From NCBI GenBank assembly GCA_003169695.1, contig PNAS01000077.1, forward strand, positions 1-64,000: a stretch of DNA of 64,000 nucleotides. Reading direction: 5' to 3'. The notes beneath the pieces are model-generated. The model saw only the letters and a list, made by a program, of their open reading frames with translations. It did no database searches and was not told where the DNA came from. Below are positions 1 through 64,000 of this stretch, in pieces. Position 1 is the stretch's first letter. Each line of letters starts with the position of its first letter. The stretch is from Spartobacteria bacterium. Its GTDB lineage: Bacteria; Verrucomicrobiota; Verrucomicrobiia; Chthoniobacterales; UBA10450. The translations under genes were made by a program, and so were the position numbers.

Positions 1-757
1 CGTATGCGAACGGCTCCGGATTCAAATCGGCCGGAGTATTCGTGTAAGCGCGCGTGCGCGTTGAAAGATAAGCGATCTTGATGTTAGAAAATTTGGTCTT
101 GAGATTGCGTAGGATGATTTCCAGATCGGACTGCAACATCTGCGCGTGCGCGGGGAACGCGCCGTAGTTGTTTGGATTTTTCAGCGCTTCCTTGAGCCAG
201 ACGACTTGCACCTGCTCCGGCGTGACGCCTGCCGCAATAAGTCGCAGATTGACTGTGAGCCACGTCATCGCGTTCGGATTGGTCCAATCCGGAGCGTCCT
301 GAGTGGCTTGCGCGCCATCTACAATAACCAGCTGCGGATCCTTCGCGGGATCAGCGTCGGCGCGCAACTTGAAGGCATGCGCGCCCTTGCTCGCGAATTC
401 CTGCGTCGCGTTCGACATACCGATTGAGATCATAACGATCTTGCCATTGGCCGAATCCGGATTGCCTAAGGCGTTCAATGGCTTTATCTGATCGGTAGCT
501 ATGGCGAGAGCTGCGGCGGCGTGTGCGGGAGGAGGCATATTGGAACCGGCAGGATACAGCCCCGCGGTGAAGCCTTGGTAGCTGCCGGGTCCCAAATCAT
601 TGAGCGGAATGTTGCCGGTGTGGGTGAGCGAACAGTCGGCGCGCAGAAGCGGGCCGGCCATAAGATTAAGCGCTGCGACAAACAACATTGCGCGCCAAAC
701 TGCGGGGCGTGAAAAGCGCGAACAAGAACAAACCGAGACTGAATTCCGAAGTGACAT
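1..757 (-). CDS. Putative exported protein of unknown function, truncated by the left window edge
   Basis: Hand translation of the minus strand gives one open frame to the edge: MSLRNSVSVCSCSRFSRPAVWRAMLFVAALNLMAGPLLRADCSLTHTGNIPLNDLGPGSYQGFTAGLYPAG...KIVMISIGMSNATQEF...NPEPFAY. Hydrophobic N-terminal stretch. Missing from the ORF track because it has no stop inside the window. Confidence 0.75.
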   Translation of the reverse strand, partial: MSLRNSVSVCSCSRFSRPAVWRAMLFVAALNLMAGPLLRADCSLTHTGNIPLNDLGPGSYQGFTAGLYPAGSNMPPPAHAAAALAIATDQIKPLNALGNPDSANGKIVMISIGMSNATQEFASKGAHAFKLRADADPAKDPQLVIVDGAQATQDAPDWTNPNAMTWLTVNLRLIAAGVTPEQVQVVWLKEALKNPNNYGAFPAHAQMLQSDLEIILRNLKTKFSNIKIAYLSTRTRAYTNTPADLNPEPFAY

Positions 758-985
758 TGGCAAACTAAGACTTCTCACATACAAACACCGAGTCCATCGA
801 GACGTTGTGTCTTTTGCTTGAACGCTGGAAGTTCAGCATTACTTCGCTACTTCGCAGCAGCTTTGAGACCGCGGGCTGAAGCTTCCATCATTTCCACAAA
901 TTACAAACTTCGATCGGACCCTTGGGAGAGGCCATGCCTTCGGGCGGTTAGAGTTTCTCAGCGCGCACAGGCGCGCTGGCTCCAG

Positions 986-3900
986 CTACTGAAGGAGATA
1001 AACCTCCACCAAACCGACGCCCGTTGTGTTCCCGACACCGCGCACAATCGCGGTATAGCTGCCGGGAACGAGCGTTTCGACTAGCGCTGATTCGCGATCA
1101 TCTGAGGGTTGAAGTCCGGTCGCTATGATCTGGCTTTGCTGCGAGTCTCTCCAGTCGTTGTTCGAGCGGACGACTACTCCATCGGAGTTCACCAGGTCCA
1201 GCGTTGGATCCTGCAGCGCTCCACTAATTCCGAAGTTGCTCAGGCTCGGCCCTATCGCGCGCACTACTATCGTCGCGATTTCCCCGTCAGGGGGGCCAAT
1301 GATCAACCCACCGATCATCACGTTGTCGCCGGTCTCGACAAATCCCCGCGTGCTGATGTTGGCTAACTTCGAATTCGCCGCCCGATCAAGGTCGTAGGCC
1401 TCCACCACTCCTATCCCGGTCGTATTGCCTTTGCCGCGCAGGATCGCCGTGTAACTACCGGGGGTCAGAGTCCGCACGATCGCACTTTCCAAATCATTGG
1501 TCGGCGCGATGCCAGTAGCCTCGATCTCGGCCTGCTGGTCCGTTTTCCAATTGTCGTTCATCACGAGCAAGGTGTTGCCTTGATATAGCTCCAGCGTGGG
1601 ATCCGCCAGCGCGCCGCTGAAGAAGGAGGCCAGCGAAGGTCCGATGCCGCGGAGGATCACCCTCTTTGGATCGGTCCCCGTGATAATAAAGCCGCCGATC
1701 AGCACGTTCTCCCCGGTTTGCACGCGCATGCGGGTGGCGATGTTGAGGAGCTGCGACGGGGCAGGTGTAGGTGTAGGCGTTGGCGTTGCTTCCGGGGTTG
1801 GAGTTGGAGTAGCCCTCGGTGTAGCTGTCGCCGTTGGGGTGGCGGTAGCTGTGGGAGTTGGTGAAGGTGTCGGCGTGGGTGCAACCGTAGGTGTGGCTGT
1901 GGGGGTTGGACTCGGCGTAGGTGTACCTGTCGCGCAGTTGGCAAAACTCCAATTGGAGCCATTGTTACCCGAATTGATGCCGCCAGGAACCGTGATCGCT
2001 GCGCTGCCCGCTTGATCTTTCACGTCAACATCGGTCATTGAAAAAGCTCCACTGCCCGACCACGCGCGTTGAGTGCCCAGGACGCTGGAACGAATCAGGA
2101 TCTTTGTCGTATCGCCGCAGGCAGTTCCGCCACCGTTTAGTCTGACTGTCCCGCTGTTTGAAACATCCAGGGTCAGCGTCAGGCCGCCGCTACCAGTGAA
2201 GTCGAACGTGCAGCCACCGTCGATCGTAAAGAGGCCCACGCCATTAAGCATCGTGCCGCTGACGGGTTTAACTGTGACGCTGTTAGCAAGATGAATATCG
2301 TTTCGCCCATTCGTGTTGTATGTGCCCGTGCCAGCCACATTTTGCATCGTGCCGACAACGCCATTGACGCCATTGAAGCGAACCTCAGCAAAGCCGACAC
2401 TGCTGACGACTGCCCCATTGTTCGTAAAGGTCGTGCCTTGAAAGAAGAGAAAGTTGTTGGCCGCGTCCAGGGTGCCTCCGCTTGGCACCGTCAAATTGCC
2501 GCTTTCGATGATGGTGCCGTTCTGGAGCAGTGTCGCCGCGCTATCGATCGTCACCTGGCCGAAGTTGCCGCTGCCCGTCGTGGTGCCGCTGACGGCTTCG
2601 AATGGCACGGTTGTGCTGCCGCCGAAATTGAGCGTCACGGGGCCGTGTGTTTGCAGCGCGCCGGCGCCCGAGATCGCGCCACTGTTGGTAATAGCTCCGT
2701 TATTGAAGACAAAGTTACTCGTCAGTGACAACGTACAGCCCCCTGCAATGAAAAAATTACGCACGCCACCAATAACTGTTCCGCTGGCTGGCGTGACGGT
2801 GGTGGCGTTGGCGGCGATGTGAATCTCCATCGGGTTTGAACCGCCAGGAGCATATAGTCCTGCGCCGGCAATGGTCTGCGTCGTAGTGGCCGTGCCGCCG
2901 ACGCCGACGAAGTCGATCTCCCCAAAGGTGTCCGTGGAATCGATGATTGAGCCGTTATTGGTGAAAGTCGTACCCTGGAATTCGAAGAAGTGATTAGTGT
3001 CCAACGTTCCGTTCACCACAAAATTGCCGTTTTCTGTTATGTTGGCGTTCTGGAGCAGTGTTGCACCGGGGTCGATAGTTACCTGTCCAAAGTTGCCGCT
3101 GCCGGTGGTGGTGCCACTGACCACTTCCAGCGGCGCAGTTGTGCTGCCGCCGGAATTGACCGTCACAGTGCCTTGTGTTTGCAGCGTACTGGCGCCGGAA
3201 ATCGTGCCGCTGTTGGTGATAGTTCCGTTCTTGAATACGAACGTAGTCGGCAGTGACAGGGTACTGCCCGCCGCAATCAGAAGAGGAGTCACGCCACCAA
3301 TGACCGTTCCGCTGGCAGGGGTGACGGTGGTACCGTTGATGACGTGGATGTCAACCAAAAAGGAGGCGCCGCCCGCGTAAGTGCCCGTCCCCGCGATGGT
3401 CTGCGTCGTACCAGCAGAGCCGCCGACGCCATTGAAGTCGATCTCTCCGTCGGTGGTTGTGCTACTGATGATTGAGCCGTTATTCGCAAAGGTTGCGCCC
3501 TGAAATTCCAAGAACTGATTTTGCATGTCCAACGTTCCGCCACTTACCACCGTCACATTGCCGTTTACTGTTACAGTGCTGTTCTGGAAGAGGGTCGCTC
3601 CGTTATCGATCGTCACCTTTCCAAAGTTGCCGCTGCCCATGGTAATACCACTGGCGGCTTCAAATGGCGCAGTTGTGCTGCTGCCGCCGAAACTGAGCGT
3701 CACAGGGCCTTGTGTTTGCAGCGTACCGGCACCGGAAATCGTGCCGCTGTTGGTCATAGTTCCGTTCTTGAATACGAGCGTATTCGGCAGTGACAACGTA
3801 CTGCCGCCCGCAATCAAGAGAGGAGTCACGCCACCGATAACCGTTCCGGCGGCAGGCGTGACGGTAGTACTGTTGATGATGTGGATGTCAATGATAAAGG

Positions 3901-4312
3901 AGGCGCCGCCCGCGTAAGTGCCCGTACCCGCGATGGTCTGCGTCGTGCCGGAAGCGGCGCCAACACCATTGAAGTCGATCTCCCCGTCGGTGCTCGTGCT
4001 ACTGATGATTGAGCCGTTATTGGTGAAGGTTGTACCCTCGAATTCGAAAAACTGATGGTTAGTGTCCAACGTGCCGTTCACCGTCAAGTTGCCCGTATGG
4101 CGCGTGGTATCAACTTTTACCGTCGTCCCGGTCGAGATCGTAATATTATCGCCTGCTCCTGGCACACAAGCGCAATCCCACGTAGCCGTATTATTCCAGT
4201 CACCCGACTGGATGCTTGAGACATTTGCGGCGTGGACGTGCCCTGACCACCCGAGTGCGATCGAGAATATTGGCAACGCCCACCACTTATTAAATCGGCG
4301 ATTTGCTTGCAT
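986..4312 (-). CDS. Large secreted repeat protein with TP-rich linker and twin C-terminal module
   Basis: ORF 986..4393. The likely start is the internal Met at 4312 ([28 protein letters not shown], signal-peptide-like). Repeats such as [19 protein letters not shown], a [12 protein letters not shown] linker, then two ~105-aa modules ([13 protein letters not shown]...; [13 protein letters not shown]...). Confidence 0.85.
1755..1935 (-). repeat. Low-complexity Thr/Pro/Ala linker-coding repeat ([12 protein letters not shown]...)
   Basis: GT-rich 6-12 nt degenerate repeats on the + strand; encodes [57 protein letters not shown] on the minus strand. Confidence 0.85.
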
Positions 4313-4445
4313 AGTTTTACCCTTCACCAAGCAATGCGGAAAAACGGGCACCAAAACGGACATTGAGATTAAAAAAAGTTTCGCGAATTCCAAGAACGCG
4401 CTCTTTCTGGGAAAAACGTTTTAGACTCGGCGCCGATCGTCTCGG

Positions 4446-7091
4446 CTACTGAAGGTGATAAGCCTCCACCAGAGCTACGCCGGTCGTGTTCCCAACACCG
4501 CGCACGATCGCGGTGTAGTTGCCGGGAGCGAGCGTTTCGACTAGCGCTGATTCGCGATCATCTGAGGGTTGAAGTCCGGTCGCTATGATCTGGCTTTGTT
4601 GCGAGTCTCTCCAGTTGTTGTTCGAGCGGACGACTACACCATCGGAGTTCACCAGGTCCAGCGTTGGATCCTGCAGCGCTCCACTGATTCCGAAGTTGCT
4701 CAGGCTCGGCCCGATTGCGCGCACTACTACGGTCACGCTTGCCCCACCTGCAGGGCCGATGATCAACCCACCGATCATCACGTTGTCACCGGTCTCGACA
4801 AATCCCCGCGTACTGATGTTAGCCAGCTTCGAATTCGCCGCCCGATCAAGATCGTAGACCTCCACCACTCCTATCCCGGTCGTATTGCCTTTGCCGCGCA
4901 GGATCGCCGTGTAACTACCGGGGGTCAGAGTCCGCACGATCGCACTTTCCAAATCATTGGTCGGTGGAATGCCAGTAGCCTCGATCTCCGCTTGCTGGTC
5001 CGTTTTCCAGTTGTCATTCATTACGAGCAAGGTGCTTCCTTGGTAGAGCTCAAGCGTAGGATCCACTAGCGCGCCGCTGAAGAACTGGGCCAGCGAAGGT
5101 CCGATGCCGCGGATGATCACCCTCTTTGGATCGGTCCCCGTGACAATGAAGCCGCCGATCAGCACGTTATCCCCGGTTTGCACGCGCATGCGGGTGGCGA
5201 TGTTGAGGAGCTTGGATGGAGTAGCCGTTGGAGTTGCAGTTGGAGTTGCAGTTGGAGTCGGCGTAGGTGTACCTGTCGCGCAGCTGGCAAAACTCCAATT
5301 GGAGCCGTTGTTACCCGAGTCGACGCCGCCAGTAACCGTGATCGCTGCGCTGCCTGCTTGATCTCTTACGTCAAGATCCGTCATCAAAAAGGTTCCACCG
5401 CCCGCCCACGGACGCTGAACGCCCATGACGCTGGAGCGAATCAGGACCTTTGTCGCATCACCGCAGGCAGCGCCGCCCCCGTTGAATAAGATAGTGCCGC
5501 TGTTAGCGACATTACCGGATAACGTAAGCTGCCCCGTGCCAAGGTTCCTGAGCGTCGAGCCGCTGTCGATTGTGATAGCGCTCAGGCTGAGATTGCCATC
5601 CTGCATGACAGTCGTGGTGTTCGCGATATGCTCAGCCGTGCTGGTGGCATCGAACGAGCCGGCACTGGCGGCGACATGTTGTGTCGTGCCGCCGGCGCCG
5701 GCCACGCCGTTAAAGAAAAACTGGCCGCCGGGATTGCCGATGATCGAGCCGTTGTTGGTGAAGGTAGTGCCCTGAAAGAAGAGCAACTGGTTGTGCATGT
5801 CCAGCATTCCGCCGCCGGCCACTGTCAAGTCGCCGTTCGCTGTCAAGTTGCCGTTCTGTTGGAAGGTTGCGCCAAAGTCAATCGTCATCTTGCCAAGCAC
5901 GCCGCTGCCCATGGTGGTGCCACTGACGGCTTCGAATGGCGCAGTTGTGCTGTTGGTGTTGACCGTCACCGGGCCTTGCGTTTGCAGTATGCCGGCGCCG
6001 GAAATCAAACCACTGTTATTGATGGTGGTGCCGTTCTTGACCACCAGCGTATTGCTCAGCGACAGCGTGCCGCCGTTATCAATAATGAAGTTTTGCACGC
6101 CATCGATGACAGTTCCACTGGCTGTCGTGACTGTCGTTGTCGCTGTGATGTGCAAGTTCACCGGCCTGGTGAGATCATATGTGCCCGCGCCGGCCATTGC
6201 TTGCATGGTGCCGCCAGCGCCGGCCACGCCGTTAAAGAAAAACTGGCCGCCGGGATTGCCGATGATCGAGCCGTTGTTGGTGAAGGTAGTGCCCTGAAAG
6301 AAGAGCAACTGGTTGTGCATGTCCAGCATTCCGCCGCCGGCCACTGTCAAGTCGCCGTTCGCTGTCAAGTTGCCGTTCTGTTGGAAGGTTGCGCCAGAGT
6401 CAATCGTCATCTTGCCAAGCACGCCGCTGCCCATGGTGGTGCCACTGACGGCTTCCAACGGCGCAGTTGTGCTGTTGGTATTGACCGTCACCGGGCCTTG
6501 CGTTTGCAGTATGCCGGCGCCGGAAATCAAACCACTGTTATTGATGGTGGTGCCGTTCTTGACCACCAGCGTATTGCTCAGCGACAGCGTGCCGCCGTTA
6601 TCAATAATGAAGTTGTGCACGCCATCGATGACAGTTCCGCTGGCTGGCGTGACTGTCGTTGTCGCTGTGATGTGCAAGTCCACCGGCTTGGTGAGATCAT
6701 ATGTGCCCGCGCCGGCCATTGCCTGCATGGTGCCGCCAGCACCGGCCACGCCGTTAAAGAAAAACTGGCCGCCGGGATTGCCGATGATCGAGCCGTTGTT
6801 GGTGAAGGTACTGCCCTGAAAGAAGAGCAAGTTGTTCGTCATGTCCAGGGTGCCGTTGACCGTCAGGTCGGCACAAATTCGGTTACCATCCTCAGTGACG
6901 GTGTTGCCGTTCGAAATGATGACGTTATCACCGGCCCCGGGAACGCCCGCACCGCCCCACGTGGCGGAACTACCCCAGCTTCCGGACTGTGTGCTCGTGA
7001 AAGTCACCGCGTGGACGTGCCCTGAGCACACGATTGCGATCAGGAATATTGGCAACGCAAACCACTTACTGAGTCGCTGATTTGTTTTCAT
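4446..7091 (-). CDS. Paralogous secreted repeat protein with TP-rich linker and twin C-terminal module
   Basis: ORF 4446..7142. The likely start is at 7091 (MKTNQRLSKWFALPIFLIAIVCSGHVHA). N-terminus and C-terminal modules are very similar to the 986..4312 product. Confidence 0.85.
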   Translation of the reverse strand: MKTNQRLSKWFALPIFLIAIVCSGHVHAVTFTSTQSGSWGSSATWGGAGVPGAGDNVIISNGNTVTEDGNRICADLTVNGTLDMTNNLLFFQGSTFTNNGSIIGNPGGQFFFNGVAGAGGTMQAMAGAGTYDLTKPVDLHITATTTVTPASGTVIDGVHNFIIDNGGTLSLSNTLVVKNGTTINNSGLISGAGILQTQGPVTVNTNSTTAPLEAVSGTTMGSGVLGKMTIDSGATFQQNGNLTANGDLTVAGGGMLDMHNQLLFFQGTTFTNNGSIIGNPGGQFFFNGVAGAGGTMQAMAGAGTYDLTRPVNLHITATTTVTTASGTVIDGVQNFIIDNGGTLSLSNTLVVKNGTTINNSGLISGAGILQTQGPVTVNTNSTTAPFEAVSGTTMGSGVLGKMTIDFGATFQQNGNLTANGDLTVAGGGMLDMHNQLLFFQGTTFTNNGSIIGNPGGQFFFNGVAGAGGTTQHVAASAGSFDATSTAEHIANTTTVMQDGNLSLSAITIDSGSTLRNLGTGQLTLSGNVANSGTILFNGGGAACGDATKVLIRSSVMGVQRPWAGGGTFLMTDLDVRDQAGSAAITVTGGVDSGNNGSNWSFASCATGTPTPTPTATPTATPTATPSKLLNIATRMRVQTGDNVLIGGFIVTGTDPKRVIIRGIGPSLAQFFSGALVDPTLELYQGSTLLVMNDNWKTDQQAEIEATGIPPTNDLESAIVRTLTPGSYTAILRGKGNTTGIGVVEVYDLDRAANSKLANISTRGFVETGDNVMIGGLIIGPAGGASVTVVVRAIGPSLSNFGISGALQDPTLDLVNSDGVVVRSNNNWRDSQQSQIIATGLQPSDDRESALVETLAPGNYTAIVRGVGNTTGVALVEAYHLQ
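5690..6835 (-). repeat. In-frame tandem repeat, period 522 bp (174 aa), about 2.2 copies
   Basis: The paired antisense ORFs 5791..6297 and 6313..6819 are almost identical and exactly 522 bp apart. The protein repeats [34 protein letters not shown]...LTVAGGGMLDMHNQ. Confidence 0.9.
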
Positions 7092-7203
7092 AGTCTCGCC
7101 CTTCACCAAGCAATGCGGAAAAACGGGGCCGAAAACGGACATTGAGATCTAAAAAAGCTTCGCTTCCCTCGACGCAACGGGATAGAATTCTTCCAGAAAG
7201 AAA

Positions 7204-7785
7204 GTGGAAACACCCTTCAATCCCCAACCGCCGCACGATGTCACCCAGATCCTGAAGGATTGGAGTGAGGGCAGCGAAGATGCCTCGGCACGATTGATGC
7301 CCCTGGTTTACGAGGAACTGCGCCGCCTGGCGCGCGAATACCTGCGGCGCGAGCGCGGCGATCACACCCTCCAGGCGACCGCACTCGTGCACGAAGCCTA
7401 CCTCCGCATGGTGAACGAAAAAAGTGTGACCTGGAAAGACCGCGCGCATTTTTACGGAATCGCCGCCCGGTTGATGCGCCGCATTCTGGTCGATCACGCG
7501 CGCGCGCATAACGCAGCCAAGCGCGGTGGCCTGGAACAAAAATTTACCTTGGACGAAGCGCGCGATCTTCCGGCTCCGGGCGCTACGGATCTGGTCGCGC
7601 TCGACGGCGCACTCGAGAACTTTGCGAAAACGTACCCGCGCAAGAGCGAGGTCGTAGAGCTAAAATTTTTCGGCGGACTGGAAACGAATGAGATCGCGGA
7701 GGTCCTGCAAGTTTCGCAGAAGACCGTCCTGCGCGATTGGAGTTTTGCGAAGCTCTGGCTTTGCCGCGAGCTAAAAACAGCCTAA
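7204..7785 (+). CDS. ECF-type RNA polymerase sigma factor (ECF family commonly paired with Ser/Thr kinases)
   Basis: 193 aa, GTG start; LVYEELRRLAREYLRRER..TLQATALVHEAYLRM..., C-terminal HTH EIAEVLQVSQKTVLRDWSFAKLWL. Confidence 0.9.
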   Translation: METPFNPQPPHDVTQILKDWSEGSEDASARLMPLVYEELRRLAREYLRRERGDHTLQATALVHEAYLRMVNEKSVTWKDRAHFYGIAARLMRRILVDHARAHNAAKRGGLEQKFTLDEARDLPAPGATDLVALDGALENFAKTYPRKSEVVELKFFGGLETNEIAEVLQVSQKTVLRDWSFAKLWLCRELKTA

Positions 7786-7908
7786 TGAAGAGTGGGCCCG
7801 CAGATTTCCCAGATTGAAGAGGCACGAAACATAAATGTTGTAGTGCGGCACGCCGAAATTGTGTTTTCAAATTTCAGGGCAGGCCCATCGGCTGTCGGAT
7901 TTTAGGTT

Positions 7909-7932
7909 AGGCAACCGGTGCGGTTGCCCTAC
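7909..7932 (-). repeat. GTAG-headed palindrome (REP-like)
   Basis: Minus strand GTAG-GGCAACCG-CAC-CGGTTGCC-T; intergenic, between the sigma factor and the kinase. Confidence 0.6.
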
Positions 7933-7961
7933 AATCGTCACCATGGCCCATCGGATGACTA

Positions 7962-10451
7962 ATGATCCCGCCCGATAGAGCACAGCGTATCGCGGAAATC
8001 GTCGAGGAGGCGCTCGACCGCGAGCCGGCCGAGTGGCCCTCATTTTTTGAAGAATCGTGCGGTGACGACAAGATGCTGCGCGCCGAGGTGGAGTCCTTGC
8101 TTGGCTATCAAAAGGAAGCGACCGATTTCATTGAAGTACCCGCCTATCAGGGTAGCGCGGAGCTGCTGGCAGAGGAGAGCGGCGCGTTGAAGATCGGGGA
8201 ACTGTTTGTGGAATACAAGATTTTGTCTCTCCTGGGAGAAGGCGGCATGGGCGAAGTTTACCTGGCCGAAGATGCGAAGCTCGGCCGCAAGGTGGCAGTC
8301 AAGCTCGTGAAGCCCGGCTTTGGCCGCACAAATCTGATTCGCCACTTCCGCCAGGAGGAACGGATCCTGGCAGGCCTCAATCATCCCAACATCGCCCGCC
8401 TCTACGGCGGGGCTGTTAGCCAGGATGGCGTCCCGTATTTTGTCATGGAATACGTCGAGGGCGAGCGCCTTGATCATTACTGCGACGCACGGAAACTAAC
8501 AATCCCCGAGCGGCTGAAGCTCTTTCGCAAGATTTGTTCGGCCGTTTCCTACGCGCATCAACATCTCGTGATTCACCGGGATTTGAAGCCAGCCAACATT
8601 CGCGTCACAGCGGAAGGAGAGCCAAAGCTGCTCGATTTCGGAATTGCCAAACTGGTCGATCCGCAGACTGAGTCGATCGGCGAACCGACAATTACGTTAC
8701 AAAGCGTGATGACTCCGGAGTATGCAAGTCCGGAACAAGTGCGCGGTGAAGTCGTTACGACCACAACGGACACCTATAGTCTCGGCGTCGTTCTCTACGA
8801 ACTGCTCACCGGCCAACGCCCGCACCGAATCAAGAGCCGAAGGCTGGACGACGTTGCCCGTGCGATCAGCGAAGAGGAACCGCAGCGACCCAGCGCAACG
8901 CTGCCGAAACAGAATCAATTGTCGGTGATCCTAAATCCGAGATTGTTGCGCGGGGACCTCGACAACATCGTTTTGATGGCGATGCGCAAGGAGCCGTCGC
9001 GCCGTTATGTCTCCGTTGCGCAATTCTCCGAAGACATCCGACGGCACATCGAAGGCCTGCCAGTGGTCGCACGCAAAGACACGGTCGGTTATCGCAGCGC
9101 CAAATTTATCCGGCGGCATCGCGTCGCGGTCGCCGCAGCCCTTCTGGTCGTCGTGGCAGTCGTTGTGGGCTTGATCGCAGCGCTCTGGCAAGCCAGGCAG
9201 GCACGCGCCCAGCGCGATGTAACGCAACGCATCAACACTTTCTTGCAGGACATGCTCGGTGCCGCTGCACCCGAAGCGAAGGGTGTTGACGTCAAAGTGG
9301 TCGATGTCCTGAGCGAGGCTTCCAATCGCGCGAAAACAGAGTTGGCTAATCAACCGGAAGTAATGGCCGACGTTCTGATGACTCTAGGAAGAACTTACAT
9401 CTCTCTGGGTCAGTACCAACCGGCCGAGGCAAACCTGCGCGCCGCTCTCGCGGCGAGTTTGAAAGCCAATGGGGAATTGAATCCCACAACGGCTACAACC
9501 ATGGGTTGGCTGGGATTGGCCTTGGTTTATCGCAACAAGACCACAGAAGGCGAACGGATTTCACGCCAAGCGGTTGAACTCCAACGCAACCTCCATCCCC
9601 AGGGGAATGAAGACCTCGGCGTCGCCTTGTACGCTCTGGGGATGAATTTGATAAGTAAAAATGAACCGAAAGAAGCGCAACCGTTTCTAAAGGAAGCCTC
9701 AGAGCTTATCAAGAAGCACTTGGGTGGAACAAATGGCTATTACATGACTACGCTGGTCATGCTGGCGTTGGCACACGAAAAAGCGGGCGAAGTGGACGTG
9801 GCGGAGCCCCTTTATCGCCAGGCGATTGACCTGGGTGTCCGGGTAGAATCGCGTTACCGGATCTACCTGGCCCAGGCGCAATTTTACCTGGGACGCCTGC
9901 TGATAAACAAGGCAGCCTATCCCGAAGCGGAGATTCTGCTTCGGCAGAGCGAGACGATTTACCGAGAGGTCTTGGGAGGCGACACAAATAACAATGTCGG
10001 AGCGGTCAAGTCGAACCTGGGACTGCTTTACTTTCTCCAAGGGGACTACGCGAGAGCCGAGGACGAAGACAGGAAAGCTCTTGATTTACTTCGCAAATAT
10101 CTGGGGCCTGAACAGCCGTTGACCGCCAGCACCGCCGCCACTTTGGGACTAACTTTGACGCGGGACGGAAAGACCGAGGAAGGCGAGCCTTACTTGCGCG
10201 AAGCGCTCGCAATTCGAAAGAAGAGTCTGCCATCGGATAGCTTCATGATCCCCTCTACTGAGAGCGCACTTGGAGAATGTTTGACCGCACAGAAGCGTTA
10301 CGCAGAAGCCGAGCCTCTTCTGACTGACGGCTACAACGCGCTAAAATCTAAACTAAGCGATCAAGATCGCCGCGTCATCGAAGCCCGCCAGCGCTTGCTT
10401 AAACTCTATGAACTTTGGGGTAAGCCCGACCTGGCCGCTCGTTACCGTTAG
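7962..10451 (+). CDS. Ser/Thr protein kinase, transmembrane, with C-terminal TPR region
   Basis: GEGGMGEVYLAEDAKLGRKVAVK, VIHRDLKPANIRV, LLDFGIAK; TM segment VAAALLVVVAVVVGLIAALW; TPR-like repeats to the C-terminus. Confidence 0.93.
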   Translation: MIPPDRAQRIAEIVEEALDREPAEWPSFFEESCGDDKMLRAEVESLLGYQKEATDFIEVPAYQGSAELLAEESGALKIGELFVEYKILSLLGEGGMGEVYLAEDAKLGRKVAVKLVKPGFGRTNLIRHFRQEERILAGLNHPNIARLYGGAVSQDGVPYFVMEYVEGERLDHYCDARKLTIPERLKLFRKICSAVSYAHQHLVIHRDLKPANIRVTAEGEPKLLDFGIAKLVDPQTESIGEPTITLQSVMTPEYASPEQVRGEVVTTTTDTYSLGVVLYELLTGQRPHRIKSRRLDDVARAISEEEPQRPSATLPKQNQLSVILNPRLLRGDLDNIVLMAMRKEPSRRYVSVAQFSEDIRRHIEGLPVVARKDTVGYRSAKFIRRHRVAVAAALLVVVAVVVGLIAALWQARQARAQRDVTQRINTFLQDMLGAAAPEAKGVDVKVVDVLSEASNRAKTELANQPEVMADVLMTLGRTYISLGQYQPAEANLRAALAASLKANGELNPTTATTMGWLGLALVYRNKTTEGERISRQAVELQRNLHPQGNEDLGVALYALGMNLISKNEPKEAQPFLKEASELIKKHLGGTNGYYMTTLVMLALAHEKAGEVDVAEPLYRQAIDLGVRVESRYRIYLAQAQFYLGRLLINKAAYPEAEILLRQSETIYREVLGGDTNNNVGAVKSNLGLLYFLQGDYARAEDEDRKALDLLRKYLGPEQPLTASTAATLGLTLTRDGKTEEGEPYLREALAIRKKSLPSDSFMIPSTESALGECLTAQKRYAEAEPLLTDGYNALKSKLSDQDRRVIEARQRLLKLYELWGKPDLAARYR

Positions 10452-10470
10452 GTAAGAACGGTCCGGAGAT

Positions 10471-10495
10471 GTAGAGGCGCTTGTGCCAAGCGCCT
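10471..10495 (+). repeat. GTAG-headed palindrome (REP-like), same family as 50284..50308
   Basis: GTAGAGGCGCTTGTGCCAAGCGCCT; differs at one of 25 positions from the reverse complement of 50284..50308. Confidence 0.7.
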
Positions 10496-10534
10496 AGCCA
10501 GAGATTATCCGCCGGGCATATGCGCCTCCGTGCT

Positions 10535-13261
10535 TCATGGAATGTTATAAACTTCCACGACCGCTATGCCAGTGGCGTTGTTCTTCCCGCGTACGACTGC
10601 CGTGTAACCACCGGGCGGGAGCGTCGAGACAATCGCGGACTCGCGCGGGTCGGTAGGTGGAATGCCAGTCGCTATGATCTCGCTTTCCTGTGTCGTCTGC
10701 CAATTATCGTTCGTGGCGAGGGCCGTGCCACTGCTGTCGTGGAGTTCCAGGGTGGGATCCAACAAAGGATTCGTTATGCCAAAGTTCGCCAGCGATGGAC
10801 CGATCGCTCGAATGAGCACTTTCGTCAGCCCGTTCCCGGCGATGAAACCACCGATCAAAATGTCGTCTCCCGTTTCGACAAGTCCGCGCGTGCTGATATT
10901 CCCCAGCTTCGAATTGGTCGCCGTATCCAGATCATAGGCTTCCACCACTCCTATACCAGTCGTGTTGTTCTTTCCGCGCAGGATCGCAGTGTAACCAGCA
11001 TTGTTCGCGGGCAACGTTCTGACGAGCGCCGATTCCAGGTCGTCGGTCGGTGGGATACCCGTCGCTTCGATCTCAGCCTGCTGGCTGCTGCCGTCGGGTC
11101 TGGTTTTCCAGTTGTCGTTTGTCGCGAGGGTGGCGCCGCTGCCGTCATGCAGCTCCAGGGTGGGGTCGGCCAGAAAGTCCGGGAAGAACTGGGCCAGCGA
11201 CGGACCGATGCCGCGCACAATCACACTCTTCGGATCGGTCCCCGTGATGATGAACCCGCCGATCAGCACATTGTCTCCAGTCTGCACGCGCAGGCGCGTC
11301 GAGATATTGAGCAGCTGGCCCGGGGTCGCCGTTGGCGTTGGGGTGGGTGACGGGTTAAGAATAGGATTCGCGGCGGAGAACTCGGACGTGTTACCGCTCG
11401 GATCTGTCGCGGTCGCCGTCACCCGCTGGGCGCCCCCGATCTGCGGGACGCTCATATTAAAGGATGCGTTGCAGCTCGCATCGGTCGTTACGTTGGTAAA
11501 GCCGACAAAACTTTGGCCCTCGCCGTAGCCGGATGGGTCGATGGCGTCGTTCGCGAAGAACTCGATTCGATACGTTGTGTTCGCGACGCTGTTGAGCGTG
11601 CCTGCGATTGAGGTCATGCCGCCACCACTGGTGACTGAAGTGAGCACGGGATAGTTCTGCAGATTGTTCGGACCTGTATCGGCGTCGCAGGCGTCGTTGG
11701 GGGTCGGGCTCCCATTGCCAAGCGAGATCCCAAGACCGCCATTGGAGAAGACGGAGTTGCCTAGAATGCTCACGCCAGTTGTCTCGTCGCCTCCTTCCTC
11801 AGGTGAAACGAGGATTCCGGCCCTGGGCGTGCTGCCGCCGGCGCCGGTATAGTTGAAAGCGATTACGTTGCCCGCTCCGGCGGCCGTCCCGCCGATAGTG
11901 GCAGTAGTCTGCGCCTCAATGCCATTGGAGCCATTGCCCAAGGCAGTCTGGCCATCGGCTTTGGTGCCAATGTAGTTGCCCTGCACAGTTGTGGAGCTCG
12001 TTGGATTAAAGAGTCGCAGTCCGAAGCCACCATTGCCCGAAATGATATTGCGCGCGGCAGATGTCGTACCGCCGATCGTGAACTGGACCAAGGGGAAAGG
12101 GGGACTGCCGCCCCTCGTCAGCTCGACGCCGTGGTTTCCGTTGCCGAGATTGAGGTTGCCCGCCAGGTCGGTTCCGATGCGGTTGCCTTGCATCACCAGG
12201 TTAGAGTTGGAGAGCAACAGGCCATTAGCGGTATTGCCCGAAATCACATTGCCAGCGCCCGCTGCCGTGCCGCCAAGCGTGAGGCTGGAATCGCTCCTGT
12301 CCCGCGGCGGAGTGAAAAATATGCCGTATCCGGCATTGGGCAGGGGGATCACACCGGTGGCATCCACGCCGATGAAATTGCCCTGAACGGTGAGTTCGAC
12401 GGGCAGGGTCAGGCTTGTCTCGGTAGTCTGGATTCCGTCGGAGTTGCCGGAAATGACATTGCGCGCGCCAACATCCGTTCCGCCAATAACGGTGCCGGCG
12501 CCGACGATGACCACCACACCCGCGCGAGCAGAGGCTTGGGGATGCACGGCCGCCGTGCCAGCGGCATTGGTGCCGATGTAGTTGCCACGGATGAGCGTGC
12601 CTGAGGGCGTCGGCGCGGTTGAGCCAAACCGTGGCTCAATGATGACGTTTCCTTCCTGAAAGTTGTTGCCAGAAAGAATGTTGCGCGCCGCAGGGACGGT
12701 GCCGCCGATAAGATTGTTCGCGCCAGTGGCGACGCGAACTCCGCAGAAGTTGCCGAGCTCGCTATTACCCGTCGCGTCGGTTCCGATGAAGTTACCCTCA
12801 ACAATGTTGTTGCCGGAGTCGAGGAAGATGCCGCCATCATAGAAATCGCTTCCGAAGCGATTGATGACCAGTCCGCGAACGGTAGACCCGCCGCTAAGCC
12901 CGCCGAGCGTCAGCCCGCTGCCTGATGCGCTGGTCCCGTTCAGCTCGATGAGCAGCGCCGCGTTGTCCCCGACAGCCAGAGTGTTCGGGCTCGAGCCCGG
13001 TTGCGTGTAGCCGTCGATCACGACTGCGTCCGTAATCGTGGGCAGTGGCGAACTCGGTGTGATTGTTTGCAAACCAGAGCCAGGAACGGCGAAGCTGATC
13101 ATGTCCGGTGTGCTCACGTTGGCATGCGCGTTCGCATCGAGAATCGCCTGTCGCAACGAGCCTGAACCGCCATCGGTTGTGTTGGTGACGGTATAAACAT
13201 CAGCGGCAGCTGTGCTGATAGAACAGGCGGCGAAGAGGCCGAGGAGATGATATCGCTTCAT
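10535..13261 (-). CDS. Secreted right-handed beta-helix protein with the same TP linker and twin C-terminal module
   Basis: 908 aa; signal peptide; TVTNTTDGGSGSLRQAILDANA; many IGGT..ARNVISGN / VQGNFIGTDATG repeats; C-terminus [23 protein letters not shown]...LGNISTRGLVETGDDILIGGFI...VVEVYNIP. Confidence 0.9.
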   Translation of the reverse strand: MKRYHLLGLFAACSISTAAADVYTVTNTTDGGSGSLRQAILDANAHANVSTPDMISFAVPGSGLQTITPSSPLPTITDAVVIDGYTQPGSSPNTLAVGDNAALLIELNGTSASGSGLTLGGLSGGSTVRGLVINRFGSDFYDGGIFLDSGNNIVEGNFIGTDATGNSELGNFCGVRVATGANNLIGGTVPAARNILSGNNFQEGNVIIEPRFGSTAPTPSGTLIRGNYIGTNAAGTAAVHPQASARAGVVVIVGAGTVIGGTDVGARNVISGNSDGIQTTETSLTLPVELTVQGNFIGVDATGVIPLPNAGYGIFFTPPRDRSDSSLTLGGTAAGAGNVISGNTANGLLLSNSNLVMQGNRIGTDLAGNLNLGNGNHGVELTRGGSPPFPLVQFTIGGTTSAARNIISGNGGFGLRLFNPTSSTTVQGNYIGTKADGQTALGNGSNGIEAQTTATIGGTAAGAGNVIAFNYTGAGGSTPRAGILVSPEEGGDETTGVSILGNSVFSNGGLGISLGNGSPTPNDACDADTGPNNLQNYPVLTSVTSGGGMTSIAGTLNSVANTTYRIEFFANDAIDPSGYGEGQSFVGFTNVTTDASCNASFNMSVPQIGGAQRVTATATDPSGNTSEFSAANPILNPSPTPTPTATPGQLLNISTRLRVQTGDNVLIGGFIITGTDPKSVIVRGIGPSLAQFFPDFLADPTLELHDGSGATLATNDNWKTRPDGSSQQAEIEATGIPPTDDLESALVRTLPANNAGYTAILRGKNNTTGIGVVEAYDLDTATNSKLGNISTRGLVETGDDILIGGFIAGNGLTKVLIRAIGPSLANFGITNPLLDPTLELHDSSGTALATNDNWQTTQESEIIATGIPPTDPRESAIVSTLPPGGYTAVVRGKNNATGIAVVEVYNIP

Positions 13262-13427
13262 ATTATTTTTGCGTTTTAACGACGGGCGTTCTTGCCGGCA
13301 TCGCCTGCGATGCTCTGAGACAGAAGCCGCTTCCCATTAGGTACTCCGGCGTTTCTCCGCGGCTGTTACACGATTTCTTAAAAAAGTTTCTGGTCTTATC
13401 TCCTGGTCCAAACTTACTCTTCCCAAA

Positions 13428-14192
13428 GTGATGTTTGGCCGAAAACAGACAACGGTCGCCAAGCCCAGGCCGAAGATTCCCATGGATCTGGCGGCCTTTC
13501 CCACGACGAGATGGAGCCGCGTCCGCGCCGCGGGAGATTCCGCAGCCAATGGGCGTGATGCCTTCGCCGATCTCTGCAGCGACTATTGGCCGCCGGTCTT
13601 TGCCTACCTTCGGCGACGCGGATTTTCCGAGTCCGACGCGCAGGACCTGACTCAGGGGTTTTTTCTCCATCTGCTCGAGCACCGCACCGCTCGTCGAGCG
13701 GATTCGCAGCGCGGCAAATTCCGCTCCTTTCTTCTCGGCGCGTTAAGGAATTATGTGGCGAATGAAGCCGAGCACGCTGGTCGCCAAAAACGAGGAGGCG
13801 ATCGGGAGATTTTTTCGCTCGATGATCCATGCTGCGGCTTCGCGGAGCCGGCCTGCGAGTCCGACGCCAATCGCTTATTTGAGGAAAACTGGGCCCAGGA
13901 AGTAATGCACCGCGCGCTCACGCGGCTCCGCGAGAAATTTGCGGCCGAGAACCGCGCGGAACTTTTCCACGCCCTGGAAGGTTTTCTGGGTGGCGCGGGG
14001 AATGGTCCGGCCTTGGACGAAGCGGCCGGCGCTTTGCACTTGAGCGCGGGCGCGCTTCGCACCGCGGTTTCCCGTCTGCGCAAACAATTCGCGGAGCAGT
14101 TACGCTTGGAAATCGCCCGCACCGTTTCTGCTCCGCACGAAATCGAAGAGGAGTTTCGTCACCTGCGTACCGTCCTCACGATCAACTCCTAA
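13428..14192 (+). CDS. ECF-type RNA polymerase sigma factor
   Basis: 254 aa; FPTTRWSRVRAAG..., YWPPVFAYLRRRGFSESDAQDLTQGFFLHLLE, LRKQFAEQLRLEI. Confidence 0.85.
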   Translation: MMFGRKQTTVAKPRPKIPMDLAAFPTTRWSRVRAAGDSAANGRDAFADLCSDYWPPVFAYLRRRGFSESDAQDLTQGFFLHLLEHRTARRADSQRGKFRSFLLGALRNYVANEAEHAGRQKRGGDREIFSLDDPCCGFAEPACESDANRLFEENWAQEVMHRALTRLREKFAAENRAELFHALEGFLGGAGNGPALDEAAGALHLSAGALRTAVSRLRKQFAEQLRLEIARTVSAPHEIEEEFRHLRTVLTINS

Positions 14193-14290
14193 GCCGGAGA
14201 TCCAAAGCCGGAATAGAGGCTGTTGAACATTCGACGTTTTTCATCTCCTCTCTGGCCTAACGAGTTTGTGTTCCACTGATTCCCAATCCG

Positions 14291-17200
14291 ATGATCTCAC
14301 CGGAGTCGATCACACCGCCGGCCACCTGCCAAGCGTGCGGCGGGCCGTTACCGGGAGGCAAATGGTCGGGTACTTGCCTTCGATGCCTGATCGCCGCGTT
14401 TGGTGAAGAGGAGGATCATGAGGATTCTCCCGCGGATTCTTTCATCGCCGGGTACACCATCCTCGAGGAGATCTCGCGCGGCGGGATGGGCATCGTATAT
14501 CGCGCTTTGCAACGTCACCCAAGCCGCGTCGTGGCCGTAAAGATGATTCTGCCTCACTTGCTCGGTTCTCCCGTTATTCGTGCCCGCTTTCAGGCCGAGG
14601 CCGAGGCCGTGGCGAAGCTGGATCATCCAAACGTCCTTCCCATTTACGAGGCGAGTGAAAATCGCGGAACGCCGTATCTCGCCATGAAATTCGTTTCCGG
14701 CGGCAGTCTTGCGCCGCGGCGCGGTGAATTCCTCGGCCAGCCGCGCGCTTGCGCACAACTGCTGGCCGCGGCGGCCCGAGGAGTGCATCACGCCCACCAG
14801 CGCGGCATTCTCCATCGCGATCTGAAGCCGGCAAATCTCTTGCTCGACCAATCCTCAACCGACGCTGCGGTCGTGCCGATGGTGAGCGATTTTGGCCTGG
14901 CCCGTGCCTTGGAGGCAGAACCAGGCGGCTTAACTGGACCAGCCTCATTTCTCGGTACGGTGGGCTATCTCGCCCCGGAGCTATTTTTTGGATCCAAGTC
15001 TGAACCGACGATCCAATCCGACATCTACAGTCTTGGCGCAATCCTTTACGAACTACTCACGGCGCAATTACCTTTTGGCGCTGATGGAGGGTTGGATGTC
15101 TTGCGGCGCGCCGATCAGGAAGCCGCGCCGTCGGTCCGGACCGTCGATCCGAGCATCCCGAAAGATTTGGATGCGATCTGTCGCACGTGTCTGCAACGCG
15201 AACCCTCTTCCCGTTACCGCTCCGTCTCCGCTCTGATCGATGACTTGGAACGTTTCCTCGAAGGCCATCCGGTTCTCGCGCGTCCGGTCCCACGCCTAGT
15301 GCGTCTCAGCCGCTGGGCCCGGCGCAAACCCGCGCTCGCCGCGCTCTCCCTCGCCGTGACTCTTTTGTTGATCTCGGCCCTCGCAGGCAGCGTGCTCTTC
15401 ACAAAGCGAGTGGCACGAGAGCGCGACCATGCCACCGCATCGGAACAGCAAGCTCAAGCGCAGCTTTGGCGGGCCTACTTGGAACAAGCGCGCGCCACCC
15501 GCATCGCTCCGCAAATGGGCCGCCGTTTTGCCGCCATCGAGGCGCTTGCAGCCGCCGCGCGAATTCGTCCTTCGCTGGAACTCCGCAACGCGGCTGCGGC
15601 CGCGCTCGCCTTGGAAGACATCGTCCTGGAACGCCGCTGGCCCGCCATGAGAACGTCGATCGACACACCGATTGCTTTCGATGGGAACCTCGAACGTTAT
15701 GCCCTCCCCCAGCCGGGCGGCCGGATCAGTCTTCGTCGATTCAGCGATAATCTCGAGCTCGCGAATTTCCCTCCGCCGGCGGACAGCGAGACACTCACAC
15801 TCCTCTCCAGTGCCGATGGCCGCTTCCTCGCCGGGAGATTTTCCCACGGCGAGACGTGGCTCTGGCTGATCGCGCCTGATCCAAGGGGCGATCCGCCGCG
15901 GCCGGTCTTGAAATTGACGGGAGAAGAAAAACTCAGCGAAGTGGCTTTCACAGCCGACAGCCATCTCTTCGTTGCCCCCGCCGGACCAGGCGAATTGGTT
16001 TTCTATGATTTGACGGGATCGGCTCCGCGCCAGACCGCGCGATGGAGTGGTTTGCCGGTCGTGCGCGGCCTTCGCTTCGACCCGGCTGGCCAACGGCTCG
16101 CGGTCACGAGCGCCGCTGACGCGGTAATGGAAATTCGCGAGACCGGCACCGGCCGCCTGTTGCGCAAATTATCACAATCCGCCGGCGTCACCGGTGTGGA
16201 CTGGAGTCCTGACGGAACAGAGCTCGCCACCGGGAGCGAAGATTTTCAGGTCCGCATTTGGGATGCGGAGACCGGCGTCCTTCGACACGTCCTTGAAGGT
16301 CACCAGAATGTTGCGGTACGTCCGCTCTACCATCCCGGCGGGCAATTGTTGGCCACGGCGGGATGGGACGCAGTTCTGCGTTTTTGGGCGCCGGTCAGTG
16401 GACGCCTTCTTTTTAACGGACCCGCCTGCCACGACTGGCAACGCTTTTCCACCGATGGCTCGCGCCTGGGGGTGGCAAATTATGACGGCGCCGTCGAGGT
16501 TTATCGCGTCGCTGCGAGCAAAGCTGTGCGAATGCTCGCGCCGAAGACGCGCGAAAATGCGCCGCTCCTTTATCGCTGGCTCGATTTCAGTCCCGATTCT
16601 CGACGACTGGTCTCCACCGGCGCTGAATGCGTGCGTGTGTGGGACGTCGCTTCGGGAGTCGAAAGTGCCCGCTTTCCGCTTCCCGGCGCGGTCGCTGTGA
16701 CCTGTCTCTTCGCCGATGATAGCGCTCTCTTAATTGCTGACGGAAGCCGCGGAGTCACCCGCTGGCCGATACTCGCCGACGAGACGGACGCAAACCGCAA
16801 AACAATTCCCGAAACGTGGCGGACCGGTGAAGGTTGGCAAGCGGGGTTACGCGCGCGCGACGGCTGCGTCGTCCTTGTGAACTCGACACTCGGTTTGGCG
16901 GAGATTATTTCGCCAGAATACCCCGTCGGCCGGCGGATCGGTCCGCATCCGGCCCTGCATAACGTTGCGTTGAGTCCAGATGGAAAGCGCCTCGCCACCG
17001 GAACGTGGCAAGGCAAGGATATCAAAATATGGGACATCGTCAGCGGCCGGCTTCTGGCCACGCTGCCCGCCGGCGAAAACGCGTTCGTGCTCTGGCCGTC
17101 AGCGAACGCGATCGTCAGCGTTCAGATGACCGAAGCCGGGCAGTGGCTGGAAGACACCAATGGTCAGTGGCGGCGCGACCGCGTCTGGCAACCCGACCCG

Positions 17201-17473
17201 GGCCAAACCTTTTGGGAGCACGCTTCCATCAGTCCCGACGGCCGCTGGCTGGCGCTCCCGCAATCAGGCGATCGCATCCGAGTGCTGGAAATGGCGACCG
17301 GCACAGAGCTCATCACACTCGAGCCGCCAAAAGCGTTCGGTCTCGGCTTTGTCCGGTTCAGTCCCGACGGTCGTTTTCTAGCCGCTTGCGGTTCCCGCGA
17401 ACAGGTGGCGATCTGGGATTTGCCCGATCTGCGCCACGAGCTAGCCAAGCTGCGATTGGATTGGAGCGATTGA
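14291..17473 (+). CDS. Ser/Thr protein kinase with N-terminal zinc-ribbon-like motif and C-terminal WD40 repeats
   Basis: CQACGG..(14)..CLRCL at the N-terminus; ILHRDLKPANLLL, VSDFGLARA; repeated SPDGxxLA...IWD WD40 signatures. Confidence 0.92.
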   Translation: MISPESITPPATCQACGGPLPGGKWSGTCLRCLIAAFGEEEDHEDSPADSFIAGYTILEEISRGGMGIVYRALQRHPSRVVAVKMILPHLLGSPVIRARFQAEAEAVAKLDHPNVLPIYEASENRGTPYLAMKFVSGGSLAPRRGEFLGQPRACAQLLAAAARGVHHAHQRGILHRDLKPANLLLDQSSTDAAVVPMVSDFGLARALEAEPGGLTGPASFLGTVGYLAPELFFGSKSEPTIQSDIYSLGAILYELLTAQLPFGADGGLDVLRRADQEAAPSVRTVDPSIPKDLDAICRTCLQREPSSRYRSVSALIDDLERFLEGHPVLARPVPRLVRLSRWARRKPALAALSLAVTLLLISALAGSVLFTKRVARERDHATASEQQAQAQLWRAYLEQARATRIAPQMGRRFAAIEALAAAARIRPSLELRNAAAAALALEDIVLERRWPAMRTSIDTPIAFDGNLERYALPQPGGRISLRRFSDNLELANFPPPADSETLTLLSSADGRFLAGRFSHGETWLWLIAPDPRGDPPRPVLKLTGEEKLSEVAFTADSHLFVAPAGPGELVFYDLTGSAPRQTARWSGLPVVRGLRFDPAGQRLAVTSAADAVMEIRETGTGRLLRKLSQSAGVTGVDWSPDGTELATGSEDFQVRIWDAETGVLRHVLEGHQNVAVRPLYHPGGQLLATAGWDAVLRFWAPVSGRLLFNGPACHDWQRFSTDGSRLGVANYDGAVEVYRVAASKAVRMLAPKTRENAPLLYRWLDFSPDSRRLVSTGAECVRVWDVASGVESARFPLPGAVAVTCLFADDSALLIADGSRGVTRWPILADETDANRKTIPETWRTGEGWQAGLRARDGCVVLVNSTLGLAEIISPEYPVGRRIGPHPALHNVALSPDGKRLATGTWQGKDIKIWDIVSGRLLATLPAGENAFVLWPSANAIVSVQMTEAGQWLEDTNGQWRRDRVWQPDPGQTFWEHASISPDGRWLALPQSGDRIRVLEMATGTELITLEPPKAFGLGFVRFSPDGRFLAACGSREQVAIWDLPDLRHELAKLRLDWSD

Positions 17474-17484
17474 AATAAGACGCT

Positions 17485-17545
17485 TGCCTCCATAACGTTG
17501 TCGCCGGTATCGACAAACCCCCGCGTGCGAGGGCATCCAAGGCCG
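17485..17545 (-). pseudogene. Orphan fragment of the twin C-terminal module
   Basis: Minus strand reads PRTRGFVDTGDNVMEASV, matching [17 protein letters not shown] of the large secreted proteins. DNA aacgttgtcgccggtatcgacaaacccccgcgtgc is near-identical to cacgttgtcgccggtctcgacaaatccccgcgtgc at ~1320. Confidence 0.7.
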
Positions 17546-17625
17546 TCGGAGACGGTAGCTCCCCGCATAGAATGCTTGGGAGAGCGCCTACGCCAAGCCG
17601 TGCATTTACAAACAGACTATCTGAT

Positions 17626-20600
17626 CTAGCCCGCGCCGACCGGCGCCGGCTCCTTGGGACCCAAGCCCGGCTTCCCCGTGTCAGCTTCGTGGTGCATATG
17701 ACCGCTGCGGAGGAACGGCACCTTGTCGAGCACGCGCTCCTGGAACCATTCCAGCGCGAGGTAGATCACCGGCGTTATGTAGAGCGTGATGAGCTGGGAG
17801 ATAATGAGACCGCCGACAATGACGAGCCCCAGGGGCCGGCGAGAAGAACCATCGGCTCCATAACCGAGTGCAAGCGGGACCGCGCCCATCAAGGCGGCGA
17901 GCGTTGTCATGATGATAGGCCGGAAACGTTCGATACTGGCTTCGTGAATGGCAGAACGCCGGTCGTAACCTTCGTCGAGCCGGTGGAGCGCAAAGTCGAC
18001 GATCATAATGCCGTTCTTCTTCACAATTCCCATAAGCAGAAAGAGGCCGATCACGGAGTAAAGCGATAGCGTGGAACGGAAAAGCCAGAGCGTCAGCAAC
18101 CCACCCACGACCGCGGGGAAGAGCGCGGAAAGAACGGTAATCGGATGGACATAGCTCTCGTAAAGAATGCCGAGGATGACATACATGACAAAGAGCGCGG
18201 CCAAGACCAGGAACGGCAGCGCCTGGAAGAGTTGCTGAAGGACCAGGCCTTCTCCTTGAAGTTCTCCTTTTACGGTGGGAGGAAGGGTCTCGGCCGCCGT
18301 CTTCTGAATAAAGGCAGTCACATCGCCAAGAGCTACTCCGGGTTTGGTATCAAAACCAAAGGTTACGCTCGTAAACTGGTTCAAATGGTTAACCGATTGG
18401 AGACCCAGCTTCGTCACCGACTTCGTCAGCGTGCGCACTGGAACAAGAGCGGTGCCGCCGTCGGGCTTAACGTAGATGCGCGCCAGATCCTCGGGGATGG
18501 CTCGCTCGCGATCATCCACTTCCAGGATGACCTGATACTGGTCATCCGCCTGCTTGATTAAGTAAACGTAGTTCTGGGAGTAGGCAGAGCGTAGAAGCGT
18601 TTCTAGCTTTGTCGTCGAAACTCCGAAAAGACTGGCTCGGTCACGATCGATGTTGATGTCAACATTCGGCGTGTTGCGAAAAAGATCGGAGCGGGGAGGA
18701 GCGACGAAGCCATCGTAGGAGCGTAGCTTGGCGCCAAAGGCATCGGCGGCGGCGTATACTTCATCCGGGTTGATGCCACTCAAGACATAGGAATAGCGAC
18801 CGAATTGGCTCCCGGCCGCGCCGATGTTAATTTGCAGAACCGGAGACGGATTCAAGGTCGGGAAGACTCCGGGGATCTGGCTCACAGCTTTGCGCACGTC
18901 GGCCGCAACTTCCTCGATGCCCACCCGATCCTTGGCGTCCTTCAAGAACAGAACCGTGAAGACGCCGGGTGGTCCGGCACGGCCTGCGATGGTAAAATAC
19001 TTATCGACCCCTTTGTTAGCTTGCAAAATGGGGTCGAGCTTGTCCTGGAGTTGACGCTGTTGCTGTGGAGAGGCGCCTTCCTGGACGATGAAAAAGCCGC
19101 GGATGACACCGCTATCTCCAGTGGGAAGGAGTGTGAACGGCAACTCTTTAAAGAAGAACCATACTCCGAAGACGCAAGCGATGACGATGGGCACGGCAAG
19201 CCAACCGTGGTCGAGAAACCAGTCAAGAGTCCGGCCATAGGAACGTACGATCCGTTCGAAAAGACGGCCGATGACGCGCTCCGTCCAGGTCTTGGGATGG
19301 CCCGGACCTCGCTCCGCGAGCAGGCGCGCACACATTAGCGGCGTAAGTGTAAGCGAGACGAGACCGGACGCGAAAATGGCCACGATGATCGTGACGGAAA
19401 ACTCCCGGAAAATGCGGCCAAGAAGTCCGGGCATGAAAGCCAGTGGGATGAAGACGGCCGCGAGAGAGAGCGTCATCGAGAGGATCGTGAATGATATCTC
19501 ACCGGCACTATTCAAAGTCGCCGTGTAGATTGACTCCCCGTGCTCGGCGCGACGGACGACATTCTCAAGGAAAACGATCGCGTCATCGACCAGGAAGCCG
19601 ATGGCGAGAGTCATGGCCATCAGGGTCAGGTTGTTAATCGAGTAGTTCAGCGCCCACATCGCCAGGAACGTGATCAAGAGCGAGAGGGGCAACGCGACGA
19701 CCGGTATCAAGGTGTCAGCCGCGCGGCCCAGGAACATGAAGATGACAAGGATCACCAGGACGAAGGCGATGAAGAGGGTAGCCTGCACGTCTGAGACCGA
19801 GTGGACGATGGTCAGCGAGCGGTCGAAGGTTGGGATTAACTGGATCGAGCCGGGAAGTTCCAGCCGCAACTGCGGCAGCAGATCGTTGACCGACTGGGCG
19901 ACTGCCACCGCATTGGCCCCGGCCTGACGGGAAACCGCCAGCACGATCGTCGAAGCAGGGGGATTAAAACCGCGCGCAAAGAAGTGGCGCACGAGCCGCT
20001 CATCCTGCACGCCATCGACCACCGTCGCGACATCGCGCAAGTAAACGGGCGAGTTGTCCTTCCCCCGGGCGATGATGATATTGCGATAGCCTTCGGAGTC
20101 CCCGATTTGCCCGTTCGGATTTAGAACAAATGATCGCGTCTTTCCATCCAACTGGCCCGCGCCGGAATAGGCGGTACTGGCCTTGATCGCGGTGGAAAGA
20201 TCGTCCAGCGTCAGATTTCGTGAAGCCAACGCTCCCGGATTCGCTTTGATCCGGATCGCACCTTTGACGCCGTAAACATTCACCTGCGATACGCCCGGCA
20301 GAATGTTGATGCGCTGCTGGACCTGGGTCGTGGCGTATTTATAAAGGTCGCCGTCCGTCAGCGTGTCACTTGTCAGCGCGAGGTAAGTGACGGCCTGGTC
20401 GTTCGGATTGGTTTTGATAAAAGTGGGCGGACTTGGCAGATCATTGGGGAGCTGGCCAGAGGCGCGCTGGATGGCGGATTGCACATCGGTCGCAGCGGCA
20501 TCGATCCCTTTTGAAAGATCGAACTGAAGTGTGATGGAAGTATTCCCCTGGGTACTGGAACTGGTCGTCAGGGTAAGGCCGGGGATCTGAGTGAACTGTT

Positions 20601-20952
20601 TCTCCAGCGGCGTGGCGATAGTGTTCGCCATCGTTTCCGGATTCGCGCCGGGATAAGAAACCGTTACCGAAATGACCGGATAATCCACGGCGGGAAGGTC
20701 GTTCACGGCGAGCTGCTTGTAGGTGAGAGTACCGAAGACGATCATCGAGACCGTCAACAACGTAGTCATCACCGGCCGCCGAATGAACGGCTCGGATAGG
20801 CCGGAAGAGAACTGTGCAAGCTTGCCCGCTAGAGTTTTCCCACCCTCGGGCGCATGACTCTTCGCTCCGCGGCCGTCGCGATTTTCTAGCGCATCCTCGC
20901 GGGCGCCATCCTGCTGCGGTGGCTCGTCGCCATCGTGAGATGAATCGCTCAT
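17626..20952 (-). CDS. RND multidrug efflux transporter, inner-membrane permease (HAE1/AcrB-like)
   Basis: FIRRPVMTTLLTVSMIVFGTLTYKQLAVNDLPAVDYPVI..., classic RND motifs. The likely start is the internal Met at 20952 (MSDSSHDGDEPPQQ), just downstream of the adaptor stop. Confidence 0.95.
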   Translation of the reverse strand: MSDSSHDGDEPPQQDGAREDALENRDGRGAKSHAPEGGKTLAGKLAQFSSGLSEPFIRRPVMTTLLTVSMIVFGTLTYKQLAVNDLPAVDYPVISVTVSYPGANPETMANTIATPLEKQFTQIPGLTLTTSSSTQGNTSITLQFDLSKGIDAAATDVQSAIQRASGQLPNDLPSPPTFIKTNPNDQAVTYLALTSDTLTDGDLYKYATTQVQQRINILPGVSQVNVYGVKGAIRIKANPGALASRNLTLDDLSTAIKASTAYSGAGQLDGKTRSFVLNPNGQIGDSEGYRNIIIARGKDNSPVYLRDVATVVDGVQDERLVRHFFARGFNPPASTIVLAVSRQAGANAVAVAQSVNDLLPQLRLELPGSIQLIPTFDRSLTIVHSVSDVQATLFIAFVLVILVIFMFLGRAADTLIPVVALPLSLLITFLAMWALNYSINNLTLMAMTLAIGFLVDDAIVFLENVVRRAEHGESIYTATLNSAGEISFTILSMTLSLAAVFIPLAFMPGLLGRIFREFSVTIIVAIFASGLVSLTLTPLMCARLLAERGPGHPKTWTERVIGRLFERIVRSYGRTLDWFLDHGWLAVPIVIACVFGVWFFFKELPFTLLPTGDSGVIRGFFIVQEGASPQQQRQLQDKLDPILQANKGVDKYFTIAGRAGPPGVFTVLFLKDAKDRVGIEEVAADVRKAVSQIPGVFPTLNPSPVLQINIGAAGSQFGRYSYVLSGINPDEVYAAADAFGAKLRSYDGFVAPPRSDLFRNTPNVDINIDRDRASLFGVSTTKLETLLRSAYSQNYVYLIKQADDQYQVILEVDDRERAIPEDLARIYVKPDGGTALVPVRTLTKSVTKLGLQSVNHLNQFTSVTFGFDTKPGVALGDVTAFIQKTAAETLPPTVKGELQGEGLVLQQLFQALPFLVLAALFVMYVILGILYESYVHPITVLSALFPAVVGGLLTLWLFRSTLSLYSVIGLFLLMGIVKKNGIMIVDFALHRLDEGYDRRSAIHEASIERFRPIIMTTLAALMGAVPLALGYGADGSSRRPLGLVIVGGLIISQLITLYITPVIYLALEWFQERVLDKVPFLRSGHMHHEADTGKPGLGPKEPAPVGAG

Positions 20953-20959
20953 TGAAAAC

Positions 20960-22183
20960 TCAATTGACCGTCTTGTCGTTCGCCGGACTCGCTCCCTGCT
21001 CAACCTCGCGGGCGGCGACTTTGGTGCCCGGGGCGAGTTGCAATTGGCCGGCCACAACCACGGTTTCGCCGGGATTCACGCCATTCGTAATCACGGTGAG
21101 CTCGCCCTGACGCTGCCCCGGCTTCACCTGACGGAGATCAAGCGTCGAATCCGATTTGACCACGAAAATATACGGTCCGTTTTGACCAATCTGCACCGCG
21201 CCACTTGGGACGAGTTTCGAATTTTTCAGGACATCGAGGACCAGACGGACATGGACGAACTGTGATGGCCAGAGCGCCCGGTCCGGATTCGGCGTCACCC
21301 CGCGCGCCTTGACCGTTCCGGAGCCGGGCTGAACCGCATTGTCGATAAAGGAAAGGGTTCCTTCCCGGGGCGTGAACTGGTCGCCCTCAGCATCGGTCAT
21401 CACCTTTACGTTTGGACCTCCCAGATATTGTCGCACCAAAGGAAGATCGGGTTCCGCTACGGTAAAATCGGTGTAGATCGGATCGATGCCTTGAATGGTA
21501 ACGAGGACGGCCCCCGCGCCTGCGCTACTACCGCCCACGATGTTTCCCACGTCCACCTGGCGGAGCCCGGTTCGGCCATCGATGGGCGAGCGAATGTTAC
21601 AGTAATCAACGTTCACCTGTGCCGCGGCCACGGCGCCCTCGGCGCTTTTTACCTTGGCTTCGTCGTTGTTCACCGTGCCCTGCGCCGTATCGAAATCTTG
21701 CGGCGAAGTGACGCCTTTCGACCGGAGGTCCTGCTGGCGCTTGAGCGTGATTTGATCGAGGACCAATTGCGACTTTGCTTGCGCAAGCTGACCCAGGGCC
21801 TGCACGAGCACCGCTTCGTAAGGGCGGGAGTCAATCGTGAAAAGGGAATCGCCTTTTTTTACGTCAGCTCCATCCTGAAAATTGCGGGCCGTGATCTGGC
21901 CGCTCACTTGCGCCTGCACCTGGACGGTTTCAAACGCGGTGCACGTTCCAATCTCGTCGAGGTAAAGCGGAACATCTTTCTGTATCACCTTCGCTACATC
22001 CACCGGCCGCGGCGGTGGCGTTGGCACAGGTTTTTGCCTGCCGGTAAACGCTCGCAAGAGCAGGAGCAAGAGGACGAGAGCAATGATCCCTCCAAAAATA
22101 TAGACACGTTTACGCCCGAAGCGGTGTTCGAGATGCCCGACCGCTTCACGCGTCGCGACGTTGACCCGGGTCATTGTTGTCAT
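20960..22183 (-). CDS. RND efflux periplasmic adaptor (MdtA-like membrane fusion protein)
   Basis: VDVAKVIQKDVPLYLDEIGTCTAFETVQVQAQVSGQI..., CNIRSPIDGRTGLRQVDVGNIV. Confidence 0.94.
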   Translation of the reverse strand: MTTMTRVNVATREAVGHLEHRFGRKRVYIFGGIIALVLLLLLLRAFTGRQKPVPTPPPRPVDVAKVIQKDVPLYLDEIGTCTAFETVQVQAQVSGQITARNFQDGADVKKGDSLFTIDSRPYEAVLVQALGQLAQAKSQLVLDQITLKRQQDLRSKGVTSPQDFDTAQGTVNNDEAKVKSAEGAVAAAQVNVDYCNIRSPIDGRTGLRQVDVGNIVGGSSAGAGAVLVTIQGIDPIYTDFTVAEPDLPLVRQYLGGPNVKVMTDAEGDQFTPREGTLSFIDNAVQPGSGTVKARGVTPNPDRALWPSQFVHVRLVLDVLKNSKLVPSGAVQIGQNGPYIFVVKSDSTLDLRQVKPGQRQGELTVITNGVNPGETVVVAGQLQLAPGTKVAAREVEQGASPANDKTVN

Positions 22184-22187
22184 TGCA

Positions 22188-22682
22188 TTAGTTTCTCGAT
22201 GCTACGTTTCGGCGGCCGATCGTGGCGCGGCCGTTTTTCACGGTGCCCGCGGGTTCGTCCGCTTTCTTCCGGATCTGCGTGAGCACGCGGATACACGCGT
22301 CAAGATCGTGCGGCGGAACATTTTCTATGAGTTCGTGGCGCAATCCGTGCGCGGTGTTAAAAATTTCTTCGAGGACCGCTTTCGAGCGACGCTGGAGATG
22401 GACGATTTTGCACCGCCGGTCGTTGGGCGATTCTCGCCGCTTAATCCAACCGTCCTCCTGGAGCCGGTCGAGCAGACCAGCGAGCGTGGGTTCTTCAATG
22501 CCCATCCGATCAGCGATTTCCTTTTGCGTGAGTTTGTTCCCACCCTGCGAAACGTGAATGAGCGTGCGCCACTTACCCTGGCTCAAGCCGAGCGGGCGCA
22601 GACGCTGATCGAGCTTGGTGCGCCAGGCACGAGCGGTGCCGAAGAGCAAAAGACCGAACTCATTAGTGTTAGTTGGGGGCAT
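22188..22682 (-). CDS. MarR-family transcriptional regulator
   Basis: LSQGKWRTLIHVSQGGNKLTQKEIADRMGIEEPTLAGLLDRLQEDGWIKRRESPNDRRCKIVHL wHTH. Confidence 0.92.
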   Translation of the reverse strand: MPPTNTNEFGLLLFGTARAWRTKLDQRLRPLGLSQGKWRTLIHVSQGGNKLTQKEIADRMGIEEPTLAGLLDRLQEDGWIKRRESPNDRRCKIVHLQRRSKAVLEEIFNTAHGLRHELIENVPPHDLDACIRVLTQIRKKADEPAGTVKNGRATIGRRNVASRN

Positions 22683-22693
22683 GCCGGGAATTG

Positions 22694-22707
22694 GTTAGCG
22701 TGCTAAC
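22694..22707. promoter_or_regulatory. Candidate MarR operator
   Basis: Perfect inverted repeat GTTAGC-GT-GCTAAC, 11 bp upstream of the marR start codon. Confidence 0.6.
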
Positions 22708-22772
22708 GAATGCCGCTTCACCGGAGTTGTCAAACGCTGGCTGACCCGCGTGCTCCAGCTCTTGACTCGCTC

Positions 22773-24215
22773 TTATGGATTCCCGTCGCTCACTTTCGCA
22801 AGTATTACCGTTCGTTTTCGGTAATCGGTCACGGTGAATATGGGCCGCGCGTGCAGAGGCGCCCATCGTTCGGTTTCCAGGACTTGCCGCTCCTGCTCAG
22901 GTTGGATCAACACATAGCGCGCACTCAACGGCAAGTCATCGATGCGACTCACGTAGACGAGGCGCGATCTTATATAGAACAGGAACGGCTGATAATCGGG
23001 ATCGATGGCGTAAAGCGGCTCCGATCTTGGCACGAGCGCGTCGATTTGCGCCGCGATCGGTTTCACCTTTGACCGCTGTTGCAAGGCTGGAACCACCGCA
23101 ACCGCGTAGAGGCAGATCGCAATTCCAGCGGCGATCGCTGTGGAGATCACGAGCCGAAATCTTCGCCTCGCGGGAGGAATTTGCGGCGCACGCCACCAGG
23201 CTGGCAACCGAATCTCGCTTGCCGTCAGCGTCATCGCCACCAGCCATGCGGCCGGAACCAAAACCGGCATCGAATAACGGGGGAGCGCTCCCGGCAACAA
23301 ATTCACAACTAGAAAGGGAACAGCACAGCCCCAGGTTAGCGAGCGTAACAGGTTCGTTTCACTCGGCGTTGATAACTCCGCTCCTCGAACTAATGGCAAC
23401 AATAAGGTCCAAGGCAGAAAGTAAGCGAGACCGCGGGGAATATTCAGCAGCCAGCTGCCGAGCTTGAAGTCATCGCCGGTGAGACGGCCGGTGAGTTGAA
23501 TCGACCAAGTTTGAGTGAGATTCGCGCCACGGATTGCCTGCCAGTATGGAACGGCCCAGGCCGCGAAGATTCCAAGCACGATCAGAATCCCAGCGAGATG
23601 CGCCGGATGCCGAAGCTTCCGCAGCTCCCCTGCCCCATAAAGAACGGCAACGACGACTGCATAGAAAAAGAGCAAATGCACCGGTCCTTTCGCGAGCACA
23701 CCAAGCCCCAGAAAAACCGACGACACCATCCACGTGAGCCACGGTGACCGCCGTTGATGCCACCAGCTAAGCCAGCAGATCATGGCGACGCCGAAGAGCG
23801 ACACGTAGAGCGCTTCAATTTCAATCAGCCGCCCTTTTTCGATCATTCCGAAATTCGTCATCCAGATCAGGGCGGCGATCACAGATCCGTTCGCGCCTAG
23901 ACTCGCGCGCGCCACGGTGACAAAAGCTAGCGCGACCGCGAGAACGCAGAGGACCGACGGCAAGCGTGCCGTCCATTCGTTGCGATGTCCCGTTGCCCCA
24001 AAGGAAGCGGCCACCAGCCAATTCACCAGCGGCGGCTTGCGATAATACGGCTCGCTCCCAACTTGCGGAATGAGGAAGTTGCCCGTCTCGAGCATCGTGA
24101 CCGCCGGCAAAATGCGGCGTCCTTCTTCTCCCTTGATCTCCAACGAACCGAGCGCGGGGAGATAAATCGCGGCCCAGCACATTACCACGAGCAAGAAGTT
24201 GGCGGCGCGGGACAT
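22773..24215 (-). CDS. Glycosyltransferase family 39 / ArnT-like membrane protein
   Basis: 480 aa, multi-TM; LGSLEIKGEEGRRILPAVTMLETGNFLIPQVGSEPYYRKPPLVNWLVA. Confidence 0.88.
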   Translation of the reverse strand: MSRAANFLLVVMCWAAIYLPALGSLEIKGEEGRRILPAVTMLETGNFLIPQVGSEPYYRKPPLVNWLVAASFGATGHRNEWTARLPSVLCVLAVALAFVTVARASLGANGSVIAALIWMTNFGMIEKGRLIEIEALYVSLFGVAMICWLSWWHQRRSPWLTWMVSSVFLGLGVLAKGPVHLLFFYAVVVAVLYGAGELRKLRHPAHLAGILIVLGIFAAWAVPYWQAIRGANLTQTWSIQLTGRLTGDDFKLGSWLLNIPRGLAYFLPWTLLLPLVRGAELSTPSETNLLRSLTWGCAVPFLVVNLLPGALPRYSMPVLVPAAWLVAMTLTASEIRLPAWWRAPQIPPARRRFRLVISTAIAAGIAICLYAVAVVPALQQRSKVKPIAAQIDALVPRSEPLYAIDPDYQPFLFYIRSRLVYVSRIDDLPLSARYVLIQPEQERQVLETERWAPLHARPIFTVTDYRKRTVILAKVSDGNP

Positions 24216-24421
24216 GGTAAGGCTGAACGTCCAACCCGCCTACGCCGAAAGCTTCGGCGTGGCAAGCATCCACCTGTCTCGCCTTCGGTCGCCGCGGGCG
24301 ACCGAAGGAAGAACGTCCAACGCTCCATTGCCCACGGTAGGTGTATTTCACGCGCCGCCGAGGAAGCGCTTGGCGCGCAGGAGACCAAACCGCACGATTC
24401 GCTGTAACGGGCCGCGCAGCC

Positions 24422-24448
24422 GGGCGATTTGAGGTCAACCGCCCCTAC
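24422..24448 (-). repeat. GTAG-headed imperfect palindrome (REP-like)
   Basis: Minus strand GTAG-GGGCG-GTTGACCTCAAAT-CGCCC. Confidence 0.4.
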
Positions 24449-24570
24449 CTCTGTGCAGCATTCCCAACTTGACGAAAGGCCCTTGGAAAATTAAAGTGAG
24501 CGCCTAGTCCGCGCTGATTGGGGTGGGAGCTGGTGTCCCACTCTTTTTAGTCTGCGGGCTAGATGTTTTT

Positions 24571-25824
24571 ATGAACGCCGAGTTTATTGCCATGCTGGAT
24601 TACCTAGAACGGGAGCGCGGGATCAAACGCGAGATCCTGCTCGAGGCCGTCTCCAACGCCCTTCTTTCGGCGTCCAAAAAAAGCGTGAGCGCGTCGCGCG
24701 ACCTCCGCATCGATATCAATCCGAAAACGGGGGAGATCCGCGCGCTGGCGAAGTTGCTCGTGGTTGAGGACGTCGCGAACCCGGCTGACGAAATTTCGCT
24801 TTCGAAGGCCCGCAAGGTCAACCCGGACGCGGCTGTTGGTGGTGAAGTGGAAGTGGAAGTGACCCCCAAGAATTTCGGACGCATCGCCGCGCAGACCGCG
24901 AAGCAGGCCATGATGCAGCGCATCCGCCAGGTGGAGAAGGAAATGATTTACGAGGAATTCAAGGATCGCGCGGGCGAGATCGTCAGCGGCACGGTCCGCC
25001 GCTTCGATCGCTCCGATGTGATTCTCGATCTCGGGAAATTCGAGGCGATCATGCCGCAGCGGGAGCGCGTCGTGGTCGAGGATTACAACGTCGGTGATCG
25101 CCTGCGCGCCTACGTCGTCGCGGTGGAAAATGGAATTCGCGGACCGGAGATTATTGTCTCGCGCAGCCACCCGAATTTCGTGCGCCGGCTTTTCGAACTC
25201 GAAGTAAGCGAAATCAATGATGGCACCGTCGAGATCCGCGGCATCGCACGCGAAGCCGGCTATCGGACAAAAATTGCGGTCACGAGCGCGAACGAAAAAG
25301 TGGATCCAGTCGGCGCTTGCGTCGGAATGCGCGGGTCGCGGGTGAAAAACATCGTTCGCGAGCTGAACAACGAGAAAGTCGACATCATCCGCTGGAGCTC
25401 CGACCCGAAGGAATTTGTACTTGAAGCGCTCAAACCCGCCAAGGTGAAAAACCTCGTTTTCGATACCGAGAAGAAGAGCGTCCAGGTTTCCGTCGATGAA
25501 GATCAGCTTTCGCTCGCGATCGGGAAGAAAGGCCAGAACGCGCGCTTGACGTCGCGCCTCACCGGATGGGAAATCAACATCGACCGCGACACGTCGGCGA
25601 CCCATGCGGTCGAACAGAAAGTCGCGCAAGCGGCACAAGCTCTGAGCGGGGCGCTACCGATTACGGACGAGCAGGCATTGATGCTCGTGAAATCCGGCTT
25701 CACCAATCTCGAAGGATTGCGCGACGCGGCGGTCGAGGATCTGGTCGAGATTCTTTCCGTGGATGAAGCGAAGGCGCGTGAAATTCATGAGGCCGTTCAT
25801 CAGGAGAGTCCGGCCGCACAGTAA
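24571..25824 (+). CDS. nusA: Transcription termination/antitermination factor NusA
   Basis: MNAEFIAMLDYLERERGIKREILLEAVSNAL..., S1 and KH domains (ACVGMRGSRVKNIVRELNNEKVDII). Start chosen at 24571 rather than 24523. Confidence 0.96.
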   Translation: MNAEFIAMLDYLERERGIKREILLEAVSNALLSASKKSVSASRDLRIDINPKTGEIRALAKLLVVEDVANPADEISLSKARKVNPDAAVGGEVEVEVTPKNFGRIAAQTAKQAMMQRIRQVEKEMIYEEFKDRAGEIVSGTVRRFDRSDVILDLGKFEAIMPQRERVVVEDYNVGDRLRAYVVAVENGIRGPEIIVSRSHPNFVRRLFELEVSEINDGTVEIRGIAREAGYRTKIAVTSANEKVDPVGACVGMRGSRVKNIVRELNNEKVDIIRWSSDPKEFVLEALKPAKVKNLVFDTEKKSVQVSVDEDQLSLAIGKKGQNARLTSRLTGWEINIDRDTSATHAVEQKVAQAAQALSGALPITDEQALMLVKSGFTNLEGLRDAAVEDLVEILSVDEAKAREIHEAVHQESPAAQ

Positions 25825-25873
25825 ACTGGTTTGCCGCTAATCAGCCAGCCAAGACGATTTTTCAGCAACACAA

Positions 25874-28162
25874 ATGCCAACGAAAACGACGACCAAGACC
25901 GTAGCGCGCAAGTCCGCGACCGCTCGCAAACCGGTCAAGGCGGCCGCTCCGGTTAAAGCAGCGCATGAGCCGAAGCGCAAAGAGGCGAAGAGCGCCAAGA
26001 TAGAAGCGCCCGCGAAACCGGAGCACCCGTCGCTGGCGACGGCAACTACGCGGACGCGCTCTGACCGCGAACCCGCCACGTCGCAGGCTGAACACGCTCC
26101 CAAACTGGTCCCACCTCCGCCACCAACAGCGAAACCAGTGCTGGAAACCGTTTCGCTGATTGAAGAAAAAAAAACGCGGCCGAAACGCGCGGATGGCGAC
26201 GCCGCCACCAAGCGCTCGTTCCTGCCACCCATCTCCCGCATTCGCGCAACGGAAGACCCCCCCGCCGTAGCAGTCGCCCCATCGGTTGTTCCGGCGCCGG
26301 CTGCTCCGTCCGCCACGCAATCAACTGAAGGTTTGGCGCCAGGCACGGCGCCTGCCTCGACTGAAGCTGAAGGCGAGGCGCAAAAGATCATTCACATCAA
26401 GCCGCCGATCGTCGTCAAGGATTTGGCGCTGCAGCTCGGTCTGAAGAATTTCCAGCTCATCAAAGAGCTGATGGCCGACTTTAACATTTTCGCGAGCGGA
26501 CCTCAACAAACGGTCGAGCCGGACATCGCAACTCAGATTTGTGCCAAGCACGGCTTCGTTTTCGAAATGGAACGCCGCGAGAAAGGCGGCGGCGTCCACA
26601 AAGTCGAGCAAGTCGTCGTTGCGCCGCCTCCGCCGGTAATCGAGAAGAAAGAGGAACTCAAAACACGCGGCCCGATTATCACGTTCATGGGTCACGTCGA
26701 TCACGGCAAGACGTCGCTCATGGATGCGATTCGCAAGACGCGGGTCGCGGCGGGCGAAGCCGGCGGAATCACACAACACATCGGCGCTTACACCGTTGAT
26801 TACAAAGGCTCGCGCATCACGTTTCTCGACACACCCGGCCACGCCGCTTTCACCGCGATGCGGGCCCGCGGGGCACATGTAACCGACATCGTGGTCCTCG
26901 TTGTCGCGGCGGATGACGGATTGATGCCACAAACGCTGGAAGCGATCAGCCACGCGAAAGCCGCACCGCATGTGAAGATCATGGTCGCGATCAACAAGAT
27001 CGATTTGCCGTCAGCAAACGTCGATCGGGTCAAGAAGCAGCTGCAAGACCGGGAACTTTCTCCGGAGGATTGGGGCGGCGACACGATCGTGTGCGAAGTC
27101 TCCGCCACCAAGGGCACGGGGATCGATCATCTTCTCGAGATGATGGCGCTGCAGGCCGAAGTAATGGAATTGAAAGCGTCGCCGACCGCGACGCCGCGCG
27201 GCACCGTCATCGAAGCGCAGGTCGAGCCCGGCCGCGGACCGACCGCCACCGTCATCGTGCAGATGGGCACCCTCAAAACCGGCGATCCGTTCATTTGCGG
27301 CGACTACGGCGGCAAGATCAAATCGTTGATGGACGATCGGGGCAAACCGATCAAGGAAGCGGGCCCTTCCACGCCGGTAAAGGTGCTGGGCTTCAGCGGC
27401 CTTCCGCAGGCGGGGGATGAATTTCTGGTGATGGAATCCGAGCGCTCCGCGAAAACCTTGAGCGAAGAACGCCTCCTCGAGCGGCGTGCGGATAAGTTGA
27501 GCGTACCTCAACGCGCTACGCTCGAAAGTTTGCTCGAAGCCGCAGACGGCAAGAAACATCTGCGCATCGTTTTGAAATGCGACGCGCAAGGTTCGCTCGA
27601 AGCGCTGACCGGCGCACTCGATCAAATCGAGAGCAAAAAGATCGACCTTGCGATTGTCCATGCCGGCGTCGGACCGATTTCCGAATCCGACATCCTGCTC
27701 GCAAGCGCGTCGAACGCCGTGGTCGTAGGCTTCAACGTCAAGGTCGAGAGCATGGCCGTGAACGTCGCGAAACGCGAAGGCGTTCAGGTGAAGCTCTATA
27801 GTATTATTTACGAATTGATCGACCAGATGAAGGAAGCGATGGCTGGTCTGCTCGATCCGGAACATCGCGAAACCGTCATCGGTCACGCCGAAGTAAAACA
27901 GATCTTCAAATTAAGCAGAGGCATTGTCGCCGGCTGCCTCGTCACCGATGGTCGGATCGCTCGAACCGCGCGCGCGCGTGTTTTGCGGCGACGCCAGCCG
28001 GTTTACGATGGCGGCTTATCCACGCTGCGCCGTTTTCAGGACGACGTGAAAGAGGTGCGCGTCGGTCTCGAGTGCGGCATCAAGCTCGGTGACTTCAACG
28101 AATATCAAGTGGGCGACATCATCGAGTGCTATCAACTCGAGGCCGTCGCGCAGAAATTGTAG
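25874..28162 (+). CDS. infB: Translation initiation factor IF-2
   Basis: [59 protein letters not shown]. Confidence 0.97.
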
Positions 28163-28215
28163 CGCGAGCTCCCAGCTTGCGAACCGATCCGACGCAAGCT
28201 GGCAGCTTGCGCTAC
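28159..28215. repeat. BIME-like element: two inverted GTAG-headed hairpins overlapping the infB stop
   Basis: + strand GTAG-CGCGAGCT-CCC-AGCTTGCG, then CGCAAGCT-GGC-AGCTTGCG-CTAC. The TAG of the first GTAG is the infB stop codon. Confidence 0.75.
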
Positions 28216-28223
28216 CTTCTCCA

Positions 28224-28574
28224 ATGAAACATCGATTACTCCGCGTAAACGAACTCCTGAAACGCGAGCTGAGCACGATTATCACTCGCGAAGTTACTTT
28301 CGACGGTGTGCTCGTGACGGTGAATCAGGTGGACGTCACACCTGACCTGAAACACGCGCATGCTTACGTCAGCGTTCTTGGGAAGGAGGGCCAGGCTGCC
28401 GCGATGGCGAAACTCGAAGAGAATCGCGTCGTTCTTCAGACCGCGCTCGCGAAGAGCGTAGTTTTGAAATACACGCCGCACCTCGTCTTCCATCTCGATG
28501 ATTCGATCGAACGCGGTGCACGTGTTTTTGAAATCTTGCAACAAATTGAGACACCGGCCACGGAAACTGAATGA
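28224..28574 (+). CDS. rbfA: Ribosome-binding factor A
   Basis: MKHRLLRVNELLKRELSTIITREV...DLKHAHAYVSVLG...LKYTPHLVFHLDDSIERGARV; ATG at 28224. Confidence 0.93.
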   Translation: MKHRLLRVNELLKRELSTIITREVTFDGVLVTVNQVDVTPDLKHAHAYVSVLGKEGQAAAMAKLEENRVVLQTALAKSVVLKYTPHLVFHLDDSIERGARVFEILQQIETPATETE

Positions 28575-29551
28575 CGCAGTGCACTCTCGCAGAGATCGGT
28601 CGCGTCCTTCGCGCGCATCAGCGGTTTGCTGTTCTTAGCCACGTGCGGCCCGATGGCGATGCGCTCGGCAGCCAGCTCGCACTTGCGCTCTCACTTCAGC
28701 AGCTCGGCAAAGATGTGACTGTTTGGAACGAGGATGGTTTGCTCGAGAAATACAATTTCTTGCCGGGCGGCGAGCGGCTCACACAGCCTCCGCGCGAACC
28801 GCAGGATTTCGATGTCGCTGTCGCGCTCGACACCGCGACCCAGAACCGCCTGGGGACCGCGGGCGAATCGGTTCGCCACGCTAAGACGTGGATCAACATC
28901 GACCATCACCCGAGCAATCCGGGTTATGGCGATCTGGTTTACATTGATCCGACTTCACCCGCCACCGGCCAGATTCTTTTCGAACTGATCCAAAACCAGC
29001 AGCTGCCGATCGACCCCGCCATCGCCGAGAATCTCTTCGTCGCCATTTCGACCGATACCGGCTCGTTCCAATACCCCAACACAACAGCGCGCACTTTTGA
29101 GATCGGCGCCGAATTGGTGCGAGGCGGCGTGGATGTCGGCCGCGTCAGCCAGCTTCTTTACGAGAATTACCCGCGCCGTCGCACGGAGCTGCTCAGAGAA
29201 CTGCTCGGCACGATGCGCTTCGAAGCAGGAGGAAAAATCGCGAGCTTCAGTCTGAGCCTGAAAGTTGCCGCGGATCTTAACGTAAAGCCCGAGGATAACG
29301 AAGGCTTGATCGATCATCTGCGTGCGATTCAAGGAGTAATCGTTGCCGTCTTTTTTGAAGAACTGACCGATGGCAAAGTGCGCGTCAGCATGCGCTCTAA
29401 GAGTGAGGCAGTCGACGTCTCTGCGATCTGCCAGAAGTTTGGCGGTGGCGGACACAAGCTCGCCGCCGGCGCTCGTGTTCGCGGAACGCTCGCCGAGGTG
29501 GAACAAAAAATCCTGGAAGGAATTTGCGATGTCATTGACTGCAACAATTGA
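28571..29551 (+). CDS. nrnA: DHH-family phosphoesterase, NrnA-like (oligoribonuclease/pAp phosphatase)
   Basis: SHVRPDGDALGSQLALALSL, INIDHHPSN, GGGGHKLAAGA; overlaps the rbfA stop (ATGA). Confidence 0.93.
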   Translation: MTQCTLAEIGRVLRAHQRFAVLSHVRPDGDALGSQLALALSLQQLGKDVTVWNEDGLLEKYNFLPGGERLTQPPREPQDFDVAVALDTATQNRLGTAGESVRHAKTWINIDHHPSNPGYGDLVYIDPTSPATGQILFELIQNQQLPIDPAIAENLFVAISTDTGSFQYPNTTARTFEIGAELVRGGVDVGRVSQLLYENYPRRRTELLRELLGTMRFEAGGKIASFSLSLKVAADLNVKPEDNEGLIDHLRAIQGVIVAVFFEELTDGKVRVSMRSKSEAVDVSAICQKFGGGGHKLAAGARVRGTLAEVEQKILEGICDVIDCNN

Positions 29552-29690
29552 TCCGTCAGTTCGCATTCCGGCGGGTGGATCGAGCGCTCCGCCGCTCGAT
29601 GTCAAATTGGCTGCGCAGCCGCAAACGAGAACTCATCGCGCGACGGAGCGCGCGATCCACCTCCGCCTTGGCGATGTCATTGACTGCAAC
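29526..29690. repeat. Perfect 20-bp direct repeat (29526..29545 and 29671..29690) flanking a BIME-containing insert
   Basis: gcgatgtcattgactgcaac occurs at both positions, with 125 bp in between that contains the element at 29574..29662. Confidence 0.95.
29574..29662. repeat. BIME-like element copy A (two inverted GTGG-headed hairpins plus a central hairpin)
   Basis: GTGG-ATCGAGCG-CTCCGC-CGCTCGAT ... GGCTGCGCAGCC ... ATCGCGCG-ACGGAG-CGCGCGAT-CCAC. Confidence 0.9.
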
Positions 29691-30396
29691 TCCTGACGGC
29701 GTCTTGCTCGTCGACAAGGCGGCCGGGATGACATCGCACGATGTTGTCGCCATCGTCCGGCGACGGTTGCAAATGAAAAAAGTTGGGCACTGCGGCACGC
29801 TTGACCCGATCGCGACCGGCCTGCTTTTGCTCACGCTGGGACGCGGAACGAAAATTCAGGATCTCCTCATGAGCGAAGACAAGGAATACGCTGGAACAAT
29901 GGTTCTCGGAATCTCGACCGACACCCAGGACCGCGCCGGTGTGACGCTGGAAGAGCGTCCGGTGCCGCCGCTGGATGATGCCACCGTCCGCGCCGCGTTT
30001 GAAAAATACTTCGGCGATTTTTACCAGATGCCGCCGATGGTTTCGGCGATCAAACAAGGCGGCGTTCCGCTCTACAAACTCGCGCGCCAGGGAAAAGTCG
30101 TCGAGCGCGAGCCGCGCCTGGTTCATGTTTATCGCTATTCGATCGAACGGATCGCGTCGCCGGAAATTGATTTCAGCGTGGTCTGCAGCAAAGGCTTTTA
30201 CGTTCGCACCTACGCACACGATATCGGCGAGACACTTGGCTGTGGAGCGCATCTCAAGGATTTGCGGCGGGTGAAATCGGGAAGGTTCAGCGTGGAGGGC
30301 GCCATCACAGTGGACGAATTGAAGACGTCCGAACCGGTGGACATCCTCGGACGGATTCTTACTTTGCCCGAGGTATCGCGAATGCGCGGAGCCTAA
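29674..30396 (+). CDS. truB: tRNA pseudouridine(55) synthase TruB
   Basis: [56 protein letters not shown]; start inside the second copy of the 20-bp repeat. Confidence 0.95.
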   Translation: [240 protein letters not shown]

Positions 30397-30513
30397 CGAG
30401 AAAATGTTAGGCCGATTTCCACGCTGCGAAAGATTGTTCAGCTAGTTAGGCGGGCAATGATTCGAGCTACACCACGCTCGAACTCTCCCCACCATGAACT
30501 ATGACGCACGTCA

Positions 30514-31455
30514 ATGAAAATGGAGCTTATTCTGATAGCTGAATCCGGCATTCTGGAACAGCAGGCCATCCTTCTTTGTGAAAGCATTCGAAAATTTGGA
30601 GGCAGGTATGGCGAGGCAGATATAAAGGTCCTCCAACCGCGTGGTGAAAAGAGTATTGGTCAGCGCGGCAGAGTTCGATTTCAGGCGCTCGGCGCGCAGG
30701 TGGTGGAAATGTCGATCGTTTCGCCCTGTCCCGAGTATGGAACGAGTTATCGTGTTTTTGCGTGCGGGCAATATGAGCCCACCTCCCAGGCAGATTGTCT
30801 CGTCTTTATGGATAGTGACACCGTCCTGCTTTCTGAACCCGATTTTGAACTACTGGAAGCGGATGTCGCCGGCCGGCCCGTTGACGTGAAGGGGATGTGC
30901 ACATCGGGTGATGACGATGCTATGGATTCCTACTGGAGAGATCTTTGCCACGTTTGCGGAGTGAACTATGACTTAATTCCGCACGTGACCACGACGGTGG
31001 AGCGCGCCAGGATCAAAGCTTCCTACAATGGCGGACTGACCATAGTCAGAAACAGGACCGGGCTTTTCGCAAAGACGGCGGATTTTTTTCGGCGATCCAT
31101 GCTCGCGAACCTCGTTCCGTGGCCGGATCGTAATTCCACTTTTCCTACCGGACATGGAATGGTCACCGCAGAGGGAGGTCGGCTCTGGGGCAGTGCACAA
31201 GCGTGTCTTTCGCTAGCCATCTCCGCCCTAAAACTCTCCGTGAGAGTCCTACCGCCCTCACAAAATTTTCCTTTGCATTTCTATCGCGATTTATTGCCGG
31301 AAATCGAAAATGGAGCCATACCTCTGATCTCCCATGTCCATTATCACCATGTGTTTAGAAGCAATCCTCATGACAATCCGATCCTCGCCGGTCAGCCTGG
31401 GTTTCCCGTCGGTTCGATCGAGTGGTTAAGCGAACGCGCTGCGGAGTTTGCATGA
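30514..31455 (+). CDS. Putative glycosyltransferase (GT-A-like)
   Basis: DCLVFMDSDTVLLSEPDFE (DxD-like), ...ASYNGGLTIVRNR... Confidence 0.65.
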   Translation: MKMELILIAESGILEQQAILLCESIRKFGGRYGEADIKVLQPRGEKSIGQRGRVRFQALGAQVVEMSIVSPCPEYGTSYRVFACGQYEPTSQADCLVFMDSDTVLLSEPDFELLEADVAGRPVDVKGMCTSGDDDAMDSYWRDLCHVCGVNYDLIPHVTTTVERARIKASYNGGLTIVRNRTGLFAKTADFFRRSMLANLVPWPDRNSTFPTGHGMVTAEGGRLWGSAQACLSLAISALKLSVRVLPPSQNFPLHFYRDLLPEIENGAIPLISHVHYHHVFRSNPHDNPILAGQPGFPVGSIEWLSERAAEFA

Positions 31456-32057
31456 AAAGTAAGATGGCGCCTGATCTTCCATTGAAATGGAATGACATAC
31501 CGGGCTGGTTTCAATGGCGTTCCGCGCAGGAGGAAGCTGTCCAGCATTTCCCGGACGGCAGCCGTTTTGTCGAGGTCGGCAACTTTCTGGGAAGGAGTCT
31601 TTGCTCTCTGGCCGAGATCGCACAACTCGGCGGAAAGCAGTACACCGTTGTTGGTGTGGATACGTGTCGGGGCAGCGGCGTCGAAGGGCCGCGTGGGAAG
31701 GATTACCACGGCGCTGCAGTGGCCGAAGGGAGAGGCACCTTCGCAGGCAAGCTGCACAAAAACATCATCGACTGCGGCTACGGTGATGTGATTTCATTGA
31801 TCGTAGCCGACTCGATCACCGCCTCCGGATTCTTCGCGGACCGCTCGATCGATTGGGTGCGTCTGGATGCGCGCCACGAGTTGAAACAGGTCCAGGCCGA
31901 CATTCGCGCCTGGCTGCCGAAGGTGAGAGTGAGCGGCTGGCTTTCGGGCGACGATGATGACGAGATCAAATGGCCCGGGGTCGTGACCGCGGTCAGAGAA
32001 CTCCTGCCGGAGGCAAGACCCTGGTCAAGCCAGCAATGGCGGCGGGTGGTTTCATGA
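31452..32057 (+). CDS. Class I SAM-dependent methyltransferase-like protein (Methyltransf_24-like)
   Basis: RFVEVGNFLGRSLCSLAEIAQ..., DWVRLDARHELKQVQADIRAWLPKV; ATGA overlap with the upstream gene. Confidence 0.7.
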   Translation: MKSKMAPDLPLKWNDIPGWFQWRSAQEEAVQHFPDGSRFVEVGNFLGRSLCSLAEIAQLGGKQYTVVGVDTCRGSGVEGPRGKDYHGAAVAEGRGTFAGKLHKNIIDCGYGDVISLIVADSITASGFFADRSIDWVRLDARHELKQVQADIRAWLPKVRVSGWLSGDDDDEIKWPGVVTAVRELLPEARPWSSQQWRRVVS

Positions 32058-32087
32058 TCGAGATAACTGCACGCCCCGCTGATACCG

Positions 32088-32783
32088 ATGTCCACCTGCT
32101 TCTGCACTCTCGCCATCCACGCCTCGTATCGCGAGCGCGCCCGTATACTATGTGCTGATTTGGCGCCTGCGCATCTGGTAGTCATGACCGACGAGCCGAC
32201 CGATTTCGCGGACCTACCCGTTCACGCCATCCGCCACGACCCGACCGGCCCCATGGCGGCCGATTACCTGGAACACCTTGCGACAACTGGACACGACCGT
32301 GGTGCCGCAGCCTATCACGACAAGCGATTCGCGGTCCAAGCGGCGCTCCGGGAGTTTGACACAGCGATCTTTCTCGATGCCGACTCACGTATTCGCGGGA
32401 TTCCTCCGCTCGTCCATTTCCAAGCCGGGCTGGCCGTCATCCCAGTTGTGCGACACAGTATCGTCACACACTTGGAGACATGCGGTTCGTGGCGCCTGCC
32501 CGCATTCAAGGATTTGGCCCGCGAGTTGTTGGGAGATACTGAAGCGCTGTTCGACGCGAAATGGTGCCACGAGACTTGTTTCGCCGTCACAAAAAACGGT
32601 AGCGAAGATCGTTTCTTGTGGGCGTGGGGGCACGGCGCAGACGTGCTGCAGCGGCAAAAGGTATTCTCCGGAGAGGGCGGAGTCATAGGACTCGCGGCCG
32701 CGTACGCCGGATGGAAGGTGGACTTCGAAGTATTGGCGCCGCTCGCAGCCTTGATTCAGCACGAAGGTGGAGGGCCGAAGTAA
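32088..32783 (+). CDS. Putative glycosyltransferase-like protein
   Basis: CTLAIHASYRERARIL..HLVVMTDEPTDF..., RFAVQAALREFDTAIFLDADSRIRGIP (DxDS). Confidence 0.65.
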   Translation: MSTCFCTLAIHASYRERARILCADLAPAHLVVMTDEPTDFADLPVHAIRHDPTGPMAADYLEHLATTGHDRGAAAYHDKRFAVQAALREFDTAIFLDADSRIRGIPPLVHFQAGLAVIPVVRHSIVTHLETCGSWRLPAFKDLARELLGDTEALFDAKWCHETCFAVTKNGSEDRFLWAWGHGADVLQRQKVFSGEGGVIGLAAAYAGWKVDFEVLAPLAALIQHEGGGPK

Positions 32784-32894
32784 GCTTTGAAAGTCGATTT
32801 AAGCGGGGTGGCGCCTGAGGCGGAAGGCGGTTACGAGCAGGGAGCGAAATGATACACTTTGCATGAACACACTTTCACAAGGCACGATTCAGCG

Positions 32895-33815
32895 ATGCAG
32901 ATCTTGCGATCGATTTCAGAATTAAGCCAACTGCCTGGGCCGCTCTTTCTCGCCATCGGAGTCTTCGACGGTGTGCATCTCGGTCATCAAGCGGTCATTT
33001 CCACTTCGGCGCGGCACGCCAAAGAAGCGGCTGGCACTCCGGTAGTCGTTACGTTCGACCCGCATCCAGCGAAGGTCTTGCGGCCACAAGATGCGCCGCA
33101 TTTGCTGACTGCTACGCAGCATAAGATCGCGCTCATCCGCGATCTCGGCGTCGTTCATCTCCTCGTTCTGCATTTTGATCGGCAATTCGCCGCAACTCCG
33201 CCGGAGGACTTTGTCCAAAAACTGGTGACGCACGCCAAGCCGCTCCGCGAAATTTGCGTGGGGCACGAGTGGTCTTTCGGCAAAGGACGCGCGGGCAATC
33301 TTGCTCTGCTGAAACAGCTCGGCACGACTTACGATTTCGACGTAGTCGGCGTCCAGGCGGTATCGGTAAACGGCGAGGCCGTAAGCAGCACAGCAATAAG
33401 ACGCGCGGTCGCGGATGGAGATCTAACAAAAGCTACGCAGATGCTCGGGCGCGAATATACGATTCTCGGCACCGTGAAAGCCGGCGAAAAACTCGGCCGC
33501 AAACTAGGATTCCCGACGGCAAACCTCAGCGCGCATAGCGAACAATTTCCACCCAACGGAGTTTATGTGGCTGAGGCGCGGCTCGCGGGTGCTTTGTATC
33601 GCGGCGTCGCCAACCTGGGTTACCGGCCAACCGTCAGCGCGGGAAACCCGGAGCGGTTGCTCGAGTTACATTTATTCGACATGAACAAAGATATTTACGG
33701 TGAAGAGATCGAAGTTCGATTCCTGCGATATCTTAGACCCGAACAAAAGTTCGAAAATGTGGAGACACTCGCCGCACAGATTGAGCGTGATGTAGCGGAA
33801 GCGCGAGCAGTCTGA
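32895..33815 (+). CDS. ribF: Bifunctional riboflavin kinase/FAD synthetase
   Basis: LFLAIGVFDGVHLGHQAVI, VTFDPHPAKVL, KLGRKLGFPTANL, GVYVAEA. Start at 32895 preferred. Confidence 0.95.
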   Translation: MQILRSISELSQLPGPLFLAIGVFDGVHLGHQAVISTSARHAKEAAGTPVVVTFDPHPAKVLRPQDAPHLLTATQHKIALIRDLGVVHLLVLHFDRQFAATPPEDFVQKLVTHAKPLREICVGHEWSFGKGRAGNLALLKQLGTTYDFDVVGVQAVSVNGEAVSSTAIRRAVADGDLTKATQMLGREYTILGTVKAGEKLGRKLGFPTANLSAHSEQFPPNGVYVAEARLAGALYRGVANLGYRPTVSAGNPERLLELHLFDMNKDIYGEEIEVRFLRYLRPEQKFENVETLAAQIERDVAEARAV

Positions 33816-33817
33816 GT

Positions 33818-33908
33818 GGTGGATCGAGCGCTCCGTCGCTCAATGGCAAAATAGGGCGGCGAAGCCGCGTAAAAATAAACATCGCGCGACGGAGCGCGCG
33901 ATCCACCT
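33818..33908. repeat. BIME-like element copy B (GTGG family)
   Basis: ggtggatcgagcgctccgtcgctcaatgg...aagccgc...catcgcgcgacggagcgcgcgatccacct; right arm identical to copy A; 3 bp after the ribF stop. Confidence 0.9.
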
Positions 33909-33922
33909 GGAAACGGTCGCTC

Positions 33923-34261
33923 TTATCTGAGACGTCCGCCCGTCTTAGACATCGCGGCGGCAAGACCCCCCACCATGACCACGACAGTCGCTCCCGCCGC
34001 ACAAAGCCAGATCACGGGAAGCGGCAGAAGAGCGAAACGTGTTACCCCTTCGGCGATGAACCAACCACCGCCGGAAAGCAGGTACGCAACCACCGACGCT
34101 ACCACCGTCACCCCCAGAAGAATCACCGCGCGGAGCGAGTGACGCACACGATGCGCCGGCAACTTTTGCACGACATGCGCGGTGAAGCCGCCATCGTCGA
34201 TATAGGCTGCTTCGTCGCGCAGTCGCGCATCGAGCCAGTCTTCCTGGAGGTTTTCGTCCAT
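33923..34261 (-). CDS. Small two-TM membrane protein, candidate anti-sigma/regulatory partner
   Basis: 112 aa; two hydrophobic segments; 3 bp downstream of an ECF sigma gene. Confidence 0.6.
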   Translation of the reverse strand: MDENLQEDWLDARLRDEAAYIDDGGFTAHVVQKLPAHRVRHSLRAVILLGVTVVASVVAYLLSGGGWFIAEGVTRFALLPLPVIWLCAAGATVVVMVGGLAAAMSKTGGRLR

Positions 34262-34264
34262 GTC

Positions 34265-34801
34265 TTAGTTAGGTCCCCATGCAGCGAGCGAGCGTTTCAA
34301 TTTTTCCCGGCCTCTTAACACATTCGTTTTCACAGTGCCGAGCGGAATCTCCAGAACGCGCGCTGCTTCATCATGCGATAAACCATTCTGGCAGCAAAGT
34401 AAAACCGCAGTGCGCTCGTGCAGCGGAAGTAATTGGAGGGCGCGGACGAGATCGTGGCGCAAAGCGGGGTCGGTCGTCTGCGGATCATGCTGAGCTTCCA
34501 GTTGAGCTTCATGGATGCCAACGAGCTCTTTTCGTTTGCGGGCTTCTTCGCGGAAACAGTTGTAAGCGATCCGGTAGAGCCAGGTCGAAAAGCGCGCTTC
34601 CCCGCGAAAGCTGCGGAGGTTTTTATAGGCGCGCAGAAACGTCTCCTGCGCAAGATCGTCCGCGAGCGAGACATCGGCGCGGACGAGTTGGCGGAGCAGA
34701 CCTCGCACGCTCGACTGATGATTCCGGACCAGCTCCGCAAAGGCGTGGTGGTCGTCATCGAGAAGAACGCGGGCGACGAGGTCTGCATCGGTGAGCGCCA
34801 C
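34265..34801 (-). CDS. RNA polymerase sigma-70 factor, ECF subfamily (RpoE-like)
   Basis: LADDLAQETFLRAYKNLRSFRGEARFSTWLYRIAYNCFREEARKRK..., LSHDEAARVLEIPLGTVKTNVLRGREKLKRSL. Confidence 0.95.
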   Translation of the reverse strand: MALTDADLVARVLLDDDHHAFAELVRNHQSSVRGLLRQLVRADVSLADDLAQETFLRAYKNLRSFRGEARFSTWLYRIAYNCFREEARKRKELVGIHEAQLEAQHDPQTTDPALRHDLVRALQLLPLHERTAVLLCCQNGLSHDEAARVLEIPLGTVKTNVLRGREKLKRSLAAWGPN

Positions 34802-34810
34802 AGCCGCAGA

Positions 34811-35491
34811 TTAGGGCAACGGCGGAACTTTGTCTCTACGGCCCTCCAGCTTCCAGACGAGCAAATAACCGAGGCCAATCACAAAAGGGATTACGCCCAG
34901 GCTCCATGAGCCGCCTTCCCAATCGTTCACCGCCCCAAAAAAGATCATCAAGCCAAATCCAACCATGAGGAGGACGACACCGCGCCGGAGGTCGGAACGC
35001 GCCCGAATCACTGGCGGTGGTGCGAAGAGAGCGGCCGGCACTTCCTGGCCCTTTTCGACCATCGTGCGGACGGTGCGATGCAAGGAACGCGATTTCAGGT
35101 AGCTGAAGAACATGACTGCGGCGACGACCATAACGGGTGCGCCGAAGAGCGTCGTAAAGATGATGCCGACGATCGGGATCGCTATTATTGACCCCAAATC
35201 GTCATCGTCACTGCTGTCATCGCTGTGGTGGCGACTGATATGAGTGGTTCCATGGTCCATGTCGATGTCGATGCCAAATTTACGTTTTAGCTTTCGGGCA
35301 ACCTCGCTCTCGATCGATTCGTCGCGGTCGGAAGTCACGGAGGGAGCCGCGCTCGCCGTCGCCAGGGCCGGGCTCGGCCCAGTCACGCTCGGCTGAACAG
35401 ACGCCGATATTGCCGGCGCCGTTGGGGTTTGGCAGAACACACTCAAACCGAGCGCGATCGAACAGAGGCAGGTAAGAAACGTTGTTTTCAT
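34811..35491 (-). CDS. Membrane protein of unknown function with signal peptide
   Basis: MKTTFLTCLCSIALGLSVFCQTP...; multiple hydrophobic helices; DMDHGTTHISRHHSDDSSDDDDLG. Start set at 35491. Confidence 0.6.
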   Translation of the reverse strand: MKTTFLTCLCSIALGLSVFCQTPTAPAISASVQPSVTGPSPALATASAAPSVTSDRDESIESEVARKLKRKFGIDIDMDHGTTHISRHHSDDSSDDDDLGSIIAIPIVGIIFTTLFGAPVMVVAAVMFFSYLKSRSLHRTVRTMVEKGQEVPAALFAPPPVIRARSDLRRGVVLLMVGFGLMIFFGAVNDWEGGSWSLGVIPFVIGLGYLLVWKLEGRRDKVPPLP

Positions 35492-35623
35492 AGTTATTCT
35501 CTTGCAATGAGATGCAGCGGGCGCCCCATTTGGATTCAACATTTTGCCGCCCGGTGGGATTCCGCGACAATTAAAGTGTTGCGTCCCGCAGGGTGGTGGC
35601 CATTATTTCATCCCGCTCAAGCT

Positions 35624-35695
<72 letters not shown>

Positions 35696-36084
35696 CTCCT
35701 TCTCAGCCTGAGGCGGAAAATAGCTCGCGGGTTACCCGTGGTGACAATGGTGTCGGCGGCCGGGCGCAGATACGGCGATAAGCGTCGCCCTGACGCTCTT
35801 CCGCTCTTGCCCGCTGGTCGAGTTAGCGTGCCGGCGGGGCATATCGCGTTCCACGGAAGAATTTGTTTGTCGCGCGCGTCTTCGCGAAAAACGTCCGCCG
35901 CATCAGAGCCAGCGTTCGCCGCAGGCTGAGGAAGCGTTCACTGTTAGAATCCGACTTGTGAGATCTTATCTTAGCCGCACTGCTATTCGCGGTAAAATCG
36001 TTGAAATGCCGAATCCGCCGCTCGCTACCCTCCGCAAAATCGCCGATACCGCAGGGTTGGCGCACTTGCCACCAATCTGTAGCA

Positions 36085-37052
36085 CCGATGCACTGCCAGC
36101 GGAACCTACCTTGGCAATTGCAATGGCGGCTTCTACTCCGCACCCAAAGCGCTGTGCGAGGCGTTGTCGACCACATGGCGCCGCACGACGCTCTGGTTGC
36201 TAGACAACATTGAACCGCTGCAACAAGTCGGACGGCAGGTTCATTTCGACCAAGCTAGTTTCTGGCTTGCTATTCAGCAGGCAGGGTTACCATTCGAGCT
36301 CGCTTGCTCCAACGTTAACTACTACGTCCATTTCAGCGGGCAACACAGATACTTCGATCCTGAGCGCGAGATTGCTGTGCTTCACTATCATGCAGGCAGC
36401 TTCAATGTTCTCGGTTTGCTGGAACCGGCGGCCGAACTGAGCGCGCTGGAACGCGCAGCGATTAAACAGGCGAATGAACAAGGGGCCGACGGATTCGATA
36501 ACCGCGTCTTCTGGGACCTGCGCTACAGTCTGTTCCCCAAACGAGGCTCCGGCGTCGGGTCGCGCGGCGAGAACGCGATATACAAACGTAGACTACTTCA
36601 AGACCACGGAGTTGAGACGGTTGGTTCTGTGCTGGATGTTGGCTGTGGCGACCTCGAAGTGGTCAAGGCCCTGAATATCATGGACTATGTCGGGATCGAC
36701 CAATCTCCTTACGCCCTTGAGATGGCCCGCCAACTGCGGCCAAACTGGCAGTTCCGCCTCGGTTTTCCCCCTGACGTAAAATCCGCCGACATGGCTCTTT
36801 GCCTTGAGGTCCTTATTCACCAAAAAACGGCCGGAGCCTACCGCACTCTGATCGACTTTATCGCTCAAAAGACACTCGGCTCATTTGTTCGTCTCTGGGT
36901 TCGCCAGCGACGATGCCTCAATTGACCAAAACCCGATAGTCCTCCTCCACGAACCGCTTGAGACGAGTCTCGAACGGACCAAGCACTTCAGCAGCATCCG
37001 CGAGATTGGAAAGCACACCGATGTCGTCGTTTATCGCTGCGACGTTGATTGA
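36085..37052 (+). pseudogene. Decayed glycosyltransferase-like/SAM-methyltransferase gene with an in-frame stop upstream and a C-terminal frameshift
   Basis: Frame 1: NCNGGFYSAPKALCEALSTTWRRTTLWLLDNIE...SVLDVGCGDLEVVKALNIMDYVGIDQSPYALEMARQL. The C-terminus continues in another frame: LFVSGFASDDASIDQNPIVLLHEPLETSLERTKHFSSIREIGKHTDVVVYRCDVD*. Confidence 0.65.
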
Positions 37053-37078
37053 GCTGCCGGAACCGGCCTAGAACGTCG

Positions 37079-37619
37079 CTACGGCTGGTAGCCGAAGCCG
37101 TGGTCAGACCTCCTGCGGCCTAATCCCTTTAGACAGCGCGGCAGCCGCGTCATTTCCTGCTTAGTCCGATCGATGAAATCAGACAACGTCGGATCAAAGA
37201 CGTCATTTAGATCTCGGCTAAGAAGGAACGCCTCGTCGCGATCGCCTTTCGGAATGTTGATTCGCCCCGCTCAGCCTCAATCTTGAATTCCGCTGGACTT
37301 GATCACATGATGGTCGATCCGGAGCGAATTCCAGCTTACGCGCGGGCTCCGGCCGGACCGATCCATTCCACGGGATCTCCGCGATCATTAAGGTATTCTC
37401 CGTGATGGACTTCGACTTGAATGGGGACGACTCATGCGCACGAATCGCTCCGGTCGAACCATCGTCTTTATCCTCTGATGAAAGCTGGATCATCCGGAGC
37501 GCGGCGTTTTGAACCGCTCGGTAACCAGTCTCTTGCCAGCTCGAGTCCTGCCGGAGCTGCCGTAGCTTATCCAGCTCAACGCGACGGCGGAGACCTCCGG
37601 CCGCATGAAGATCTCGCAT
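37079..37619 (-). pseudogene. Probable degraded gene of unknown family (frameshifted)
   Basis: Minus strand reads ...WQETGYRAVQNAALRMIQLSSEDKDDGSTGAIRAHE... in one frame and RINIPKGDRDEAFLLSRDLNDVFDPTLSDFIDRTKQEMTRLPR...* in another. Confidence 0.45.
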
Positions 37620-37631
37620 CCAGAGTGTTCG

Positions 37632-38252
37632 CTATAAAGTGCGTAACCACTCTTTCGCGGCCTCGATATCGCCAAGGACAAGAGCGTGCCCGGCCGGCTC
37701 GAAGCGCAACGTCACGTTTGCTCCCCCCTCTCGCAGCATCGCAGCGAGCCGTTCCGCATTCTCCACCGGCACAATCGGATCCTGTTTGCCGGATGAAAGC
37801 AAAACACGCACATGAGTCAGGTTCGGCAAAACCGGCGGCGCGAGCGGAACCATCGCGCGAAATAGAACCGCGCCGGCAAGCATTTCGGGCCTGAGGAGCA
37901 GAATGGCGGCTGCAATGTTTGCGCCATTGGAATAACCGACCGCGATCACGCGCTTTGGATCGAAGGCGTACCGCGCCGTGGCGACGCCAACAAAATCTGC
38001 TAATTCATGTGCGCGCCGTATTACGTCTTCTTCATCGAATATGCCTTCGGCCAGACGCCGGAAAAATCGCGGCATGCCGTTCTCCAGAACCTGGCCGCGC
38101 GGACTGAGCAAGGCCGCCGTTGGATCGAGGTCGCGGCCAAGCGGGATCATATCATTTTCGTCCCCCCCGGTTCCATGCAGCAGCAAAACGGTCCGCGCGG
38201 TCGAGCCCCGCGGCGCGGGAATAAAACGATGGATGAACTCGGCCTCGCTCAT
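37632..38252 (-). CDS. Phospholipase/carboxylesterase-type alpha/beta hydrolase
   Basis: VLLLHGTGGDENDMIPLGRDL, VIAVGYSNGANIAAAILL, SSGKQDPIVPVENAERL, GHAL. Confidence 0.9.
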   Translation of the reverse strand: MSEAEFIHRFIPAPRGSTARTVLLLHGTGGDENDMIPLGRDLDPTAALLSPRGQVLENGMPRFFRRLAEGIFDEEDVIRRAHELADFVGVATARYAFDPKRVIAVGYSNGANIAAAILLLRPEMLAGAVLFRAMVPLAPPVLPNLTHVRVLLSSGKQDPIVPVENAERLAAMLREGGANVTLRFEPAGHALVLGDIEAAKEWLRTL

Positions 38253-38353
38253 GACCCACGTTTGTTAATGCACCCCCGAGGCTCAACGACGCCAGTATTT
38301 TTTGCGAACAATTTCCGCTGACTGTTGGAACTGGCGACGGCAGATTGATTCCG

Positions 38354-39205
38354 ATGCACCGCTGGAAAAAACGCGTTGGGGCGCATTGGTGGCGCGTCCG
38401 TTGTGAGAATCTAACGGAGCGCTTCAGAGACTCGCTCGCGGTCATCGAACGTCCCGGAGTAGAGTGCGTCACGCTCGAGATTTCCTGCGAAACGGAACGT
38501 GATGCACGCAAACTCGTCCGTGAATTTGGCGGCCGTATGGAGCGATTGCGGCGGGATTGGCTTCAGCATTTTGCCAGGCGAACTCGAACCAAACCGTTGC
38601 GCATCGGTTCGCGTCTTGTGGTTTTGAGGTCGCCAGGAATAGAAGCGGCGGCGGCGCAAACGAGCCATGCTCGCCGGCTTGTCATTCCCGCCGAAGCCGC
38701 TTTCGGCACGGGCGAGCATGCCACTACCGCCATGTGCTTGCGTTTACTCGAACAAATAACCCACCAGTTCCAGCCGGGTTGGAGAATGCTCGACGCTGGC
38801 ACTGGCAGCGGCATTCTCGCCATTGCCGGTAGTTATTTCGGGGCCAAGCGTGTGCTCGCGATCGACAGCGATCCCCTCGCCGGCGCGACGGCGAAGCGGA
38901 ATGCGCGCGCCAACTGTGTCCGCAACATCGAGTTCTCGACCGGCGACATCCTGAAGCAGAAGCTCACCGGAAAGTTCGACATCATCACAGCAAATATTTT
39001 CAGCGAGATTTTGATCGCTGCGTTGCCGATCTGGTCCCGGCATCTTGCCGCGGAGGCCAGCGTGATTCTCTCCGGGATTTTGCGGAATCAGGAAACGACT
39101 ACGTCCCGCACTCTACGGCGGCACGGTTTTGTCATATCGGAAATCCGTCGGCGCGGAAAATGGATCGCGCTTGTCGCGCGGCTGGAACAGCAAAAAGGCA
39201 GTTGA
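38354..39205 (+). CDS. prmA: Ribosomal protein L11 methyltransferase
   Basis: IPAEAAFGTGEHATTAMCLRLLE, MLDAGTGSGILAIAGSYFGAKRVLAIDSDPLAGATAKRNA, TANIFSEIL. Confidence 0.92.
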   Translation: MHRWKKRVGAHWWRVRCENLTERFRDSLAVIERPGVECVTLEISCETERDARKLVREFGGRMERLRRDWLQHFARRTRTKPLRIGSRLVVLRSPGIEAAAAQTSHARRLVIPAEAAFGTGEHATTAMCLRLLEQITHQFQPGWRMLDAGTGSGILAIAGSYFGAKRVLAIDSDPLAGATAKRNARANCVRNIEFSTGDILKQKLTGKFDIITANIFSEILIAALPIWSRHLAAEASVILSGILRNQETTTSRTLRRHGFVISEIRRRGKWIALVARLEQQKGS

Positions 39206-39302
39206 CGCACGGAACGGGGGAAAGCTACGTTCCCCGACCCTCAGCGGCTCCGATTTCCTGCAACAACGCGGTTGATCTGTAAAGCCGCTTTGAAACAATC
39301 GC

Positions 39303-40379
39303 ATGCCCGCCGAAGAGCTTTCTTACGTCATTGTCACGCCGTATTCGATGCGCAAATCGCGCACCGGAGGTATCGTGGCCCGGCTGATTTCGCGCACCGG
39401 ACTGGATTTGGTTACGGCGCGAATGTTCGCTCCGAGCGAGGAACTGGCAAAGCGTTACGCGGAAACGATTGTGACGGAGACAGACCCGCGTTATCGCGCC
39501 ACGCAAGAGCTGATCCGCGATTATGTCTTGAAGAATTTCATGGGGACGGTAAACGGGCAGAGGGCGCGCGCCCTCTTTCTGGTTTTCCGCGGCCCTGATG
39601 CCGTCGAAAAAATCCATTACGCCATCGGTCACATAGTGCATGAGCGGACCAGTGGCGAGACCATCCGCGATACTTTCGGCGATTATATCACGGACGACTC
39701 CGGCAAAGTCACTTACTTCGAGCCGGCAGCGCTGGCAGCGTTCGACAACCAGACGGTGGAACGCGACTTGAAACTCTGGGCGGAATTCTCCGATCGCGAC
39801 GGCGGCATCCTGGACCAGGTGATTGATTTCCCAAAGGACGCGAAAATCGAAAAATCGCTCGTGCTGATTAAGCCGGACAATTTCAAGTTTCCGAATCTGC
39901 GGCCGGGCGGCGTAATTGAAGTTTTTTCGCGCACCGGTCTCTACATCGTCGGGTTCAAGGTGCACTGCATGAGCGTTGCGCAGGCGGAGGAGTTCTACGG
40001 GCCGGTCCTGGCAGTTCTCGAAGAGAAACTTGGCCAGGCCAAGGGCCGCGAGGCTTGGGAAAGTATCGTCGAATTCATGGCGGGGATGAAGCCGAGCGAA
40101 TGTCCACCAGACCAACGCAAGGCGCCGGGGAGCGAAAAATGTATTGCGATCGTTTATCAAGGCGATGACGCCGTGCGAAAAATTCGCGACGTCCTCGGTC
40201 CCACCGATCCCGCAAAAGCGCCTCCCGGTTCGATCCGAAAGGAATTCGGCCAGACTATCATGATCAACGCCGCCCACGCGTCCGATTCCGCGGAGAACGC
40301 GAAGCGGGAGATGGCGATCGTGCAGGTGAACGAGAATAACTTCAAACCTTTGATTGAAAGTTTCTACGCGCGCTCATAG
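39303..40379 (+). CDS. Tandem nucleoside-diphosphate-kinase-like protein
   Basis: Two NDK-like halves: LSYVIVTPYSMRKSRTGGIVARLISRTGLDLVTARM and KSLVLIKPDNFKFPNLRPGGVIEVFSRTGLYIVGFKVHCMS; the second ends RKEFGQTIMINAAHASDSAENAKREMAIV (cf. NDK NxxHGSDS). Confidence 0.85.
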   Translation: MPAEELSYVIVTPYSMRKSRTGGIVARLISRTGLDLVTARMFAPSEELAKRYAETIVTETDPRYRATQELIRDYVLKNFMGTVNGQRARALFLVFRGPDAVEKIHYAIGHIVHERTSGETIRDTFGDYITDDSGKVTYFEPAALAAFDNQTVERDLKLWAEFSDRDGGILDQVIDFPKDAKIEKSLVLIKPDNFKFPNLRPGGVIEVFSRTGLYIVGFKVHCMSVAQAEEFYGPVLAVLEEKLGQAKGREAWESIVEFMAGMKPSECPPDQRKAPGSEKCIAIVYQGDDAVRKIRDVLGPTDPAKAPPGSIRKEFGQTIMINAAHASDSAENAKREMAIVQVNENNFKPLIESFYARS

Positions 40380-40423
40380 CTTGCGCTCCCATTTTGCAAA
40401 CACTCAACCCGATCCCGACAGCC

Positions 40424-41587
40424 ATGGAAATTTCCGCGCGCGCCGCCCAACTGACCCCCTCTCTTACCCTCTCGATCGACAGCAAGGCGAAGGCGATGAA
40501 ATCCGAAGGAATCGATGTGTGCGGCTTCGGCGCGGGGGAGCCGGATTTTGACACGCCGGACCATATTAAAGCGGCGGCCATCGCTGCGCTCGAAGCCGGT
40601 TTTACCAAATACACACCGAGCGGGGGCTTGCCCGAATTACGCCAGGCGATTGCGGAGAAATTAGAAGCTGATAATCAGTTAAAATATCGGCCGAGCCAGA
40701 TCATCGTCAGCAGCGGCGCCAAGCATTCCTGCTACAACGCCATTCTGGCCACCTGCCAGGCTGGCGACGAAGTGCTGATCCCCTCCCCATATTGGGTCAG
40801 CTATCCCGACATGGTTCGGCTGGCCGGCGCGGAGCCGGTGATCGTGGCGACAACCGAGCGTAACGGCTGGAAGATGCGCGCTTCAGATTTTGAAAACGCG
40901 ATGACCCCGCGCACGAAAATGTTGATCCTGAACAGTCCGGGTAATCCCACTGGTTCCGTCTACCGGCGCGAGGAATTGGAAGGCATCGTTGAAGTCGCCG
41001 CCGAAGAGGACATCTACATCCTCTCAGATGAGATTTACGAAAAGCTGGTGTACGACGATGTGAAGCACGTCAGCATCGCCTCGCTCTCGCAGGAGGCTTA
41101 CGATCTCACCATCACGGTCAACGGATTCAGCAAAGCTTACGCGATGACCGGCTGGCGACTGGGATATATGGCCGCACCCGAAGCAGTCGCAAAAGCAGTC
41201 GACAATATCCAAAGCCACAGCACCTCCCATCCCTGCTCGTTCGCGCAGAAGGGCGCGGTCGCGGCGCTCAAGGGCGATCAGCAGCCGCTCGCCGACATGC
41301 GCGACGAGTTCAGCATGCGCCGCAATTACATGTACGACCGCATCACAAAGATCCCAAACATCACTGCGGTAAGACCCGAAGGCGCGTTTTACATCTTGGT
41401 GAACATCAGCCAGCTGGGACTCAGCTCGCAAAACTTTGCCGATCGATTGTTGAGCAAGGCAAACGTCGCGGTGATCCCCGGGATTGCGTTCGGCGATGAT
41501 CGCACCGTGCGCCTCAGTTACGCGACCAGTATAGACGTGATCAAGAAGGGTCTCGATCGCTTTCAGGATTTCTGCCGGACGCTCTAA
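40424..41587 (+). CDS. Pyridoxal phosphate-dependent aminotransferase, class I (aspartate aminotransferase-like)
   Basis: FGAGEPDFDTPDHIKAAAIAALEAGFTKYTPSGGLPELRQAI, LNSPGNPTGSVY, TVNGFSKAYAMTGWRLGY. Confidence 0.95.
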   Translation: MEISARAAQLTPSLTLSIDSKAKAMKSEGIDVCGFGAGEPDFDTPDHIKAAAIAALEAGFTKYTPSGGLPELRQAIAEKLEADNQLKYRPSQIIVSSGAKHSCYNAILATCQAGDEVLIPSPYWVSYPDMVRLAGAEPVIVATTERNGWKMRASDFENAMTPRTKMLILNSPGNPTGSVYRREELEGIVEVAAEEDIYILSDEIYEKLVYDDVKHVSIASLSQEAYDLTITVNGFSKAYAMTGWRLGYMAAPEAVAKAVDNIQSHSTSHPCSFAQKGAVAALKGDQQPLADMRDEFSMRRNYMYDRITKIPNITAVRPEGAFYILVNISQLGLSSQNFADRLLSKANVAVIPGIAFGDDRTVRLSYATSIDVIKKGLDRFQDFCRTL

Positions 41588-41675
41588 CAATTTAAGATTT
41601 CAGATTTAAGATTTAAGATTGGGCGGCTGCGTCGCCCTTCCACAATCTGCAATCGTCATTCTGAAATCTGCAATG
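41588..41675. repeat. Degenerate AAGATTT/CAGATTT intergenic repeat with inverted complementarity
   Basis: caatttaagatttcagatttaagatttaagattggg...cccttccacaatctgcaatcgtcattctgaaatctgcaatgg. Confidence 0.6.
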
Positions 41676-43295
41676 GCCACCGGTTACCTCGCGCTCGTTC
41701 TTCACGCGCACCTGCCGTTCGTTCGCCACCCCGAGCACGAAGAGTTTCTCGAGGAAGACTGGCTTTTCGAGGCGATCACGGAAACCTACATACCGCTCAT
41801 CGTGATGATGCAGCGACTGGTCCGCGATGGAGTGCCGTTCCAGCTCACGATGACGGTCACGCCGACGCTCTGCGCCATGCTCCAGGATCAACTGCTGCGG
41901 GATCGCTACGTCGGATACCTCGGTCGCTCGGTAGATCTGGCCGCACGCGAAATGGAGCGCAATCGCGACGATGAACCGCTCCGAAGACTGTCGGAATTTT
42001 ATCACACAAACTTTTCTGATTGCCGATTCCAGTTCCTGGAGTGCGCAGGCGATCTTCTCGGCGAGATTCGGAAATTGCGGGAGGAGGGATGCCTCGAGAT
42101 CATGGCCACGGCCGCAACACATGGATTGCTCCCTTTGCTTCAACAATCGCCCGAAGCGGTACGCGCGCAGGTGCTCAGCGGGTGCGATGTTTACCGGGCC
42201 GCGTTTGGCGCTGATCCCGCGGGATTCTGGCTGCCGGAGTGCGCCTACGCGCCCGGCCTTGAAACCATCATGCAGGAAGCGAACCTGCGCTGGTTCATCG
42301 TCGATGCGCATGGCCTGATGTTCGGGCAGCCACGTCCGCGCCGCGCAATCTATGCGCCGTGCTACACGGCCGCGGGCCCGGCCGTGTTTGCGCGGGACCG
42401 CGACTCCAGCCGACAAGTCTGGAGCGCGGCGGAAGGTTATCCGGGCGATCCGGCCTACCGCGATTTTTATCGCGACATCGGTTTTGATCTGCCCTCAGAA
42501 TACATTTGGCCGGGATCGATGTCGCCGGCCGTTCGCAAATTCACCGGCTTGAAATATCACCGGATCACGGGCCGCGATTGCGCGAAAGAACTCTACGATC
42601 CGGCTTGGGCCGAAAGCGCTGCGGAGTCACACGCGTCTCATTTCCTCGAGGTACGGCGCCAACAGATGAACGAGCTCCGCGCCTTGAACTTCGATCCGAT
42701 TGTGGTCGCAGCGTTCGACGCCGAGTTATTCGGCCATTGGTGGTTTGAGGGGCCACGATTTCTCGAGTCGTTCATTCGCAAGGCCGCTCACGAGCACCAG
42801 GATCTTCGTCTCACGAGCAAAGACGCATATGGTCAACAGGATTTTCAACTTACCACGCCGACCGCATTTCTGACCGACCATTCGACGCAACAGACGATCG
42901 CGCCCTCGGCGTCGAGCTGGGGCGAGAATGGATATCTCGGAGTCTGGCTGGACGAGAGCAATGCCTGGATTTATCCGCATCTCCATTCCGCCGCCCGCCG
43001 CATGACGGAAGTCGCCCGCGCGCATGTCTCTGATGGCAGCGCGCTGGCGGATCGCGTCCTCAAACAACTCGCTCGTGAATTATTGCTCGCGCAATCGAGC
43101 GATTGGGCGTTCCTCATGAAGACTGGCACTGCGAAGCATTACGCGACGAAACGGGTGACCGATCATCTGCTCCGGTTCAATCGTCTCCATGAACAATTCA
43201 CCAGCGGCGCTCTGGATGAAGACTTTCTCTCGAACTGCGAAGGACGCGATAATCTTTTCCCTGACGTGAATTGGCGCTATTACTTGTCATGCTGA
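41673..43295 (+). CDS. Glycoside hydrolase family 57 / 1,4-alpha-glucan branching enzyme-like (DUF1957-like C-terminus)
   Basis: GYLALVLHAHLPFVRHPEHEEFLEEDWLFEAITETYIPLI, GFWLPECAYAPGLE, FDAELFGHWWFEGPRFLE. Confidence 0.92.
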   Translation: MATGYLALVLHAHLPFVRHPEHEEFLEEDWLFEAITETYIPLIVMMQRLVRDGVPFQLTMTVTPTLCAMLQDQLLRDRYVGYLGRSVDLAAREMERNRDDEPLRRLSEFYHTNFSDCRFQFLECAGDLLGEIRKLREEGCLEIMATAATHGLLPLLQQSPEAVRAQVLSGCDVYRAAFGADPAGFWLPECAYAPGLETIMQEANLRWFIVDAHGLMFGQPRPRRAIYAPCYTAAGPAVFARDRDSSRQVWSAAEGYPGDPAYRDFYRDIGFDLPSEYIWPGSMSPAVRKFTGLKYHRITGRDCAKELYDPAWAESAAESHASHFLEVRRQQMNELRALNFDPIVVAAFDAELFGHWWFEGPRFLESFIRKAAHEHQDLRLTSKDAYGQQDFQLTTPTAFLTDHSTQQTIAPSASSWGENGYLGVWLDESNAWIYPHLHSAARRMTEVARAHVSDGSALADRVLKQLARELLLAQSSDWAFLMKTGTAKHYATKRVTDHLLRFNRLHEQFTSGALDEDFLSNCEGRDNLFPDVNWRYYLSC

Positions 43296-43404
43296 GCGAC
43301 GTCGAAGCGTCTCTGGCTTTTCTGGGCGAAGCTATCGACCGGGGATGACAATAAGAGATTCTTCGACTTCGTTTTGCTTCTGCAAAACTCCGCTGAGAAT
43401 GACA
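43285..43404. repeat. TGTCAT(G/T)CTGAGCG...GAATGACA interspersed imperfect palindrome
   Basis: tgtcatgctgagcgacgtcgaagcgtct...gagattcttcgacttcg...ctgagaatgaca; inverted ends. Confidence 0.75.
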
Positions 43405-44664
43405 AAGGAAAAAAATGGACCGCAATCAAGGAGTGCGGTCGTCCCTCTATTCTTGGTTTTGCTGTTAGGCTTCACGGTCACCGCGAGGGGGCAGCAGTCG
43501 CCCACGCCGGAGCCGAAGCCTTCACCAAGCGAGCGAAGCGTGCGCATCAGCTTCTTGCCGCCGCCGCTTGACGGAACGATCAGCCTTGGCATCTACGATG
43601 CGAAAGGGAAACTCGTCCGGGTGCTGCATCGTGAGGCTGACATTAATGAATTCAACATCGGGACCGACGCGCTCTCGACGACATGGGACGGGAAAGATGA
43701 TGCGGGAGGAAACGTTCCGGTTGGGAAATACAACGCGCACGGATTCGTCGTTGGCGATCTTAAGATCGAGGGCGTGGGATTCTTCTTTAATGATTTCGTT
43801 ACGAACGACGATTCGCCGCACATCCAGCATCTCCACAGCGTGCGGCTCGAAAACAATGAACTTCGTCTCGATGCGGACCTTCTCGGCGATGGACGAGCGA
43901 CCCTTGTTTGCGACTCAAAACAAGGCGAGTTTCTTCGAAAACTCCCTGAGGAAGTCGTGATTCACTGCGACGACATGCCACCACCGCCGAATGTTGCCGA
44001 GGTACTCGATTGCGCCGGCGGCATCAACAGCACTGTTTGGTTGATTGATAATCTCGAGGGCGCCCGGCGTGAGATAAAACAACTCTCCAAGAGCCACGAA
44101 CTACTGCGGCGAATGTCAATCGCGGAAAGCGAGCCGCAACCTCAATCCATTGCCGCCTCCACCACCGAAGATCGAATCTTCCTCGTGGAAGGATCCCCTA
44201 CTTCGCCTGTAAATCGCCTTCGCGCACTAAGCCTGGCCGGATCGAAAACGGATGGTGCGAATGGCGCGGTTTCCGATTGGAAAACCGATTTTGAAAAAAA
44301 GATCACCGAGCATCGGTACTTCTCGATCGAAAACGGAAAACCGATTCCCACCAATCCAAAAAACAAGACTCCGCCGGAAAAACTTTCGATGAAGTTGCAG
44401 TCAAATCCCCTCCTCGCGGATGCACGAGTGACCGTGGAGCTCGCCGTTGGTTTTGATGAAGATGGCAGTTTCTTGAAGGCGAGCGACGGATTGCCACTCT
44501 GCAGCATTAGCGAAACGCCGGGAGTCATGCGCGGCCTTCTGGCGGCCCATGGCTCAAGCGCGCTCGATGTTTTCCAAGACGACGGCGCGGTGGTTGAGCA
44601 ATTCCGAGTGACCGGCGTGGATCAAATGATGAGTTTTGATTGCGGAGGTTTTGAATTGAAATGA
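43399..44664 (+). CDS. Exported protein of unknown function with FlgD-Ig-like segment
   Basis: MTKEKNGPQSRSAVVPLFLVLLLGFTVTARGQQSPTPEPKPSPSERSVRISFLPP...SLGIYDAKGKLVRVLHREA...TWDGKDDAGGNVPVGKY. Start at 43399 preferred. Confidence 0.7.
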   Translation: MTKEKNGPQSRSAVVPLFLVLLLGFTVTARGQQSPTPEPKPSPSERSVRISFLPPPLDGTISLGIYDAKGKLVRVLHREADINEFNIGTDALSTTWDGKDDAGGNVPVGKYNAHGFVVGDLKIEGVGFFFNDFVTNDDSPHIQHLHSVRLENNELRLDADLLGDGRATLVCDSKQGEFLRKLPEEVVIHCDDMPPPPNVAEVLDCAGGINSTVWLIDNLEGARREIKQLSKSHELLRRMSIAESEPQPQSIAASTTEDRIFLVEGSPTSPVNRLRALSLAGSKTDGANGAVSDWKTDFEKKITEHRYFSIENGKPIPTNPKNKTPPEKLSMKLQSNPLLADARVTVELAVGFDEDGSFLKASDGLPLCSISETPGVMRGLLAAHGSSALDVFQDDGAVVEQFRVTGVDQMMSFDCGGFELK

Positions 44665-44691
44665 AACCCGCCCTTCGCTGAGATCCGCCAG

Positions 44692-45255
44692 ATGCCGCGC
44701 GACATCGTTTACTTCGACCTCGAGACCCAGCGGACGGCGAATGACGCGGGAGGATGGACGCGCAAGGGCGACATGCGCATGTCGGTCGGAGTTATCTTCA
44801 GCACCGCCACCGGTCGCTACGAAGTCTTCAGTGAGGCGCAGGTAAATCGACTGATCGAGCGACTGCGTCGGGCCGATCTCGTCATCGGTTTCAATGTGCT
44901 CAACTTCGATTACCAGGTGTTGATGGGCTACACGATCCTCGACCTCGTCGCCGAACTTCAGACCGCCGACCTGATGATAGATATGGAGAAACGACTGGGC
45001 CACCGACTCGGTCTCGACGCCATCGCGCACGCGACTCTGGGCATCCAGAAAACTGCCGCTGGGCTCGATGCGATTCGCTGGTGGCGCGAAGGCCGCGTGC
45101 TCGAGATCGCGGAGTATTGCTGCTTCGACGTGAAGGTGACACGACTCGTGCATGAACACGGTTGCCGGCATAAGGAACTATTCTTTCACGATCGTTTCGC
45201 GCAGCGGCAACGCGTCGAAATCGATTGGGCGCACCTCGATGATTTCGCGCTCTAG
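44692..45255 (+). CDS. RNase H-like / 3'-5' exonuclease-like protein
   Basis: RDIVYFDLETQRTANDAGGW (DxE), ADLVIGFNVLNFDYQVLMGY, LEIAEYCCFDVKVTRLVHEHG. Confidence 0.75.
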   Translation: MPRDIVYFDLETQRTANDAGGWTRKGDMRMSVGVIFSTATGRYEVFSEAQVNRLIERLRRADLVIGFNVLNFDYQVLMGYTILDLVAELQTADLMIDMEKRLGHRLGLDAIAHATLGIQKTAAGLDAIRWWREGRVLEIAEYCCFDVKVTRLVHEHGCRHKELFFHDRFAQRQRVEIDWAHLDDFAL

Positions 45256-45312
45256 CGCTTGACGGCACGGTGCCTGAGCGCCGCGGCCACGGTTATAGCC
45301 GCTCCACTCCAT

Positions 45313-45445
45313 CGGGGCGTTGGGGTGTGTTCACGGCAACAGAGTGATAGATTTCGACCAGCGCGACTCCGATCGAGCCGCCGGCGCCACGAACGATTAC
45401 CGTGTAATTTCCTCGAGAGAGTGCCGACCAAGGCCCGCAGAAAAA
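45313..45445 (-). pseudogene. Orphan fragment of the twin C-terminal module
   Basis: Minus strand LRALVGTLSRGNYTVIVRGAGGSIGVALVEIYHS aligns with [35 protein letters not shown] of the 4446..7091 product. Confidence 0.75.
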
Positions 45446-45571
45446 GCCAGAATGGAAAAGGTAACGGTGCCGTTATGTCGGTGCGCGCATGATTAAGACC
45501 CCGAGCTTCTTTCGAGTCCTGCGAGAGTGCGCACTGGTCACCACCCGTAATCTTTGTTAGTTAAGCCCTTT

Positions 45572-46891
45572 ATGTCCTCCGAGCCCCAGCAAACTCTCGC
45601 CCGAAGCGCGAGCGTCAGCGGCACATCGTTGCACACCGGTGAAAAGGTCACACTGAAATTGCAGCCGGCGCCGGTCGATTTCGGCCTCAAATTCAGGCGC
45701 AAGGATCTCCAGGACGAACCGACGATCGATGCGACGATTGCGAACCTGAAAACGGTCGAGCGCGCGACCACGATTGGTGAAGGATCGATACGCGTGCACA
45801 CCATCGAGCACGTACTCTCTTCGCTCTCTGCGATGGGCGTCGATAACGCGATCGTCGAAATGGACGCGAACGAACCACCGATCGGCGATGGCAGCGCGCG
45901 GCCTTATGTCGAGCTGATCAAGAAAGCCGGAATCGTCGCGCAGGAAACGCCCCGCCGGATTTTCGACGTCCGTGAACCGATTCATGTGGAGACGAAAAAT
46001 GGCTCGCTCCTGGTGCTTTTGCCGGATCCAAAATTCCGGATCTCGTGCACGCAGGCTGGCCCGGGCGGCCAATTCACCCAATTTCTCTCCACGGAAATCA
46101 CCCCCGCAATTTACGAGCGCGAGATCGCACCGGCCCGGACGTTTGTTTACTACGAAGACGTCCAGTCGCTCATGGAAAAAAATCTCATCAAAGGCGGCAG
46201 CCTTGAGAACGCAATCGTCGTGCGCGGCGAAGCGGTCTTAAGCAAGGAGCCGTTACGGTTTCCCGACGAATTCGTCCGTCACAAGATCGTCGATATTATC
46301 GGCGACCTCGCGCTTTTCGGACAACGGATTCGCGGCCATGTCATCGCGGTCAAACCGGGCCATGGCGCAAATGCCGAACTGGTACGGGCGCTTGCGCGGG
46401 AATTTGTGCGCACGACGCCCCCCCTTCAACCGCACACTTTCCCGGCGGGCGAAGGCGGCCTTGATATCAATCAAGTGATGGAGCTATTGCCGCATCGCTA
46501 TCCGTTCCTGATGGTGGATCGGGTCCTCAAGTTCGAGGGAGAGACGAAATGCATCGGCGTGAAATCAGTCACCATCAACGAACCCTTTTTCGCCGGCCAT
46601 TTCCCAGGCCACCCGGTCATGCCCGGCGTTCTGCAGGTCGAAGCAATGGCTCAGGTAGCCAGCATCCTGATGCTGAAACTCACGAAGAGCGGCGGCGGGC
46701 GGCTCGGTTATTTCGTGAGCGCAGACGAAGTAAAATTCCGAAAACCGGTCTTTCCCGGCGACACGCTCTTCATCTCGGCGGAGTTGACCAAAACGCGCGG
46801 GAAACAATTGGCGAAATTGAAGTGTAGCTGCGCGGTCAATGACGCTGTCGTCTCCGAATGCGAGTTGATGTTGAGGCTTATGGATCAATGA
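45572..46891 (+). CDS. lpxC/fabZ: Bifunctional UDP-3-O-acyl-N-acetylglucosamine deacetylase / 3-hydroxyacyl-ACP dehydratase (LpxC-FabZ fusion)
   Basis: N-terminus [26 protein letters not shown]...[19 protein letters not shown]-terminus [25 protein letters not shown]...[23 protein letters not shown]. Confidence 0.96.
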
Positions 46892-47667
46892 GCGAAGTGC
46901 AGATCCACCCGACCGCCATCGTGGATGCGCAGGCGGAAATCGGCGCCGGCACAATCATCGGGCCTTATTGCATCGTCGCGGCAGGAGTCGTCCTTGGCCA
47001 TGATTCCTGGCTGCAACATCATGTCACGCTTTGTGGGCCGATGACGGCTGGCGCGCGGAATAAATTTCACGCCTATTGCTCGATCGGCCAGCAGACACAA
47101 GATCTGAAGTATCAGGGCGAGCCAACTTATCTTGAAATCGGCGACGAGAATTCGTTCCGGGAATTCGTGACCGTCAACCGCAGCACGACCAGCGCGGGCA
47201 AGACGCGCATCGGCAACTGCGGAAATTTTCTCGCTTACAGCCACATCGGCCACGATTGCGCGGTTGGCGATGCAGTCGTTTTTTCCAACAACGGAACACT
47301 CGCCGGGCACGTTCAAATTGGGGACCACGCGATTATGGGCGGCCTGACCGCTGTCCATCAGTTTTGCCGGATTGGCCGCTATGCGATCACAGGCGGCTGC
47401 TCAAAAATCGTGCAGGACATTCCGCCCTTCATGATCGCGGATGGCAATCCAGCCAAAGTGCGCGGCATCAATCTCGTTGGCCTGGAGCGCAGTGGATTTC
47501 TGCCTGAAAGCGTCAAGTGGATTAAAGAGGCGTTTCGCTTGATCTATCGCTCCAAGTACAACACTCGCCAGGCGATCGAAGCGATCCGGAACGAACTTCC
47601 TTCGCGCGTGGAAATCAATCAGATCGTCGAGTTTATCGAACAAAGCGAGCGCGGCATCATTCGTTAG
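46888..47667 (+). CDS. lpxA: Acyl-ACP--UDP-N-acetylglucosamine O-acyltransferase
   Basis: VQIHPTAIVDAQAEIGAGTIIGPYCIV..., NFLAYSHIGHDCAVGD, hexapeptide repeats; ATGA overlap with lpxC/fabZ. Confidence 0.96.
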   Translation: MSEVQIHPTAIVDAQAEIGAGTIIGPYCIVAAGVVLGHDSWLQHHVTLCGPMTAGARNKFHAYCSIGQQTQDLKYQGEPTYLEIGDENSFREFVTVNRSTTSAGKTRIGNCGNFLAYSHIGHDCAVGDAVVFSNNGTLAGHVQIGDHAIMGGLTAVHQFCRIGRYAITGGCSKIVQDIPPFMIADGNPAKVRGINLVGLERSGFLPESVKWIKEAFRLIYRSKYNTRQAIEAIRNELPSRVEINQIVEFIEQSERGIIR

Positions 47668-47719
47668 GCTGAGCAGCGTTATCATGTGCGCAAGCTTCGC
47701 GGGCGCGCGGCGCTTTATT

Positions 47720-48553
47720 CTAGAGCTTCAATTTCAGCCCGTCATAGGCGATTCCAACGCCGGGCGGAAGGTCCGCTTCGCTGGACTGTGGCAGCTCGTG
47801 ACAAACATGGGTGAATAACGTCTGCGACGGCCGCACCTTCGACGCAACTTCCAACGCCTGGCTCACGCTGAGATGGGTCGGATGCGGTTTGCGGCGCAAC
47901 GCATCGATGATCAGGACTTTTACCTGCGCGATCTCGCGCACGATATCGTCTGGCACTGCGCTGCAATCGCTCAAGTAAGCGACAAGTTTTTCGCCCCCGC
48001 GTGAAAACAAGTATCCGTTAACCGTCGATTTGCCGTGCGGAACCGGCAACGGCGTAAGCAAGGTATTCCCGAGTTGAAATGGACCGTCGACGATATGAGG
48101 CACGGGCACCAGATATCCGGGGAATCGATTGAGGCCGTTGAAAGCGAATTCATAAACGCGTTCGAGATCGCGCATCGTTTCCGCGGAGGCGTAGACCGGT
48201 ATTGATCCCAAGTCGTGCGAATAACGCCGGAGATCGTCGAATCCCATGATGTGATCGGTATGGGAGTGCGTAAAGACAACCGCATCGAGACGCCGGATAT
48301 TTTCGCGCAACGCCTGTGTGCGAAAATCGGTCCCGGTATCCACGACCCAGGCGCACTCTGAAGTTTCGACGTAGATCGAGGAGCGCAACCGCTGATCGCG
48401 CGGATCACTTGAATGGCAGACCTCGCAATCACAACCAATCATCGGCACGCCCTGCGAAGTGCCGGTCCCGAGGAAGGTGAGGCAAAGTTGAGGGTTGAGA
48501 ATTGAGAGTTGAGAGTTCAAAACTTGAAGCGGTCGCGATCTCTTGTCTCTCAA
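47720..48553 (-). CDS. MBL-fold metallohydrolase (PhnP-like)
   Basis: LTFLGTGTSQGVPMIGCDCEVCHSSDPRDQRLRSS, VFTHSHTDHIMGFDDLRRY. N-terminal start is uncertain because the 5' end overlaps a repeat. Confidence 0.88.
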   Translation of the reverse strand: MRDKRSRPLQVLNSQLSILNPQLCLTFLGTGTSQGVPMIGCDCEVCHSSDPRDQRLRSSIYVETSECAWVVDTGTDFRTQALRENIRRLDAVVFTHSHTDHIMGFDDLRRYSHDLGSIPVYASAETMRDLERVYEFAFNGLNRFPGYLVPVPHIVDGPFQLGNTLLTPLPVPHGKSTVNGYLFSRGGEKLVAYLSDCSAVPDDIVREIAQVKVLIIDALRRKPHPTHLSVSQALEVASKVRPSQTLFTHVCHELPQSSEADLPPGVGIAYDGLKLKL

Positions 48554-48578
48554 CCCTCAACGCTCAACTCTCAACTTC
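48484..48578. repeat. Imperfect inverted repeat of TTGAGRG/CTCTCAA units between divergent genes
   Basis: gttgagggttgagaattgagagttgagag...ctctcaaccctcaacgctcaactctcaac. Confidence 0.8.
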
Positions 48579-48582
48579 TTCC

Positions 48583-50247
48583 ATGCCCGCCGTTCTGACC
48601 CTGCTGCGAATTAGGAATCTGGCGCTCGTCGAGGATTTGGAATGGCAGCTAGGACCGGGATTCACCGCCATTACCGGGGAGACAGGCGCGGGTAAATCAA
48701 TCATCATCGGTGCGCTGCAATTGCTGCTCGGCGAACGAACCGACAAATCCTTGATCCGCACCGGTGCCGATGTCTGCGCCGTCGAAGCAGTGTTTGCAGG
48801 GGCCAAGCTGGAAAGACTGAATCGTCAGCTGAGCGATGCGGGTATCGAGCCGTGCGAGGGCGAACTGATTGTTAAACGCAGTTTTTCGGCGACAGGCGCA
48901 AACCGCCAGTTCATCAACGGTTCACCTGCCACGCTCGCTGTGCTGAAAAATCTCGGGGACGAGCTGGTCGATTTGCATGGACCGCACGATCATCAATCGC
49001 TCCTTTCGCCGGACCGACAGCTCGCGTTGCTCGATGGATTTGCGCACGCGGAGGAGACAGCGCGGGAATTCGAGCAGCGCTATCGGAAGTTGCAAACGTT
49101 GGGAGCCGAACAGGCGGCGCTGAGCACGGCGGAATCTGCACGCGAACAGGAAATCGATCTGCTTCGTCACCAGGTGAGCGAAATCGCGAACGCGAAGTTA
49201 TCGGTGGCGGAGGAGGAAGAGATCGCCGTCCGCTACAAGCTCGCGGCCAACAGCAAGCGTTTGGTCGAGCTGGCGGGAACGATCACGCGCCGCCTTTCGG
49301 AAGCGGATGATTCCATTTTGCCGCAACTGGCCGAGACCCAGCGCCTGCTTCGAGAGCTGGAAAAAATCGACCCATCACAGGGAATCTTGGCCGAGGCGCA
49401 TGCTGCCAGCGTCGTCGAACTTTCTGAAATTTCGCGTTCGGTCAACCATTACGCCGACCAGCTCGATCTTGACCCGGAACAGCTCGCTACCCTTGAGGAG
49501 CGCGTTTCGCTCTTCGAAACATTGAAACGCAAATACGGCGGTTCGATCGTGGAAGTGGTTGCTTTTGGCGAACACGCTGCGGAGCGATTGCGCAAAATCG
49601 AAGGGCGCGACGAGGAACTCGAACGTTTGACCAGGGAGATCGAAAGGGCGCGCACCGAAGTCGAACGGACCGGGCAACTCCTGCAGAAACTGCGAGCCAA
49701 AGCGGCGCCAAGACTTTCTGAAAACATCCGCTCCAACCTGCGCGACCTTGGTTTTCGACAATCCGAATTCGAAGCGAAACTGACCACGCTCGACGAAGCC
49801 CGTGCGACCGGCTTCGACGCGATCGAGTTGCTTTTTTCTCCGAACCCGGGCGAGCCCTTGAAGCCGCTGCGCACGATCGCTTCGAGTGGCGAAATCTCAC
49901 GGCTGATGCTCGCGATCAAATCGTCGCTTGCCGAGCAGGATGCAATTCCGCTGCTCGTCTTCGACGAGATCGATGCAAACGTTGGTGGGGAAATTGCGAA
50001 TGCCGTCGGCGCCAAAATGAGAAAACTAGCCGGCGACCACCAAGTGCTCTGCATTACGCACTTGCCGCAAGTGGCCGCGGCTGCGGCAACGCATTTTGTT
50101 GTCACCAAGGAGGTGACGCACGGTCGAACACATTCCCGACTAAGCGAAGTCGCCGGCAAAGCCCGAAACGAAGAGATCGCGCGCATGCTCGGGGGAAAAA
50201 CAGAGTCCGCGTTGCGACATGCCGCGACTTTGTTGAAGGAGATGTAG
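48583..50247 (+). CDS. recN: DNA repair protein RecN
   Basis: MPAVLTLLRIRNLALVEDLEWQLGPGFTAITGETGAGKSIIIGAL, LLVFDEIDANVGGEIANAVG, VLCITHLPQVAAAAATHF. Confidence 0.96.
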   Translation: MPAVLTLLRIRNLALVEDLEWQLGPGFTAITGETGAGKSIIIGALQLLLGERTDKSLIRTGADVCAVEAVFAGAKLERLNRQLSDAGIEPCEGELIVKRSFSATGANRQFINGSPATLAVLKNLGDELVDLHGPHDHQSLLSPDRQLALLDGFAHAEETAREFEQRYRKLQTLGAEQAALSTAESAREQEIDLLRHQVSEIANAKLSVAEEEEIAVRYKLAANSKRLVELAGTITRRLSEADDSILPQLAETQRLLRELEKIDPSQGILAEAHAASVVELSEISRSVNHYADQLDLDPEQLATLEERVSLFETLKRKYGGSIVEVVAFGEHAAERLRKIEGRDEELERLTREIERARTEVERTGQLLQKLRAKAAPRLSENIRSNLRDLGFRQSEFEAKLTTLDEARATGFDAIELLFSPNPGEPLKPLRTIASSGEISRLMLAIKSSLAEQDAIPLLVFDEIDANVGGEIANAVGAKMRKLAGDHQVLCITHLPQVAAAAATHFVVTKEVTHGRTHSRLSEVAGKARNEEIARMLGGKTESALRHAATLLKEM

Positions 50248-50308
50248 CAGCGCTCGCCGCGGCGAGCGCCGAAGGCCAAGAACAGGCGCTTGGCACAAGC
50301 GCCCCTAC
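50244..50308. repeat. BIME-like element: two inverted GTAG-headed hairpins overlapping the recN stop
   Basis: GTAG-CA-GCGCTCGCCGCGGCGAGCGC ... AGGCGCTTG-GCA-CAAGCGCC-C-CTAC. The TAG of the first GTAG is the recN stop. Confidence 0.75.
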
Positions 50309-50323
50309 ATTTTATAAACCGTT

Positions 50324-51709
50324 GTGCTGAACTACATCTGGCTCGCGCTCGTTGTTCTGGCGGTTGCGATCGGCGGCTGGAACGATCGGCTGAATGAGGT
50401 GACCGCAGGCGCTTTCGATGGCGCAGGAACCGCGGTGACGATCGCGCTCGGCTTGATCGGAGTGATGGCGCTTTGGTTGGGCGTGATGCGTTTGGCAGAG
50501 CGCGCGGGCCTGGTGCAACGCATCGCGGCCGGCTTGCGCCCGATCATGCGACGCCTTTTTCCCGATGTGCCGCCCGAGCATCCGGCGATGGGTTCGATGC
50601 TCATGAACATGGCGGCGAACATGCTCGGGCTTGGGAACGCCGCGACTCCGCTCGGATTGCGCGCGATGCGGGATCTTGAGACGCTTAATCCGCGACCCGG
50701 CGTAGCGTCGAACGCAATGTGCACGTTTCTCGCGATCAATACGGCGTCGGTGCAATTGATTCCGGCGACCGCCATTGCGCTTCTCGCGGCGGCAGGGTCG
50801 ATGCGCCCGACCGCGATCGTCGGGACCGCGCTGCTCGCGACATTGTGCGCGGCGACGGTCGCGATCACGTCGGCAAAGATCCTGGAGAAGCTGCCCTTCT
50901 TTCGCTTGCGTGAAACGCGCGTCCAGGGGGGCGAAGTTCCTGCCGGGCGGGCGCGTCAGCCAGGCGGCTCGGCAGGAGTCTCGCCCTCCCCCCAAGCTCC
51001 AGTCGCGGCCAGCGACATTTTCAAAATGGAAGAGCTGGCTCCAATAGCCAGGCCGGGCACCTGGGCCTCCGCGGTTCTTGTCCTCTTGGGGTTCTTTTTC
51101 ATCGCGCTTTTCGCGCGCATGGTATTTCCGGGGTTGTTCAACCTGCCAGCCAACCCAAACGCGGCGACGCAGAGCGCTTTCGTGCGTAGCGTGAACGCGC
51201 TCTCCATTCTCGCGATACCGTTTCTCCTCAGCTTTTTTCCGGTCTATGCCGCAACGCGCGGAATAAAGGTTTTTGAGGAATTCGTCGAGGGCGCAAAGGA
51301 GAGCTTCGGCGTCATCCTGAAAATTATTCCGTTCCTCGTCACGATGCTCGTGGCGATCAGCATGTTCAAGGGTGCCGGTGGGATCGATCTTCTCGCGCGC
51401 GTGCTGACGCCCGTGCTGGCGCCGCTTCATTTTCCGACTGATTTGCTTCCGCTCGCTCTCATGCGGCCACTCAGCGGAAGCGCCACGCTCGCGATCCTGG
51501 CCGATATCATCCATCGCCTCGGCCCGGATAATATTGTGAGCCTGATGGCCGCGACGATCTACGGGAGCACCGAAACGACCTTTTACGTGGCAGCGGTTTA
51601 CTTCGGATCGGTCGGAGTGAAACAAACCCGCCACGCGATTCCCGCTGGATTGTTAGGCGATCTGGCCGGGGTCATCGCTTCGGTCATCGTCTGCCGCGCG
51701 GTTTTTTAG
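50324..51709 (+). CDS. Nucleoside-recognition (Gate) domain protein, SpmA-SpmB-like fusion
   Basis: N-half LMNMAANMLGLGNAATPLGLRAMRDLETLNP...; C-half KIIPFLVTMLVAISMFKGAGGIDLL...LALMRPLSGSATLAILADII...GSTETTFYVAAVYFGSVGVKQTRHA; GTG start. Confidence 0.9.
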   Translation: MLNYIWLALVVLAVAIGGWNDRLNEVTAGAFDGAGTAVTIALGLIGVMALWLGVMRLAERAGLVQRIAAGLRPIMRRLFPDVPPEHPAMGSMLMNMAANMLGLGNAATPLGLRAMRDLETLNPRPGVASNAMCTFLAINTASVQLIPATAIALLAAAGSMRPTAIVGTALLATLCAATVAITSAKILEKLPFFRLRETRVQGGEVPAGRARQPGGSAGVSPSPQAPVAASDIFKMEELAPIARPGTWASAVLVLLGFFFIALFARMVFPGLFNLPANPNAATQSAFVRSVNALSILAIPFLLSFFPVYAATRGIKVFEEFVEGAKESFGVILKIIPFLVTMLVAISMFKGAGGIDLLARVLTPVLAPLHFPTDLLPLALMRPLSGSATLAILADIIHRLGPDNIVSLMAATIYGSTETTFYVAAVYFGSVGVKQTRHAIPAGLLGDLAGVIASVIVCRAVF

Positions 51710-51809
51710 GGTTTCATCTTCGATCAGGACAGGAAAGGGAAGGGCGAAGGATTCTCACAATTTTTACCTCGCCAGTGGCCCGGGGGATTCTCTATCGTCC
51801 GCCTTTCAC

Positions 51810-52991
51810 ATGATTCAACGCGACTATCTCATCATCGGAAGCGGCATCGGCGGCGGGAGCGCGTGCGAAAGCATCCGGAAATACGACAAGAGGGGAAGCG
51901 TCACTCTCGTGGGCGCGGAAACCTACCATCCCTATAAGCGTTGGATGCTCTCGAAGAGCTTTCTTCGGGATAAAACACCGCCGCTGAAAAAACTGCCGCA
52001 TCTGGATCCGCGTTGGTACGATTCCCACAAAATAGAAACGCGGCTCGCTGCGATGGTCACACAGGTGAATATCGACCGCCGGCTCGCGGTTCTCGGAAAT
52101 GGCGAGACAATCGAGTTTAACAAGGCCTGCCTGGCTATGGGTAGTCGTCCCGTGCGCCCCCCCGTTGCGGGAGTGGGGCTGGGCAATGTCATCTATCTAA
52201 GAACGATTCGCGACGCGCTCGCGTTGCGTGAAATGGCGCACCTGGAGAAAACAATTGTCATCGTGGGCGGCGGATTGCTGGCTTGCGAAGCGGCGGCCAG
52301 TTTGCGGCAGCTGAAATTCAAAGTCAGCATCATGCATCGCAACCCCTATCTATTGAATCGATATCTCGATCCGGAATCAGGCGCGTGGTTGACCGGGTAT
52401 TTCGAAAAGCATGGGATCACTCTACTCTTGGGCGAGAGCTTGAACGGTTTCGAGGGCAAGACGGTCCTACGGAATATCCAAACAAAAAGCGGTAATCGCA
52501 TTCCTGCCGGCGTGGCGGTCGTCGCGTGCGGCGCGGAGCCGAACCTCGAACTGGTGCGGAACACTCCGCTCTCCGGGCCGCACGGTTCGCCGGTCAGTGA
52601 ATACCTCGAGACAGAAGAAAAAGGAATCTATGCGATCGGCGATCTGGCCTTTTATCCCGATCGGATCATGGGGGGTGTGCGACGCCAAACACACTGGGAA
52701 AATGCGCGCGAACAAGGGCTGGTGGCCGGGGCAAATATGACCGGCAAAAAGCGGATACGCTATGAACAAATCCCGTACTTTTGGACCGAGATGTTCGATC
52801 TGAAAATGGACTTCGTCGGTGACTTCAGCTTGCTGCCAACCCGGCTGACTCTTAAAGGTGCATACGCGAAAAAGAAATTCGTGGTGCGGTATTATCAGGG
52901 GGACAAGTTGCGCGCTCTATTGCTTTGCCACGCCGCACCGCGCGAAGTCGAGTCGGCGAAAACGGAGCTGCGGAACGCGCTCGGGAAATAG
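51810..52991 (+). CDS. FAD-dependent NAD(P)-linked oxidoreductase (rubredoxin/ferredoxin reductase-like)
   Basis: YLIIGSGIGGGSACESIRKYD, VIVGGGLLACEAAASL, GIYAIGDLA. Confidence 0.9.
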   Translation: MIQRDYLIIGSGIGGGSACESIRKYDKRGSVTLVGAETYHPYKRWMLSKSFLRDKTPPLKKLPHLDPRWYDSHKIETRLAAMVTQVNIDRRLAVLGNGETIEFNKACLAMGSRPVRPPVAGVGLGNVIYLRTIRDALALREMAHLEKTIVIVGGGLLACEAAASLRQLKFKVSIMHRNPYLLNRYLDPESGAWLTGYFEKHGITLLLGESLNGFEGKTVLRNIQTKSGNRIPAGVAVVACGAEPNLELVRNTPLSGPHGSPVSEYLETEEKGIYAIGDLAFYPDRIMGGVRRQTHWENAREQGLVAGANMTGKKRIRYEQIPYFWTEMFDLKMDFVGDFSLLPTRLTLKGAYAKKKFVVRYYQGDKLRALLLCHAAPREVESAKTELRNALGK

Positions 52992-53077
52992 GGGGCTCGA
53001 GCGCTCCAGGCTCGATGGCCGCTGTGCGCCACAGCTGCAAAATAGGAACATCGCGCGACGGAGCGCCCGATCCACCT
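52991..53077. repeat. BIME-like element copy C (GTGG family, left head eroded)
   Basis: gggggctcgagcgctccaggctcgatgg..GCTGTGCGCCACAGC..catcgcgcgacggagcgcccgatccacct. Confidence 0.85.
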
Positions 53078-53297
53078 AATAACCAGATGCCTCCAAAGCC
53101 TCGTTTCGCGGGCAGGCCCATCGTTATTTTCTTCTGCGTTTGCGAGGGCCGAGAAACGAATTTGGTTCGCCGCGCCGGATTCGGCCGGCGGAGTTCAATC
53201 TCGCTTGACTGCCGCCGCGTGCTTCAAGTTTTTTCGACGCGACGGCCGAAACAAGGCGGATTCGGATTGACGGGTGCCCTTTCAGAGGGCATGAACC

Positions 53298-53414
53298 GTG
53301 CTGACTTTACCTTCCCTTGCCTGTATGCTGACCATTGGTTCCTTCGCGATCGCCGTTTTCGCAGTTCTGGGTTGTGTTTTTTGGGCGTGTTTGAACGACC
53401 GCGATCGGACCTGA
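53298..53414 (+). CDS. Possible single-TM microprotein (38 aa)
   Basis: GTG start: MLTLPSLACMLTIGSFAIAVFAVLGCVFWACLNDRDRT*; 16 bp before the response-regulator ORF. Confidence 0.35.
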   Translation: MLTLPSLACMLTIGSFAIAVFAVLGCVFWACLNDRDRT

Positions 53415-53430
53415 AAACAACGACGGCCCT

Positions 53431-54243
53431 ATGCTCGATCATGAAGATTTGAAGTGGATCACCACTACTTCGACCGAGCTGAACACGATGCTGCAACAGA
53501 TCTCTCGTTACGCCGATTTGGCTCGCCAGCATAAGGGCGAATACAATTACATCGAAATGCTCGGAGAACGGGTCGAGCTCGCTTCGAAAACCGCGCAATC
53601 TCTCTTCGACCGGATAACTTCAAGAATTCTGGAGGGAAGCGCGCCTAAAACGAAAAGCCCGCCCGACCCGTCGCGGCCACCGGAATTCACCATCGTCCCA
53701 CCGCCATCCGAGGCGGCCCCAGCGCAGACGAAAGCCAAGGCAACACCGGAAAAATCGCCTTCCCGCGCGAAGTCCACCGCGGAAACCAAAACGCCCGCGG
53801 CAAAGCCCAATTCGATCCCAGCGGACATCAAAGTGTTGAATGAGAAGGGTAATCGCGAGCTGATTCTGCTCGTGGATGACGAAACCGAAATTGCGGAGCG
53901 GGCTTCGGCGATGCTGACAGACGAAGGCTATCAAGTCATTCTCGCGCGCGATGGTTTCGAAGCGCTCAGGATCTACCAGCAAATCACCAAACAAATCGGT
54001 CTGGTCATCCTCGATTTTTTTCTTCCCGTCATGGACGGCGACGCGGTTTTCGACGAGCTCTGTGCGCTGAACCCGGACGTCGCGGTGGTGCTGAGCAGCG
54101 GCTTTGCCGAGCAGGGCAAATTGGGCAATATGCTCGCGCAAGGCCTGCGCGGATTCATTCCCAAGCCGTACACACGCGAAAAATTGCTCGAACAAGTCCG
54201 TTCCACGCTCGACTCGGCGCGGGATTCTTCCCGTTCCGGGTAA
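53431..54243 (+). CDS. Response-regulator (REC) domain protein
   Basis: ELILLVDDETEIAERASAMLTDEGYQVILARDGFEALRIYQ..LVILDFFLPVMDGDAVF; N-terminal HisKA-like helical segment and AKP-rich linker. Confidence 0.9.
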   Translation: MLDHEDLKWITTTSTELNTMLQQISRYADLARQHKGEYNYIEMLGERVELASKTAQSLFDRITSRILEGSAPKTKSPPDPSRPPEFTIVPPPSEAAPAQTKAKATPEKSPSRAKSTAETKTPAAKPNSIPADIKVLNEKGNRELILLVDDETEIAERASAMLTDEGYQVILARDGFEALRIYQQITKQIGLVILDFFLPVMDGDAVFDELCALNPDVAVVLSSGFAEQGKLGNMLAQGLRGFIPKPYTREKLLEQVRSTLDSARDSSRSG

Positions 54244-54333
54244 CGCTCGGCTGGGCGAACGGATTTCACACGGGGCACCGTCCGGTGAATCCCCGGCGGG
54301 TGGCATCGATTTAGCTTTATCAGGGTCGCTCCC

Positions 54334-55416
54334 ATGGCCCGCATTGACTCATTTTTCAAGCTGATGGGAGAGCAGAAGGCTTCAGACCTTCATCTCTCCA
54401 CGAGCAACCCACCGATGCTGCGCATCAATGGCGAATTGGTGCGGGTGGATTACCCGGCGCTGCAGAATGACGAGTTGAAAGCGATGGTCTACGAAATCGC
54501 GCCGGAAGGAAAAATCAAAATCTTCGAAGAAACCTCCGACATCGATTTTGGCTACGAAGTGCCGGGCATGGCGCGTTATCGCGCGAATTTCTTCCAGCAA
54601 AAATATGGTATCTCCGCGGTTTTTCGCTTGATCCCTTCGACGATTTTGACGGTCGATGATCTGAATTTGCCGCCGGTCCTGAAAAAATTTCCGATGCTGA
54701 AAAAGGGATTGATTCTTGTCACCGGGCCGACCGGTTCTGGCAAGTCGACCACGCTGGCGGCGATGATGGATTACGCAAACATGCAACGGCACGATCACAT
54801 CATCACCGTCGAGGATCCGATAGAATTTGTGCACCGCAGCCAAAATTGCCTGGTGCAGCATCGAGAAGTTGGCGTGCACACACGTTCTTTCGCAGCCGCC
54901 CTGCGCGGTGCTCTACGCGAAGATCCGGACATTCTCCTCGTGGGTGAACTGCGAGATCTCGAAACGATCGAACTGGCTCTAACCGCGGCAGCGACCGGAC
55001 ACCTTGTTTTCGGGACACTCCATACCTCGAGCGCCTCGAAAGCGGTCGATCGTATCATCGACGTTTTCCCGACCAATCAACAGAACCAGATCCGGGCCAC
55101 ACTTGCCGAATCGCTTAAAGGCGTGATCGCGCAGAATCTCTTCAAGCGGATCGACACACCGGGACGAGTCGCCGCGCTGGAAATTCTCGTCGTCGATATG
55201 GCGATCGCGAACCTCGTTCGGGAAGGTAAAACCCATCAGATTCCGGGCATGATCCAGGTGGGCAAGAAGAAGGGAAATCAGCCTCTGGACGACGCGATCA
55301 TGGACCATTTGCGCCACACCCGGATTTCAGGCGAGGAAGCATATGACAAGGCGGTCGATAAAAAGAAGTTCCGGCCATTCCTGAAAGAGCCTCCGGCCGA
55401 CGGCGCCGATGAATAA
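54334..55416 (+). CDS. pilT: Type IV pilus twitching motility ATPase PilT
   Basis: GLILVTGPTGSGKSTTLAAMMDYAN, HIITVEDPIEFVHRSQNCLVQHREVG, GTLHTSSASKAVDRIIDVFP. Confidence 0.95.
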   Translation: MARIDSFFKLMGEQKASDLHLSTSNPPMLRINGELVRVDYPALQNDELKAMVYEIAPEGKIKIFEETSDIDFGYEVPGMARYRANFFQQKYGISAVFRLIPSTILTVDDLNLPPVLKKFPMLKKGLILVTGPTGSGKSTTLAAMMDYANMQRHDHIITVEDPIEFVHRSQNCLVQHREVGVHTRSFAAALRGALREDPDILLVGELRDLETIELALTAAATGHLVFGTLHTSSASKAVDRIIDVFPTNQQNQIRATLAESLKGVIAQNLFKRIDTPGRVAALEILVVDMAIANLVREGKTHQIPGMIQVGKKKGNQPLDDAIMDHLRHTRISGEEAYDKAVDKKKFRPFLKEPPADGADE

Positions 55417-55428
55417 TTCCCCAACGCA

Positions 55429-56595
55429 ATGAGAATTCCCGATCTCGATAGGATTTTGTCCGCGATGCTGAAGACGTATGATGGCATCTCCGACCTCAAT
55501 TTTTCCGTGGGCCATCCGATGCAGGTGGAGGATTATGGTGAACTGAAGCCGGTCTTCGTGGACCCGCCGATCGACGCGCTCACCCCGTATCAAACGGAGC
55601 AAATTGCACTCACGTTGATGCAGGGAAATCGACGCCTCATTTACGATTATCTGACCGGCGGCTCCTGTGATTGCAGTTATTCCCTCAGCGATGAAGCGCG
55701 TTTCCGCGTAAATATTTTCCGGCAACAGGGACATTTCTCGATCGTGCTGCGAAAGCTGCAAGGCGAAATTCCCACGGTCGTGGGCCTGGGGTTGCCCGGG
55801 ATCTTTGAGAAGATTGCGAAGGAAAAAACCGGTCTGGTCCTAGTTACCGGCGCGACCGGCAGTGGCAAGACGACAACACTGGCCGCGCTGCTCAATGAGA
55901 TCAATGCCAAACAGCCCGTCCACATTGTCACCTTGGAAGATCCAATTGAGTTCGTGCATCCGACGCTCAAGGCTACGTTCAATCAGCGCGAACTGGGACA
56001 CGATTTTAATAACTATCCAAACGGATTGCGCGCCGCGCTTCGGCAGGCTCCGAAAGTGATATTGGTCGGCGAGATGCGCGATCGCGCGACAGTGGAAGTT
56101 GCGCTGATGGCGGCAGAAACAGGGCACCTCGTGCTGAGCACACTTCACACAGTCGACGCCGGCCAGGCCATTAACCGCATCCTCGGTCTTTTTTCCCTGG
56201 GAGAAGAACAACAGTTGCGCATCCGTCTGGCCGATACCTTGCGTTATATCGTCAGCCAAAGACTCGCGCCCAAAATCGGTGGCGGCCGGCAGTTGTTGAC
56301 GGAAATTCTTGGTAACAATCTGCGCACCAGAGAAACCATTGCGATCGGCGAAGGTGAACACCGCAGCTTCTACGAAATCATCGAGGCGAGTTCGCCCTTC
56401 GGGTGGATGACGTTCGACCAGTCAATTCTGAACGCTTACGACAGCGATCTCATTACGGAAGAAACAGCTAAGTTGTTCGCGTCGCGCAAGGGAAAGGTGA
56501 CCCGCGGTATCGACATCATCCAAAAAACCCGAGGGGTCGATAACGACCTGGACTCAGGCTTGCGTCTCGACCTCCCAGCAAATGCTTTCCGTTAA
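55429..56595 (+). CDS. PilT/PilU-family ATPase (second paralogue)
   Basis: GLVLVTGATGSGKTTTLAALLNEIN, HIVTLEDPIEFVHPTLKATFNQRELG, STLHTVDAGQAINRILGLF. Confidence 0.93.
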   Translation: MRIPDLDRILSAMLKTYDGISDLNFSVGHPMQVEDYGELKPVFVDPPIDALTPYQTEQIALTLMQGNRRLIYDYLTGGSCDCSYSLSDEARFRVNIFRQQGHFSIVLRKLQGEIPTVVGLGLPGIFEKIAKEKTGLVLVTGATGSGKTTTLAALLNEINAKQPVHIVTLEDPIEFVHPTLKATFNQRELGHDFNNYPNGLRAALRQAPKVILVGEMRDRATVEVALMAAETGHLVLSTLHTVDAGQAINRILGLFSLGEEQQLRIRLADTLRYIVSQRLAPKIGGGRQLLTEILGNNLRTRETIAIGEGEHRSFYEIIEASSPFGWMTFDQSILNAYDSDLITEETAKLFASRKGKVTRGIDIIQKTRGVDNDLDSGLRLDLPANAFR

Positions 56596-56599
56596 GGCC

Positions 56600-57064
56600 A
56601 TGGAAGCACACGACCCGTCTTTTTTCGATCTCGGCGATAACACGGCGCTCGTCTGCGTCGATCACCAGCAATATCAGAAAATGATCGTGCCGCAGTTGAT
56701 CGACATGACTTACAAGGTGCACCTCGGCTTGTTCGAGGAAGATGTCGTCCTGAAGCTCAAGACTTACAGCTACAATGTGGTGGTTGTTTACGAAAACTTC
56801 AAAGGATCGACCCCGCAGAACAATCCGATCCTCCGCGAGATGATTAAGCGTCCCGGAGCCGAACGGCGCGAGCATTTCGTCGTGCTCCTGAGTCATCGCT
56901 TCGCAACCAACGACGCCATGAGTGCATTCGTGCAGAGCGTGGATCAGATCGTCAACATCGCAGATCTCGCGAATTTCAAGCCGGTTCTGCGACGTGGTGT
57001 TGCGCAATATCGCGAACTCTACAGTTCGTTTAACGAAACGCTGAAATCCGTCCAGGCAATTTAG
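56600..57064 (+). CDS. Conserved-looking small protein of unknown function, downstream of the pilT pair
   Basis: MEAHDPSFFDLGDNTALVCVDHQQYQKMIVPQLIDMTYKVHLGLFEEDVVLKLKTYSYNVVVVYENF...; 4 bp after the pilT-paralogue stop. Confidence 0.65.
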   Translation: MEAHDPSFFDLGDNTALVCVDHQQYQKMIVPQLIDMTYKVHLGLFEEDVVLKLKTYSYNVVVVYENFKGSTPQNNPILREMIKRPGAERREHFVVLLSHRFATNDAMSAFVQSVDQIVNIADLANFKPVLRRGVAQYRELYSSFNETLKSVQAI

Positions 57065-57159
57065 TTGCCCGAAAAATTTGGAGTTCGGCGGCGGGCTCCG
57101 GCCCTTCGAACGTTCAGTTGCGGCCCCGGCGCGGCACACGATACTATCCACCGAACTGT

Positions 57160-57681
57160 ATGAACTGGAGCAATTGGATTCGATTTCGCTGGGACTTGAC
57201 TCAACTTCCAAAATTTGATGCCGAGTTGCCGGAACATTACGAGATCGGACCTGCCACTGCCGAAGACGAAACCGAGCTCCGCAAAGTTATTTCGAGTTCG
57301 TTCGTCCTCGACCCCACATGGAACCCCGCGACGCAGGAAGTCATGGAGGCGATCGAGCCCTGGCTAGAACGGGCCTTCACTTCACCCACGAGCACCTGTC
57401 TCGCGTTAAGGCATGGCCTGCGAATCATCGGCGCGGCGGTCGTTTCGCAAAGCCCGGGGGCGGAAATCCACCTCTCACCGGGGCCGTGCGTCTCGATGGA
57501 GTATCGCAACCGCGGCTTCGGCACGCGTTTGCTCGAACAATCGCTGACGAAATTGCGCGAGGCGGGTCTGAAAGAGGCGATCGGAATCGCCCACGAAAAT
57601 GCGCCGGTAACAAAATTCCTCTATCCGAAGTTCAACGGCACTCCGTCGCCGTACGATCCCGCGCCAGTTCTGGCGGCGTAA
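57160..57681 (+). CDS. GNAT-family N-acetyltransferase
   Basis: IHLSPGPCVSMEYRNRGFGTRLLEQSLTKLREAGLKEAIGIAHENAPVTKFLYPKF. Confidence 0.8.
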   Translation: MNWSNWIRFRWDLTQLPKFDAELPEHYEIGPATAEDETELRKVISSSFVLDPTWNPATQEVMEAIEPWLERAFTSPTSTCLALRHGLRIIGAAVVSQSPGAEIHLSPGPCVSMEYRNRGFGTRLLEQSLTKLREAGLKEAIGIAHENAPVTKFLYPKFNGTPSPYDPAPVLAA

Positions 57682-57968
57682 ACATTAAAAGTCACCGCCG
57701 GTCTCCTGGCCACATTTGTGAACCCGTGGGGCATCCCCGCCGGAATCAAGAGAATGTCGCCTTTCTTGAGGCGGACTTTTTCCTGACCAACCTCGCCCGT
57801 CAACCTGCCTCTCAGCACGGGTAGAACCTGGTCGCTCTTCTTGTGCGCCTCTGGCTTCTCGCCGGTTGAATCACCGGCCGTCCGCGTCATCATCGCCGTC
57901 TGGCTTCGCGTGCTCGTCTGTAGAATCTCGAACCATTCCGTCGCCTCGCTGATGTTCCTTAAATCCAT
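57621..57968 (-). CDS. Cupin-domain protein
   Basis: KSDQVLPVLRGRLTGEVGQEKVRLKKGDILLIPAGMPHGFTNV. Confidence 0.85.
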   Translation of the reverse strand: MDLRNISEATEWFEILQTSTRSQTAMMTRTAGDSTGEKPEAHKKSDQVLPVLRGRLTGEVGQEKVRLKKGDILLIPAGMPHGFTNVARRPAVTFNVYAARTGAGSYGDGVPLNFG

Positions 57969-58016
57969 TTTTTACTTTTCGGCCGGTGATCCGCAGCCAG
58001 CAAACCCGCTTCACTT

Positions 58017-58760
58017 TCACCCAAGATGTTGGCGGAAAAATTCGACAGCCGCTTCGCGCGCTTTCGACATCGCGGATGCCGTGAAGACGTGTCCCTCCTC
58101 TGGAAAAAACCGCGTTTTGAAAGTCGCGCCGCGCGTGTGTAAAACGCCGGCCAGCGGTTGCGCGTACTTTTGGAATGGCACACGCCGGTCCCCTTCCCCA
58201 TGGACGATCAAAACCGGCGGCATGTGCTTGATGAGCTCCGTTTTTCCATTCCAAATGCCGCCAGCCTGTTCCACGACGGCTCCGACCGCGGGATTATCCG
58301 AAGCCGCGGACAAAGCGAGGAACCCGCCGAGCGAGTACCCATAAATTCCAACGGGCCACGGATCAGCGCTGTCCTGTTGCGCAAACTTAATGCAGTCGCG
58401 GACGGTCGTGAGCCAGACCGCGAAGTTTTCTTGCATGCCGGAATCGAATCCAAAAATTGTCCCGGTTCGGTTGAAATAATGGACGAGATAAACGGTGTTA
58501 CCGGCCTCGGCCAGCCGACGCGCCGCGCGCCGCATTTCGGGCCCGTCGAGCAAAGTCCCGCCTGCGCCATGCAACACTAGAATCGCGGGGTGTCTGCCGT
58601 TTCGCGATGTTGCGTACTTATCGATGCGAATTCGGTGCCCGCCGCTCTGCGTAGAGATCTTTGACACAATCAGATGATTCGATTCCTCTGCCGAGATTAT
58701 GAAGCAAGGGTAGAAACAGAGAACAAGGACGGCGACTTCCACGAGAAGCGTTTTCGTCAT
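58017..58760 (-). CDS. Dienelactone-hydrolase-like alpha/beta hydrolase, exported
   Basis: MTKTLLVEVAVLVLCFYPCFIISAEE signal; PAILVLHGAGGTLLDGPEMRRAARRLAEAGNTVYLVHYF, GIYGYSLGGFLALSAA. Confidence 0.88.
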   Translation of the reverse strand: MTKTLLVEVAVLVLCFYPCFIISAEESNHLIVSKISTQSGGHRIRIDKYATSRNGRHPAILVLHGAGGTLLDGPEMRRAARRLAEAGNTVYLVHYFNRTGTIFGFDSGMQENFAVWLTTVRDCIKFAQQDSADPWPVGIYGYSLGGFLALSAASDNPAVGAVVEQAGGIWNGKTELIKHMPPVLIVHGEGDRRVPFQKYAQPLAGVLHTRGATFKTRFFPEEGHVFTASAMSKAREAAVEFFRQHLG

Positions 58761-58894
58761 GGAATGCGACTTTCGCGCGAGATAGACGGCGATCAACTTC
58801 CTTTGGAGCGCAGGCTGTCCCGTTGAATCTCCCTCGCGCAGACAAAATCTTGAATCCAACCAGCCAATCGCCGGCATCTCACTGGTAACCTCAT

Positions 58895-61483
58895 ATGATC
58901 CAGGATTTTAAATTCGCGGCCCGGCAACTTTGGAAAGCGCCGGGATTCACCATCGCGGCTGTCATTGTTCTCGGGCTCGGGATTGGCGCGAACACCGCCG
59001 TCTTCAGCCTCGTCCACACCATGTTTTTCGCGCCACCCGGCTACGCGCGGCCCCACGACGTCGTGCAGGTCTTTTCGCAGGACAAAAAGAACCCGAAAAC
59101 CTTCCGCGGCTTTTCGTATCCGACCTATCGCGACATCCGGGAGCAGAACAGCGTCTTCACTGACGTGATGGCCTACAACCTGGCCTTGATCGGGCTCGGG
59201 CAAAAAGGCGACACACGCCGGGCGTTCGCCGCCACCGTGACCGCGAATTATTTCTCCGTGCTCGGCGTTCCGCCCGCGCAGGGTCGCGCGTTTTCGCCAG
59301 ACGAGGAGATTCCGGGCCACGCCGGGCCGGTCGCGATCGTCAGTTACAATTATTGGGCGAAACATTCCCTCGATCCGACGTTGCTCGGCTCGCAATTGCT
59401 CATCAACGGCCACCCATTCACGATCGTCGGTATCGCGCCGCGAGGATTCACCGGCATGATGCAGGTTGTCTCACCGGAAGTCTGGCTGCCTCTCGGGGTT
59501 TACGATCAGGTGGCGAACGATTTTGCGAGTGAAAATAATACAAAACTCGGCGATCGCGCGGGGCACCAATTGCTCGTCGTCGGCCGGCTTAAGCCGGGAA
59601 TGACTGCCGCTTCCGCTGAGCCCTCGTTAAAAGGCTTGGCCGCCAATTTGGAGAAGGCATTCCCAGTCGAGCAGAAAGATCAAACGTTCCAGACGACGCC
59701 GATCTCGCGCTTTTCCACCAGCACAAACCCCTCGGGTGAGGGCGGAATATCGAAGATCGCGCCGTTGCTTCTCGGAATGGCCGTAGTGGTGTTGCTCGTG
59801 GCGTGTCTTAATCTCGCGAACATGTTGCTTGCGCGCGGCACAGCCCGCCGCAAGGAAATTGCGATTCGTCTCGCGCTCGGCGGCAGCCGCAGCCGCATCG
59901 TCCGCCAGCTTCTCACTGAAGGTCTGGTGCTGGCGCTGCTCGGTGGTGCCTGCGGACTCGTGCTCGGCCTCTGGTCGTCCGATCTTCTCGTTACGTCGCT
60001 GGGGAAAATGCTGCCACTTGACATCATTTGGCTGGGTGGACCGAACGCCGCCATTCTGGCCGCAACCTTCGGCTTCTGCGTGCTCGGCACAATTGGTTTT
60101 GCACTCGGGCCCGCACTGAAGCTTTCGCGCAGCGCTGTCGTCGCCGATCTAAAGGAGCAAGCGGGTGAAGACGTAGTCCGGCGGCGCTGGAAGTTTCTGC
60201 CGCGCAATCCGCTTGTCGTTGTGCAAATAGCGTTCTCGCTCGCTTTGCTCACCGCGGCCGCGCTGTTCATTCGCGGTGCGGCCAAAGCCGCCTCGGTGAA
60301 CACCGGCCTGCAACCGGGTGCGAGCTTTCTCATCGAAACCGACGCAAGCCTCGCCGGTTACGAACCGAAGCGCGCGCAGGACCTTTATCGCAGCCTGAAC
60401 GAGCGGCTGGCCGCATTGCCGGGGGTCGAGCGTGCGAGCGTTTCCGCCACGATTCCGTTCGGGATGATCTCGCAGAGCAAGAACGTGCAGCGAGCCGGCT
60501 TGCAGCCTGCGCCCGATGCGAAGCCGGCGACTGCTGCGGAAGGTTTGGCCTTCGACGCAGCGTGGGACAGCGTCGGCGCGGACTACTTCTCGACGGTTGG
60601 ATTGCCGATTTTGCGCGGCCGCGCTTTTAATGAAGCCGAAGCGACGCAATCCGGCGGAGCGGCCGTAGCGATCATTGACGAAGTTCTTGCGAAAAAACTC
60701 TGGCCCGAGGGCGATGCTCTCGGACAACACATTCAATTTGCGAGTAGCAACGCGCCGCGCGCGAAAGGCAGCGATTCCCGCATGGGGATGAGCGAAGACC
60801 TCAGCGGTGAAATCAAACCCGGCGAGAGCATCGAGATCGTTGGCATCGTGCCCGCGACGCGTCATGGACTTTTCGAAAGCGACTCGAGCGGCGCGATTTA
60901 CATTCCGTTCGGACGGGGCTTTCAAAGCAACGTTTCCTTTTTCGTCCGGTTTCGCGCGCTTGCTCCCGGTAGCGAAACCGCGACGGCGGATTTGTTGCGG
61001 CGCACCGTGCGCGAGGTCGATTCCGCGCTCCCGATTCTCTCGCTAAAGACTTTTGCTCAACATCTCGATAGCAATTTCCAACTCTGGATTGTGCGCGCGG
61101 GCGCGGCGATGTTCTCTATCTTCGGCGCACTTGCGCTCGGTCTCGCGGTCGTCGGCCTTTACGGTGTAAAAGCGTATTCAGTGGCGCGCCGCACGCGCGA
61201 GATTGGCATTCGTATGGCACTCGGCGCGCAGCGGGGCGCGGTGCTGCGGATGTTTTTGCGCGAAGGCTCAGTCATGCTTGTTTGCGGTCTTGCCCTCGGT
61301 TTACTGCTGGCCGCTGGAACTGGAAAAGTTCTGAGCGGAATGCTCTACGAAGTCGGCGCGCTGGATCCAGTCGCCTTTACCGTCGCGCCCGCCCTGCTCG
61401 CCGCCGCCGCGCTCGTCGCTACCTGGCTCCCGGCCCGTCGTGCCACGCGCATCAGCCCGATGGCCGCGCTGCGAACCGAATAA
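58895..61483 (+). CDS. MacB/FtsX-type ABC permease with duplicated FtsX domains (ADOP-like)
   Basis: MIQDFKFAARQLWKAPGFTIAAVIVLGLGIGANTAVFSLVHTM...; LNLANMLLARGTARRKEIAIRLALGGSR; GVKAYSVARRTREIGIRMALGAQRGAVL. Confidence 0.95.
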   Translation: MIQDFKFAARQLWKAPGFTIAAVIVLGLGIGANTAVFSLVHTMFFAPPGYARPHDVVQVFSQDKKNPKTFRGFSYPTYRDIREQNSVFTDVMAYNLALIGLGQKGDTRRAFAATVTANYFSVLGVPPAQGRAFSPDEEIPGHAGPVAIVSYNYWAKHSLDPTLLGSQLLINGHPFTIVGIAPRGFTGMMQVVSPEVWLPLGVYDQVANDFASENNTKLGDRAGHQLLVVGRLKPGMTAASAEPSLKGLAANLEKAFPVEQKDQTFQTTPISRFSTSTNPSGEGGISKIAPLLLGMAVVVLLVACLNLANMLLARGTARRKEIAIRLALGGSRSRIVRQLLTEGLVLALLGGACGLVLGLWSSDLLVTSLGKMLPLDIIWLGGPNAAILAATFGFCVLGTIGFALGPALKLSRSAVVADLKEQAGEDVVRRRWKFLPRNPLVVVQIAFSLALLTAAALFIRGAAKAASVNTGLQPGASFLIETDASLAGYEPKRAQDLYRSLNERLAALPGVERASVSATIPFGMISQSKNVQRAGLQPAPDAKPATAAEGLAFDAAWDSVGADYFSTVGLPILRGRAFNEAEATQSGGAAVAIIDEVLAKKLWPEGDALGQHIQFASSNAPRAKGSDSRMGMSEDLSGEIKPGESIEIVGIVPATRHGLFESDSSGAIYIPFGRGFQSNVSFFVRFRALAPGSETATADLLRRTVREVDSALPILSLKTFAQHLDSNFQLWIVRAGAAMFSIFGALALGLAVVGLYGVKAYSVARRTREIGIRMALGAQRGAVLRMFLREGSVMLVCGLALGLLLAAGTGKVLSGMLYEVGALDPVAFTVAPALLAAAALVATWLPARRATRISPMAALRTE

Positions 61484-61658
61484 GGCTCGCTGTACGATCG
61501 GCAGCGTTCCGGTCAAAGAGTGCTGCAAAAGGGGCCAGTCGCCATCGTATTGTTTTGATCTGATTGAAACAGCTTTTCCCAGAGATCCGTTGGGTCGCCC
61601 CGAAATCGCCGCCGGGATACTTGCGAATGGATTGGCGGAGCGGTAGTGCAAACAAACC

Positions 61659-62678
61659 ATGCTAGTTGTAATGAAAAGCGGCGCCACGAAGGGCGAGATC
61701 GACGGGGTCGTGCGCACGGTCGAGCAACTTGGGTTTCGTGCCCACGTGATGCCTGGTGCAACGCGCACCGCCATCGGCATTACCGGTAATCCAGGGATGC
61801 TTGATCCGACTCGGTTCGAGACGCTCGACGGTGTTTTCGAGGCGATTCGGGTAAGTAAACCGTACAAGCTCATCACGCTCGATCTCCAACCCGACAGAAC
61901 GGTTTTGCGGGTCGGCGATGCAACGATTGGGAGTGAGGAGCTGGCAATTATTGCCGGCCCTTGCGCGGTGGAGAGCCGTGAGCAGACGTTCGCTGTGGCA
62001 GAGGCGGTCCAGTCGAGCGGCGCACGTTTCTTACGTGGAGGCGCGTTTAAGCCGCGCAGTTCTCCTTACGATTTCGCAGGGCTGGGCGAAGAAGGTCTCG
62101 AAATCCTGGCGGAGGCGCGCGAAGCCTTCGGCTTAAAAATTGTGACGGAAGCGCTCGATGCGCCGGGCGTCGATCTGGTAGAACAATACGCCGACGTGAT
62201 CCAAGTGGGCGCCCGCAACATGCAGAACTTCACACTTCTGCGGCGGGTCGGTAAGTCAAAGTTGCCCGTGCTGCTCAAGCGCGGAATCGCCGCAACGGTG
62301 GACGAATGGTTGCTCGCGGCGGAATACATCATGTCGGAAGGGAACTACCAAGTGGTCCTCTGTGAGCGAGGCGTCCGCACGTTTGCTCAACACACGCGGA
62401 ACACGCTGGACTTGGGGGCGATCCCCGCGATTCGGCGTATTTCTCATCTGCCGATTGTCGTCGACGCGTCGCATGCAGCGGGGAAAAGCCACCTCGTTGG
62501 GCCATTGGCCCGTGCAGGGGTCGCCGTGGGCGCCGATGGCGTGATGGTCGAGGTTCACAATAACCCAGACGCCGCGTTGTGCGACGCCGCGCAGGCCCTC
62601 ACCCCAAAACAGTATTTGAAAATGGTGCAGGAAATTCGAGGGATTCACCGCCTGCTCGCAGACACACGCGACGACTAG
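61659..62678 (+). CDS. aroF: 3-deoxy-7-phosphoheptulonate synthase
   Basis: [73 protein letters not shown]. Confidence 0.95.
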
Positions 62679-62700
62679 ACAAAACCAGCGGTAGCAGCAA

Positions 62701-63264
62701 TCAATTCGCCAGGAAATTCTCGATCAACCGCAGCCCCTCAGGGGTCAAGATTGATTCAGGGTGAAACTGGACGCCGTGAATCGGGAAGTCTCGATGCTGC
62801 AGTCCCATGATTTCTCCTTCACGCGTCTCCGCGGTGATTTGCAAACAATCAGGCAATGACTCGCGACGCACGATCAGGGAATGATACCGCATCGCATCAA
62901 ACGGATTCTTCAAGCCGGCAAATAGGCCGGATCGGCTATGCTCCACGGCTGATGTCTTGCCGTGCATCAGACGAGGCGCGGATCCGATCTCCCCGCCGAA
63001 CGCCGCTCCGACGCATTGGTGGCCAAGGCAAACTCCCAGTATCGGAACCGAAGGGCCGAGTTCCTGAATAACGCGATTACAAATGCCAGCCGACTCCGGT
63101 CTCCCTGGGCCGGGAGACAAGCAAATCCGCTCGGGAGCAAGCGCGTGGATTGCGTCGATGGAAATCTCATCGTTTCGCTTCACCACGATATCGCAACCCA
63201 GCTGACCAAAATACTGGACGAGGTTGTACGTGAATGAATCGTAGTTATCTATAATCAGCACCAT
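62701..63264 (-). CDS. trpG: Anthranilate/aminodeoxychorismate synthase glutamine amidotransferase
   Basis: MVLIIDNYDSFTYNLVQYFGQLG, LSPGPGRPESAG, ILGVCLGHQCVGAAFGG, GVQFHPESILT. Start at 63264. Confidence 0.95.
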   Translation of the reverse strand: MVLIIDNYDSFTYNLVQYFGQLGCDIVVKRNDEISIDAIHALAPERICLSPGPGRPESAGICNRVIQELGPSVPILGVCLGHQCVGAAFGGEIGSAPRLMHGKTSAVEHSRSGLFAGLKNPFDAMRYHSLIVRRESLPDCLQITAETREGEIMGLQHRDFPIHGVQFHPESILTPEGLRLIENFLAN

Positions 63265-63274
63265 TGAGTCGAAA

Positions 63275-64000
63275 CTAGATTTCCGCAGCGCGTGCGATCG
63301 CCTGCATTGTGGCCATCGCTTTACTGACGGTTTCCTGATATTCGGCCGCCGGATTGGAATCAGCGACGATGCCGGCGCCGGCCTGGATATAAGCACGGTT
63401 GCCTTTCAGCACCACCGACCGCAACGCGATGCAGCAATCCAAAGCGCCATCGAAGCCGAAATACCCCACAGCGCCGGCGTAGCAGCCACGTTTCTCCCGT
63501 TCAAGTTCGTTGATGATCTGCATGGCGCGAATTTTCGGAGCGCCCGAAACGGTCCCGGCTGGGAAAGTCGCGCGCATCACATCGTACGAAGTCTTTCCCG
63601 CAGCTAGTTTCGCGGTGACGTGCGATACCAAATGCATGACGTGACTGTATCTTTCCACCACCATTTGTTCAGTTACGCGGACGCTGCCGAACTCGGCGAT
63701 TCGCCCGAGATCGTTGCGCGCCAGATCCACTAGCATCACATGCTCAGCGCGTTCTTTTGCGTCAGACAATAGTTCTTCGGCGTTGCGCTGATCTTCTTCA
63801 GCATCTTTGCCGCGACGGCGCGTTCCGGCAATCGGGCGAAGCTCCACAATTCCATCAGCAACCCTGACGTGCAGTTCCGGGGAACTGCCGACGAGCGAAA
63901 AGTCGGCGCCGAATCGAAGACAAAACATGTAGGGCGACGGATTGATCAGCCGCAAGCAGCGATACAAATCAAGTGGCTCGCCGGAGAATTCCGTTCGAAA
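63275..64000 (-). CDS. trpE: Anthranilate synthase component I, truncated by the right window edge
   Basis: NPSPYMFCLRFGADFSLVGSSPELHVRVADGIVELRPIAGTRRRGKDAEEDQRNAEELLSDAKERAEHVMLVDLARNDLGR; open to the edge. Confidence 0.95.
   Translation of the reverse strand, partial: FRTEFSGEPLDLYRCLRLINPSPYMFCLRFGADFSLVGSSPELHVRVADGIVELRPIAGTRRRGKDAEEDQRNAEELLSDAKERAEHVMLVDLARNDLGRIAEFGSVRVTEQMVVERYSHVMHLVSHVTAKLAAGKTSYDVMRATFPAGTVSGAPKIRAMQIINELEREKRGCYAGAVGYFGFDGALDCCIALRSVVLKGNRAYIQAGAGIVADSNPAAEYQETVSKAMATMQAIARAAEI

Follow-up and report, generated by a model that had tools for sequence, protein, structure and literature searches.

The recN stop codon lies in the head of a GTAG-tagged REP dimer, and such overlaps exceed chance in an uncultured genus of Chthoniobacterales

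The window analysed here is a stretch of 64,000 nt from contig PNAS01000077.1 of a Spartobacteria bacterium (assembly of 4.14 Mb in 85 contigs). In it, the stop codon of recN forms part of the GTAG head of a REP element, which raises the question of whether the element came to rest at an existing TAG stop or brought its own. The features of the locus, together with the companion case of infB, are listed below.

28157 to 28215, plus strand: another GTAG dimer, whose head holds the infB end TTG TAG (28157-28162)
48583 to 50247, plus strand: recN, an ORF with our own choice of start; Pfam SMC_N/AAA_23
50242 to 50247, plus strand: left head hexamer ATGTAG, the last sense codon (Met) and stop of recN
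50250 to 50269, plus strand: first REP hairpin, the perfect 20-bp palindrome GCGCTCGCCGCGGCGAGCGC, after GTAG and CA
50270 to 50284, plus strand: 15-nt spacer CGAAGGCCAAGAACA separating the two hairpins
50285 to 50303, minus strand: second REP hairpin GGCGCTTGGCACAAGCGCC, the inverted partner, reading TGTAGGGGCGCTTGTGCCAAGCGCC on the minus strand
50304 to 50309, minus strand: right head, CCTACA on the plus and TGTAGG on the minus strand, ending the dimer (CTAC at 50305-50308)
50324 to 51709, plus strand: the gene 3' of recN; Pfam Gate / nucleoside recognition

The TAG stop of recN (50245-50247) falls within the left GTAG (50244-50247), and the whole element reads GTAG-CA-GCGCTCGCCGCGGCGAGCGC-CGAAGGCCAAGAACA-GGCGCTTGGCACAAGCGCC-C-CTAC over 50244-50308. 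Since it starts with TGTAG when read inward from either end, its two hairpins, which have unlike stems, form a head-to-head dimer, that is, a GTAG-tagged REP/BIME heterodimer of two stem families. The stem of the second hairpin is identical to that of a copy at 10470, and the same two stem types are paired again in element L005 of this genome. An earlier note had described recN as ending ATG-TAG inside a GTAG head that is followed by CA, a perfect 20-bp palindrome, an inverted partner of another family and a closing CTAC, and its coordinates and description were right on all these points. Compared with the congeners G006 and G005, ca. 10 nt were replaced at the end of recN (the last codon, the stop and 4 nt), while the protein length was unchanged; no relic of the old stop was left at the locus in this comparison. 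The gap between recN and the next gene is 76 nt, as against 19 nt in G005, which is free of the element. The genome is itself a soil MAG of the Verrucomicrobiota / Chthoniobacterales, and the named relatives of this recN were soil Chthoniobacterales / Spartobacteria MAGs, one of them a Ca. Udaeobacter.

According to the accessible text of Di Nocera, De Gregorio and Rocco (2013; PMC3733652), GTAG-tagged REPs occur in many phyla including Verrucomicrobia (Opitutus terrae), form head-head dimers, lie at most 20 bp from the 3' ends of genes, belong to several families per genome (24 are described), and have termini that "often provide" a TAG stop codon. The elements studied here resemble the REPs of that text in the GTAG at one end, the stem of 6-13 bp with a short loop, the dimers and the 3'-end siting, a likeness of layout and location; unlike the Opitutus terrae case, the host belongs to another verrucomicrobial order, Chthoniobacterales. 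Nunvar et al. (2010) tie RAYTs to heads of this kind, TGTAG and GGTAG among them (PMC2817692). The E. coli BIME/REP system with TnpA-REP (RAYT) is similar in its intergenic inverted REP pairs, its GTAG heads (PMC2817692, Table 1) and its RAYT genes, whereas its stems differ. The supply of stops by GTAG REPs is already known, and recN is a well-documented instance of that kind. New here are figures for an uncultured genus, together with a phase bias, a donor hexamer, relic gene ends and elements that turn up at the same genes in different species; in the accessible text of PMC3733652, no phase test, donor-hexamer analysis or cross-species comparison of gene ends was found.

Stop overlap was evaluated in 1.264 Mb of the genome that holds the window (G000) and ca. 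0.40 Mb each of the congeners G007 and G002 (2.06 Mb, three species). Genes were called with a hexamer model, and each TGTAG was scanned for a hairpin starting at most 2 nt away. This gave 135 heads (63 in G000, 26 in G007 and 46 in G002), while permuted-pentamer controls gave means of 5.5, 2.1 and 2.4, respectively (largest control in G000, 15). In G000, 47 heads lay between genes, 11 within called genes and 5 at stops, and about a fifth of the intergenic TGTAG pentamers (47/230) were REP heads. The pattern TGTAGNGGCG...CGCC with one mismatch, for which control matches nearly equalled the real ones, was left out of the counts.

The TAG of the head was the stop of a gene in 17 of the 135 heads (5 in G000, 2 in G007 and 10 in G002), including one copy with an atypical stem that may not be a REP (G002 C12:36865). 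Head-to-stop distances for same-strand genes showed a single spike where the head TAG is the stop; 29 heads were spread over the 30 nt past the stop, and the final 100 nt of ORFs held 2 more. When heads were shifted randomly by up to 30 nt, 0.8 coincidences were obtained as against the 17 observed, a test that is partly circular since gene ends were set by an ORF caller of our own, in which any in-phase head makes an ORF end. The phase test and the orthologues, which are not circular, are stronger evidence. Near-terminal heads stood in the stop-giving phase in 17 of 19 cases, where one third was expected (binomial p = 6e-7). A hairpin directly followed 17 of 76 TGTAG stops (22%) versus 20 of 1,915 other stops (1%). 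These observations clearly support that REPs supply gene stops far above chance in this genus; a chance frequency, which the earlier note had named as the outcome that would speak against its reading, was thus not what the comparison with a shuffled expectation gave.

The base before TGTAG depended on the stem family: it was T in 29/31 copies with GGCG(T/G) stems and 8/8 with GGCA, A in 17/21 with AGGCG, and C in 26/29 with CGGCG and 4/4 with CCGCTTCGC, with no strong conservation further upstream. Since this first base is fixed within a family and conservation fades beyond it, the element ends at the hexamer NTGTAG, and thus carries a sense codon plus a stop in one of the three phases. Among the stop copies that were assigned to a family, 12 of 13 carried the base of their own family.

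The ends of orthologous genes were then compared across the genus. Element-free recN genes end in AGG-TAG, CGC-TAA, AGC-TAG, CGC-TGA or CGG-TAA, exonuclease orthologues without the element end in CGA-TGA in four congeners, and the ruvB stop is TGA in 6 of 7 congeners. The element-free pyrC of G001 ends ...NQPV-TAG-CCGCCCGAG, and the old codons with their stop context (...NQPV-stop) were found behind the insert in G000 and G007; in G006, the old pyrC end is likewise readable behind its element. In G007, RuvB is shortened (ELL-stop versus ELFGS-stop), and the displaced tail lies ca. 106 nt downstream. Weaker relics of a similar kind were seen at three or four more loci. Judging from these gene ends, the relics and the family-specific hexamer, the comparison favours an element that donates a stop rather than finds one. 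Another dispersed repeat (GTCATCCCGAGCG...CGCTCGGGATGAC) follows the 3' end of pyrC in G003, G004 and G007 (L169, L157 and L153); the G007 copy has the former pyrC tail behind it.

The earlier note had also pointed to infB as a second gene with its stop in a GTAG head, and this was borne out: the head at 28157 is followed by CGCGAGCTCCCAGCTTGCG...CGCAAGCTGGCAGCTTGCG-CTAC. The infB element is common to G000 and G002, and other congeners have no element at the stop position. The stop of recN lies in a GTAG REP in G000 (LLKEM), G003 (LLKL), G018 (L277; LLKEM) and L292 (LEK), and the stems and break points of these four differ. Two or more congeners likewise have REPs at the stop of a PTPS-like gene, of pyrC and of several G002 genes. 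Among 87 orthologues of the index genes, by our own count, ca. 20 carry an element at the stop; for genes overall the figure is 17 of 1,992. Shared ancestry explains some of this recurrence, as for infB in G000 and G002; it does not explain the cases with different stems.

Based on these results, it is probable that, taken as a whole, the pattern reflects a non-autonomous REP/BIME that inserts near the 3' ends of genes, donates its stop there and is filtered by selection. A short non-autonomous repeat would be spread, presumably, by the RAYTs of the genome, and its NTGTAG end would read as a Leu or Met codon plus a stop in one of three phases. An in-phase insertion in the last codons of a gene would give a clean protein end and survive, whereas insertions in the other phases would cause read-through into the hairpin and mostly be purged, so that selection would act as a phase filter. 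At recN, the insertion would have swapped out the last codon, the old stop and ca. 4 nt while keeping the same protein length, and its placement would have had little effect on RecN. Such a course would show that a mobile hairpin which brings its own stop along can lodge at the ends of essential, conserved genes and leave them intact. What the literature says in qualitative terms also becomes testable here, as phase bias, donor hexamer and relic gene tails, and we offer the set of loci for telling targeting from tolerance.

Several observations do not fit this account easily. Just past stops there is ca. one head per position; tolerance of 3-5 terminal codons therefore predicts ca. 3-5 stop overlaps rather than 17, and hot spots, targeting or positive selection would have to account for the remainder. 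The change in C-terminal length is near zero in many stop-overlap cases. In addition, the pyrC genes of three congeners without a clear GTAG REP (G004, G005 and G007) end in TTG-TAG, which can be read as a pre-existing target. Elements recur at the same genes more often, and the spike stands higher, than mere acceptance of insertions in a few terminal codons would lead one to expect; hot spots, some targeting or positive selection are possible contributors. We consider it unlikely that the NTGTAG head evolved or was retained as a portable cassette of sense codon and stop, with a bias of insertion or retention towards gene ends and REPs repeatedly capturing the stops of the same genes across species.

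The earlier note had left the choice between insertion targeted at TAG stops and tolerance of insertions that recreate a stop. Its premise that the overlap is not chance was upheld by the heads and overlaps counted above (63 versus 5.5 and 17 versus 0.8), and tolerance gained support from the hexamer, the phase of 17 of the 19 heads and the pyrC and ruvB relics, whereas targeting was mostly unneeded, the element-free orthologues usually ending in other contexts. That a transposase places the REP beside a pre-existing (T)GTAG, so that TAG stops preceded by TG are preferentially struck, is improbable as a general account. A sharp spike at one position, the nearly constant protein length, the TTG-TAG ends of pyrC and the repeated strikes on the same genes would all suit it, as would a second repeat family, GTGGATCG, 4 of whose 8 G007 copies sit directly behind a TAG stop and which at one locus has the same GAA-TAG as an element-free relative. 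It is opposed by the element-free orthologues, most of which end without TGTAG, by a sixth base (the N of NTGTAG) that tracks the element family, and by several loci at which the former stop and codons persist past the element; moreover, a different insert precedes the old tail in the pyrC of G007, so that TTG-TAG need not be ancestral there. Members of IS200/IS605 recognise a TTAC-type target with guide sequences, in which a tetranucleotide beside the hairpin guides recognition, and their transposases have a related Y1 fold. In that system the tetranucleotide belongs to the target DNA on the element's left, whereas here NTGTAG, with its family-specific first base, travels with the element. 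A pre-existing target as the main cause, weighed first with IS608-like targeting in mind, was rejected on the relics and the family-specific hexamer. Targeting may nevertheless act at some loci, because protein length often hardly changes and the spike is several-fold above what tolerance predicts.

Selection for a hairpin tight against the stop, for mRNA 3'-end protection or for control of translation or termination, with copies kept in many species, is quite improbable as the cause of the pattern. E. coli REPs within ca. 15 nt of stops affect ribosomes. The same genes recur here with different stems, strong hairpins lie 2 nt past the stop, and REPs are described as mRNA-stabilising (Newbury et al. 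1987, as reported in the accessible text of PMC7509114); on the other hand, most congeners have no element at any given gene, and no enrichment of other hairpins was seen behind other kinds of stop (ca. 1%). Such a function is compatible with donation of a stop by an inserted REP and would be additional to it. Coincidence or an ORF-calling artefact is very improbable. Stops define ORF ends, any in-frame TGTAG ends an ORF, and with a fifth of intergenic TGTAG being REP heads some overlaps are expected; however, the genes concerned, among them recN, infB, pyrC and ruvB, are conserved and full-length, the ends of their orthologues are known, and the sliding and phase tests already contradict this explanation.

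As RNA, the recN element folds at -30.2 kcal/mol (z -2.1), and its first hairpin, 2 nt past the stop, at -15.9 kcal/mol by itself. By likeness to REPs generally, the element may plausibly influence mRNA decay or translation. The second hairpin is followed by CCTACATTTT; an intrinsic terminator is a weak reading at best, with 2 terminator-like sites versus 1.1 in shuffles. The element had no Rfam family match, the sole match in the window being a tRNA. As for a MITE with target-site duplications, a possible short flanking repeat was seen by eye at L008 and L019 and none at recN or most other loci.

A search of the genome with the recN element gave 62 matches at E<=10, many of them weak or double counts of a palindrome; dispersed relatives number in the dozens, and further inverted head-head dimers are among the elements of the genome. 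Y1-type transposases were found at four loci, of which L021 (82.9 bits) and L024 (87.5 bits) exceeded the cut-off of 80 for NCBIfam REP_Tyr_transpos (NF047646) and L023 fell just under it. The L024 RAYT lies in a cluster of TTGTAG-GGCGTCTG REPs on both its sides, and no RAYT locus of the genome was found with the exact recN-element stems at its sides. Mobilisation of these REP families by RAYTs is putative.

Some further observations were made along the way. TAG was the stop of ca. 31-33% of genes in G000, G002 and G007, a share that exceeds expectation for many bacteria and of which REPs account for a small part. The second repeat family, with heads GTGGATCG / CGATCCAC, occurs in the window at 29635-29656 and 33881-33902 and at loci of G007 and G004/G006; at one gene, G006 keeps the GAA-TAG of the element-free G001. 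This family may insert beside existing TAG stops, and possibly resembles the GTGG-headed variant reported for Opitutus terrae. At L024:389-904, the RAYT ORF, with REPs on both sides, runs in frame across an entire REP dimer and encodes the peptide ...RASVSDAILRNGVSQKRPTT... from GGCGTCTGTGTCAGACGCC...GGCGTTTCACAGAAACGCCCTACA. L022:862-1863 encodes a DnaA C-terminal helix-turn-helix domain fused to a Y1 transposase-like protein. In G002, a single REP dimer (C9:69123-69199) gives stops to two convergent genes, one at each end.
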